The translations under genes and the position numbers were made by a program. DNA of 43,840 nt from Bacteroidota bacterium (GTDB lineage Bacteria; Bacteroidota; Bacteroidia; Flavobacteriales; Flavobacteriaceae): assembly GCA_003650305.1 (NCBI GenBank), contig QMOV01000009.1, forward strand, positions 1 through 43,840, written 5' to 3'. The notes beneath the pieces were generated by a model. The model saw only the letters and a program-made list of their open reading frames with translations, was not told the origin of the DNA and made no database searches. Below, piece by piece: positions 1-43,840 of the stretch; positions within the stretch are counted from its first letter, which is position 1, and each line of letters begins with the position of its first letter.

Positions 1-2385
1 CAAGCCGATTTAAATTTTAAACTCGGTAATTTCGAAAAAGCGATCGAACTTGCCAAAGAGCAATTGCCAACAAGCGATGATAATGAAGTGTCTGAATTGT
101 CAAAAATTATAGGCGAGAGTTATTTTAATTTAGAACAATATGCTGAAGCAATTCCGTTTTTAGAAGAATACAAAGGGAAAAGAGGACGATGGAATAATAC
201 AGATTATTACCAATTAGGTTATGCGTATTATAAACAAAAAGAATATGTTAAAGCTATTTCTGAATTCAATAAAATTATAGATGGTAACAATTCGGTAGCT
301 CAAAATGCCTATTATCATTTAGGAGAAAGTTATATTAACGTAGATAAGAAACAAGAAGCTTTAAATGCTTTTCGTAATGCGTCGCAAATGGATTTCGATT
401 TAAAAATTCAGGAAGATGCTTGGTTAAATTATGCGAAAATTAGCTATGAAATTGGAAATCCTTATCAGTCAGTTCCACAAGTATTAGCTGCTTACCTCGA
501 TAAATATCCAAAAACAAACTACAAAGAAGAAATCGAAACTTTGTTGATTGACTCTTACATCACTTCAAAAAACTACAAAGAGGCTTTAAAATTATTAGAA
601 GGCAGAAAGAGTTTCGAGAATAAAGTAGTCTATCAAAAAGTAGCTTTTTATAGAGGCATTGAATTATATAATGAAAGTAAATATTTGGAGGCAGAATCGT
701 ATTTTGATAAGTCCTTAAAAGAACCAAGGGACGAAAAATATACAGCAAGAGCAACATTTTGGAAAGCAGAAACCGATTATAATCTTGCAAATTATAATGA
801 TGCATTGGTTGGTTTTAAACAGTTTCAAGGATTTACACAAGCTGCTTCAACCAAAGAAATTAACAATATAGATTATAATTTAGGTTACACATATTTCAAA
901 CAAAAAAACTATTCTAGATCTACCGAATATTTTCAAAACTATATTTCAAATACTTCCGAAGATAAAGTAAGATTAAACGATGCTTATTTGCGTTTGGGAG
1001 ATAGTTATTTTGTGTCTAGCGATTATAATAATGCCATAAATGCGTATCAAAAAGCCATTAACATTAATGAGATTGACCCTGATTACGCATTTTTTCAGAA
1101 GGCAATAAGCTATGGTTATATAGGTCAAAGTTCAACAAAAATTAAAGGGCTTAACGAGTTTATTGACACTTATACAAAATCTTCTTTAAGGGATGATGCC
1201 TTGTATGAACTTGGAAATTCTTATGTAAAGAACAACGAGGTAGATAAAGCGATGCAAATGTACAATCGTTTAAATACCGAATATAAATCGAGCCAGTATA
1301 TTTCAAAATCATTATTAAGACAAGGACTTGTGCATTATAATTCTGGTAACGACAAGCAAGCCTTAAGTAAATTTAAAAGTGTTGCAAATAAATTTTCTGG
1401 TTCTCCTGAAGCTGTTCAGGCAGTAGCTTCAGCACGATTAATCTATATAGATTTGGGTCGTGTAGATGAGTATGCATCTTGGGTTAGAACATTAGATTTT
1501 GTAAATGTTTCAGATGCTGATTTAGATAATGCAACATACGAAGCTGCCGAAAAACAATATTTGGCAAACAGCAATAAAGCCACTAAATTATTTAATGGGT
1601 ATTTAAACGAATTTCCAAATGGATTACACGCTTTGAAATCACATTTTTATCTGGCTCAATTGTATTATAAAGACGATTTAGAAGCCAATGCTACACCTCA
1701 TTACAGTTATGTTGTTAATAAACCTAATGGTGAATTTACTGAAATTTCATTAACTCGCTTATCGGAGATTTTTTTAAATGAAGGAAATTGGCAAACAGCA
1801 ATTCCAATTTTAGAACGCTTAGAAGTTGAAGCAGATTTTTCACAGAATATCATTTTTGCACAGTCGAATTTAATGAAAGCAAATTACCAGTTAGAACGAT
1901 ATCAACTTGCTGTTTCCTATGCCGAAAAAGTATTATTGAGTTCAAAAATAGATAATAATATTAAAAGCGATGCACATATTATTATCGCGCGTTCTGCCAT
2001 GAAAACAGGAAATGAAGAAAGAGCGAGAACAGCTTATGCGCAAGTGGAACGTTCAGCTTCAGGAGCATTAGCAGCCGAAGCTTTATACTTTAATGCATTC
2101 TTTAAACATAAAGAAGGCAACTACAAATCGTCTAATACAAAAGTTCAAAAACTGGCAAAGGATTATTCAGGTTACAAATATTATGGAGCAAAAGGATTAG
2201 TGCTTATGGCAAAGAATTACTATGCTTTAGAAGATGCGTTCCAAGCAACCTATATATTAGAAAGTGTCATTCAAAATTTCACAGAATTTGAAGACTTAAT
2301 AACAGAAGCTCAAACTGAATTAATCATAATAAAAGCAGAACAAGCCCAAACGAATTCTTCAGTTAAAACCGAAGATGGTAACTAA
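1..2385 (+). CDS. TPR-repeat protein, 5'-truncated by the window edge
   Basis: The frame is open from base 1 (QADLNFKLGNFEKAIELAKE...) to TAA at 2383-2385, so 794 residues are visible and the true start lies outside the window. The protein is made of tandem tetratricopeptide repeats almost throughout; typical units include NAYYHLGESYINVDKKQEAL and DAYLRLGDSYFVSSDYNNAI. TPR arrays are helical protein-binding scaffolds. No enzyme domain is seen. In flavobacteria, large periplasmic TPR proteins of this kind often sit next to an outer-membrane barrel gene, as here (2701-4437). I infer an envelope-associated scaffold, but the N-terminal signal peptide that would show this is missing. The TTG at 64 is not a credible start because the repeats continue upstream of it. 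Confidence 0.85.
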   Translation, partial: QADLNFKLGNFEKAIELAKEQLPTSDDNEVSELSKIIGESYFNLEQYAEAIPFLEEYKGKRGRWNNTDYYQLGYAYYKQKEYVKAISEFNKIIDGNNSVAQNAYYHLGESYINVDKKQEALNAFRNASQMDFDLKIQEDAWLNYAKISYEIGNPYQSVPQVLAAYLDKYPKTNYKEEIETLLIDSYITSKNYKEALKLLEGRKSFENKVVYQKVAFYRGIELYNESKYLEAESYFDKSLKEPRDEKYTARATFWKAETDYNLANYNDALVGFKQFQGFTQAASTKEINNIDYNLGYTYFKQKNYSRSTEYFQNYISNTSEDKVRLNDAYLRLGDSYFVSSDYNNAINAYQKAININEIDPDYAFFQKAISYGYIGQSSTKIKGLNEFIDTYTKSSLRDDALYELGNSYVKNNEVDKAMQMYNRLNTEYKSSQYISKSLLRQGLVHYNSGNDKQALSKFKSVANKFSGSPEAVQAVASARLIYIDLGRVDEYASWVRTLDFVNVSDADLDNATYEAAEKQYLANSNKATKLFNGYLNEFPNGLHALKSHFYLAQLYYKDDLEANATPHYSYVVNKPNGEFTEISLTRLSEIFLNEGNWQTAIPILERLEVEADFSQNIIFAQSNLMKANYQLERYQLAVSYAEKVLLSSKIDNNIKSDAHIIIARSAMKTGNEERARTAYAQVERSASGALAAEALYFNAFFKHKEGNYKSSNTKVQKLAKDYSGYKYYGAKGLVLMAKNYYALEDAFQATYILESVIQNFTEFEDLITEAQTELIIIKAEQAQTNSSVKTEDGN

Positions 2386-2387
2386 TT

Positions 2388-2425
2388 AGTTTACAGTCCC
2401 GATAGTTATCGGGATCAGTTTACAG
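2388..2425 (+). repeat. REP-like hairpin with 9-bp flanking direct repeats
   Basis: The hairpin CCCGAT-AGTT-ATCGGG lies in 2397-2416. It is bracketed by two perfect copies of AGTTTACAG at 2388-2396 and 2417-2425. The arrangement looks like a short palindrome inserted with a target-site duplication. Alternatively AGTTTACAG is a tandem repeat unit in its own right, because a related TAAACAG follows. Confidence 0.6.
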
Positions 2426-2497
2426 TAAACAGTAAAATTGTTAAATGATAAAAGAATTAATTATAAAAAACATATTTCCGCCAAAGTCGGAACAAAA

Positions 2498-2643
2498 CCT
2501 TTTCCGAAGAATATGAAAATAAAATCGTTTAGAATTTTAGAAGCCTTGGAAAAAATTTAGATTTTATTTTCGGTTTTCAGAATGAAAAATTCCTCTGGAA
2601 AAGGAGTCCTTTTTTAGTTCTTTTTTGGACGAGCAAAAAAGAA
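2498..2643. repeat. Long imperfect inverted repeat plus a perfect 10-bp hairpin
   Basis: The outer arms CCTTTTCC (2498-2505) and GGAAAAGG (2597-2604) enclose perfect 12-bp inner arms, GAAAATAAAATC (2515-2526) and GATTTTATTTTC (2560-2571). A second hairpin follows: TTCTTTTTTG (2618-2627) and CAAAAAAGAA (2634-2643) with a 6-nt GACGAG loop. The whole block looks like an intergenic repeat or non-coding element. No further copy occurs in this window. Confidence 0.5.
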
Positions 2644-2700
2644 AGAAGAAAAACAAAACAGTTATTTTATTATTGAAATAAGCATCAAACAAAAATAAAT

Positions 2701-4437
2701 ATGTACATAACCAGAAAAAGCATATCATTTTTAATTACAGTTTTAATCACAACTGTAATGTTTTCACAAAACAGAAAGCAAACCAATGATACTATAAATA
2801 CCGAAGTTGTAAATGTGGTAAAACCATATACACCTAAAATTTCGGATGCTTTTAAATTAAAGGAAATACCATCTTTAGATGATGAAGAAACTACAACTAA
2901 AAAAGAAATTAAGTATAATATATTTTCCATTCCTGTAGCTTCAACGTTTACACCTTCAAAAGGAAAAGCTGCAGATGTTGACAAAGCAAAAAAACCAATA
3001 TTATACGATAATTATGCGTCTTTTGGTGTTGGAAGTTACACAAGTATTTTAGGCGAAGTGTATTTAAATCATGCTATAAGCAGAAGTGAAAGTGTTGGAG
3101 GTTATGTTAGTCATCATTCATCTCAAGGTGGAATTGACGATTTGTTGTTAGACGACGATTTTTCTAATACAAAACTTAACGTGAATTATGCCAGAATGTT
3201 AAGTGATTTTTCTTGGAATGTTGATGCTGGCTACCAACATCAGGTTTTTAATTGGTATGGATTACCACAACCTTTATTTGACCAAACTTTGGCTGACGAT
3301 ATTAATCCACAACACAAGTTTTTCACCTTCGATTTTGGTGGAGAAATTAAGTTTGACAATAAATTAATTAATAGTGGAAGTATGCGTTTTAGACGCTTTG
3401 CCGACGATTTAGATTCTGGTGAAAACAGATTTTTATTGAAAACAAATTTCGATATTCCTTTAAGAAATGGAAAATTAAACACAAGCATTAAATTAGATTA
3501 TCTAGGAGGAACTTTCGATAGAAGTTTCTTTAGTGATAGCGAATTTAAATATGGCAATTTTCAAGTAGGAGTTATGCCAAGCTATCAAATAATTGAAGAT
3601 GATCTCACAATAAATTTAGGAGTTTCTGCCTATTATATGAATGATATAGAAGGAGATAAAAATAAATTTTTTATCTACCCAAAAGTTACTGCTTCATACA
3701 GAATGGTAGATGAAATCTTAATTGCTTATGGAGGAATTGAAGGTGATCTCAATCAAAATTCATATTACGAGTTTGCTAAAGAAAATCCATTTGTATCGCC
3801 TACTTTGTTTATGATGCCAACAGACCAGCAATACGATGCATATATTGGTTTAAAAGGAAAATTGTCTAATAATATGAGCTATAATATTAGAGGAAATTAT
3901 TATGCAGATAGAGATAAAGCATTGTTTAAAGCTAATCCAGTTTTGGTAGTAGAAGAAGAACCTTATCAAAACGGAAATTCTTATGGTGTGGTTTATGATG
4001 ATGTAACGACCTTTAGCCTTTTTGGAGAAATTAATGTTGATATAAATCGAAATTTTAATCTAGGCATCAAAGCTGAATATTTTACATATAGTACAGATGA
4101 CGAAGCAGAAGCTTGGAATTTACCAGATTTTAAAGCCTCCTTATTTATGGATTTTCAAATAGATGAGCATTGGTTTGCTGGAGCAAATTTATATTATATA
4201 GGAGAGCGTAAGGACCAGTTAGATATTGTTGACCCTTTTATTTTTATAGCTCCAACCACAATAATTTTAGAGAGTTATTTTGATGCTAATGCGCATTTAG
4301 GATATCGTATTAACGATAGATGGTCTGCCTATATTAAAGCTAATAATATTGCCAATCAAGATTACCAACGTTGGTTAAATTATCCAGTTCAAGGCATTCA
4401 ATTTTTAGCTGGAACAACGTATAAGTTTGATTTCTGA
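2701..4437 (+). CDS. Outer-membrane beta-barrel protein, TonB-dependent-receptor-like
   Basis: This 578-residue protein starts at ATG with a signal peptide of about 22 residues (MYITRKSISFLITVLITTVMFS). A short periplasmic segment contains VVNVVKPYTPKISDAFKLKEIP. The rest is a series of amphipathic beta-strands with alternating aromatic residues and polar turns, ending in aromatic YKFDF, as expected for Bam-inserted outer-membrane barrels. Flavobacterial relatives are usually annotated as TonB-dependent receptors, but no clear plug domain or TonB box is visible and the protein is shorter than a classical 22-strand receptor. It follows the TPR gene on the same strand, so a shared envelope role is plausible. 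The ligand is unknown. Confidence 0.75.
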   Translation: MYITRKSISFLITVLITTVMFSQNRKQTNDTINTEVVNVVKPYTPKISDAFKLKEIPSLDDEETTTKKEIKYNIFSIPVASTFTPSKGKAADVDKAKKPILYDNYASFGVGSYTSILGEVYLNHAISRSESVGGYVSHHSSQGGIDDLLLDDDFSNTKLNVNYARMLSDFSWNVDAGYQHQVFNWYGLPQPLFDQTLADDINPQHKFFTFDFGGEIKFDNKLINSGSMRFRRFADDLDSGENRFLLKTNFDIPLRNGKLNTSIKLDYLGGTFDRSFFSDSEFKYGNFQVGVMPSYQIIEDDLTINLGVSAYYMNDIEGDKNKFFIYPKVTASYRMVDEILIAYGGIEGDLNQNSYYEFAKENPFVSPTLFMMPTDQQYDAYIGLKGKLSNNMSYNIRGNYYADRDKALFKANPVLVVEEEPYQNGNSYGVVYDDVTTFSLFGEINVDINRNFNLGIKAEYFTYSTDDEAEAWNLPDFKASLFMDFQIDEHWFAGANLYYIGERKDQLDIVDPFIFIAPTTIILESYFDANAHLGYRINDRWSAYIKANNIANQDYQRWLNYPVQGIQFLAGTTYKFDF

Positions 4438-4444
4438 CGGAAGT

Positions 4445-4530
4445 ATCCTGAATTTGTTTCAGGGGGTCTCATAAAGCATCTTAAATTATTGTATCATCCT
4501 GTCACGATGGCTATGGAGATTATTTCAGGA
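4445..4530 (+). repeat. Short palindromes between convergent genes, possible weak terminator
   Basis: The hairpin CCTGAA (4447-4452) / TTCAGG (4458-4463) is followed by GGGGTCTCATAA, a right flank like those of other hairpin repeats in this window. Further on, ATCCTG and CAGGAT form weak outer arms before a TTTTATTTTC run near 4526-4540, which could end transcription of the barrel gene. No strong terminator is present for either convergent gene. Confidence 0.35.
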
Positions 4531-4554
4531 TTTTATTTTCACAAAATGTAATGA

Positions 4555-5838
4555 TTAGAGAAAATCTACAATTCGTTCTAAAGCCATACTTCTAGAGCCT
4601 TTAATCAGAAATGAAGAATTCTTAAAATCACTTTTTTTAATAGCTTCTTTTAAATCTCCAAATGATTTGAATTGCTTAATGTTTGTTGAGCTTACCTTTG
4701 ATGTATAAAAATTTTGACCTACTAAATATATCTTGTTAATGTTTAACTCTAGTAAGTATTCAGCAATGTATTGATGTTCCTTTTTTGCATCTTGTCCTAG
4801 CTCAAACATATCTCCTAGAATTGCAATTTTATTTTTATCTGTTATATCAAAAAAACTATCTAAAGCGGCTTTCATGCTACTAGGATTAGCGTTGTAAGCG
4901 TCTAATAATATATTATTAGAGCCTTTTTTTATTATTTGAGAACGGTTATTTTTTGGAAAATAATCTTCTATGGCTGTTTTAATATTAACATCGTTAACCT
5001 TAAAATAGTTGCCAATTGCTATTGCTACAGAAATATTACTAAAATTATATTTACCTATGAGTTTGCTATTAATCTTAATGTTGTTGTATTCTACTTGAAC
5101 AAAAGGATTGGCTTCTAAAAACTTTATGGTTGCATTTTCTTCAGATGATGACCCAAAACTATAATAGTTTTTATAATTTTTAAGTTGTTTTAATTGTAAA
5201 TCATCTTCAGCATTAATATATATGAGTTTGTTATGTTGTTTTAAATGATTATAGAGTTCGCTTTTTCCTTTAATAACGCCTTCAATAGATCCAAAACCTT
5301 CAAGATGTGCTTTCCCAAAATTAGTAATGTAGCCATAATCTGGATTGGCAATGTCGCACAAAAACGTTATTTCATTTAAGTGATTTGCTCCCATCTCTAC
5401 TATACCAATTTCAGTTGTTGCATCCATAGAAAGTAATGTAAGCGGTACTCCAATATGATTGTTTAAATTACCTTTAGTTGCTACTGTATTGTACTTTTTT
5501 TTCAGTACAGAATTAATAAGTTCTTTAGTAGTAGTTTTACCATTACTTCCTGTTAGTGCTATTATTTTTATGTTTAGATATTTTCTATGGTATTTTGCTA
5601 ATTGTTGAAGCGTTTTTAGAACATCATCTACTAAAATATAGTTAGAATTAATAGCATATTCTTTGGCATCTACTATTGCGTATTTTGCTCCTTTTTTTAA
5701 AGCATCTTTTGCAAATTTATTTCCGTTAAATAGCTCTCCTTTAAGTGCAAAAAAGATATCGTTTTTTTTAATAGTTCTTGTGTCAGTACAAACAGAACTA
5801 TACTTTAAAAATAGTTTATGAAGGATTTCTATATTCAT
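4555..5838 (-). CDS. murF: UDP-N-acetylmuramoyl-tripeptide--D-alanyl-D-alanine ligase MurF
   Basis: MurF is a cytoplasmic ATP-dependent ligase that adds D-Ala-D-Ala to UDP-MurNAc-tripeptide, the last soluble step of peptidoglycan precursor synthesis. The Mur-ligase P-loop GSNGKTTT lies at about residues 97-104, followed by the central-domain motif VEMGANHLNEI and the C-terminal DAYNANPSSMKAALD segment typical of MurF. Length is 427 residues, normal for the family. I chose ATG at 5838 (MNIEILHKLF). A longer frame from 5868 would begin inside a terminator hairpin (5858-5881) and adds a non-conserved MLGLFSYIYL. The gene lies outside the dcw cluster, downstream of gldJ on the same strand. It probably has its own promoter because a terminator separates the two. 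Confidence 0.95.
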   Translation of the reverse strand: MNIEILHKLFLKYSSVCTDTRTIKKNDIFFALKGELFNGNKFAKDALKKGAKYAIVDAKEYAINSNYILVDDVLKTLQQLAKYHRKYLNIKIIALTGSNGKTTTKELINSVLKKKYNTVATKGNLNNHIGVPLTLLSMDATTEIGIVEMGANHLNEITFLCDIANPDYGYITNFGKAHLEGFGSIEGVIKGKSELYNHLKQHNKLIYINAEDDLQLKQLKNYKNYYSFGSSSEENATIKFLEANPFVQVEYNNIKINSKLIGKYNFSNISVAIAIGNYFKVNDVNIKTAIEDYFPKNNRSQIIKKGSNNILLDAYNANPSSMKAALDSFFDITDKNKIAILGDMFELGQDAKKEHQYIAEYLLELNINKIYLVGQNFYTSKVSSTNIKQFKSFGDLKEAIKKSDFKNSSFLIKGSRSMALERIVDFL

Positions 5839-5857
5839 TAAATAAATGTAAGAAAAA

Positions 5858-5881
5858 AGTCCTAACAAATATGTTAGGACT
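5858..5881 (-). terminator. Rho-independent terminator downstream of gldJ
   Basis: A perfect 10-bp stem (AGTCCTAACA / TGTTAGGACT) with a 4-nt loop is followed on the minus strand by a run of six T. It lies 24 bases past the gldJ stop and 20 bases before the murF start, so it either ends gldJ transcription or acts as a partial read-through control for murF. Confidence 0.85.
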
Positions 5882-5904
5882 CAAATATTTTAAACTAAAA
5901 GACT

Positions 5905-7581
5905 TTAATTTTTAGTTTTGTGTTTTGCTTTCGTTTTTGAACCTACTCTAGACATAGCACATCTAAATCCAATATAGTCTGTAGCCATATCTTGAGGGAA
6001 ATAACGTCTTTGTGCTGGATCTAACCAATATGCTCTGTCTCGCCAAGAACCACCTTTATAAACACGTACTTCGTCACTAATTAAAGAAGTTCTACTATTA
6101 GATCTGTCATATTCTTTTATCATTTTACCAGTAGAATCTCTTTCTACATTATGATTGGGAGAATTATACATTTTTCTAGTACTAGATGAATTTTCATCAT
6201 CTTCATCGTTAAAACTTTCAAAATAACGAGAAGAACTTTTATCGCCATCTCTAAAATTCCTGTTATCACTAGTACTGAAGTTATTTCTTAAATAAGTTTC
6301 ATTATCATCAACAGCAACTTGTAGGATTTCACCAGGTAAATTTCTTGCAATAACTTTTCCATTACTTAAAGTGTCCCAAACAATATCGTTAACAGTTACA
6401 ATTTTAACCGAACCATCATCATTAATGGCATTTTTAGTATATACATTTCCACGATAGTAATTAAAATCATTAAACTCGTCATCAACTATCGGTCTATAAA
6501 CATCTGCAACCCATTCTGAAACGTTTCCTGCCATATCATATAATCCATAGTCATTTGGTTCGTAAGATTTTACTTCTCCAGTAATGTCCGCACCATCGTC
6601 CGACCATCCTGCTATACCACCATAATCTCCTTTACCTTGTTTAAAGTTAGCCAATTGGTCTCCACGAACTTTTCGTTTTCCAGATCTAGTATATTGTCCA
6701 TCCCAAGGATACTTCTTACGTCCTCTATAAACATTATAGCTTCTTAATTCTGACATACCTAAAGCTGCATATTCCCATTCAGCTTCTGATGGAAGTCTAT
6801 ATTTTAGTTGCATAACACCTGTTTCTCTTGATGCATAAACATTAATTGTATCACCACTGGCAGTAACTTGTGGTCTTCTTCCACGTCCTGAACTTGGGTT
6901 TATTATACTGTCGTTACCACCATAAGTTAATGTTGGAGCATTTAAATAAGTCTCTGTGTTAAAATTTGCATCTGCAGTAGCCTCATACTCTGTCCCTCTA
7001 GTTAAATAACCAGCTTTTTGTAAACCAAGTTCGTTAACTCTATCTGTTCTCCATTGTGCAAACTCTACAGCTTGAATCCAGCTAACTCCAACTACAGGAT
7101 ATTCTGCATAAGCAGGATGACGTAGATATTGATTTGTCATCATTTCATTATATCCTAAACGGTTTCTCCAAACTAATGTGTCCGGAAGGGCTCCATTATA
7201 AATTGTTTTAAAATTTGGATTATCTATTGGATAAACGCGTTTTATCCAATCTAAATATTCTAAATACATTACATTGGTAACTTCGGTTTCATCCATATAA
7301 AATGATTGTATGTGTTGTTGATTAGGAGCATTATTCCAATCATGCATAACATCGTCTTGTACTTTTCCCATTGTAAAAGTGCCTCCTTCTATAAAGACTA
7401 AACCTGGGGCTGTTTCTTGTTCTTTAAATTGAGTGTTGTATTGAAAACCACCTTCTTTGGCATTAATTTTCCAGCCAGTAGCTCTAGAACTGTTTTTAGA
7501 ACTAGATGATTTTTTACAACTAAATGTAGATAAGGAAACTGCCATAACTAACATTATCCCTAGTGGTGCAAAGTTTTTCAT
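5905..7581 (-). CDS. gldJ: Gliding motility lipoprotein GldJ
   Basis: The 558-residue protein has a lipoprotein signal peptide (MKNFAPLGIMLVMAVSLSTFSC) with the lipidated cysteine at residue 22, followed by a Ser/Lys-rich linker. The body is a formylglycine-generating-enzyme/sulfatase-modifying-factor fold: FIEGGTFTMG near the start, MDETEVTNVMYLEYLDW, YRLPSEAEWEYAALG, DMAGNVSEWVADVY and the terminal GSWRDRAYWLDPAQRRYF...IGFRCA. In GldJ this fold is not thought to be catalytic. GldJ is required for gliding motility and for stability of the GldK/T9SS apparatus in Flavobacterium johnsoniae. Divergent transcription from porU, with porV next, reproduces the known flavobacterial gldJ-porU-porV neighbourhood. 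Only a poor promoter candidate is seen upstream. Confidence 0.95.
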   Translation of the reverse strand: MKNFAPLGIMLVMAVSLSTFSCKKSSSSKNSSRATGWKINAKEGGFQYNTQFKEQETAPGLVFIEGGTFTMGKVQDDVMHDWNNAPNQQHIQSFYMDETEVTNVMYLEYLDWIKRVYPIDNPNFKTIYNGALPDTLVWRNRLGYNEMMTNQYLRHPAYAEYPVVGVSWIQAVEFAQWRTDRVNELGLQKAGYLTRGTEYEATADANFNTETYLNAPTLTYGGNDSIINPSSGRGRRPQVTASGDTINVYASRETGVMQLKYRLPSEAEWEYAALGMSELRSYNVYRGRKKYPWDGQYTRSGKRKVRGDQLANFKQGKGDYGGIAGWSDDGADITGEVKSYEPNDYGLYDMAGNVSEWVADVYRPIVDDEFNDFNYYRGNVYTKNAINDDGSVKIVTVNDIVWDTLSNGKVIARNLPGEILQVAVDDNETYLRNNFSTSDNRNFRDGDKSSSRYFESFNDEDDENSSSTRKMYNSPNHNVERDSTGKMIKEYDRSNSRTSLISDEVRVYKGGSWRDRAYWLDPAQRRYFPQDMATDYIGFRCAMSRVGSKTKAKHKTKN

Positions 7582-7780
7582 ATCGATACTTTTTAGGTAT
7601 GTAGATTAAATTTTTGGTGTTGCAATATAGTAATTAAAGCTAATAAAGCAACTTTTTTTCATGAAAAAACACAAAAAAATGTGCATTTCATCCTATTTTT
7701 CATACAGAACAACGGACTTTTTGAACATTTCATGTCGAATTTTGTTTATATAAAACGTATAATTGGATGATTTATTATTG

Positions 7781-7788
7781 TAAATTTG
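7781..7788 (+). promoter_or_regulatory. Bacteroidetes -7 promoter box for porU
   Basis: TAAATTTG matches the Bacteroidetes consensus TAnnTTTG exactly, 52 bases before the porU start. The nearest upstream TTG (7763-7765) is only 15 bases away, shorter than the usual spacing of about 19, so the -33 element is uncertain. Confidence 0.5.
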
Positions 7789-7840
7789 ACTAAAATTTAA
7801 ATTGCTATAATATCATCTTATTTTCCACGTTTTATATGCT

Positions 7841-10800
7841 ATGAAAAAAAATATTTTCTCTTTAGTTTTTTTAACTTTCATTTTTAGTTATTCCCAACAA
7901 AAAAGTTTTAAAATTGAATGGAGTGGCACAGAAACCTTATCGACATCTTCTTCCTCAATAGAAATACCTGCATTTAATAAAGAGAATTTTAATTATAGTT
8001 ACGAAAATGGATTAAAATTTGTTGCACAATGGGAACTTAATGGATTGGTAAATGAAGAATCTATTGTTATAACTAAAATATCCTATGCTTCAATAGCTTT
8101 AAACGAATTAAAAGATATAAATCTTAAAACAATTCCTAATAGTATTAAGGTAAAACTTAAGAATTCTATAGCAAGAGATAAAAATTCAGCATTAATAGAG
8201 GTTTCTCCAATAATTAAGGAAAATGGACTTTATAAAAGAGTTACTGCTTTTACCGTTTCTTATAATGTAAGAGCTAATAGATCAACTTTTAGAACGAATG
8301 TTATAACGAACTCGGTATTAAGTCAAGGGGAATGGTATAAGTTTTATGTGGATACAACAGGAGTTTTTAAACTTACAAAAAGCTTTATAAATAGTCTTGG
8401 AATAAATACAAATAGCGTTGATCCAAGGAGAATTAAAATATTTGGGCATGGAGGTAGCATGTTGCCTCTTGAGAATGCAGTAAATTTTCCTTTAGATATA
8501 ACCGAAAATGCTATACAGTTTATTGGTGAAGAAGACGGAGTCTTTAATAATGATGACTATATCTTATTGTATGGCGAAGGACCTAGAAGCTTCAATGCAG
8601 AAAGCAATACAAATAATAACATATTTACAGATAAAGCATATTATTTTATTAATGTTGGTTCAGGAAATGGTAAACGTATTCAAACTTTAACAGACCCTAT
8701 AGGAAATCCTACAACTACAATTGATACGTTTCATGATTATAAGTTTCATGAAATTGATGAATTTAATTTAACTAGTCTTGGCAGACGATGGTTTGGTGAT
8801 CGTTTTGATTTTGAAAATGTAAAATTATTCGATTTTGAGTTTGAAAATATTGTTACCACACAACCAATAGCTCTTAAAGTTTTTACAGCAGCAGTAGGAG
8901 AAGTACAAACCACAATGGAATTAAAGGTTAATGGTAGTACTATCGATAATTTTACCTTTAATGCAATAAATGACCCAATTTTAGCAACTGAAGATTTTTT
9001 TGTTGGAAGCATCCCAATATCTTCAGGAACTATTTCTGTTAATCTTAATTATAACAACAATGGCAATCCTTCATCTGTAGGATATTTAGATTATATTTCT
9101 ATTGAAGTAACCAGAGCATTAACACATACCGGAAATCAATTTTTGTTTAAAAACAATAATGTTCCACAATTAAGTGGAATTGGACAATATAATATTTCTA
9201 ATGCAACAGCAATAAATCAGGTTTGGGATGTTACAGACCAATATAATGTTACAAGAATTGCTAATGAAGAATCAAATGCTACATTTAGCTTTAAGGCACA
9301 GTTAGGAGAACAAAGAACTTATCTTGCTATAGATAATTCAGATTATTTTGAACCACTTAAAGACTCACAATCAAGTGTTGCAAATCAAAATTTAAAAGGT
9401 ACTATTTTTTTAGATAATCAAGGACAATTTAAAGATGTCGATTATATTGTCATAGCAAGAGAAGACATGCAAACTCAAGCTGAAAGGTTGGCACAAATTA
9501 ATAGAAACCAATATGATTTAAATGTTAGGGTTGTTACTTTAAATAGCATTTATAATGAGTTCAGTTCAGGAAATCAAGACATTACAGCCATTAGAAATTT
9601 TGTAAAATATGTTTATGATAATGCTAGTACACCTGAAAACAGAATAAAATATTTGTGTTTGTTTGGAGATGCTTCTTTTGATTATAAAGACAGGCTTTCT
9701 TTTAATACTAATGTTGTGCCTTCATGGCATGCTTTAAATAGTTTCAGTTTAACAAGTTCGTTTGTTTCAGATGATTTTTTTGGTATGATGGATGATAATG
9801 AAGGTGGAATGCAAACTTCCGATAGATTAGACATTGCTGTAGGAAGAATTTTAGCCGACACACCTCAAAGAGCTAAAGAACTTGTCGATAAAGTGGAATC
9901 GTATTATGTGAGTGAAGCTTATGGTAGCTGGAGAAATAGCATTGTTGTGATTTCAGATGATGTGGATGAATCGTGGGAAGGCATACTACAAGAAACAACA
10001 AATAATATTGGTGATGCTGTTACTCAAGATAAACCTTTTATAAATGTCACTAAAATACATTCAGATGCTTTTGTTCAAGAAGCAACTGCTGGAGGAGAAC
10101 GCTATCCATCTGTAAATAAAGCTATTTTTGATGCTATGGAAGTTGGTGCTTTAGTGGTTAATTATTTTGGGCATGGAGGAGAAGATGGCATTGCACAAGA
10201 ACGTATTTTTGACAAAATAAACGCTCAAGAAGTTAAAAATGTATGTAAACTAACCTGTTTTGTAACTGTAACTTGTGAATATACAAAATTCGATAATCCA
10301 CTTAGAACAACAGCTGGAGAGTTTATTTACAGAAATAAGGAAGGTGGTGCTATTGGGTTAATAACAACAACACGGCAAATATTTGTTAGTGTTGGTGTAG
10401 CAATTAATGTAACACTGGATGATTATTTATTTGCATTTGGGTCTAATGAGTATCCATCAATGGCAGAAGCACTAAGGCTTACTAAAAACGATCCGGCAAT
10501 CTCTGGAATTGCTCAACGAAGACTTGTTTTTTTTATTGGAGATCCTGCCATGAAATTAGCTTTTCCGAAACCTAATATTAGATTAACTAAAATAAACGAT
10601 GTACTAATAACTGGTAATACAGATGTGCTCGAAGCTTTAAGTCATGCTAAATTAGAAGGTGAAGTAGTAGATAGTTCAGGTAATGTTTTAACCAACTACA
10701 ATGGTGTGTTAACAGCAACTATTTACGATAAGAGTATAAATAGATCAACATTGGCAAATGATGGTACAAGAGATAATAGTGGTCAACTTATAATTTTAGA

Positions 10801-11683
10801 TTATAATACCTTAGGTGAAATTATTTTTAGAGGTCAGGCAACAGTTACCAATGGGATTTTTGAATTTAATTTTGTTGTACCTAGAGATATTGGTATTCCA
10901 GTTGGAAATGGAAAAGTTAGCTTTTATTCAAAAACTGAAAACCCTTTGCAAGATCAGGCAGGAGCTAGTTACGATATTCAAATAGGAGGCTTAAATGCAA
11001 ATGCAGCCGAAGATAATGAAGGTCCAAATATTAATTTGTTTATGAATGATGAAAATTTTGTTTCAGGTGGAATAACTAACGAAGGACCAACCTTATTGGC
11101 TAAGTTACAAGACGAAAATGGGATAAATACAGCAAGCGGAATTGGTCATGATATATCAGCAATATTAGATGGAGATGAAACCAATCCATTTATGTTAAAT
11201 GATTATTATTTAGCTGAAGTAGATGATTTTCAAAGAGGAACTGTAACCTATCCTTTAAGAGATTTAGAACCAGGACTACATACACTTACATTAAAAGCTT
11301 GGGATGTTTATAATAATTCTTCAACAGCCGAAATTCAATTTATTGTGTTTGATAAGGATGAAGAATTAGTTATTAATAATGTACTTAATTATCCAAATCC
11401 TTTTATAAATTATACAGAATTTTGGTTTAATCACAATAGTTCGCAAGTTTTAGACGTTTCAGTACAAATATTTACAGTTTCTGGAAAATTGGTAAAAACT
11501 ATTAACGGACAAACCTCTGGAGGAAGTAAAATAACAAGTTCTTTGTCTAAAGATTTGGTTTGGGATGGAAGAGATGACTTTGGAGATAGAATTGGAAAAG
11601 GAGTTTACGTCTATAAATTAACGGTACGTTCCAATGAACTGAATAAAAAAGTAGAAAAAATACAAAAACTTGTTATACTATAA
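7841..11683 (+). CDS. porU: Type IX secretion system sortase PorU (C25 gingipain-like peptidase)
   Basis: PorU removes the C-terminal sorting domain of T9SS cargo at the cell surface and attaches cargo to lipopolysaccharide. This 1280-residue protein has a signal peptide (MKKNIFSLVFLTFIFSYS), an N-terminal beta-rich region, and a C25 caspase-like catalytic domain. The catalytic His is His778 in VNYFGHGGEDG. The catalytic Cys is most likely Cys812 in FVTVTCEYTKFDNP, 34 residues later, matching the 33-residue His-Cys spacing I recall from gingipain RgpB. The last ~85 residues (NVLNYPNPF...GKGVYVYKLTV) form a T9SS-type C-terminal domain, which PorU proteins keep uncleaved. It is divergent from gldJ and followed by porV, a known functional partner. 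Confidence 0.95.
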   Translation: MKKNIFSLVFLTFIFSYSQQKSFKIEWSGTETLSTSSSSIEIPAFNKENFNYSYENGLKFVAQWELNGLVNEESIVITKISYASIALNELKDINLKTIPNSIKVKLKNSIARDKNSALIEVSPIIKENGLYKRVTAFTVSYNVRANRSTFRTNVITNSVLSQGEWYKFYVDTTGVFKLTKSFINSLGINTNSVDPRRIKIFGHGGSMLPLENAVNFPLDITENAIQFIGEEDGVFNNDDYILLYGEGPRSFNAESNTNNNIFTDKAYYFINVGSGNGKRIQTLTDPIGNPTTTIDTFHDYKFHEIDEFNLTSLGRRWFGDRFDFENVKLFDFEFENIVTTQPIALKVFTAAVGEVQTTMELKVNGSTIDNFTFNAINDPILATEDFFVGSIPISSGTISVNLNYNNNGNPSSVGYLDYISIEVTRALTHTGNQFLFKNNNVPQLSGIGQYNISNATAINQVWDVTDQYNVTRIANEESNATFSFKAQLGEQRTYLAIDNSDYFEPLKDSQSSVANQNLKGTIFLDNQGQFKDVDYIVIAREDMQTQAERLAQINRNQYDLNVRVVTLNSIYNEFSSGNQDITAIRNFVKYVYDNASTPENRIKYLCLFGDASFDYKDRLSFNTNVVPSWHALNSFSLTSSFVSDDFFGMMDDNEGGMQTSDRLDIAVGRILADTPQRAKELVDKVESYYVSEAYGSWRNSIVVISDDVDESWEGILQETTNNIGDAVTQDKPFINVTKIHSDAFVQEATAGGERYPSVNKAIFDAMEVGALVVNYFGHGGEDGIAQERIFDKINAQEVKNVCKLTCFVTVTCEYTKFDNPLRTTAGEFIYRNKEGGAIGLITTTRQIFVSVGVAINVTLDDYLFAFGSNEYPSMAEALRLTKNDPAISGIAQRRLVFFIGDPAMKLAFPKPNIRLTKINDVLITGNTDVLEALSHAKLEGEVVDSSGNVLTNYNGVLTATIYDKSINRSTLANDGTRDNSGQLIILDYNTLGEIIFRGQATVTNGIFEFNFVVPRDIGIPVGNGKVSFYSKTENPLQDQAGASYDIQIGGLNANAAEDNEGPNINLFMNDENFVSGGITNEGPTLLAKLQDENGINTASGIGHDISAILDGDETNPFMLNDYYLAEVDDFQRGTVTYPLRDLEPGLHTLTLKAWDVYNNSSTAEIQFIVFDKDEELVINNVLNYPNPFINYTEFWFNHNSSQVLDVSVQIFTVSGKLVKTINGQTSGGSKITSSLSKDLVWDGRDDFGDRIGKGVYVYKLTVRSNELNKKVEKIQKLVIL

Positions 11684-11699
11684 TAATAAATTATATTTG
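11670..11699 (+). promoter_or_regulatory. Bacteroidetes promoter for porV
   Basis: The -33 TTG (11670-11672) and -7 TATATTTG (11692-11699) are separated by 19 bases. This is a full match to the Bacteroidetes consensus TTG-N19-TAnnTTTG and the best promoter in the window. It overlaps the last codons of porU and lies 50 bases before the porV start, so porV can be transcribed independently. Confidence 0.7.
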
Positions 11700-11749
11700 C
11701 GTAATTCATTAAAATTAGGTATAGCAGTAATTTAAATTAAATATTAAAC

Positions 11750-13009
11750 ATGAAAAATTACATTTTAGCTTTTATAACCATTGGTCTTTTTGTGAAAGTA
11801 AATGCTCAAACAACAATAATTGAGAATCCTAATGATTCTAGAGTTATAACAACAGGTGTTCCGTTTTTGTTAATAGCATCCGACGCCAGAGCTGCAGGAT
11901 TGGGAGATATGGGAGTGGCTACTTCTGCAGATGCATACTCGCAACATTGGAATCCATCAAAATATGCATTTTCAGAAACTAAATCTGGAATAGCTGTTAG
12001 CTATACGCCATATTTAAGTAAGCTCGTCAATGATATTTTTCTTGCAAACGTAACTTACTTTAATAGAATTGATGAAAGAAGTGCTTTTGCTGTAAGTTTT
12101 AAATATTTTAGTCTTGGAGAGATTGAAATTGTACAAGATGAATTTTCTGAAGCTTTAATTGAAAAACCTAACGAGTTAACCATAGATGCATCCTATGCTT
12201 TAAGATTAGCCGATCAATTCTCAATGGCTGTAGCTTTGCGATATTTAAGGTCTGATCTAAAAATCCAAGCAGTAGATATTAATGCTAGTGCTGCAAGCTC
12301 AATTGGAGTAGATATTGCGGGTTTTTATCAAAGTGAAGAGAATGCTTATGATAGTTATAATGGACGTTGGCGAGGAGGCTTTGTCATTCAAAATCTGGGA
12401 CCAAAAATTAAATATGACGATGCAGGTAGAGAGAATTTTTTGCCAACAACTTTGAGATTAGGTGGAGGTTTCGATTTTATTTTCGACGAATATAACAAGC
12501 TTGCAGTAACTTTAGAAGTTGCTAAACTTTTAGTGCCAACACCTCCAATTCTGGGCGAAGAATTTCAGTTTGCAGATAATAACGGAAATGGGGTTTACGA
12601 TCCAGAAAATGGTACTGATGTAAATGATACAGATGTCTTGGGAGCTTCAGTTCGAGAAAATGTTGTTATTTCTGGTCAAGATCCAGATGTTAATTTTCTT
12701 TCGGGAGTTTTTCAATCCTTTGGTGATGCGCCAGGAGGATTTAGTGAAGAGCTAAAAGAATTTACTTGGGCACTTGGAGCAGAATACCAATATCAAGATT
12801 CATTTGCAATGAGATTAGGATATTTTAATGAAAGTGATGAAAAAGGAGCACGAAAATTCTTTGCTTTAGGAGCAGGATTTAAATATACTACTATAAATAT
12901 AGATTTGTCATATTTGTTTTCTGCCTCAAAAGTACAAAGTCCATTAGAAAACACATTGCGTTTTTCCTTAACATTTAATTTTGGAGATGGCGAATATGAT
13001 GAGTATTAG
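11750..13009 (+). CDS. porV: Type IX secretion system outer-membrane protein PorV (LptO)
   Basis: PorV is a 14-strand outer-membrane barrel that collects cargo from the SprA translocon and carries it to the PorU sortase. The 419-residue product has a signal peptide cut after VNA (residue 19). It then shows the hallmark PorV start, VPFLLIASDARAAGLGDMGVATSADAYSQHWNPSKYAF, here given by its positions 39 to 74 in the precursor. The remainder alternates amphipathic strands and ends in FSLTFNFGDGEYDEY. It belongs to the FadL-like/PorV family. It sits directly after porU but has its own promoter and is followed by a strong terminator. Confidence 0.93.
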   Translation: MKNYILAFITIGLFVKVNAQTTIIENPNDSRVITTGVPFLLIASDARAAGLGDMGVATSADAYSQHWNPSKYAFSETKSGIAVSYTPYLSKLVNDIFLANVTYFNRIDERSAFAVSFKYFSLGEIEIVQDEFSEALIEKPNELTIDASYALRLADQFSMAVALRYLRSDLKIQAVDINASAASSIGVDIAGFYQSEENAYDSYNGRWRGGFVIQNLGPKIKYDDAGRENFLPTTLRLGGGFDFIFDEYNKLAVTLEVAKLLVPTPPILGEEFQFADNNGNGVYDPENGTDVNDTDVLGASVRENVVISGQDPDVNFLSGVFQSFGDAPGGFSEELKEFTWALGAEYQYQDSFAMRLGYFNESDEKGARKFFALGAGFKYTTINIDLSYLFSASKVQSPLENTLRFSLTFNFGDGEYDEY

Positions 13010-13032
13010 AAAGAAATAATATATTGGATATT

Positions 13033-13065
13033 AAAAAACTATTGTTTTATGACAATAGTTTTTTT
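13033..13065 (+). terminator. Rho-independent terminator downstream of porV
   Basis: A 13-bp stem, AAAAAACTATTGT (13033-13045) with ACAATAGTTTTTT (13052-13064), has a 6-nt loop and a T-tract. The A/T-rich ends make it potentially active in both directions. It separates porV from cdd. Confidence 0.85.
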
Positions 13066-13111
13066 GTCTAAAACAGTTTCGTAACTTTATAAATATATTA
13101 GATTATAAAAT

Positions 13112-13594
13112 ATGAAAGAAGTAAAAATAGAATCTACACTTTATGTTTTTAATGCTATTGAAGAAGTTCCAGATACTATCCAGAGTTTAATGAAACAGGC
13201 ATTTAGTGCTAGACAAAAAGCTTATGCACCATATTCTAAATTTAGTGTTGGTGCTGCGTTACTTTTAGAGAATGGAGAAATTATTACTGGCAGTAATCAA
13301 GAAAATGCATCATATCCTTCTGGTTTATGTGCAGAGCGTACAGCTATTTATTATGCTGGAGCAAAATATCCCAATACAAAAATTTTAAAAATGGCTATTA
13401 CAGCTGGATCACAAACAAAATCAACTAATAGTCCTATTCCGCCTTGTGGTGCTTGCAGACAAGCCATTGCAGAATACGAAGTAAACCAAGAAACACCTAT
13501 TGAGATATATTTTATGGGAGAAACTGGCAAAGTTGTAAAATCTAATTCATTAGCAAATTTATTGCCATTGGTATTCGATAAATCTGTTCTATAA
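13112..13594 (+). CDS. cdd: Cytidine deaminase
   Basis: The enzyme hydrolytically deaminates cytidine and deoxycytidine to uridine and deoxyuridine in pyrimidine salvage. The 160-residue protein carries the zinc site: CAERTAIY with Cys73 as ligand and Glu75 as proton shuttle, and PCGACRQ with Cys112 and Cys115. The YAPYSKFSVGAALL stretch upstream is the usual substrate-binding motif. It resembles the small homotetrameric class with an N-terminal extension of about 25 residues, common in flavobacteria. It lies between porV and pdhA; in flavobacterial genomes cdd is often found here. A terminator upstream and a 217-base gap downstream suggest a monocistronic gene. Confidence 0.93.
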   Translation: MKEVKIESTLYVFNAIEEVPDTIQSLMKQAFSARQKAYAPYSKFSVGAALLLENGEIITGSNQENASYPSGLCAERTAIYYAGAKYPNTKILKMAITAGSQTKSTNSPIPPCGACRQAIAEYEVNQETPIEIYFMGETGKVVKSNSLANLLPLVFDKSVL

Positions 13595-13669
13595 AATATA
13601 AGCCTAACAATTTATGTACTACTGTTTTTGCAATACCAAGCAAAGTATTACTTTTGTGGTTCGCTTAAT

Positions 13670-13756
13670 TTAGTTCTACTTATTTTTAAAATTTGTTTTT
13701 TCAAATAATTCTAAAAAAAGTAGAACTAATCCCAATTTTAAATTGGGATCTCATGT
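13670..13756 (+). repeat. Nested inverted repeats in the cdd-pdhA gap
   Basis: TTAGTTCTACTT (13670-13681) and AAGTAGAACTAA (13718-13729) are perfect 12-bp inverted arms. They are followed at once by a second palindrome, ATCCCAAT/ATTGGGAT (13729-13749), then CTCATG. The unit AGAACTAATCCCAAT...AATTGGGATCT recurs at 43550-43577, so this is a dispersed repeat. Confidence 0.65.
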
Positions 13757-13763
13757 AAATATC

Positions 13764-13790
13764 TTGACGGTTTTATATGAGTTATATTTA
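13764..13790 (+). promoter_or_regulatory. Possible promoter for pdhA
   Basis: TTG (13764-13766) and TATATTTA (13783-13790) are separated by 16 bases, slightly short, and the last base of the -7 box is A instead of G. It is placed 21 bases before the pdhA start. Confidence 0.35.
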
Positions 13791-13811
13791 TTGTTTGAAG
13801 AAAAAAAATAG

Positions 13812-14810
13812 ATGCAAAAAATCACTAAAGCAACCTACCTTAAATGGTATGAAGATATGTATTTCTGGAGAAAGTTTGAAGACAAACTGGCAGCAGTATA
13901 TATTCAACAAAAAGTTCGAGGGTTTCTCCACTTATATAATGGTCAGGAAGCTATTTTGGCAGGAGCTTTGCATGTAATGGATTTGACCAAAGACAAAATG
14001 ATTACAGCATATCGTAATCATGTACAACCTATTGGGATGGGAGTCGATCCTAAACGTGTAATGGCAGAGCTTTATGGTAAAGCAACGGGGACTTCTCAAG
14101 GACTTGGTGGCTCGATGCACATTTTTTCTAAAGAACATGGTTTTTACGGAGGTCATGGTATTGTAGGAGGTCAAATTCCTTTAGGTGCAGGAATGGCGTT
14201 TGGAGATAAGTATCATGAAACTGGCGCTGTAACTTTATGTTGTTTTGGAGATGGAGCTGCGAGACAAGGGTCGTTACACGAAACTTTTAATTTGGCAATG
14301 CTTTGGAATCTTCCAGTGGTTTTTATTTGCGAAAACAATGGTTATGCTATGGGAACTTCGGTAGAACGTACAGCAAGTCATACAGAAATTTGGAAACTTG
14401 GATTGGGTTACGAAATGCCAAGTGGACCAGTTGATGGAATGAATCCTGTAAAAGTTGCTGAAGCTGTAAATGAAACCATACAAAGAGCACGTCGTGGAGA
14501 TGGACCATCATTTTTAGAAATGAAAACTTACAGATATAGAGGACATTCTATGAGTGATGCTCAACATTATAGAACAAAAGATGAGGTGGCAGAATACAAG
14601 AAAATTGATCCAATAACACAAGTAAAAGATATTATTCTTAAAAAGAAATATGCTTCAGAAGATAATCTTGCTGAAATAGACAAACGCGTTAAAGATCAAG
14701 TTGCAGAATGCGAAAAATTTGCAGACGAATCTCCTTATCCAGAAAAAAATGTTATGTATGATGTTGTTTACGAGCTGGAAGATTATCCATTTTTAAAACA
14801 TAAATTATAG
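13812..14810 (+). CDS. pdhA: Pyruvate dehydrogenase E1 component, alpha subunit
   Basis: This 332-residue subunit forms the thiamine-diphosphate E1 heterotetramer with a beta subunit and decarboxylates pyruvate, transferring the acetyl group to the E2 lipoyl arm. Visible motifs are the phosphorylation-loop-like RYRGHSMSDAQHYR, the TPP motif GDGAARQGSLHETFNLAMLW...ENN, and GGSMHIFSKEHGFYGGHGIVGGQIPLGAGMAF in positions 96 to 130. Length is normal for an alpha subunit. The E2 gene follows 3 bases downstream, so the two are translationally close. The beta-subunit gene is not adjacent, so E1 beta must be encoded elsewhere. This split is usual in flavobacteria as far as I recall. Confidence 0.93.
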   Translation: MQKITKATYLKWYEDMYFWRKFEDKLAAVYIQQKVRGFLHLYNGQEAILAGALHVMDLTKDKMITAYRNHVQPIGMGVDPKRVMAELYGKATGTSQGLGGSMHIFSKEHGFYGGHGIVGGQIPLGAGMAFGDKYHETGAVTLCCFGDGAARQGSLHETFNLAMLWNLPVVFICENNGYAMGTSVERTASHTEIWKLGLGYEMPSGPVDGMNPVKVAEAVNETIQRARRGDGPSFLEMKTYRYRGHSMSDAQHYRTKDEVAEYKKIDPITQVKDIILKKKYASEDNLAEIDKRVKDQVAECEKFADESPYPEKNVMYDVVYELEDYPFLKHKL

Positions 14811-14813
14811 GTT

Positions 14814-16070
14814 ATGGCAGAAATAATTACAATGCCGCGTTTAAGCGACACCATGGAAGAAGGTACTGTCGCAACTTGGTTAAAAAAGATTGGAGACACA
14901 ATTGTAGAAGGTGATATTCTTGCAGAAATTGAAACTGATAAAGCTACAATGGAGTTCGAATCTTTTAACGAGGGCACATTGCTGTATATTGGTATTCAAG
15001 AAGGCGAAACAGCTCCAGTGGATGAATTGCTTGCAATTATTGGCGATAAAGATGAAGATGTCGATGCTTTAATAAAAGATTTTAAAGCAAACAAACCTAC
15101 TGTAGCAGAAACACCTACTAAAGAAAGCCCAGAGCCAATTGAGAGTAAAGTTGAAACTCCTACAGAAACTCCAACTGTTGAGGTACCAATACCAGTTTCA
15201 ACGTCTAATGGACGTGTTATTGCGTCACCATTAGCTAAAAAATTAGCCCAAGATAAAGGGATTAATATTTCTAATATTCAGGGTTCTGGAGAACATGGTA
15301 GGATTATAAAAAGAGATATAGAAAATTTCAATCCTGTTGCAGTTACTCAATCTACAGCTCCAGTTGCTAAATTTGTTGCTTCAGGTAAAGAAGATTTTGA
15401 TGAGGTAAAGCATTCGCAAATGCGAAAAGTGATTGCAAAACGTTTGGGAGAATCTAAATTTTCTGCACCACATTATTATTTAAATGTTGAATTCGATATG
15501 GATAATGCTATTGCTTTTCGTCAGCAATTTAACTCTATTCCTGATACAAAAATTTCGTATAATGATATGATTATTAAAGCTTGTGCTTTGGCATTACGTC
15601 AACATCCTCAAGTAAATTCACAATGGTTTGATGATAAAATGAAATTAAACAACCATGTACATATTGGTGTTGCTGTTGCTGTAGAAGATGGTTTGGTTGT
15701 TCCTGTTGTACGTTTTGCAAAAGAACAAAGTTTACCTCAAATAGGAGTAGCTGTAAAGGATTTTGCAGTTAGAGCCAGAAACAAAAAGCTAACACCTCAG
15801 GAAATGGAAGGCAGTACGTTTACAATTTCTAATTTGGGAATGTTTGGTATTGAAAGTTTTACATCTATTATCAATCAACCCAACTCTGCAATTCTTTCAG
15901 TTGGAGCCATTGTACAAAAGCCAGTAGTAAAGAATGGTCAAGTTATGGTTGGTAACACGATGAAATTATCTATGGCTTGCGATCACAGAACTGTAGATGG
16001 TGCAACAGGAGCATTATTCCTTCAAACATTACAGGGTTATATTGAGAATCCAGTAACTATGTTGATTTAG
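14814..16070 (+). CDS. pdhC: Dihydrolipoamide acetyltransferase (pyruvate dehydrogenase E2)
   Basis: This is the E2 core of the pyruvate dehydrogenase complex, moving acetyl groups from the lipoyl arm to CoA. Domains in order: one lipoyl domain (residues 1 to about 80, lipoylated Lys43 in EIETDKATMEF); a Thr/Pro/Glu-rich linker; a peripheral subunit-binding domain (about 135-170, ASPLAKKLAQDKGINISNIQG); and the catalytic acyltransferase domain. The active site is DHRTVDG, with His391 and Asp395. Only one lipoyl domain is present and total length is 418 residues, at the short end for E2. The start ATG at 14814 lies 3 bases after the pdhA stop. A terminator follows at 16111. Confidence 0.94.
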   Translation: MAEIITMPRLSDTMEEGTVATWLKKIGDTIVEGDILAEIETDKATMEFESFNEGTLLYIGIQEGETAPVDELLAIIGDKDEDVDALIKDFKANKPTVAETPTKESPEPIESKVETPTETPTVEVPIPVSTSNGRVIASPLAKKLAQDKGINISNIQGSGEHGRIIKRDIENFNPVAVTQSTAPVAKFVASGKEDFDEVKHSQMRKVIAKRLGESKFSAPHYYLNVEFDMDNAIAFRQQFNSIPDTKISYNDMIIKACALALRQHPQVNSQWFDDKMKLNNHVHIGVAVAVEDGLVVPVVRFAKEQSLPQIGVAVKDFAVRARNKKLTPQEMEGSTFTISNLGMFGIESFTSIINQPNSAILSVGAIVQKPVVKNGQVMVGNTMKLSMACDHRTVDGATGALFLQTLQGYIENPVTMLI

Positions 16071-16073
16071 TAA

Positions 16074-16100
16074 TGTCATTCTTATCGTAGCGAAGAATCT
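16074..16100 (+). repeat. REP-like short palindrome after pdhC
   Basis: The frame TGTCATTC...GAAGAATCT encloses an imperfect stem (ATTCTT-AT-CG with CGAAGAAT). Its outer bases match the palindromes at 21439 and 21561, so it is counted as a divergent member of the same family. It starts 3 bases past the pdhC stop. Confidence 0.55.
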
Positions 16101-16110
16101 ATAATATATT

Positions 16111-16153
16111 AATCCTGTTTTTCCTATTAACTATCGGGAGAAACAGGATTTTT
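16111..16153. terminator. Rho-independent terminator between pdhC and the convergent lipoprotein gene
   Basis: The stem AATCCTGTTT (16111-16120) pairs with AAACAGGATT (16141-16150), with T residues to 16153. The inner TCC/GGA bases can extend the stem. The loop contains CTATCGGGA, half of a REP-like palindrome. It terminates pdhAC on the plus strand and may also serve the opposite gene. Confidence 0.75.
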
Positions 16154-16166
16154 ACTAATAAATAAT

Positions 16167-16619
16167 CTACTCAGCAGTCTCTGGACTAATAATTGTTCCA
16201 ACACTATTTACAGCATTTGCAGGGAATCCTCCTTTTTTAGCATGCTCAAGAACCATTTCTTTGTTAGGAGCAAGATATACACAATACATTTTGTCTCCAG
16301 TTACATAACTGTGCAGCCATTGGATGTCAGACCCCAATTCTTTCAATACACTGCAAGACGTTTGGGAAGCTCCTTTTAAATCTTCGGCAGACCATTCTCC
16401 AAGAGCAGGAATTTCTCTTTCAATGACGTACATGTTCATATTTTCAGCTAAAGCCTCAGGTTTTACCATTTCTAATGATAAGTTTTCAGCTTCAAGTTTT
16501 TCTATTTGCGACTGTAGTTTTGCTACAGTAGATTCTAAATTGTTTTCTTTTTTCTTATTGGTACAACTTGTAATAGAAAAGGCTATTACAAAAAGAAGTA
16601 AAATTTTTAGTGTTTTCAT
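16167..16619 (-). CDS. DUF4242 domain lipoprotein
   Basis: The 150-residue protein has a lipoprotein signal peptide ending in the lipobox ITSC (Cys19), then an acidic/basic coiled coil (LESTVAKLQSQIEKLEAENLSLEM, positions 29 to 52). The C-terminal DUF4242 domain runs from about residue 62: MYVIEREIPALGEWSAEDLKG, CSVLKELGSDIQWLHSYVTGDKMYCVYLAPN and HAKKGGFPANAV. Members of this family are sometimes called nickel-binding proteins, by analogy to a solved actinobacterial protein. The metal role is unproven here. It probably sits in the envelope. It lies 99 bases downstream of the AraC-type regulator on the same strand and the two likely form one unit. Confidence 0.75.
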   Translation of the reverse strand: MKTLKILLLFVIAFSITSCTNKKKENNLESTVAKLQSQIEKLEAENLSLEMVKPEALAENMNMYVIEREIPALGEWSAEDLKGASQTSCSVLKELGSDIQWLHSYVTGDKMYCVYLAPNKEMVLEHAKKGGFPANAVNSVGTIISPETAE

Positions 16620-16718
16620 AATTGTTGGTTTTAGTTTCCTACTCTTTGGCTTTTCGGAATGCGCCTCGTTTTTTTATGTGGTAGCAGAACTCCACTTTTT
16701 CAAATATATAAAAATATA

Positions 16719-17516
16719 TTAATTAGCATGTTGTTTGGAATATGTTTTAGGTGTAACTCCGAATTTGTCTTTAAAGCATTTAGAAAAATACGAAGGGTTT
16801 TTAAATCCTGTTTGTTGAGCAATTTCAGTAATATTTCCTTTGCGATCATACATTAAATGCATGGCTCTGTTTAATCTAAAATCTCTAATAAAACTACTTG
16901 GAGGTTTGCCTGTAAGCGATATCATTTTTCTATAAACTTGCGACTTGCTATACTTTAAGGGCTTACTGAAATCTACAATGCTAAAATCTGAATTGTTCCA
17001 AATAGTTTCAACACAATTCATTAAATTTGTTAAGAACTGTTCTTCCGAAAAATTTAAAGTTCTTATATGCTCTTTATTAATAAATGTATTTCGGTTCTCT
17101 TTTTCGTAGGCTTTTTTAACTTCAGAAGTAATTACAATTTGATTTTTTACAACTTCGCACATTCGTGTTGAAAGCGTTTGAGCAGCTATTCTATTGGTAT
17201 GATGTGCTATTCCAATTTTAAGATGTCGAATAGATTTATCAAACTTTAGCGTGATGTATTTAAAATTAGACTTCACTTTTAAAGCACATAAAATAGCGTT
17301 GGTAACCGAATCAAATAATACGATATATGTATTATCATCCTGCTTTAATATCTGGCTATCAAATTTCTTCAACAACTTTGATATGCCATTGTGAAGTTTT
17401 TGTGTAAATAAGTTTAGCTGATTGGCTTCTAATCTATGTAAATAGTCGCTTGTTTCAATTACCATAACATACTTCATTTCCATATCTTTATTATCTGAAG
17501 TATTACTATTTTTCAT
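16719..17516 (-). CDS. AraC-family regulator with a cyclase-like N-terminal domain
   Basis: The C-terminal 90 residues are an AraC/XylS double helix-turn-helix: KPPSSFIRDFRLNRAMHLM, NITEIAQQTGFKNPSYFSKCFKDKFGVTP. The N-terminal part (about residues 14-145) resembles a class III nucleotidyl-cyclase fold: YIVLFDSVTNAILCALKVKSNF followed by LKIGIAHHTN. It lacks the metal-binding aspartates I would expect, so it is probably a sensor rather than an enzyme. From memory, Bacteroidetes relatives carry an additional N-terminal nickel-binding/DUF4242-like domain in the same chain; here a DUF4242 protein is encoded separately just downstream. I infer that it controls the adjacent lipoprotein gene. ATG at 17516 is used; a second ATG at 17480 is possible. 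Confidence 0.8.
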   Translation of the reverse strand: MKNSNTSDNKDMEMKYVMVIETSDYLHRLEANQLNLFTQKLHNGISKLLKKFDSQILKQDDNTYIVLFDSVTNAILCALKVKSNFKYITLKFDKSIRHLKIGIAHHTNRIAAQTLSTRMCEVVKNQIVITSEVKKAYEKENRNTFINKEHIRTLNFSEEQFLTNLMNCVETIWNNSDFSIVDFSKPLKYSKSQVYRKMISLTGKPPSSFIRDFRLNRAMHLMYDRKGNITEIAQQTGFKNPSYFSKCFKDKFGVTPKTYSKQHAN

Positions 17517-17691
17517 TTTTAAACCAATTAATGATAGTCTTACAATTTAATGATTTTTTATGAATTTTAAAAGCTAACATTTTAATATCATGCAGTTAAA
17601 TATTAATCATTTTTAATATTTCGTTAAGAATGAAATATAAACCTTAAGGTATTAAGTATTTTTTTATCTTTAAGCACGAAAATATATTTAA

Positions 17692-18636
17692 ATGAAAAAG
17701 ATAGGATTACTTACAATTTTATTTTTAATTGTCTGTTGTAAAAAGACTGATGAATCTAAAACAATTATAATAACAAGTGATCAAGTTAAAGAGGGTGTCA
17801 CTTATCTAGCTTCTGATGACTTAAAAGGAAGAGAAACTGGAACTATTGGAATTGATAAAGCGGCAACTTATATAGAAAACCAGTTAAGAAATTTTGGTGT
17901 TAAACCCTATTTTGAAACGTATCGAGATTCTTTTAAAATAAAAAAAATAGACGCTTTTAATGTAGTTGGATTTATTGAAGGTAATGATGATAAACTTAAA
18001 AATGAGGTTATAATTATTGGTGCACATTATGATCACATTGGTTATAAATCTAAAAGTGTAGAAAATGATTCTATAGGTAATGGTGCTAATGATAATGCAA
18101 CTGGGACCGCAACGGTATTAGCAATAGCTGAATATTTTGCAGCAAAAAATAATAACAAACGTAGTATTATGTTTGCGTTATTTTCGGCAGAAGAAATGGG
18201 ATTATTAGGCTCCAAACATTTGTCAAAAAAACTAAAAGATCAAAATTTAGATTTATATACTATGATAAATTTTGAAATGACTGGAGTTCCTTTTCCAGAT
18301 AGAGACTATGTGTCTTTTGTCTCTGGTTATGACTTATCTAATATTGCTGAAAAAATTAATCATTATACTAGCTCAAATCTAATAGGTTTTTCTGATGTGT
18401 CTAAAAAATATAATCTATTTAGAGCTTCAGATAATGCACCTTTTTATGACGTATTTAATGTACCCTGCCATACTATATCATCTTGCGATCTTTCAAATTA
18501 CGATTATTACCATCATGTTGACGATGAAGCCGAAAAAATGGATTACGAACACATGGCAAGTTTTATTAATAGTTTGATTCCAGCTATTGAAACCATGAGT
18601 AACACACCAACAAAAGAAATTAAAATACATGAGTAA
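17692..18636 (+). CDS. M28-family zinc aminopeptidase lipoprotein
   Basis: The 314-residue product begins with a lipoprotein signal (MKKIGLLTILFLIVCC; lipidated Cys15 or Cys16). M28 zinc-peptidase motifs follow: IIIGAHYDHIGY, GANDNATGTATVLAIAEYF, FALFSAEEMGLLGS with the catalytic Glu pair, and the late ligand in YYHHVDDEAEKMDY. These enzymes hold two zinc ions and remove N-terminal residues from peptides; anchoring suggests a periplasmic or surface role in peptide use. The segment MINFEMTG has Glu where the family often has Asp. The SDR gene overlaps its last 8 bases (ATGAGTAA), which suggests translational coupling. Confidence 0.88.
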   Translation: MKKIGLLTILFLIVCCKKTDESKTIIITSDQVKEGVTYLASDDLKGRETGTIGIDKAATYIENQLRNFGVKPYFETYRDSFKIKKIDAFNVVGFIEGNDDKLKNEVIIIGAHYDHIGYKSKSVENDSIGNGANDNATGTATVLAIAEYFAAKNNNKRSIMFALFSAEEMGLLGSKHLSKKLKDQNLDLYTMINFEMTGVPFPDRDYVSFVSGYDLSNIAEKINHYTSSNLIGFSDVSKKYNLFRASDNAPFYDVFNVPCHTISSCDLSNYDYYHHVDDEAEKMDYEHMASFINSLIPAIETMSNTPTKEIKIHE

Positions 18637-19312
18637 AAATGTTATCATAACAGGAACAAGTCAAGGCATAGGTTTTGAATTGGTTAAACTATTTGCCAAT
18701 AGCGGACACAATGTATTGGCATTGTCTAGAAAATCAAAACCTATTTTAAACTTGAATATAGATAACGTAACTACTTTTCCTTTTGATTTAGGTAATCTTG
18801 AAGCATATAAAGAAGTTGAAGAATTTATTTTTTCTGAATGGAAACAGGTTGATGTTTTAATTAATAACGCAGGAACACTTTTAAATAAACCTTTTGCTGA
18901 AACTACTTTTGAAGATTTTGAAGAAGTTTACAAAACCAATGTATTTGGTGTTGCCGAAATGACAAGAATTGTTCTCCCCTTTATGAAAAAAAACAGTCAT
19001 GTAGTAACCATTAGTTCAATAGGAGGCGTACAGGGAAGTATGAAATTCTCTGGATTGGCAGCATACAGTTCAAGTAAAGGTGCAGTAATTACTTTAACCG
19101 AATTATTAGCTGAAGAATACAAAGAAACAGGTCCTTCTTTTAACGTATTAGCACTTGGTGCAGTACAAACCGAAATGTTGGAAAAAGCGTTTCCAGATTA
19201 TAAAGCATCAACTACAGCTTTAGAAATGGCACAGTATATTTATAAGTTCTCTTTAAATGGTAATAAATATTATAATGGGAAACTGTTGCAGGTTTCAAAT
19301 TCTACACCTTAA
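18629..19312 (+). CDS. Short-chain dehydrogenase/reductase (SDR) family oxidoreductase
   Basis: The 227-residue protein has the complete classical SDR signature: the cofactor-binding TGTSQGIG near the N-terminus, NNAG at about residue 81, catalytic Ser in TISSIGG, and the YSSSKG (YxxxK) catalytic pair. The substrate cannot be told from sequence. It starts inside the M28 peptidase gene (8-nt overlap). Its TAA stop shares bases with the stop of the convergent tryptophanase gene, so there is no room for a terminator between them. Confidence 0.9.
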   Translation: MSKNVIITGTSQGIGFELVKLFANSGHNVLALSRKSKPILNLNIDNVTTFPFDLGNLEAYKEVEEFIFSEWKQVDVLINNAGTLLNKPFAETTFEDFEEVYKTNVFGVAEMTRIVLPFMKKNSHVVTISSIGGVQGSMKFSGLAAYSSSKGAVITLTELLAEEYKETGPSFNVLALGAVQTEMLEKAFPDYKASTTALEMAQYIYKFSLNGNKYYNGKLLQVSNSTP

Positions 19313-20685
19313 ACTCTTTCAAAATTTGCTGTAAAGTGACGTAAAAATTTTGGTTCGTAAGTAATCTTGATTCCTTTAGAGTTTTGTTTTTCTTTAAGTA
19401 TTTCTTCAAAGGTTTCAATAACATAATCAATATGACTTTGCGTGTATACTCTTCTAGGAATTGCAAGGCGTACCAATTCCATTGGAGCAGGGATCAAATT
19501 GTTATTTTCATCATATTTACCAAACATAACAGACCCAATTTCGCAACCTCTAATTCCTCCTTTTAGATATAAATCGCAAGCAAGAGCTTGTCCAGGATAT
19601 TCGTGAACAGGAATGTGATTATACAATGCTTTCGCATCTATATAAACTGCATGACCACCAACTGGTCTTATTATTGGAACTCCCATTTCTAATAATTTGT
19701 TTCCTAAATAAGTAGTGCTGGTAATTCGGTAGTGTAAATAATCTTTATCGAAAACTTCGTCAAGCCCTATGGCTATAGCTTCCATATCTCTTCCAGATAA
19801 ACCTCCATAGGTAACAAAGCCTTCTTTTATAATTAAAGTAGTAGTACAAGCGTTTGAAATCTCTTTACTTTTTAAAGCTATAAATCCACCCATATTTACT
19901 AAAGCATCTTTTTTTGCACTCATTACAGCACCATCTGCCAATGCAAACATTTCTTGAGCAATAGCTTTGTAACTTACATTTTTATAGGCTTCTTCTCTTT
20001 GAGCAATAAAGTAAGCATTTTCAGCAATCCTACAACAATCCAAAATATATAAAACATTGTATTTGTCACAAATAGTTCTTACATCTTTAGCATTTTGCAT
20101 ACTAACAGGTTGTCCGCCACCACTATTGTTAGTAACTGTAAGGATTACAGTACCTATGTTTTCTGCTCCATACTGGATAATAGTGTCTTCGAGTTTTTTA
20201 ATATCAATATTTCCTTTAAAAGGATGATCTAGAGATGGTTGCATTCCTTCTTCTGTAATACAATCAATAGCTGTTGAACCAGCATATTCAATATTTGCTC
20301 TTGTAGTATCGAAATGAGTATTACTTATAAAAACTTTTCCTTTTCCTCCTAAATAAGAATATAAGATACTTTCGCCTGCTCTACCTTGATGCGTTGGAAT
20401 AATGTGAGGATATCCTGTAAGTTCACTAACAGCATCTCGCATTCTCTCCCAACTTTTTGCTCCAGCATAAGATTCGTCACCTCTCATAATACCTGCCCAT
20501 TGTTCGGCACTCATAGCTGTTGTGCCACTATCTGTTAACAAATCAACAATTACTTTTCTTGATTCAAGTAAAAACAAATTATGTTTGGCTTCCTTTAAGT
20601 AGTTAAGTCTTTCTTTTTCGGTTGACATATATATAGGCTCAACCATTTTTATTCTGAAAGGCTCTATGATGGTTTTGTGTTGCAT
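19309..20685 (-). CDS. tnaA: Tryptophanase (tryptophan indole-lyase)
   Basis: This PLP enzyme splits tryptophan to indole, pyruvate and ammonia. The 458-residue protein has the family start EPFRIKMVEPI, DLLTDSGTTAMS, THQGRAGE and the PLP lysine in MSAKKDALVNMGG (about residue 259). The backbone looks close to tyrosine phenol-lyase (DSGTTAMSAEQWAGIM, GGLSGRDMEAIAIGL). The two residues I know to discriminate are nevertheless tryptophanase-like: Ile in GCEIGS, where phenol-lyases have Arg381, and His in RHFTANF, where they have Phe448. I chose ATG at 20685 (MQHKTI); the longer frame from 20694 starts with TTG. Convergent with the SDR gene. Indole production is therefore predicted for this strain. 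Confidence 0.88.
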   Translation of the reverse strand: MQHKTIIEPFRIKMVEPIYMSTEKERLNYLKEAKHNLFLLESRKVIVDLLTDSGTTAMSAEQWAGIMRGDESYAGAKSWERMRDAVSELTGYPHIIPTHQGRAGESILYSYLGGKGKVFISNTHFDTTRANIEYAGSTAIDCITEEGMQPSLDHPFKGNIDIKKLEDTIIQYGAENIGTVILTVTNNSGGGQPVSMQNAKDVRTICDKYNVLYILDCCRIAENAYFIAQREEAYKNVSYKAIAQEMFALADGAVMSAKKDALVNMGGFIALKSKEISNACTTTLIIKEGFVTYGGLSGRDMEAIAIGLDEVFDKDYLHYRITSTTYLGNKLLEMGVPIIRPVGGHAVYIDAKALYNHIPVHEYPGQALACDLYLKGGIRGCEIGSVMFGKYDENNNLIPAPMELVRLAIPRRVYTQSHIDYVIETFEEILKEKQNSKGIKITYEPKFLRHFTANFERV

Positions 20686-20849
20686 GTTTATCAATTTTAT
20701 TTTTTGGCATGATTATTAGTGCTTCAAAGATGAAATAATAGTAGAGAATATAAAATGATATTTGTCATACGTTTATCTTAATCACTATCCTTTTATAGAA
20801 GTTAAAAAGGGTTTTGCAATTTGTAATTTTAACTCCTATTTTTGTTCTG

Positions 20850-21467
20850 ATGCAAAACGAACTTCAACAATATATTCCTCAACAGGCTTTGCAAAAAGTC
20901 TTACAGCTTTTAAGGCATGATAATTTAACTGTTATAATTAAAAAGGAGCGTAAAACACGTCATGGAGATTATAAAAGATTGCCAAGAGGAAAGCATCAAA
21001 TAACCATAAATTCTAACTTAAATCCGTATAGATTTTTAATTACATTAATTCATGAAATTGCTCACTTTGAAGCGTATAAAAAATATGGAAGATTTATTAA
21101 ACCTCATGGAATAGAGTGGAAAAGAAGTTTTCAGCATCTTATGTTACCTTTTATAAATCCTGAAGTTTTTCCGATTAAATTATTGCCACTTATCGCAAAT
21201 CATTTTAAAAACCCTAAAGCAACCAGCGATACAGACACTAAATTAGCACTAGCTTTAAAACAATTTGATGAACCAAACGATAAAACCTATATTTTTGAAG
21301 TGCCTTTTGGAAGCACATTTAAAATGTACAATGGAAAAGTATTTCAAAAAGGAAATAAACGCGTAAAGCGTTACGAGTGTATTGAGATTAATACAGGAAA
21401 ATTGTATCTTTTCAATCCAAATGCTGAAGTTGAAATTGTCATTCCTGCGAAAGCAGGAATCTCATGA
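20850..21467 (+). CDS. SprT-like zinc metalloprotein
   Basis: The 205-residue protein contains the SprT-family zinc motif HEIAH (His68, Glu69, His72) followed by HGIEWKRSF with the third probable ligand His86. SprT-like proteins resemble the SPRTN protease fold; bacterial members are mostly uncharacterised. ATG at 20850 (MQNELQQYIPQQ) is preferred over a TTG at 20814 that adds a non-conserved hydrophobic lead. The last nine residues, VIPAKAGIS, and the stop codon are encoded by a REP-like palindrome (21439-21462). The original C-terminus has therefore been replaced or extended by repeat DNA. Confidence 0.82.
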   Translation: MQNELQQYIPQQALQKVLQLLRHDNLTVIIKKERKTRHGDYKRLPRGKHQITINSNLNPYRFLITLIHEIAHFEAYKKYGRFIKPHGIEWKRSFQHLMLPFINPEVFPIKLLPLIANHFKNPKATSDTDTKLALALKQFDEPNDKTYIFEVPFGSTFKMYNGKVFQKGNKRVKRYECIEINTGKLYLFNPNAEVEIVIPAKAGIS

Positions 21468-21584
21468 AATGAAACTAAATTGTTATCTTAAGCGAGTCAC
21501 ATTGAGCTTGTCGAAGATAAGTTTAAAGGTCTTAATTATAAATTGAATAAACTAAAAAGCAGATTCCTGCTTTCGCAGGAATGA
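21439..21584. repeat. REPIN-like element: perfect 24-bp inverted repeat around 98 bp
   Basis: The palindrome at 21439-21462 (TCATTCCTGCGAAAGCAGG plus AATCT) recurs as its exact reverse complement at 21561-21584. Each arm is itself a hairpin with a GAAA-type loop. Inside, TTATCTT (21483-21489) and AAGATAA (21514-21520) flank GAGCTTGTCG, another common type of intergenic repeat sequence. The left arm encodes the end of the SprT-like protein. The right arm ends 5 bases before the manC start. Confidence 0.8.
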
Positions 21585-21589
21585 TAGAT

Positions 21590-22669
21590 ATGAACAAAAA
21601 TTATTACGCAATATTAATGGCTGGAGGTGTTGGATCAAGATTTTGGCCTGTAAGTACTCAAGATTTTCCAAAACAGTTTCACGACATGTTAGGAACTGGA
21701 GAAACGCTTATTCAGAAGACCTTTAGCCGTTTAAGTAAGCTAATTCCCATCGAAAATATTTTCATTTTAACCAACGAGCGATATAACGATTTGGTGTTTG
21801 AGCAATTACCAGAAGTTACAAAACGTCAGGTAGTTTTAGAACCTGCAATGCGTAATACTGCACCTTGTATATTGTATGCTTCTTTAAAAATTCAGAAGGA
21901 GAATCCAGACGCTGTAATGATAGTTGCACCAAGTGACCATTGGATTGAAGATGAAAATGAGTTTACTAAAAACGTGCAACAAGCATTCGATTTTTGTTCT
22001 AAAAATGATGCCTTAATGACACTTGGCATTACACCAACATTTCCGAATACTGGTTATGGATATATCGAATATGATAAGTCTGCAAACAACGCAATCAAAC
22101 CTGTAAAACAGTTTAGAGAAAAACCAGATTACAATACTGCAAAGGAGTTTATAACTCAAGGAAATTTTCTTTGGAATGCAGGTATTTTTATGTGGAGTGT
22201 TAATAGTGTGGTTGAAGCATTTAAAAGTTGCCAACCACAACTATTCGATTTATTTAAAAAGGGAATAGAGGTTTATAATACCGATTTTGAAGACGATTTT
22301 GTGCGCGATAATTATGGTAAAGCTGAAAATATTTCGGTGGATTACGCCATCATGGAAACCTCTGAAAGTGTATTTGTTCTTCCAGCTGAGTTTGATTGGA
22401 ACGACTTAGGAACTTGGGGCAGTTTGTACGATAAATTAGATAAAGATGATAATGGGAATGCTATTGTAAACGCTAGAACTTTATCCAAAGACGCTTCAGG
22501 AAATATGATAAGAACTAAAAGCAATAAAATAGTTGTTATTGATGGTTTGCAAGATTATATTATTGTTGATAAAGATGATGTTTTACTTATTATGCCTAGA
22601 TATAAAGAGCAAGATATTAAAGAAGTACTTCAAAAAGTTAAGAACAAGTTTGGAGAAAAGTACATATAG
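21590..22669 (+). CDS. manC: Mannose-1-phosphate guanylyltransferase
   Basis: The enzyme makes GDP-mannose from mannose-1-phosphate and GTP, for surface polysaccharides. The 359-residue protein has the nucleotidyltransferase signature AGGVGSRFWPVS near residue 12, EPAMRNTAPCILYASL, FREKPDYNTAKEF and WNAGIFMW. It lacks the C-terminal isomerase domain of bifunctional ManC/AlgA proteins and is a single-domain type. Start choice: ATG at 21590 (MNKNYYAILMAGG). The in-frame ATG at 21581 lies in the right arm of the REP-like palindrome and would add only MID. The palindrome leaves little room for a promoter, so transcription may come from the SprT-like gene. Confidence 0.9.
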   Translation: MNKNYYAILMAGGVGSRFWPVSTQDFPKQFHDMLGTGETLIQKTFSRLSKLIPIENIFILTNERYNDLVFEQLPEVTKRQVVLEPAMRNTAPCILYASLKIQKENPDAVMIVAPSDHWIEDENEFTKNVQQAFDFCSKNDALMTLGITPTFPNTGYGYIEYDKSANNAIKPVKQFREKPDYNTAKEFITQGNFLWNAGIFMWSVNSVVEAFKSCQPQLFDLFKKGIEVYNTDFEDDFVRDNYGKAENISVDYAIMETSESVFVLPAEFDWNDLGTWGSLYDKLDKDDNGNAIVNARTLSKDASGNMIRTKSNKIVVIDGLQDYIIVDKDDVLLIMPRYKEQDIKEVLQKVKNKFGEKYI

Positions 22670-22671
22670 CT

Positions 22672-22743
22672 AAAGACAAATTAGAACGCTGGTTAAGAGA
22701 AATACTAGACTTAGATACGCTTGTGGTTAGGAGAGTGAATTAA
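22672..22743 (+). pseudogene. Possible 3' remnant of a lost gene
   Basis: Immediately after manC, in a different frame, 23 sense codons read KDKLERWLREILDLDTLVVR and end in TAA at 22741-22743. The composition is protein-like, with an amphipathic pattern, and is unlike the surrounding AT-rich spacer, but there is no start codon. It may be the tail of a deleted gene. Chance cannot be excluded for so short a stretch. Confidence 0.25.
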
Positions 22744-22806
22744 TATTATTTTTATTAAGCATTCAAAATATTTAATCCTTATATAATATATCATTACTAA
22801 ACAGAA

Positions 22807-23610
22807 ATGCTAAAATTATTAGATAATTATTTTTTAGATGAAAGTAAAATTTGGTTAAATAGATATATGCCAGTTAAGAATTTAGAACGTTGTTTAAAGA
22901 ATGGACAATTTAATTTAAATTTTACTCGAATAGAATTATATGATGACATTTTAGAAGGTTGGAGGAACGACTTTCCAGAATTAAATCAAGCATGGAAAAA
23001 TTTTGTTAGTTATGCAAAAAGAATTACAAATGATGGAGGAATTGTTGAGTCAGGTAAATGTGTTGTTCCTTTTTTTCTTGAATTAAATAAAAACTTAAAA
23101 GAGAATTCACATCAAAATATTTTTATAATTAAGGAAATAGAAAATTACTTAAAATTAATTGAAACAAACTTTGCTTCATGTTGGTTCATAACTGAATCAC
23201 TACATTTTGAAGAAAGATATATGTGGAATATTTATGGAAAATCGTCCGAAGAACCTGCTGCCATGATTTCAATAAAATGGATAGAGTTAAAGACTATATT
23301 GGAAAAATCTAAAAAATGTTTCGTTTGTGGATTAGTTGACTATGATGGAAAAAGTAAAAAAAATGCTTTATTTAAAAAACATTCTTCATATTCACATGAA
23401 AAAGAATTTAGAATTATAAGTTCTGATTTTAAACATGATTATAATCCTTTAGTTGTAGAAAAAACTTTAAAAAAGATTATCACATTAAGTGAACCAATAT
23501 CTTCAAATGAATATAATAAAATTAAATCTGTACTAAAAGAACAAGATGAAATAAAATATTCTAATTTACCTATTCAGTGGAAATTGAAAGACATAAAAAA
23601 CCTTTTATAA
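22807..23610 (+). CDS. DUF2971-like protein of unknown function
   Basis: The 267-residue protein starts with a hydrophobic/aromatic segment (WLNRYMPVKNLERCLKNGQF) followed by NFTRIELYDDILEGWRNDF, and has CWFITESLHFEERYMWNIYGK in the middle. Such a 'few contacts, then MWxxY' layout and the later HSSYSHEKEFRII are typical of DUF2971 proteins. Function is unknown. Several family members occur in accessory regions, and this gene has features of one: it stands alone, is very AT-rich, and is bounded by REP-like palindromes (21561 upstream, 23680 downstream). No signal peptide or membrane segment is seen. I would not assign a defence role from this sequence alone. Confidence 0.65.
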   Translation: MLKLLDNYFLDESKIWLNRYMPVKNLERCLKNGQFNLNFTRIELYDDILEGWRNDFPELNQAWKNFVSYAKRITNDGGIVESGKCVVPFFLELNKNLKENSHQNIFIIKEIENYLKLIETNFASCWFITESLHFEERYMWNIYGKSSEEPAAMISIKWIELKTILEKSKKCFVCGLVDYDGKSKKNALFKKHSSYSHEKEFRIISSDFKHDYNPLVVEKTLKKIITLSEPISSNEYNKIKSVLKEQDEIKYSNLPIQWKLKDIKNLL

Positions 23611-23679
23611 TAATTACAATGTAAAGCATTGAAGAACTGAGATAAAACATTCCTGTCTTATTTTTATCTTCAATTTATA

Positions 23680-23697
23680 AGATTCCTGCCTTCGCAG
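23680..23697 (-). repeat. Degenerate copy of the REP-like palindrome
   Basis: AGATTCCTGCCTTCGCAG matches the right arm at 21561 with one mismatch over 18 bases, but the far side of the palindrome has decayed (GTAAAA instead of GAATGA). It lies 10 bases past the stop codon of the convergent ABC ATPase gene. Confidence 0.6.
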
Positions 23698-23706
23698 TAA
23701 AAAATA

Positions 23707-24474
23707 TTACTGCCTTTCCTCAATATACATTTGTCTTACTTTTTTCATAAGATCTGAAGAATATACAAAGTTAGTAACCGCTTCATTATCGGTTTTAAAA
23801 ATAGTTTCTTTAGAGCCTTGCCAGACTTTTACACCATCTATTAAAAAAATAATTTTTTCACCAATTTCCATAACAGAATTCATATCATGAGAATTTATAA
23901 CTGTTATTATTTGGTATTCGTCAGTTATTTCTTGTATCAGGTTATCTATAACAATTGCAGTTTTTGGGTCTAATCCTGAGTTGGGTTCATCACAAAATAA
24001 ATATTTTGGGTTATTTACAATGGCACGAGCAATAGCAGCACGTTTTTGCATTCCTCCAGAAGCTTCGCTTGGCATTTTGTTGTGTGCATCGGCTAAATTA
24101 ACACGCTTTAAAACAAAATTAACACGATCCTCCATTTCGCTTTTACTTTGTTTGGTAAACATTCTTAAAGGAAACATCACATTTTCGGCAATGGTCATAG
24201 AATCAAACAAAGCTCCACCTTGAAACAGCATTCCTATTTTTGCTCTTAAGTCACGTTTTTGGTTTTCGGTTAAATCAGAAAATATTTTCCCATCATAAGA
24301 AATACACCCTTTTTCATAAGGGAATAATCCCAATAAGCATTTTATAAAAACGGTTTTCCCTGAACCACTTGCACCAATAATAAGATTGGTCTTCCCTTTT
24401 TCAAACGTTGTACTTATACCTTTTAAAATATGAGCTTCTCCAAAAGACTTGTATAGATCTTTAACTATAATCAT
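23707..24474 (-). CDS. ABC transporter ATP-binding protein, MlaF type
   Basis: The 255-residue ATPase has Walker A GASGSGKT (about residues 34-41), the Q-loop MLFQGGALFDSMTIAENVMFPLRMF, signature SGGMQKRAAIARAI, Walker B YLFCDEPNSGLDP and the H-loop VINSHDM. The GALFDSMTIAENVMFPL pattern is characteristic of the Mla/phospholipid-retrieval family. With the MlaE-type permease upstream it should power lipid movement between inner and outer membrane. Its ATG overlaps the permease stop (TAATG), so the two are coupled. The substrate-binding MlaD/MCE gene is not downstream in this window. Confidence 0.88.
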   Translation of the reverse strand: MIIVKDLYKSFGEAHILKGISTTFEKGKTNLIIGASGSGKTVFIKCLLGLFPYEKGCISYDGKIFSDLTENQKRDLRAKIGMLFQGGALFDSMTIAENVMFPLRMFTKQSKSEMEDRVNFVLKRVNLADAHNKMPSEASGGMQKRAAIARAIVNNPKYLFCDEPNSGLDPKTAIVIDNLIQEITDEYQIITVINSHDMNSVMEIGEKIIFLIDGVKVWQGSKETIFKTDNEAVTNFVYSSDLMKKVRQMYIEERQ

Positions 24475-25211
24475 TAGCTTAATAACATTTGGGTTAGTAT
24501 ATAGTTTAAAAGGATTATCATTACACTAGTCCATACAAAAGATGTTGTACTGGCTTTACCAACTTCAAGTGCTCCACCTTTCATGTAATAGCCATGAAAT
24601 GATGGTATGGTTGCTAATAAAAAAGCAAAAACAAAAGTTTTTATAAAAGCATAGGATAAATGAAACGGAATAAAGTCTAATTGTACTCCAGTTATATAAT
24701 CTTCAAGCGTAGTAAAACCACCATAAACACAAGCTGCCATGCCTCCAATAATTCCTAAAAAGATAGCGATAGAAATAGCAAAAGGATATAGCATAAGTGC
24801 TATAACTTTAGGGAATACTAAATAATTTAATGAGTTTATTCCCATAACTTCTAATGCATCTATTTGCTCTGTAACTCTCATAGTACCAATGCTAGACGTA
24901 ATAAATGACCCAACTTTTCCAGCCATAATAATAGAAATAAATGTTGGAGCAAACTCTAATATAATGGATTGCCGAGTTGCAAAACCAACTAAATATTTTG
25001 GTATTAATGGATTTGTAATATTTAAAGCGGTTTGAATTGTAACAACACCACCAACAAAAAAGGCTATAAAAGCAACAATCCCTAAAGAACTGATAATAAG
25101 ATCGTCAATGTCTTTTAAGATAAGATGTTTCATCACAGACCATTTTGTTGGTTTGCGAAACATCTCTTTAATCATCAAAAAATATTTTCCAATATTATGG
25201 AGGTAATTCAT
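24474..25211 (-). CDS. ABC transporter permease, MlaE type
   Basis: The 245-residue inner-membrane protein has about five to six hydrophobic segments. It carries the MlaE core: GVVTIQTALNI, FAPTFISIIMAGKVGSFITSSIGTMRVTEQIDALEVMGINSLNYLVFPKVIAL (residues 91 to 144) and IPSFHGYYMKGGALEVGKAST near the C-terminus. It pairs with the ATPase encoded next. The family transports phospholipids and related lipids and helps maintain outer-membrane asymmetry. The start at ATG 25211 follows the spacer after engB. Confidence 0.88.
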   Translation of the reverse strand: MNYLHNIGKYFLMIKEMFRKPTKWSVMKHLILKDIDDLIISSLGIVAFIAFFVGGVVTIQTALNITNPLIPKYLVGFATRQSIILEFAPTFISIIMAGKVGSFITSSIGTMRVTEQIDALEVMGINSLNYLVFPKVIALMLYPFAISIAIFLGIIGGMAACVYGGFTTLEDYITGVQLDFIPFHLSYAFIKTFVFAFLLATIPSFHGYYMKGGALEVGKASTTSFVWTSVMIILLNYILTQMLLS

Positions 25212-25296
25212 ATTTATTAAGTTAGTGCTAAAGTAAAAAAAATACTATTAGTTATTTTAAATAATAAAATTTTAAAAATCTTATTTTTTGAAAGGA

Positions 25297-25905
25297 TTAA
25301 AACAGGTCTTTTACATCTATATTGGTTTTTTCAATATAGTTTAGTAACTCGTCTTTACCAATACTTTTTGAAGAAGACGTAATAAAATAGTTTGGCATGT
25401 CTTCCCAAGTTTCCAAAAGGATTGCTTTATAGATTTCAATATGGTTTTCTATAGCTTTGGGCTTCAATTTATCTACTTTAGTAAAAACAATCGAAAACGG
25501 GATTTGATGCTCGCCTAACCATTCCATGAATTTTAAATCGATAGGTTGAGGTTTATGCCTAACATCAATAAGAACAAAAGCAGATACTAATTGTTTGCGT
25601 TGCTCAAAATATAAAGTAATAAATTTTTGAAATGTTTTTTTTGAAGATTTTGATACTTTAGCATAACCATAACCAGGTAAATCGACTAAATACCAATTTT
25701 TATTAATAATAAAATGATTTATTAGTTGCGTTTTTCCAGGTCTTCCAGAAGTTTTTGCCAAATTTTTTCGGCTTGTAAGCATATTTATTAACGAAGACTT
25801 GCCAACATTACTCCTACCAATAAAAGCATATTCAGGCAAGTTATTGCTGGGACATTTATTTACATCTTGATTGCTAATGACAAATTCGGCAGATTTAATT
25901 TTCAT
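25297..25905 (-). CDS. engB: Ribosome biogenesis GTPase EngB (YsxC/YihA)
   Basis: A 202-residue TrmE-Era-EngA-EngB-Septin-like GTPase: G1 [15 protein letters not shown]3 [11 protein letters not shown]4 TKVDKLKP and a late G5-like TSSSK. EngB helps assemble the 50S ribosomal subunit and is usually essential. The [15 protein letters not shown] switch region is typical. Length is normal. It is 80 bases downstream of the hydrolase gene on the same strand. Confidence 0.94.
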
Positions 25906-25985
25906 TTAAAAAATTACAAGTTTTAGTTTCAAAATAAGATGTATTAAGAAAGAGAATTATTAGTATTATATGTCTTTTTAAAGAC

Positions 25986-26750
25986 TTAAAACTTTCTGTC
26001 AATTAACCATTGCAAAAGAATTTGGTTAAATTCTTTTGGGTGTTCCATCATAGCTGCATGCCCACATTTGTCAATCCAGAACAAGTCGGAATCTGGTAAA
26101 AGCTCTTGAAAAACCTCTGCGACTTCAGGTGGAGTTACAACATCGTTTTTTCCCCAAATTATGCAAGTTGGTGTTTCAATTTCAGGAAGATCTTTAGACA
26201 TGTTATGCCTTATAGCGCTCTTGGCAATAGCTAGGGTTTTTATAAGTTTATTCCTGTCATTTACAATTGCAAAAACGTCATCAACTATTTCTTTTGTAGC
26301 TATTTCTGGATCATAAAAAACCTCTTGAGCTTTTTTCTTAATAACATCATAATCACTTCTTTTCGTGTAGCCACTTCCCATGGCACTTTCATACAATCCT
26401 GAACTTCCAGTTATAACTAAAGCCTTAATTTTTTCAGGATACAATTTTGTGTGATATAAAGCAATATGTCCACCCAAAGAATTTCCTAGCAAAATAACCT
26501 TGTCATAATTCTTATAATTTATAAAATCATACAAATAATTTGCAAAGCTCTTTACATTAGTTTTTAAAAGAGGCATTATATATAGTGGTAACTCAGGAAT
26601 AACAATCTTAAATCCGTTTTTGCTGAAAAATTCTGTAACGGCATCAAAGTTACTTAAGCCACCCATTAAGCCATGAAGGATTATAATTGGAGTGCCTTCA
26701 CCAACTTCAATATAACTATAATCATCTTCTTTATTTAATGTGTATGCCAT
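25986..26750 (-). CDS. Alpha/beta-fold hydrolase
   Basis: The 254-residue enzyme shows the alpha/beta-hydrolase plan: oxyanion segment HGLMGGLSNFD, nucleophile elbow GNSLGG (Ser91), acid in WGKNDVVTPPE (Asp203) and His231 in CGHAAMMEHP. No signal peptide is seen, so it is likely cytoplasmic. The substrate is unknown; it resembles small esterases and C-C hydrolases. It is transcribed divergently from mraZ across a 255-base gap that contains a -7 box for each side. Confidence 0.85.
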   Translation of the reverse strand: MAYTLNKEDDYSYIEVGEGTPIIILHGLMGGLSNFDAVTEFFSKNGFKIVIPELPLYIMPLLKTNVKSFANYLYDFINYKNYDKVILLGNSLGGHIALYHTKLYPEKIKALVITGSSGLYESAMGSGYTKRSDYDVIKKKAQEVFYDPEIATKEIVDDVFAIVNDRNKLIKTLAIAKSAIRHNMSKDLPEIETPTCIIWGKNDVVTPPEVAEVFQELLPDSDLFWIDKCGHAAMMEHPKEFNQILLQWLIDRKF

Positions 26751-26775
26751 GTATTTAGTGTGGTATCTATAAAAA

Positions 26776-26783
26776 CAAATCTA
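26776..26783 (-). promoter_or_regulatory. Possible -7 box for the hydrolase gene
   Basis: Read on the minus strand, TAGATTTG matches the TAnnTTTG consensus exactly, 25 bases before the hydrolase start. No TTG stands at the expected -33 distance. Confidence 0.4.
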
Positions 26784-26930
26784 CATAATTTTTATTTAAG
26801 AGATTCCATAGATTATTGAACATTGTTAATTAAAAACTTCATTTTTTAATCATTTGATTTATAGTGTTTAAAGAACTATAACTTCATGTTTTTAAACGAA
26901 TTATTATGCATTTAATAGAAAATTATTAAC

Positions 26931-26960
26931 AAAGTGGTAAAAAGTGGTAAAAAGTGGTAA
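26931..26960 (+). promoter_or_regulatory. Three tandem MraZ-type operator boxes
   Basis: AAAGTGGTAA is repeated three times without a single mismatch, with a 10-bp period (26931-26940, 26941-26950, 26951-26960), so all boxes face the same side of the DNA helix. MraZ is known to bind short GTGG/TGGG-type direct repeats upstream of its own gene in other phyla. The repeats end 9 bases before a perfect -7 box and occupy the place of the -33 element. Confidence 0.75.
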
Positions 26961-26969
26961 TTTTTTTAT

Positions 26970-26977
26970 TAGATTTG
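26970..26977 (+). promoter_or_regulatory. -7 box of the dcw operon promoter
   Basis: TAGATTTG is an exact TAnnTTTG match 29 bases before the mraZ start. No TTG is present at -33; that position falls in the MraZ boxes, so a bound MraZ should directly affect polymerase. Confidence 0.6.
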
Positions 26978-27005
26978 AGTCTTATACAACTAAACCAATT
27001 TAACT

Positions 27006-27476
27006 TTGAATTCTCTTATAGGAACATACGAATGTAAAGTTGATGCTAAAGGCAGGCTCATGTTGCCTTCAGCATTAAAAAAGCAATTAACTCCTGTTGT
27101 TCAAGGTGGCTTTGTTTTAAAACGCGCTGTTTTTCAATCGTGTTTGGAGTTGTACCCAATGAATGAATGGGAAACTTTAATGCAAAAAGTAAATAAGCTA
27201 AATCGTTTTAAAAAGAAGAATAACGATTTTATTCGTCGCTTTACTGCAGGCGTAAAATTTATTGAGTTGGATGCTTCGGGACGTTTACTTGTTCCAAAAG
27301 ATTTAATTGCTTTTGCAGGTATTTCCAAAGAAATCGTGGTGTCTTCGGCAGTTAATATTATTGAAATTTGGGATAAGGATAATTATGAAAAAGCTATAGA
27401 CGATGCAGCGTTGGATTTTGCAGATTTAGCTGAAGAAGTTATGGGACAAGATGAAAATGGAGATGGAATATCATAA
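27006..27476 (+). CDS. mraZ: Transcriptional regulator MraZ
   Basis: MraZ is an AbrB-fold DNA-binding protein and the first gene of dcw clusters, regulating them in several phyla. The 156-residue protein has the two family repeats: GTYECKVDAKGRLMLPSALK and, later, KFIELDASGRLLVPKDLI, each with the DxxGR motif. Translation begins at a TTG (MNSLIGTYECKV), the only start that keeps the first repeat whole. Three tandem 10-bp boxes upstream are its probable binding site, giving autoregulation. Its end overlaps rsmH. Confidence 0.93.
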   Translation: MNSLIGTYECKVDAKGRLMLPSALKKQLTPVVQGGFVLKRAVFQSCLELYPMNEWETLMQKVNKLNRFKKKNNDFIRRFTAGVKFIELDASGRLLVPKDLIAFAGISKEIVVSSAVNIIEIWDKDNYEKAIDDAALDFADLAEEVMGQDENGDGIS

Positions 27477-28359
27477 TCCAGTATTGCTAAAGGAGACAGT
27501 TGAAGGTTTAAATATTATTGAAGATGGAGTTTATGTTGATGTAACCTTTGGTGGTGGAGGACATAGCAGAGAAATCTTAAAACGTTTAGGAAAAAACGGA
27601 AGATTAATAGCATTCGATCAAGATCAAGACGCTCTTTTAAATACAATTGATGATAGCAGGTTTACGCTAATTAATGAAAATTTTAGACATGTAAAACGGT
27701 TTTTAAGATTTCATGGTGTAAAAACAGTTGACGGTATTCTTGCTGATTTTGGAGTGTCTTCACACCAATTTGATGTGGCAGATCGTGGGTTTTCTACACG
27801 ATTTGAAGCAAATCTCGATATGAGAATGAATCGGCAGGAAACACTATCGGCGTACACAGTTGTTAATGAATATGACGAGCAGCAATTAAGACAAGTATTT
27901 TGGCAATATGGCGAATTGAGAAATGCACCAGCTTTAGCAAGAACAATAATAGCCGAAAGAAAACATGGAGAGATAAAAACGACAGAACAGTTAAAGAGTG
28001 TGTTAAAAAAATATCTCCCAGATTATCGTAAAAACAAAATTTTGGCCCAAATCTACCAAGCTATTAGAATAGAGGTAAATCAAGAGATTGAAGTATTAAT
28101 AGAATTTTTGCTTCAAACTCCAGATTTATTAAAAGAAGGAGGCAGATTGAGTGTTATATCCTATCATTCTTTGGAAGATAGATTAGTAAAACGATTTATT
28201 AGGAGCGGAATGTTTAAAGGTGAACCAGAAAAAGATGTGTTTGGCAATTTTAGTGTTCCATTAAAGAGGATAGGGAAATTAATTATTCCAACTCAAGACG
28301 AAATAGATTTAAACAATAGGGCAAGAAGTGCAAAATTAAGAATAGCAGAAAAACTATAA
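27457..28359 (+). CDS. rsmH: 16S rRNA (cytosine-1402-N4)-methyltransferase RsmH (MraW)
   Basis: RsmH methylates N4 of C1402 in the ribosomal P site using SAM. Motifs: YHNPVLLKETVEGL at the start, SAM-binding VDVTFGGGGHSREIL, GILADFGVSSHQFD and the C-terminal SYHSLEDRLVKRFIR. About 300 residues, normal size. Three in-frame ATGs (27451, 27457, 27463) lie inside the end of mraZ. I use 27457 (MEMEYHNP), as relatives start within a few residues of YHNPVLL, but cannot decide between them. The overlap suggests translational coupling with mraZ. Confidence 0.92.
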   Translation: MEMEYHNPVLLKETVEGLNIIEDGVYVDVTFGGGGHSREILKRLGKNGRLIAFDQDQDALLNTIDDSRFTLINENFRHVKRFLRFHGVKTVDGILADFGVSSHQFDVADRGFSTRFEANLDMRMNRQETLSAYTVVNEYDEQQLRQVFWQYGELRNAPALARTIIAERKHGEIKTTEQLKSVLKKYLPDYRKNKILAQIYQAIRIEVNQEIEVLIEFLLQTPDLLKEGGRLSVISYHSLEDRLVKRFIRSGMFKGEPEKDVFGNFSVPLKRIGKLIIPTQDEIDLNNRARSAKLRIAEKL

Positions 28360-28369
28360 TAATATAAAA

Positions 28370-28416
28370 AACTATAAATCTTTTCCCTTTGGGAAAATGT
28401 CCGAAGGACAAAAGGG
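28370..28416 (+). repeat. Double-hairpin repeat, copy A, ending at the ftsL start
   Basis: The unit reads AACTATAA, then stem 1 TTTTCCC-TTT-GGGAAAA (28381-28397), then stem 2 GTCC-GAA-GGAC (28399-28409), then AAAAGGG. The ftsL ATG follows 3 bases later. No T-tract follows, so it is not a terminator. The AAAAGGG end can serve as a Shine-Dalgarno-like site. Copies B and C stand before ftsW and murC. Confidence 0.75.
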
Positions 28417-28419
28417 CTT

Positions 28420-28737
28420 ATGAAAAAAAGCATAAACAGCATTTTAAGAGGAAAATTTTTAATAAGCGAAGATTCGTTTAAGAATTGGAAGCTCCTACTT
28501 TTTTTATCATTTCTCGCAATTATTATGATAGCAAGTTCGCATAGTGCAGATAGAAAAGTATATGAGATTGCAAAATTAAACGAAGAAGTTAAAGAGTTGC
28601 GATCAGCTTTTGTAGATGGACGCTCTATGTTAATGAAGCTTAAAATGGAATCTTCGGTAGTAAAAAAATTAGCAAATAAAGGTTTGTCTCCATCAGAGAT
28701 ACCACCAAAAAAAATAAAAGTAAAACCACAAAATTAA
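28420..28737 (+). CDS. ftsL: Cell division protein FtsL-like
   Basis: A 105-residue bitopic membrane protein with a short cytoplasmic N-terminus, one membrane helix (LLLFLSFLAIIMIASSH, about residues 26-42) and a periplasmic coiled coil (REVYEIAKLNEEVKELRS-like). Sequence, size and position between rsmH and ftsI identify it as FtsL, a divisome scaffold partner of FtsB/FtsQ. Flavobacterial FtsL is weakly conserved, so the name rests largely on position and topology. The ATG follows the double-hairpin repeat at once. Confidence 0.85.
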   Translation: MKKSINSILRGKFLISEDSFKNWKLLLFLSFLAIIMIASSHSADRKVYEIAKLNEEVKELRSAFVDGRSMLMKLKMESSVVKKLANKGLSPSEIPPKKIKVKPQN

Positions 28738-28746
28738 AATTTAAAC

Positions 28747-30750
28747 TTGGCAGTAAACGAGAAAAACATATTAAACCGATTGTATTTTGTAGCAGGATGT
28801 ATGTTTATCTTCTCACTTCTGGTGGTTTATAAGTTGGTTGACATACAATTTGTTCATGGTAATCAATATCGAGAATTAGCTGATAAAAGAACTGTAAAGA
28901 ATGTTATTATTCCTGCAAACAGAGGTAATGTATATTCTGCAGATGGTAGTTTATTAGCAACATCAGTTCCAAAATATGATATTAGAATAGATGCCATTAC
29001 GCCTTCAAATAAAAACTTCGAAAAATACTTAAAACCATTGTGTGATGCTTTATCTAAATTTCACGGAAAATCTTCAGCATATTATCAACAAAACATTAGA
29101 AAGGCAAGAGCTAATAAAAACAGGTATTATTTGTTAGCTAGAAATCTTGGGTATTCCAATTATTTGAAATTTAGAAACTTTCCATTATTAGAATTGGGAG
29201 CTTTTAGGGGAGGATTAATTGTAGAGCAAACTACTAAACGCGAACATCCAATGGGAGGAATTGCACAACGTACTATTGGTTACGAAAGAATTGATGAAGA
29301 TGGTAATGTAACGCGACCAGGAATAGATGGTGCATTTGGCGTAAAATATTTAAGAGGAACAGATGGAAGACGTTTAAAACAAAAAATAGGGAAAGGACAA
29401 TGGAAACCTATTCAGGATTTTAATCAAGTTGAACCACAAGATGGTTACGATATATATACAACAATAGATGTCAATATCCAAGACATTTCGCATCATGCAC
29501 TTTTAGAACAACTTGAATATTATAGTGCAGATCATGGAAGTGTAATAGTAATGGAAACCAAAACAGGCGAGATTAAAGCAATCTCAAATCTTGGTCGTAC
29601 ATCTAAAGGTACTTATTATGAACGATTGAATTATGCTGTAGGAGAATCACACGAACCTGGATCTACATTTAAACTAATGGCTATGGTTGCTGCGCTTGAA
29701 GATAAGGTAATCGATACTAGTGATGTTGTAGATACCGAAAAAGGTGTGCTCTCTTTTTATGGTCGTAAAGTAAGGGATTCTAAACATGGAGGTTATGGTA
29801 AAATTTCAGCTTCAGAAGCATTTGAAATGTCTTCAAATACAGGAATGGTAAAACTCATATATAATAGTTATAAAAACAACCCTTCAAAATTTGTGGACAG
29901 ACTCTACAAAATGGAATTAAATAACACTTTGGATTTACCAATAATTGGTGAGGGAAAACCCAAAATAACCCATCCTTCCGACAAAAAAAATTGGGACGGA
30001 TTAGATTTGCCATGGATGGCATTTGGTTATGGTGTTTCCCTAACTCCTTTACAAACCTTAACATTTTATAATGCCATAGCTAATGATGGCGAAATGGTAA
30101 AACCTCGTTTTTTAAAAGCCGTAAAAGAATTTGATAAAACGATTGTTCCTTTCGAGAAAGAAGTTATTGATCCTTCAGTATGTACAGTAGAAACAGCAAA
30201 GAAAGTAAAACAAATGATGAAGAATGTTGTTGAGAAAAAACATGGTACGGCTCATAATATTTATTCGCCAAATTTTTCAATGGCAGGAAAAACTGGAACC
30301 TGTCAAACAGAATATTGGATAGAATCCGGTAGATATATTTCTTCGTTTGTTGGTTATTTCCCAGCTGAAAACCCGAAATATTCATGTATAGTAGTTATAC
30401 ATAAACCTGATACCAAACTAGGCTATTATGGTAATATTGTTGCGGCTCCAGTATTTAAAAAAATTGCACAAAAAATATATACAGATACTCCAATTATTGA
30501 TACTGTTGAAGATTTAGATGAAAAGTACACCATTGTAGAAAAAAGTTATGAAACCTACTTTGATGTAGCACAAAAATACAAAACAATAATGCCAAATGTA
30601 GAAGGAATGCCAGCTATGGACGCTATTACATTGCTTGAAAACATGGGAATGAAAGTTAAACTTATTGGAAGCGGAAACGTAATTAAGCAATCGGTTGCCA
30701 AAGGAATAAAAATAAAGAAAAATCAAATAGTAGTATTAGAATTGTCTTGA
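28747..30750 (+). CDS. ftsI: Division-specific peptidoglycan transpeptidase FtsI (PBP3)
   Basis: FtsI cross-links septal peptidoglycan. The 667-residue class B PBP has an N-terminal membrane helix (about 12-32), a dimerisation domain, and the transpeptidase domain with SxxK at Ser306-Lys309 (EPGSTFKLM), SxN at 362-364 (MSSNTG) and KTG at 515-517 (AGKTGTCQ). A single PASTA domain ends the protein (IMPNVEGMPAMDAITLLENMG), usual for Bacteroidetes. Translation starts at TTG 28747 (MAVNEKNILNR), 9 bases after ftsL; the next ATG would lie inside the membrane helix. Its stop overlaps the murE start. Confidence 0.95.
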   Translation: MAVNEKNILNRLYFVAGCMFIFSLLVVYKLVDIQFVHGNQYRELADKRTVKNVIIPANRGNVYSADGSLLATSVPKYDIRIDAITPSNKNFEKYLKPLCDALSKFHGKSSAYYQQNIRKARANKNRYYLLARNLGYSNYLKFRNFPLLELGAFRGGLIVEQTTKREHPMGGIAQRTIGYERIDEDGNVTRPGIDGAFGVKYLRGTDGRRLKQKIGKGQWKPIQDFNQVEPQDGYDIYTTIDVNIQDISHHALLEQLEYYSADHGSVIVMETKTGEIKAISNLGRTSKGTYYERLNYAVGESHEPGSTFKLMAMVAALEDKVIDTSDVVDTEKGVLSFYGRKVRDSKHGGYGKISASEAFEMSSNTGMVKLIYNSYKNNPSKFVDRLYKMELNNTLDLPIIGEGKPKITHPSDKKNWDGLDLPWMAFGYGVSLTPLQTLTFYNAIANDGEMVKPRFLKAVKEFDKTIVPFEKEVIDPSVCTVETAKKVKQMMKNVVEKKHGTAHNIYSPNFSMAGKTGTCQTEYWIESGRYISSFVGYFPAENPKYSCIVVIHKPDTKLGYYGNIVAAPVFKKIAQKIYTDTPIIDTVEDLDEKYTIVEKSYETYFDVAQKYKTIMPNVEGMPAMDAITLLENMGMKVKLIGSGNVIKQSVAKGIKIKKNQIVVLELS

Positions 30751-32207
30751 TAGAATTAAAAAACATATTGTATAAAGTTACCCTAAACGCTGTTGTAGGT
30801 AGCACAAATATTGCGATAAACGAACTTCATTTCGATTCTCGAAAAATTGCTGCAAAAGATGTGTTTGTTGCTATTATTGGTTTTAAATATAATGGGCATG
30901 ATTATATAGATACTGCAATACAACAAGGTGCAATAGCAATTATATGCGAAAAAATTCCAGATAACATTATTGATAATGTGGCTTATGTTGAGGTAGATAA
31001 CTCTCATAAAGCATTGGCTATAATGGCTTCAAACTACTATGAAGTACCTTCAGGAAATTTAAAACTAATTGGTATTACTGGTACTAATGGAAAAACTACA
31101 GTTGCGACCTTATTATATCAATTATTTAAAAAAGCAGGTTTTAAGGTTGGATTAATTTCAACAGTCAAAATTTTTGTCGATGATAAAGAGTATGTCGCAA
31201 CACTTACAACACCAGATTCTCTATTAGTTAATAAGTATTTAACCGAAATGAATACTGAAAGTGTTGAGTTTTGCTTTATGGAAGTAAGCTCCCATGGTAT
31301 CCATCAAAACAGGACTGAAGGATTACAATTTTCAGGTGGAGTTTTTACGAATCTAACACACGATCATTTAGATTATCATCACTCTTTTGCCCAATATCGT
31401 GATGTTAAAAAATCATTCTTCGATAAACTGCCAAAATCTGCATTTGCATTAATAAATATTGATGATAAAAACGGATTGATAATGATGCAAAATACGGCAT
31501 CAAGAAAATATACTTATGCCTTAAAGAGTTATGCCGATTATAGAGCACAAATACTCGAAAATCAATTAAACGGTCTTCTGCTTAAAATAAACGATAACGA
31601 AGTTTGGTCTAAACTCATAGGCAATTTTAATGCATACAACCTACTTGCTATTTATGGTACAGCTGATTTATTGGGTTTAGAAAAAGATGAAATACTTCGC
31701 TTAATGAGTGAGTTGGATAGCGTAACTGGAAGATTTCAATATCTAATATCGAATGAGATAACTGCCATAATTGATTATGCACATACACCAGATGCTCTAA
31801 AAAATGTATTGGAAACCATAAATAGTATTAGAACTAAAAATGAAGAATTAATTACTGTTGTAGGATGTGGTGGAGATAGAGATAAAACCAAAAGACCTAA
31901 AATGGCAAATATTGCTTCTGTATTAAGCACAAAAGTCATTTTTACCAGCGATAATCCAAGAACCGAAAGTCCAGAAGCTATTATAGCTGAAATGGAAGTT
32001 GGTGTAGAACCACAAAACTATAAAAAGACGATTTCTATAGTTGATAGAAAACAAGCAATAAAAACGGCTTGTCAATTGGCGCAACCAAGCGATATCATTT
32101 TAATAGCTGGAAAAGGACATGAAACTTATCAAGAAAGAAATGGGAAACGTACCGATTTTAATGATTATAAAATAGTTGAAGAATTTTTAAAACAATTGCA
32201 AAAGTAA
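30747..32207 (+). CDS. murE: UDP-MurNAc-L-Ala-D-Glu:meso-DAP ligase MurE
   Basis: MurE adds the third stem-peptide residue. The 486-residue protein has the P-loop [37 protein letters not shown], and DNPR at 402-405 ([11 protein letters not shown]), the motif that selects meso-diaminopimelate rather than lysine, consistent with Gram-negative peptidoglycan. It starts at TTG in the TTGA overlap with the ftsI stop. No ATG alternative exists before the conserved region. mraY starts one base after its stop. Confidence 0.95.
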
Positions 32208-32208
32208 G

Positions 32209-33450
32209 ATGCTATATTATTTATTCGAATATTTAGAAAAAGAATTCCAATTTCCTGGAGCTTCACTCTTTGGGTTTATAACTTTTAGAGCTGCACTAGC
32301 AATAATCCTTTCCTTGCTTATTTCTACAATTTATGGAAAACGAATCATAAATTATTTGCACAAAAAACAAGTGGGAGAAACCATTCGCGATTTAGGTCTC
32401 GAAGGACAACAAGAAAAGGCTGGAACGCCAACAATGGGTGGACTTATTATAATACTAGCGACGTTAATTCCAGTAGTATTGGTAGCCAAATTAGACAACA
32501 TTTATATCATTCTTCTTATTGTAACTACTGTTTGGATGGGAACAATTGGGTTTATTGATGATTATATCAAAAAATTTAAAAAAGATAAAGAAGGATTAAA
32601 AGGAAAGTTCAAAGTATTAGGTCAAATAGGTCTTGGAATTATTGTTGGGACAACATTGTATTTTCATCCACAAGTCACAATAAAAGAAAAATTGCCAATT
32701 GCCGAACAACAACAAATTTTGGCTGCCGATTCTAACGTCTCACCATCAAAACTTTTTAAAGCTGAAGAGCGTTCCACAAAAACCACTATTCCGTTTGTGA
32801 AGCAAAATGAATTTGATTACGCAAGTTTAATAACTTGGATAAGTCCAGAACTTTCAAAATATGCATGGCTAATTTTTATTCCATTAGTTATTTTCATTAT
32901 CACAGCAGTATCTAACGGAGCAAATCTCACAGATGGAATTGATGGTCTCGCAGCTGGAACTTCGGCTATAATTGTACTCACTTTAGGGATTTTTGCTTGG
33001 GTGTCTGGTAATATCATTTTTTCCGATTATCTCAATATTATGTACATACCAAGAGTGGAAGAAATTACGATTTATATCGCAGCATTTGTAGGAGCACTTA
33101 TAGGGTTTCTATGGTACAACACCTATCCAGCGCAAGTGTTTATGGGAGATACAGGAAGTCTAACTATTGGCGGAATTATAGCTGTAATAGCAATTGCAGT
33201 TAGGAAAGAATGGTTAATCCCATTATTGTGTGGCATTTTTTTAGCAGAAAATTTATCAGTAGTAATGCAAGTAAGTTGGTTTAAATATACGAAGAAGAAA
33301 TATGGTGAAGGACGACGCATTTTTAGGATGTCGCCATTACATCATCATTATCAAAAAACTGGTTATCATGAAAGTAAAATTGCAACTCGATTTTGGATTA
33401 TAGGAATTTTGCTCGCAATTCTTACAATTGTGACATTGAAAATTAGATAA
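32209..33450 (+). CDS. mraY: Phospho-N-acetylmuramoyl-pentapeptide-transferase MraY
   Basis: MraY transfers phospho-MurNAc-pentapeptide from UDP to undecaprenyl phosphate, making lipid I. The 413-residue polytopic protein carries [10 protein letters not shown] near residue 72, [21 protein letters not shown] with the catalytic aspartates, [30 protein letters not shown] and [12 protein letters not shown]. About ten membrane helices are visible. A soluble insert of roughly 60 residues (after HPQVTIKEK) is common in Bacteroidetes. In the gap to murD a mobile cassette has been inserted, so the usual tight mraY-murD spacing is lost. Confidence 0.96.
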
Positions 33451-33467
33451 AAATATTTATGAATTAG

Positions 33468-33866
33468 GATTTACGATTTACGAATGAATTAATGAAAGAG
33501 GCTTTAAAAAATAGAACAAAAAGATTTGCATCAGATTGTTGGCATTTGTGTACAAAGTTTCCTGTTTCAAGAAAGTATAATGCTTTTTGTAACCAATAGA
33601 TAAAATGTTCTAGTTCTGTTGGAGCAAATTATAGAGCAGCATGTAGAGCAAAATCTACTGCAGATTTTATCAATAAGCTAAAAATTGTTGAAGAGGAGAC
33701 AGACGAAAGCATGTATTTTTTAGAATTGCTTATAGAAGTAAGTGATAAAGAGCATTTGGAACTAAAAAGATTGCATAAGGAAGCTAACGAATTGCTATCA
33801 ATTGTTGTGGCTTCAATTAAAACAATGAGAAAACGTAAATAGTGAATCAAAAATCAAAAATCGTAA
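33468..33866 (+). mobile_element. Four-helix-bundle (IVS-type) cassette 1, between mraY and murD
   Basis: The left end GATTTACGATTTACGAAT (33468-33485) and the right end GTGAATC...AATCGTAA (33842-33866) share TTACGATTT in inverted orientation, 11 of 13 bases matching around it. The cassette contains one gene, a four-helix-bundle reading frame (33492-33842) broken by a stop. The right end runs into murD and forms its first codons. A second cassette with the same organisation lies at 36453-36948. No transposase is encoded, so movement would depend on an unknown or trans-acting factor. Confidence 0.65.
33492..33842 (+). pseudogene. Four-helix-bundle protein (23S rRNA IVS family), interrupted by a stop codon
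   Basis: The reading frame is 116 codons and starts MKEALKNRTKRFASDCWHL. Codon 36 is TAG (33597-33599); the copy at 36579 has Leu there. After it the frame stays open to TAG at 33840-33842. The protein, ignoring the stop, is about 87% identical to the second copy (15 differences in 116), while many codons differ silently. Both copies therefore evolved under protein-level selection before this one was broken. The family (TIGR02436/PF05635-like) was named for proteins encoded in intervening sequences of 23S rRNA. Its biochemical role is not established. Confidence 0.8.
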
Positions 33867-35197
33867 GACGATTAGTCATATTAGGAGCAGGAGAAAGCGG
33901 TGTTGGTACAGCACTTTTAGGACTGGAAAAAGGATTTGAAGTTTTTGTTTCAGATAAAGGAAATATAAAAGAAAAATATAAAGAAGTTCTTATACATAAT
34001 GAGATTGAATGCGAAGAAGATCAGCATACGGAACATAAAATTCTAAATGCTGATGTGGTAATGAAAAGCCCTGGAATTCCAGATGAAGTTGCAATAGTAA
34101 AAAAGTTGGTTGAACATAACATTTCTGTAATATCTGAAATTGAATTTGCTTCACAATTTACAGATGCAAATATTATAGGAATTACTGGAAGCAATGGTAA
34201 GACTACAACAACAATGATGATTCATCATATGTTAACTAATGCCGATTTTAATGCTGGTATTGCTGGAAATATTGGAGATAGTTTTGCTAGACAAGTTTCA
34301 AAAAGCAATTATGAGCATTACGTGTTAGAGTTGAGTAGTTTTCAGTTAGATGGCATCGAAAAATTTAAACCACACATTGCCATTATTACCAACATTACAC
34401 CAGACCATTTAGACAGATATGACTATAAGTTTGAAAACTACATTGCTTCAAAATTTAGAATTGCAATGAATCAAACCAAAGATGATTATCTTATTTATGA
34501 TGCTGACGATGAAGTGATAGTAAATTACTTAAAAATGAATCCAGTTCAATCTATATTATTACCATTTTCATTAGTAATTAAGGTAGATAATGGTGCGTAT
34601 TTAGAAGATAACAATATAAAAATAACAATAAAAAATAACCAAATAATTATGCCAACAGCAAACTTAACTTTAGAGGGAAAACATAATATAAAAAATGCCA
34701 TGGCAGCTTCAACTGTAGCGCATTTATTAAAAATAAGAAAGCACACTATTCGTGAGAGTTTAGAAAATTTTCAAGGGGCAGAACATCGATTGGAGCATGT
34801 ACTTCGAATAAATAAAGTGCAATACATAAATGACTCTAAAGCAACAAATGTAAATGCAACATATTATGCTTTAGAAAGCATGGATGCTCCAACAGTTTGG
34901 ATTGTTGGTGGTGAGGATAAGGGTAATAATTATAATGGATTATTTCCTTTTGTAAACGAAAAAGTGAAGGCAATTATATGTTTAGGTGTTGATAACAGAA
35001 AGTTGTTTCAAACATTTGGGAACATGGTAGATATTATAGTAGAAACCCAGTTTATGAGTGAAGCCATTAAAATAGCTTATAAAATAGCCGAAGCTGGAGA
35101 TAATGTGTTATTGTCACCAGCTTGTGCAAGTTTTGATTTATTTGAAAATTTTGAAGATAGAGGAAGACAATTTAAAGAAGCAGTTAGAAAACTATAA
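33842..35197 (+). CDS. murD: UDP-N-acetylmuramoyl-L-alanine--D-glutamate ligase MurD
   Basis: MurD adds D-Glu to UDP-MurNAc-L-Ala. The 451-residue protein has the nucleotide-binding LVILGAGESGVGTA, P-loop GITGSNGKTTTTMMIHH, ELSSFQLDG, NITPDHLDRYD and GQ-rich C-terminal NDSKATNVNATYYALESM. The start must be GTG at 33842: the in-frame codon 33836-33838 is TAA, and no other ATG, GTG or TTG precedes the GxGxxG motif. The first residues, MNQKSKIVRR, are encoded by the right end of the four-helix-bundle cassette, whose TAG stop overlaps this GTG. A native start such as MKRLVILG was probably lost. Otherwise intact. Confidence 0.95.
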   Translation: MNQKSKIVRRLVILGAGESGVGTALLGLEKGFEVFVSDKGNIKEKYKEVLIHNEIECEEDQHTEHKILNADVVMKSPGIPDEVAIVKKLVEHNISVISEIEFASQFTDANIIGITGSNGKTTTTMMIHHMLTNADFNAGIAGNIGDSFARQVSKSNYEHYVLELSSFQLDGIEKFKPHIAIITNITPDHLDRYDYKFENYIASKFRIAMNQTKDDYLIYDADDEVIVNYLKMNPVQSILLPFSLVIKVDNGAYLEDNNIKITIKNNQIIMPTANLTLEGKHNIKNAMAASTVAHLLKIRKHTIRESLENFQGAEHRLEHVLRINKVQYINDSKATNVNATYYALESMDAPTVWIVGGEDKGNNYNGLFPFVNEKVKAIICLGVDNRKLFQTFGNMVDIIVETQFMSEAIKIAYKIAEAGDNVLLSPACASFDLFENFEDRGRQFKEAVRKL

Positions 35198-35204
35198 ACA
35201 ATAT

Positions 35205-35252
35205 AACTATAATAATTCTCCCCTTTGGGGAGATGTCCGCAGGACAAATGGG
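35205..35252 (+). repeat. Double-hairpin repeat, copy B, ending at the ftsW start
   Basis: AACTATAA (35205-35212), then stem 1 TCTCCCC-TTT-GGGGAGA (35217-35233) and stem 2 GTCC-GCA-GGAC (35235-35245), then AAATGGG. Relative to copies A and C, two T-A pairs of stem 1 have become C-G pairs, a pair of compensatory changes. The ftsW ATG follows 3 bases after the GGG. Confidence 0.75.
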
Positions 35253-35255
35253 CTA

Positions 35256-36452
35256 ATGCAAACATTATTTAATAACATAAAAGGAGATCGTTTAATTTGG
35301 GCTATTGCAGCATTGCTTGCAATATTCTCGTTCCTTCCTGTTTATAGTGCAGCGAGTAATCTGGCATATATAAGTGGAAATGGTGATACCTTTAACTATT
35401 TTATTAAACATTTTGTACACCTCTTTTTAGGATTTTCAATAATGTATGGTGTCCATAAAATTCCATATCGCTATTTCAGAGGTTTATCTATGGTAATGAT
35501 TCCTGTTATTTTGGTGTTGTTGTTCATTACAATGTTTCAGTCAAATCCATCCGAAAGCTTAACCAATGCAAAGCGTTGGATTAGTGTTCCTTTTGTTGGG
35601 TTTACATTCCAGACTTCAACATTAGCATCAGTAGTATTAATGGTTTATGTAGCTAGATACTTATCTAAAATTAAAGATAGAATAGTCACTTTTAATGAAA
35701 CTATTATACCTTTATGGTTGCCTGTATTTTTAGTATTAGCTTTAATTCTTCCAGCTAATTTTTCAACAGCAGCTATTATGTTTACAATGGTAATGGCATT
35801 AGCATTTTTAGGAGGTTATCCTATTAAATATTTAGGCTTAATTGTAATAACAGGTGTTGCAGCGTTTTCAATTTTTATTCTTGTTGCCAAAGCTTTTCCA
35901 GATGCAATGCCAAACAGAGTAGATACTTGGATGAACAGAATAGAGAGCTTCACCAATGGAGAAGTTACTGAAGCCGATTACCAAATAGAGAAAGCCAAAA
36001 TTGCTATAGCCTCTGGTGGTATTCAAGGAGTAGGACCAGGAAAAAGTATTCAGAAGAATTTTTTACCCCAATCATCATCCGATTTTATTTATGCGATTAT
36101 AGTTGAAGAATATGGACTTATTGGAGGATTAATTTTAATGTTACTTTATTTATTGCTACTGTTTAGAATAGTAATTGTGTCTCATAAGGCTGAAACGCTT
36201 TTTGGTAAACTATTAGTAATAGGAGTTGGTTTACCAATTGTTTTTCAAGCATTAATAAATATGGCTGTTGCAGTAGAATTATTTCCAGTAACTGGACAAA
36301 CATTGCCACTAATAAGTAGTGGAGGAACATCTATTTGGATGACGTGTTTGGCAATTGGAATTATTTTAAGCGTTAGCGCAAAACGTCAAGAGATAAAAGA
36401 ACAGGAAGAAAATTTAGACAACCCATTAGAGATTTTGAGTGAAACTATCTAA
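35256..36452 (+). CDS. ftsW: Lipid II polymerase/division protein FtsW
   Basis: FtsW is the SEDS-family septal glycosyltransferase paired with FtsI. The 398-residue protein has about ten membrane segments. It carries KRWISVPFVGFTFQTSTLASV (positions 95-116) and the family's late signature GQTLPLISSGGTSIWMTC. Start choice: ATG 35256 (MQTLFNNIKG). A longer frame from 35103 would translate the end of murD and the double-hairpin repeat as LWGDVRRTNGL, which is not plausible. Downstream lies the second four-helix-bundle cassette. Confidence 0.94.
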   Translation: MQTLFNNIKGDRLIWAIAALLAIFSFLPVYSAASNLAYISGNGDTFNYFIKHFVHLFLGFSIMYGVHKIPYRYFRGLSMVMIPVILVLLFITMFQSNPSESLTNAKRWISVPFVGFTFQTSTLASVVLMVYVARYLSKIKDRIVTFNETIIPLWLPVFLVLALILPANFSTAAIMFTMVMALAFLGGYPIKYLGLIVITGVAAFSIFILVAKAFPDAMPNRVDTWMNRIESFTNGEVTEADYQIEKAKIAIASGGIQGVGPGKSIQKNFLPQSSSDFIYAIIVEEYGLIGGLILMLLYLLLLFRIVIVSHKAETLFGKLLVIGVGLPIVFQALINMAVAVELFPVTGQTLPLISSGGTSIWMTCLAIGIILSVSAKRQEIKEQEENLDNPLEILSETI

Positions 36453-36948
36453 AATTACGATTTGAGATTTTAGAATTACGATTTATTAAATGAAACGAGC
36501 AAGTTAAAAGCTTTCTCAACCAGAGAAATGATTAATAATGAACAGCATGTGACCATTGAAAACAATAAGAATAAACACATGAAAGAAATATTAAAAAAAC
36601 GAACTAAAAAATATGCTGCTGATTGTTGGCATCTGTGTACAAAATTTCCTGTTTCAAGAGAGTATAATGCCTTTTGTAATCAATTAATAAGATGTTCTAG
36701 TGCTGTTGGAACTAATTATAGAGCAGCTTGTAGAGCGAAATCTACGACTGATTTTATTAATAAATTAAAAATAGTAGAGGAAGAAACAGATGAAAGCATG
36801 TATTTTTTAGAGTTACTTTTAGAGGTAAGCGATAAAGAACATTTAGAAATGAAAAGATTACATAAAGAAGGAAATGAATTATTATCGATTGTTGTCGCAT
36901 CAATCAAAACAATGAGAAATCGTAAATCGTGAATCGTAAATCTAAAAT
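36453..36948 (+). mobile_element. Four-helix-bundle (IVS-type) cassette 2, between ftsW and murG
   Basis: Terminal inverted repeats: ATTTTAGAATTACGATTTA (36467-36485) matches the reverse complement of 36930-36948 at 17 of 19 bases. A further AATTACGATTTGAG lies outside the left arm, starting right after the ftsW stop. The cassette carries one intact four-helix-bundle gene. It is related to cassette 1 by gene and end sequences but has about 90 extra bases (36490-36578) before its gene. The right arm lies inside the murG reading frame. Confidence 0.7.
36579..36932 (+). CDS. Four-helix-bundle protein of the 23S rRNA IVS family, intact
   Basis: 117 residues starting [20 protein letters not shown]. 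Conserved family stretches: [46 protein letters not shown] and [14 protein letters not shown], with a charged helical tail. All-helical, no signal peptide or catalytic motif. ATG 36579 is chosen because it aligns with the start of the broken copy at 33492; an upstream in-frame ATG at 36528 would add 17 residues (MINNEQHVTIENNKNKH). Its TGA stop overlaps the GTG start of murG (GTGA). Related proteins occur in 23S rRNA intervening sequences and near diversity-generating retroelements. Function is unknown. Confidence 0.85.
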
Positions 36949-38041
36949 ATATAAAATCATTTTATCTGGCGGAGGAACTGGAGGACATATTTATCCTGCA
37001 ATCTCGATTGCTAACGAATTAAAATCCCGTTTTCCAAACGCAGAGTTTTTGTTTGTTGGAGCAAAAAATAAAATGGAAATGGAAAAAATACCACAAGCTG
37101 GATATAAAATTGAAGGACTTTGGATTTCTGGCATTCAACGTAAGCTAACACTTAAAAACATATCATTTCTTTTTAAGCTTATAAGTAGTTTGTTTAAGTC
37201 AAGAAAAATATTAAATGCATTTAAACCAGACGTAGCAGTTGGCACAGGTGGTTTTGCAAGTGGTCCATTATTACAAATGGCAGTTTCTAAAAGAATACCG
37301 AGTTTAATTCAAGAACAGAATTCTTATCCAGGAATTACAAATAAGATACTGGCAAAAAAAGCAAATAAAATATGTGTGGCTTATGATGGTTTAGAGCATT
37401 TTTTTCCAAAGAATAAAATAATAAAAACAGGAAATCCAGTACGACAAGATATATTAAACATAGACAATAATTCAATAGAAGCTAAAGATTATTTTAAACT
37501 TAAACATAATAAAATTACGCTTTTAATTATTGGAGGAAGTTTAGGAGCAAGACGAATAAATCAATTAGTAGAGGATAAGTTGGAGTTTTTTCAAACCCAA
37601 AACGTGCAAATTATTTGGCAATGTGGCAAGTTGTATTATAACGCATATAAACAATATAATGATCAAGAGTATGCACAAGTACATGCCTTTTTGAATAGGA
37701 TGGATATGGCTTATGGAGCAGCAGATATTATCATTTCAAGAGCAGGAGCAAGTTCGGTTTCCGAATTATGTGTAGTAGGAAAGCCAGTAATTTTTATTCC
37801 ATCTCCAAATGTTGCAGAAGACCATCAAACCAAAAATGCAAATGCTATTGTAGAAAAAGAAGGAGCGATTTTAATTAAAGAAGAAGATTTAGAAATAGAC
37901 TTCGAAAATAAGTTTTCACAATTGGTGAATTCGCAGGAAAAACAACAAGAATTAGGGGTAAACATAAAAAAATTAGCTTTGGTTAATGCAACAAAAGATA
38001 TAGCAGACGAAGTTGAAAAGCTTTTGAATAAAGACAATTAA
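36929..38041 (+). CDS. murG: UDP-GlcNAc:lipid I N-acetylglucosaminyltransferase MurG
   Basis: MurG converts lipid I to lipid II at the inner face of the cytoplasmic membrane. The 370-residue GT28 protein has [53 protein letters not shown] and the UDP-GlcNAc site [11 protein letters not shown]. The only possible start is GTG 36929: an in-frame TAA lies at 36923-36925 and no ATG/GTG/TTG follows before GGGTGG. The first residues, MNRKSKIYK, come from the right arm of the cassette. They match the MNQKSKI start of MurD, which came from the other cassette. Confidence 0.95.
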
Positions 38042-38042
38042 T

Positions 38043-38089
38043 AACTATAAAATTTTTCCCTTTGGGAAAATGTCCGAAGGACAAAAGGG
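38043..38089 (+). repeat. Double-hairpin repeat, copy C, ending at the murC start
   Basis: AACTATAA (38043-38050), stem 1 TTTTCCC-TTT-GGGAAAA (38054-38070), stem 2 GTCC-GAA-GGAC (38072-38082), then AAAAGGG. The murC ATG follows after a single T. From stem 1 to the end it is identical to copy A. Confidence 0.75.
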
Positions 38090-38090
38090 T

Positions 38091-39443
38091 ATGAATTTAA
38101 ACAGCATACATAACATTTATTTTATTGGCATTGGTGGTATTGGCATGAGTGCACTTGCTCGATATTTTGTTGCTAATAAAAAGAATGTTGCTGGTTACGA
38201 TAAGACTCAAACAGAAATTACAAACCAGCTTGAAGAACAAAATATTATAGTTCATTATGAAGATGATGTAAACAATATCGATAAACGTTATTTAAACCCA
38301 GAAACCACTTTAGTAGTTTACACACCTGCTATTCCAAAAAACAATAAAGAACTTACATACTTTTTAAATAATAGTTTTCAGGTTTTAAAACGTTCTCAAG
38401 TTTTAGGTTTAATTACTAATAACAAAACGTGCATTGCAATAGCTGGAACACATGGTAAAACAACTACCACAAGTATTTTAGGGCATTTGTTAAAAGAATG
38501 TAATGTTGAAGTTACAGCATTTTTAGGAGGAATAAGTGAGAATTATAATTCTAATCTCATTCTTGAGGGTAATAAAGTTTTTGTAGTTGAAGCCGATGAA
38601 TTTGATCGTTCATTTTTAACATTATCTCCAGATTTTGCTTGTATAACATCTATAGATGCAGACCATTTAGATATTTATGGTAAAGCGGAAGACTTAGAAA
38701 AATCATTTATAGCATTTACAAAAAAATTAAAACCTAATGGAAAACTATTCGTAAAAAAAGGATTGCCAATAAAAGGCATTACTTATGCTCTTGAAGAAGA
38801 TGCAGATTACACAGCTACAAACATAAAAATAAAAAAAGGAGTTTATATGTTTGACGTTAAAACACCGAGTCAAAATATTGAAAATTTAAAATTTAACCTA
38901 CCAGGTAGACATAATTTGTCGAATGCATTAATTGCACTGGCAATGGCTGTAGAATTTGGTTGCTCTCCTTACAGTCTTGCCAGCGCATTAGCATCTTACA
39001 AAGGTGTAAAGCGCAGATTTACTTATCAAATTAAAACAGAAAAATTAATATTTATAGACGATTATGCGCATCATCCAACAGAGATAAATGCAGTATATCA
39101 AGCTGTGGGCGAGATGTATCCTAACCGAAAAGCATTAGTGATTTTTCAACCACATCTATATAGTAGAACACGGGATTTTGCAGATGAGTTTGCACAAAGC
39201 TTGTCACAATTTGATACAGTATTGTTGTTAGATATTTATCCAGCTCGTGAATTGCCAATCGAAGGTGTTACATCACAATGGTTATTAAGTAAAATAAATA
39301 ACATAAACAAGAAGCTCATTTTGAAATCTGAAATCGTTTCAGAAATAAAAAAGAATAATGCGCAAATTATCTTAACTCTAGGAGCTGGAGATATTGGAGC
39401 AGAAGTAAAACATATTAAACAAGAATTAGACATTGCGAGTTAA
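38091..39443 (+). CDS. murC: UDP-N-acetylmuramate--L-alanine ligase MurC
   Basis: MurC starts the stem peptide by adding L-Ala to UDP-MurNAc. The 450-residue protein has IYFIGIGGIGMSALARYF, P-loop AGTHGKTTTTSIL, EADEFDRSFLTL, SIDADHLDIYG and DDYAHHPTEINAV. ATG 38091 (MNLNSIHNIYF) is used. The frame is open 7 codons further up to ATG 38070, but that would translate the double-hairpin repeat as MSEGQKG. The last 11 bases overlap ftsQ. Confidence 0.95.
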   Translation: MNLNSIHNIYFIGIGGIGMSALARYFVANKKNVAGYDKTQTEITNQLEEQNIIVHYEDDVNNIDKRYLNPETTLVVYTPAIPKNNKELTYFLNNSFQVLKRSQVLGLITNNKTCIAIAGTHGKTTTTSILGHLLKECNVEVTAFLGGISENYNSNLILEGNKVFVVEADEFDRSFLTLSPDFACITSIDADHLDIYGKAEDLEKSFIAFTKKLKPNGKLFVKKGLPIKGITYALEEDADYTATNIKIKKGVYMFDVKTPSQNIENLKFNLPGRHNLSNALIALAMAVEFGCSPYSLASALASYKGVKRRFTYQIKTEKLIFIDDYAHHPTEINAVYQAVGEMYPNRKALVIFQPHLYSRTRDFADEFAQSLSQFDTVLLLDIYPARELPIEGVTSQWLLSKINNINKKLILKSEIVSEIKKNNAQIILTLGAGDIGAEVKHIKQELDIAS

Positions 39444-40152
39444 CTGGAATTACATAAAGGCATTGGTTTTATTGGTGTTGGTAAGCTTTTTGTTTGCTTT
39501 TTCAACAAAGCGAAATGCAGAGCGAAATCTTACTAAAATTGATATAAACTTTATTGGAGAAGACAATTTATTTATCACTCATGAAATGGTTAATAAATTG
39601 TTAATACAAAATGAACAGGACGTTACGAACGTGGCTAAAGAAATTTTAGATTTGAATGAGTTAGAAACTGCCCTAAATTCTAATTCCATGATTAAAAAAG
39701 CACAAGTATATCTTACTGTAAATGGTGAGGTTAGAGCAGATGTTATTCAGCGCAAACCCATAGCAAGGGTAAGCACAAATGCATTTTATTATATAGATGA
39801 TGAAGGCTTATTTATGCCTTTATCTAAAAATTATACAGCTCGTGTGCCTTTAGTTAAAGGTTATGTCGAAAAAAACAACCTGAATACTATTTTTAAAATA
39901 GCAGATAAAATATATAGAGACCCATTTTTAAAAACACATATCGTAGAGATTTATCAAAAACAAGATAACACGATAATACTCAAAACTAGAGTGTTAGATT
40001 TCGAAATTGTTATAGGAAATTTAGATAGGTTAGATAAAAAAATAAACAATTTTAAAGCCTTTTATCAAAAAGCAAAAAAAGATAGAACGCTAAAAAAATA
40101 TAGTAAAGTGAATTTACAATTTGAAAACCAAGTGGTATGTACTAAAAAGTAA
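39433..40152 (+). CDS. ftsQ: Cell division protein FtsQ
   Basis: A 239-residue bitopic protein: short cytoplasmic start, one membrane helix (ALVLLVLVSFLFAFST, about residues 10-25), a POTRA domain (IDINFIGEDNLFITHEMVNKLL) and a FtsQ domain (AQVYLTVNGEVRADVIQRKPIARV). FtsQ links the early and late divisome. Translation starts at TTG (MRVNWNYIK) inside the end of murC. ftsA follows after 3 bases. Confidence 0.9.
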   Translation: MRVNWNYIKALVLLVLVSFLFAFSTKRNAERNLTKIDINFIGEDNLFITHEMVNKLLIQNEQDVTNVAKEILDLNELETALNSNSMIKKAQVYLTVNGEVRADVIQRKPIARVSTNAFYYIDDEGLFMPLSKNYTARVPLVKGYVEKNNLNTIFKIADKIYRDPFLKTHIVEIYQKQDNTIILKTRVLDFEIVIGNLDRLDKKINNFKAFYQKAKKDRTLKKYSKVNLQFENQVVCTKK

Positions 40153-40155
40153 ACG

Positions 40156-41472
40156 ATGGAGAGCAAAAAAATTTCAGTAGGATTAGACATAGGAACAACA
40201 AAGATTGTGGCTATGATAGGTCGCAAAAACGAATACGGTAAATTAGAAATTCTTGGTATTGGTAGATCAAAAAGTTTAGGTGTTCATAGAGGTGTTGTTA
40301 ATAATATAACACAAACCATCCAATCTATACAGCAAGCAGTACAAGATGCCGAAACCGAATCTGGTGAAACAATTCAAGAAGTTATAGTAGGTATTGCAGG
40401 ACAACATATTAGAAGCCTTCAGCATAGTGATTACATTACTCGAGCAAATTCTGAGTTGGTTATAGACGAAGACGATATTGATCTTTTAGTTAATCAAGTA
40501 CATAAACTTGTTATGTTACCAGGCGAAGAAATTATTCATGTATTACCACAGGATTATAAAGTTGATGGGCAAGCCGAAATAAAAGAACCAATAGGAATGT
40601 ATGGCGGACGACTAGAAGCCAATTTTCATGTTGTGGTAGGACAAGTATCTTCTATTAGAAATATTGGTCGCTGTGTTAAAAGTGCTGGTTTAGAATTAGA
40701 AGGTATAACATTAGAGCCTTTAGCATCAGCAAATGCGGTATTAAGCCAAGAAGAAAAAGAAGCAGGAGTGGCTTTAATTGATATTGGTGGAGGAACAACA
40801 GATTTAGCAATTTTTAGAGATGGCATAATTCGTCATACGGCTGTTATACCTTTCGGCGGAAATGTCATAACAGAAGATATTAAAGAAGGCTGTTCTATAA
40901 TAGAAAAACAAGCAGAATTATTAAAAATAAAATTTGGATCGGCTTGGCCAGGAGAAAATAAAGACAATGAAATTGTTTCAATTCCTGGATTAAGAGGTAG
41001 AGAACCAAAGGAAATTACTTTAAAAAACCTTTCTAAAATTATACATGCTCGAGTAGTAGAAATAGTAGAACAAGTATATGTAGAAATTAAAAACTATGGT
41101 CACGAAGAGCAAAAGAAAAAACTTATTGCTGGAATTGTATTAACAGGAGGAGGAAGCCAATTAAAACATTTAAAACAGCTTGTAGAATATATTACAGGAA
41201 TGGATACTAGAGTAGGTTATCCCAACGAACATTTAGCTGGAGACAGTGACGATGAAGTCACAAGCCCTTTGTACGCAACTGCAGTTGGATTGGTAATGGA
41301 TGGTTTGCGAAGACAAGAAAAAAAATGTTTGGAAAAGGTTGAAGAAGCAACGCACCAATTTGGAGAATACGATGATGAAAATAATGAACAAGGACAGCCA
41401 AAAAAAGAGAGAAAATCATTTTTAGATAAATTAACTGAACGCGTAAAAGATTTTTTAGACAACGCAGAGTAA
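40156..41472 (+). CDS. ftsA: Cell division protein FtsA
   Basis: FtsA is an actin-like ATPase that tethers FtsZ to the membrane. The 438-residue protein has the actin-fold phosphate 1 motif VGLDIGTTKIVAMIG, the SHS2/1C domain with EIIHVLPQDYKVDG, phosphate 2 LIDIGGGTTDLAIF, and adenosine motif GIVLTGGGSQLKHL. It ends in an amphipathic helix (SFLDKLTERVKDFLDN) that serves as membrane anchor. Normal length for the phylum. Confidence 0.95.
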   Translation: MESKKISVGLDIGTTKIVAMIGRKNEYGKLEILGIGRSKSLGVHRGVVNNITQTIQSIQQAVQDAETESGETIQEVIVGIAGQHIRSLQHSDYITRANSELVIDEDDIDLLVNQVHKLVMLPGEEIIHVLPQDYKVDGQAEIKEPIGMYGGRLEANFHVVVGQVSSIRNIGRCVKSAGLELEGITLEPLASANAVLSQEEKEAGVALIDIGGGTTDLAIFRDGIIRHTAVIPFGGNVITEDIKEGCSIIEKQAELLKIKFGSAWPGENKDNEIVSIPGLRGREPKEITLKNLSKIIHARVVEIVEQVYVEIKNYGHEEQKKKLIAGIVLTGGGSQLKHLKQLVEYITGMDTRVGYPNEHLAGDSDDEVTSPLYATAVGLVMDGLRRQEKKCLEKVEEATHQFGEYDDENNEQGQPKKERKSFLDKLTERVKDFLDNAE

Positions 41473-41531
41473 AAAACATAATTAATTAATCAACAATATT
41501 GAACAAAAACAAAACCAGTAAATCTAATTTT

Positions 41532-43430
41532 ATGAGTAGCAACAAAAATATTGGTAATATAACCTTCGATTTACCAAAAAATCAATCTAACGTCATCAAG
41601 GTAATTGGTGTTGGAGGAGGAGGAAGCAACGCTATAAACCACATGTTTCAACAAGGTATTAAAGGTGTTGACTTTGTAATTTGTAATACAGATGCACAAG
41701 CTTTGCAAAATAGTGGTGTGCCTAACAAAATTCAACTAGGAGTAAATCTAACCGAAGGGTTAGGTGCTGGTGCTAATCCAGAAATTGGCGAGCAAGCTGC
41801 TGTCGAAAGCCTTGAAGACATTCGTCGCATGTTAGATACCAATACAAAAATGGTGTTTATAACTGCTGGAATGGGAGGAGGAACAGGAACAGGTGCAGCT
41901 CCTATTATAGCCGAATTAGCAAAAGAAATGGATATTTTAACAGTAGGAATTGTGACTATGCCTTTCCAATTCGAAGGGAAGATTCGTACCGAACAAGCTC
42001 AAAAAGGTGTTGAAATTTTACGAGAGCATGTAGATTCTTTAGTTGTAATAAATAATAATAAACTTCGTGAAGTTTATGGCAACCTTGGGTTTAAAGCTGG
42101 TTTTTCTAAAGCAGACGAAGTGCTTTCTACTGCTTCAAGAGGAATAGCCGAAGTAATAACACATCACTACACACAAAACATCGATTTGCGTGATGCAAAA
42201 ACAGTTTTGAGTAATAGTGGCACAGCTATTATGGGCTCAGCCACTTCTTCAGGTTCTAATCGTGCACATGATGCCATTTTAAAAGCTTTAGATTCTCCGT
42301 TATTAAATGACAATAAAATTACTGGAGCCAAAAACGTATTGTTGCTTATCGTTTCTGGTGCCGAAGAAATTACTATTGATGAAATAGGAGAAATTAACGA
42401 TCACATTCAAGCCGAAGCTGGTTATGGAGCGAATATTATTATGGGAGTTGGAGAAGACGAAACCCTCGAAGATGCTATTTCTGTTACTATAATTGCTACT
42501 GGTTTTAATGTAGAACAACAAGATGATATTACGAATACTGAAGCTAAAAAAGTGATACACTCTTTGGTAGAAGACAATCCAACTACCGAACAAGATTTAA
42601 CTACCGAAAGAGAACCAGCCATTATAACACCTGATATCATTTTGGAAAATGATGAAGAAAAAATCATTCATACCTTATTAGCTGATGAAGACATTGAAAT
42701 GGATTTGGTAAAAAGCACAGAAGAGATTAAGAATATGGAGGTAATTTATGATGAAGTATTATTAGATGCTAAAGAGGCAGACTTTATAATTAATGAAGTT
42801 GTTTCAGAAGAATTGGTAGTTGATGACGCTCCAAAAGAACAAACCATGCTAACTTTCGATTTGCCAATATCCACATCTGAAACAAATATTGAAGAACCTT
42901 CAACTAATGAAGAAGTTTTGTTTGAGTTAGAAGAGAACGTAAAAGACATTCCTGTTAAAGATTATATAGAACTTATTACAGTGACTGAAGCTAATAAAGA
43001 TGGCGAAACGCGTTATGCATTAGATGATTATATTGTTTTAGAATCGGCAATAAACGAAGGTGCAGAACAAGATGAAGTAGCCGTAGAAGTTGAAAAAGAA
43101 ATAGTTTTTGAAAAGAAAGTTTTAGACGAAGTAAAAAAGGAGAAGAATTTAGCTGAAGAATTAGACCCAATAAATAGTCCAATTTCAGAATTGTTAAAAG
43201 AAAGAGCAGATGAGCGACGACAAACAATGAAAGACTTTAATTATAAATTTAATATCGCAAAAATTGATGACATAGAGAAAGAACCTGCTTATAAAAGGCA
43301 AGGTGTAGATCTTAAAGATGCACAACATTCATCAGAAACCGATGCATCACGATTATCTGTTGGATTAGATGAAAATGACGACATACAATTGCGAAGTAAC
43401 AATTCTTTTTTACACGACAATGTAGATTAA
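41532..43430 (+). CDS. ftsZ: Cell division protein FtsZ
   Basis: FtsZ is the tubulin-like GTPase that forms the Z-ring. Motifs: NVIKVIGVGGGGSNAINHM at about residues 20-38, the T4 tubulin signature AGMGGGTGTGAAP, TMPFQFEGKIRTEQAQKG and NNNKLREVYG. The GTPase core ends near residue 325. A very acidic linker of about 280 residues follows, then a basic patch, and the tail ends LHDNVD; this long linker explains the 632-residue size and is seen in flavobacteria. ATG 41532 (MSSNKNIGNITFDLPKNQ) is preferred to TTG 41499, which adds MNKNKTSKSNF. A terminator follows at 43464. Confidence 0.95.
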   Translation: MSSNKNIGNITFDLPKNQSNVIKVIGVGGGGSNAINHMFQQGIKGVDFVICNTDAQALQNSGVPNKIQLGVNLTEGLGAGANPEIGEQAAVESLEDIRRMLDTNTKMVFITAGMGGGTGTGAAPIIAELAKEMDILTVGIVTMPFQFEGKIRTEQAQKGVEILREHVDSLVVINNNKLREVYGNLGFKAGFSKADEVLSTASRGIAEVITHHYTQNIDLRDAKTVLSNSGTAIMGSATSSGSNRAHDAILKALDSPLLNDNKITGAKNVLLLIVSGAEEITIDEIGEINDHIQAEAGYGANIIMGVGEDETLEDAISVTIIATGFNVEQQDDITNTEAKKVIHSLVEDNPTTEQDLTTEREPAIITPDIILENDEEKIIHTLLADEDIEMDLVKSTEEIKNMEVIYDEVLLDAKEADFIINEVVSEELVVDDAPKEQTMLTFDLPISTSETNIEEPSTNEEVLFELEENVKDIPVKDYIELITVTEANKDGETRYALDDYIVLESAINEGAEQDEVAVEVEKEIVFEKKVLDEVKKEKNLAEELDPINSPISELLKERADERRQTMKDFNYKFNIAKIDDIEKEPAYKRQGVDLKDAQHSSETDASRLSVGLDENDDIQLRSNNSFLHDNVD

Positions 43431-43463
43431 TAGCAAATCAAGTTAGTGTTTTAAACTTCGCAT

Positions 43464-43504
43464 AAACCCGAAAATATTCCCTCAATTTTTTCGGGTTTTC
43501 TTTT
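43464..43504 (+). terminator. Rho-independent terminator of the dcw operon
   Basis: The 11-bp perfect stem AAACCCGAAAA (43464-43474) / TTTTCGGGTTT (43488-43498) has a 13-nt loop and is followed by TCTTTT. It lies 34 bases past the ftsZ stop, and is the only clear terminator seen since the mraZ promoter, consistent with a single long dcw transcript. Confidence 0.85.
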
Positions 43505-43548
43505 GGTGAAGCCTTTTTGAAAAGCTAAAGCGCATTCAAAAAATTAAG

Positions 43549-43581
43549 CAGAACTAATCCCAATGAAAATTGGGATCTATG
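43549..43581 (+). repeat. Second copy of the AGAACTAATCCCAAT palindrome
   Basis: AGAACTAATCCCAAT, then AATTGGGATCT and ATG, matches the repeat at 13721-13756 over 15 bases on the left and 11 on the right, with a different loop (GAA). It lies between the two terminators after ftsZ. Confidence 0.65.
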
Positions 43582-43606
43582 TATTTGTTTTCGGATATTT
43601 TTGTCA

Positions 43607-43632
43607 TTCCCTCAAAGGAGGGAAGTTTTTTT
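43607..43632 (+). terminator. Second hairpin with T-tract before the yqeY-like gene
   Basis: The stem TTCCCTC (43607-43613) / GAGGGAA (43618-43624) with an AAAG loop is followed by G and seven T. It has the form of a terminator. Its left border TTGTCATTCC matches the REP-like palindromes at 21439, so a repeat may have been adopted as a terminator. Confidence 0.65.
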
Positions 43633-43660
43633 CTTACTATCTTCGTGCAAAATATTAATT

Positions 43661-43840
43661 ATGAGTTTACAACAAGAGCTGATGACTGCATTAAAAACAG
43701 CCATGAAAGCTAAAGACCAAACAGCTTTAACCGCTTTACGTGCTGTTAAATCTGCAATTTTATTGGTCAAAACTGAAAGTGGAGCTTCTGAAGAATTAAC
43801 AGAAGAACAAGAACTAAAAATTCTTCAAAAACAAGTAAAA
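43661..43840 (+). CDS. GatB/YqeY domain protein, 3'-truncated by the window edge
   Basis: The first 60 codons are visible, starting MSLQQELMTALKTAMKAKDQ. The LRAVKSAILLVKTESGASEELTEEQELKILQKQVK segment (positions 26-60) matches the N-terminal part of YqeY-type proteins, which share a tRNA-binding-like domain with GatB. These small proteins (about 150 residues) often follow ftsZ in flavobacteria. Function is not well defined. A possible but imperfect -7 box TATCTTCG lies at 43639-43646. Confidence 0.85.
   Translation, partial: MSLQQELMTALKTAMKAKDQTALTALRAVKSAILLVKTESGASEELTEEQELKILQKQVK

Follow-up and report, generated by a model that had tools for sequence, protein, structure and literature searches.

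The window, by which we mean the whole stretch of 43,840 nt analysed here, is contig 9 of a 2.84-Mb draft genome (G000; 219 contigs, 94.9% complete). It carries an SprT-like gene and a co-directional manC-type gene, and the junction of the two is occupied by a pair of tagged palindromes (REPs) in inverted orientation, as the original prediction had placed them. The features of the junction are the following:

20814..21467, + strand: SprT-like gene (PF10263), with its last ten residues, IVIPAKAGIS, and its stop in or beside the left REP
21438..21462, + strand: left REP, with the tag GTC at 21438-21440
21441-21448, 21449-21452 and 21453-21460, + strand: first stem strand ATTCCTGC, loop GAAA and second stem strand GCAGGAAT of the left REP
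21461-21462, + strand: tail CT of the left REP
21463..21560, no strand: spacer between the REPs, 98 nt, A+T-rich, unique in the genome
21483..21520, + strand: degenerate inner stem TTATCTT..AAGATAA, enclosing CATTGAGCTTGTCGAA (21500-21515)
21561..21585, - strand: right REP, same sequence as the left REP except for the tag, ATC in place of GTC (one change)
21561-21562, - strand: tail CT of the right REP
21590..22669, + strand: gene for a manC-type mannose-1-phosphate guanylyltransferase (ManC-type nucleotidyltransferase)

An inverted-repeat search confirms two exact reverse-complement palindromes of 24 bp about 98 bp apart: the arms 21439-21462 and 21561-21584 are 24 nt each, 100% complementary and separated by 98 nt. 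Of the 34 inverted pairs listed for the window, no other among the 25 longest is perfectly complementary, and the chance expectation there for perfect 24-bp inverted repeats with a spacer of at most 150 is about 5e-7. Each arm is itself a hairpin with its tag pointing outward, reading GTC-ATTCCTGC-GAAA-GCAGGAAT-CT from the tag onward, with an 8-bp stem and a 4-nt loop. The left arm overlaps the final codons of the SprT-like ORF (IVIPAKAGIS*), which in the window are supplied by the REP. On the other side, alignment with congeners makes 21590 the probable start of manC, 4 nt after the right REP. The degenerate inner stem is perhaps a decayed second tagged palindrome. The inner core GAGCTTGTCG, which had been taken for another repeat-like core, is not demonstrably a genome repeat: CATTGAGCTTGTCGAA gives 3 matches with up to 2 mismatches, against 4 in a reversed control.

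The palindrome itself belongs to a large family. Its 20-nt core is found 5 times exactly in the own genome, 22 times with at most one mismatch and 33 times with at most two, and never in the reversed control. A tag-plus-hairpin pattern matches 26 times there and 27 times in the congener G088, with no matches in the controls. When stretches chosen around REPs are scanned for hairpin-plus-tag units, 31 are seen in 449 kb of the own genome, and 33 and 38 in 231 and 236 kb of two congeners, while first-order Markov simulations of both congener stretches together yield 0.3 units; a few of the units are palindromes of a different make-up that arose by chance. The expectation that the element is repeated thus holds for the palindrome (the 30 own-genome loci examined contain the exact 24-mer 3 times) but not for the full 146-bp unit, which is single-copy, with one full-length match and all remaining matches confined to the arms. 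In three genomes of the genus, 13 of 14 close REP pairs have their tags outward (head to head, HH), and these pairs, together with the tagged palindrome and its 33 copies, bear out the REPIN-like architecture that had been proposed. Tags in the genus are mostly TGTC and tails mostly CC or CT. Compact dimers have 29-34 nt between their tag-to-stem units, a distance that the 98-nt spacer of the window exceeds. Both arms share their loop sequence in 9 of 12 hand-listed dimers (background 0.24, P 3e-4), a list that leaves out two of the 14 close pairs, namely one head-to-tail pair and one HH pair with unlike loops (spacer 187), whose addition gives 9/13. Such sharing points to copying of the dimer as a unit or to arm-to-arm conversion.

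Two further features of these repeats were seen along the way. In one dimer of the own genome (L160 9881-10030, G000:C2), both arms have the same change, GGGAGG, which breaks their own stems while leaving the arms complementary to each other. There is also a second palindrome, TCCCGATARYTATCGGGA (window 2397-2414; also in L212, L218, L164, L168, L095 and others), which occurs 43 times in the own genome and 86 times in G088, and is present in 50 of 149 family genomes. Often, in 11 of 28 copies (vs 46 of 5600 random positions), it lies within a REP hairpin that is split, and three further copies are in long perfect stems resembling terminators.

The sprT-manC junction can be compared in three congeners (G151, G088 and G149), as the fourth, G150, is cut off there. 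All three have hairpins on either side of a spacer that cannot be aligned. In G151, ATTCCTGC with the loop GAAG is present on both sides; in G088 there are three hairpins with other stems; and in G149 a second palindrome, a degenerate form of TCCCGATARYTATCGGGA, lies inside the loop of the right arm. By eye, the SprT-like ORF of G088 and G149 appears to stop just before the left hairpin. Since a hairpin pair sits at the same junction in the three comparable congeners, the pair is inherited there: it has been kept vertically while its arm sequences changed, and is not a fresh insertion. In eight candidate alignments inspected, no clean empty site with a target-site duplication was seen, and one gave a clear presence/absence, a dimer of G088 that is missing from G000 and that could be a deletion.

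In itself the window element is ordinary and REPIN-like, and it is an HH dimer of a CGTC/TGTC-tagged REP that comes closest to the published family CGTC-1 (Di Nocera et al., 2013; PMC3733652). According to that survey, CGTC REPs have a C/TGTC tag, an 8-bp stem starting with AT, a 4-nt loop and a short tail, and occur mostly as HH dimers, commonly homodimers, with spacers of 20-100 nt and a tail consensus of CCA in most but not all cases (PMC3733652). The element has the same make-up: the tag is TGTC on the left arm, with ATC replacing GTC on the right; ATTCCTGC-GAAA-GCAGGAAT is an 8-bp stem with AT first and a 4-nt loop; the tail is CT; and the family has its 33 copies and 13 of 14 close pairs HH. 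The differences lie in the stem, which is ATTCCTGC here, and in the spacer, which at 98 nt is near the long end of the published range (PMC3733652). Among the hosts named in the same survey are N. aromaticivorans, A. lipoferum, S. meliloti, S. chlorophenolicum and the Neisseriae, as well as Bacteroidetes, with G. forsetii given as CGTC-positive (PMC3733652). The dRS3 repeats of Neisseria, classed there as CGTC-1, have a similar palindrome layout but a different stem, ATTCCCGC/ATTCCCAC instead of ATTCCTGC. The survey describes CGTC REPs as being without a dedicated transposase (Di Nocera et al., 2013; PMC3733652), whereas in the present data HH pairs enclose GIY-YIG genes.

These genes came to light in other genera, where an ORF of about 100 aa lies between or beside the REPs in 6 of 13 multi-REP places hand-picked from the genome listing. 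Pfam identifies it as a GIY-YIG protein (PF01541, E 5e-17 to 9e-15), and genes of that kind are present in 103 of the 149 family genomes. In size and sequence profile it is like the UPF0213-type GIY-YIG domain proteins (PDB 1zg2 and 1ywl; E 1e-7 and 4e-6). Among the 30 top family matches, a GTC-tagged hairpin in HH orientation lies within about 220 bp in 17 and on both sides in 9, six of the loci, which have no motif match, being counted through their match coordinates; the same is true of 0.2% of random positions in Y1 loci and of 10% in the same 30 loci. Another 21 family matches, chosen among the higher-placed entries of a longer list, have a tagged hairpin in 10 cases and on both sides in 8. 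Species genomes were scanned as well: there, the best 80 of 462 matches have an HH tagged hairpin within about 220 bp at 67 loci and on both sides at 52, in a sample that is chosen by top similarity and with a query alignment derived from the REP-led search. Random positions in the same loci (n=1415) give 5.4% for at least one side and 0.8% for both. Inward-facing hairpins occur at these 80 loci too (15 upstream and 17 downstream), and at 13 of them, including three Parabacteroides loci, a tagged hairpin was not found. Plasmid records agree, with 9 of 14 loci flanked and 8 of them on both sides (14 fetched of 34 with a match). Matches in the plasmid collection include Azospirillum lipoferum, Novosphingobium aromaticivorans, Sphingobium (to which we take S. 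chlorophenolicum to belong), Sinorhizobium meliloti and Neisseria; S. meliloti is not among the nine flanked loci of the 14 fetched. The REP-nuclease unit of A. lipoferum sits between sufB and sufC, and in N. gonorrhoeae a GIY-YIG gene lies between two tagged hairpins of the dRS3 kind, which are 190 and about 106 nt away. By association, then, tagged hairpins of the same class flank a GIY-YIG gene of about 100 aa in many bacteria, with their tags outward.

The flanking hairpins nearly all have C/TGTC tags, mostly followed after the stem by CCA or CTA, and their stems vary (ATTCCTGC, ATTCCGCA, ATGCTGAA, ATCCCAGC, ATTGCGGG and others). The variation is ordered. Loop length is equal on both sides in 67 of 72 cases (random pairing gives a mean of 33 and a maximum of 47), and loop type changes 16 times on the nuclease tree, vs a mean of 35 and a minimum of 28 after shuffling. 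Hairpin type therefore follows nuclease phylogeny, by the same kind of association. In the family, the ATTCCTGC REP is present in 12 of 12 genomes that have a nuclease of the close type (E up to 1e-40) vs 44 of 137 others (P 3.5e-6), and at least 5 REPs are found in 7 of the 12 vs 10 of the 137 (P 4e-5), in counts that include the REPs beside the nuclease gene itself. The relation of REP number to any GIY-YIG match is weak (16/17 vs 87/132, P 0.02). REPs with ATTCCTGC flank GIY-YIG genes of the close type in related genera, and one gene fragment in the congener G150. One genome, G044, has 8 nuclease matches; in it two REPs that point the same way enclose a phage-integrase-family gene (L268 2370-3701), which adjoins a GIY-YIG gene. 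On a Planktothrix plasmid (L341), a GIY-YIG gene is located between the gene of a type IIL restriction enzyme (MmeI) and DISARM drmA, and a GTC-tagged hairpin was looked for beside it and not found.

In the own genome, a protein query finds no close GIY-YIG gene in the 219-contig, 94.9% complete assembly, and a profile search gives two weak GIY-YIG matches (31 and 27 bits), neither with a GTC-tagged hairpin beside it. The congeners G151 and G150 have fragments of the close nuclease type at contig ends, one with a ATTCCTGC REP 19 nt upstream, and G088 has a GIY-YIG copy that contains an internal stop and is flanked on each side by loop-5 hairpins. Short-read assemblies readily lose genes that lie between repeats, so the nuclease may be missing from the assembly and not from the own genome itself. 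With no close nuclease found, the window copy is probably inert now.

The hairpins at the sprT-manC junction might be thought to act in the transcript as RNA with a structural or regulatory role, kept by selection, with its origin from a repeat being incidental. The two genes are co-directional, the second arm ends 4 nt before manC, the RNA fold is very stable (z -9), and hairpins stand here in the window as well as in three congeners, where differing stems still pair. However, it is the palindrome itself that makes the fold stable, the same hairpins are found at dozens of unrelated sites, and the congener versions differ in the number and spacing of their hairpins. In Rfam, all matches stay below the gathering score of their family and, taken as hairpin artefacts, were discarded as an identity; by eye, neither hairpin is followed by the U run of an intrinsic terminator. 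We consider selection for such an RNA improbable as the explanation of the element, which as RNA would nevertheless form a stable hairpin between sprT and manC, with a possible local effect on their mRNA. Less probable still, and very doubtful in our view, is the mover that had been proposed for it, a RAYT, that is a Y1 HUH transposase that would cut the tagged hairpin and move the pair. REPIN/RAYT systems do resemble the window in their paired, inverted, tagged palindromes, which are intergenic and non-coding; their tag is GTAG rather than GTC, and no RAYT is flanked by the window's REP. Across the family, PF01797 is somewhat commoner in genomes with at least 5 REPs (11/17 vs 48/132, P 0.03), a weak correlation, yet it is absent from 4 of 13 genomes with at least 10 REP matches (G085, G110, G131 and G141). 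The own genome has two PF01797 matches, so that a RAYT-like gene, as had been foreseen, does exist (L032; G000:C18, 1420-2075; 196 aa, Y1_Tnp, the sole full-length one found), but its flanks are not copies of this REP: an unrelated palindrome, AGACCTCACAGGTTTTTAAAACCTGTGAGGTCT, stands at either end of it, so that in the terms of the survey it is a TIR-flanked transposase (PMC3733652). Elsewhere in the family the REP is present at 0 of 62 Y1-transposase loci examined, and a GTC-tagged hairpin at the gene ends of 0 of 52 Y1 genes. For want of any flanking association, a RAYT was rejected as the mover. The other PF01797 match (L031; G000:C11, 971-1315) is a truncated IS200-like transposase ORF that runs into other sequence near a contig end; palindromes of the AGACCTCACAGGTTTTTAAAACCTGTGAGGTCT type also flank the Y1 genes L134 and L149 of other genera, and recur in stretches of the own genome.

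The reading that we prefer, with a probability of roughly two in three, is that the element belongs to a REP/GIY-YIG system, as a non-autonomous copy that has been kept vertically. In such a system, the REP-nuclease-REP unit would be the autonomous form. In single-stranded DNA, the nuclease would recognise hairpins of the REP type that goes with it and cut near the tag, and repair or copying at the breaks could then multiply both REP-nuclease-REP units and short dimers. The short dimers, including the one in the window, would be non-autonomous leftovers, able to persist after loss of the nuclease gene, as is consistent with the own genome. GIY-YIG enzymes cut DNA by hydrolysis without joining strands, which leaves transposition by the enzyme alone unexplained: the joining step would have to come from the host, or else the real role of the enzyme would be single-strand cutting in uptake and recombination. 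This last idea can be taken as a reading of its own, in which REPs are cut sites where the nuclease limits or shapes single-stranded DNA uptake and recombination, and are spread by ordinary recombination, not by transposition. It is favoured by the enzymes being nucleases and not transposases, and by the REP flanks of their genes, among the best 80 of 462 matches as well as in N. gonorrhoeae. Small GIY-YIG single-strand nucleases (Ssn), reportedly described by Chenal et al. in 2025, are said to cut a repeat (NTS) in Neisseria and to act on transformation, with Ssn homologues matched to their own sequences; this reported action fits as well. The several nuclease matches per genome (8 in G044, with flanks seen for part of them) and the insertion between sufB and sufC look instead like mobility. 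We regard the cut-site explanation as possible but unlikely, though less so than the two discussed before it.

Beyond the window, the preferred REP/GIY-YIG reading suggests a wider claim, on which we would lay even odds: that the CGTC superfamily is a RAYT-independent mobile system with a small GIY-YIG nuclease as its dedicated enzyme, in which REP-nuclease-REP units are autonomous and HH dimers, such as that of the window, are their miniature non-autonomous derivatives. It would extend over Bacteroidota, Pseudomonadota, Ignavibacteriota, Campylobacterota, Spirochaetota and several candidate phyla. Among the openly licensed literature, no paper joining GIY-YIG proteins to REP sequences was found. 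If the Ssn family is the same, the link to the enzyme has already been published for Neisseria, and the present data add how widely it holds, the HH flanks and the connection with CGTC REPs. The link bears on which enzyme, if any, serves these REPs, and the ATTCCTGC REP and the close nuclease are a ready pair for biochemical tests. If the association reflects function, one small family of nucleases would explain the origin and spread of a class of repeats present across many phyla, along a route that differs from RAYT transposition.
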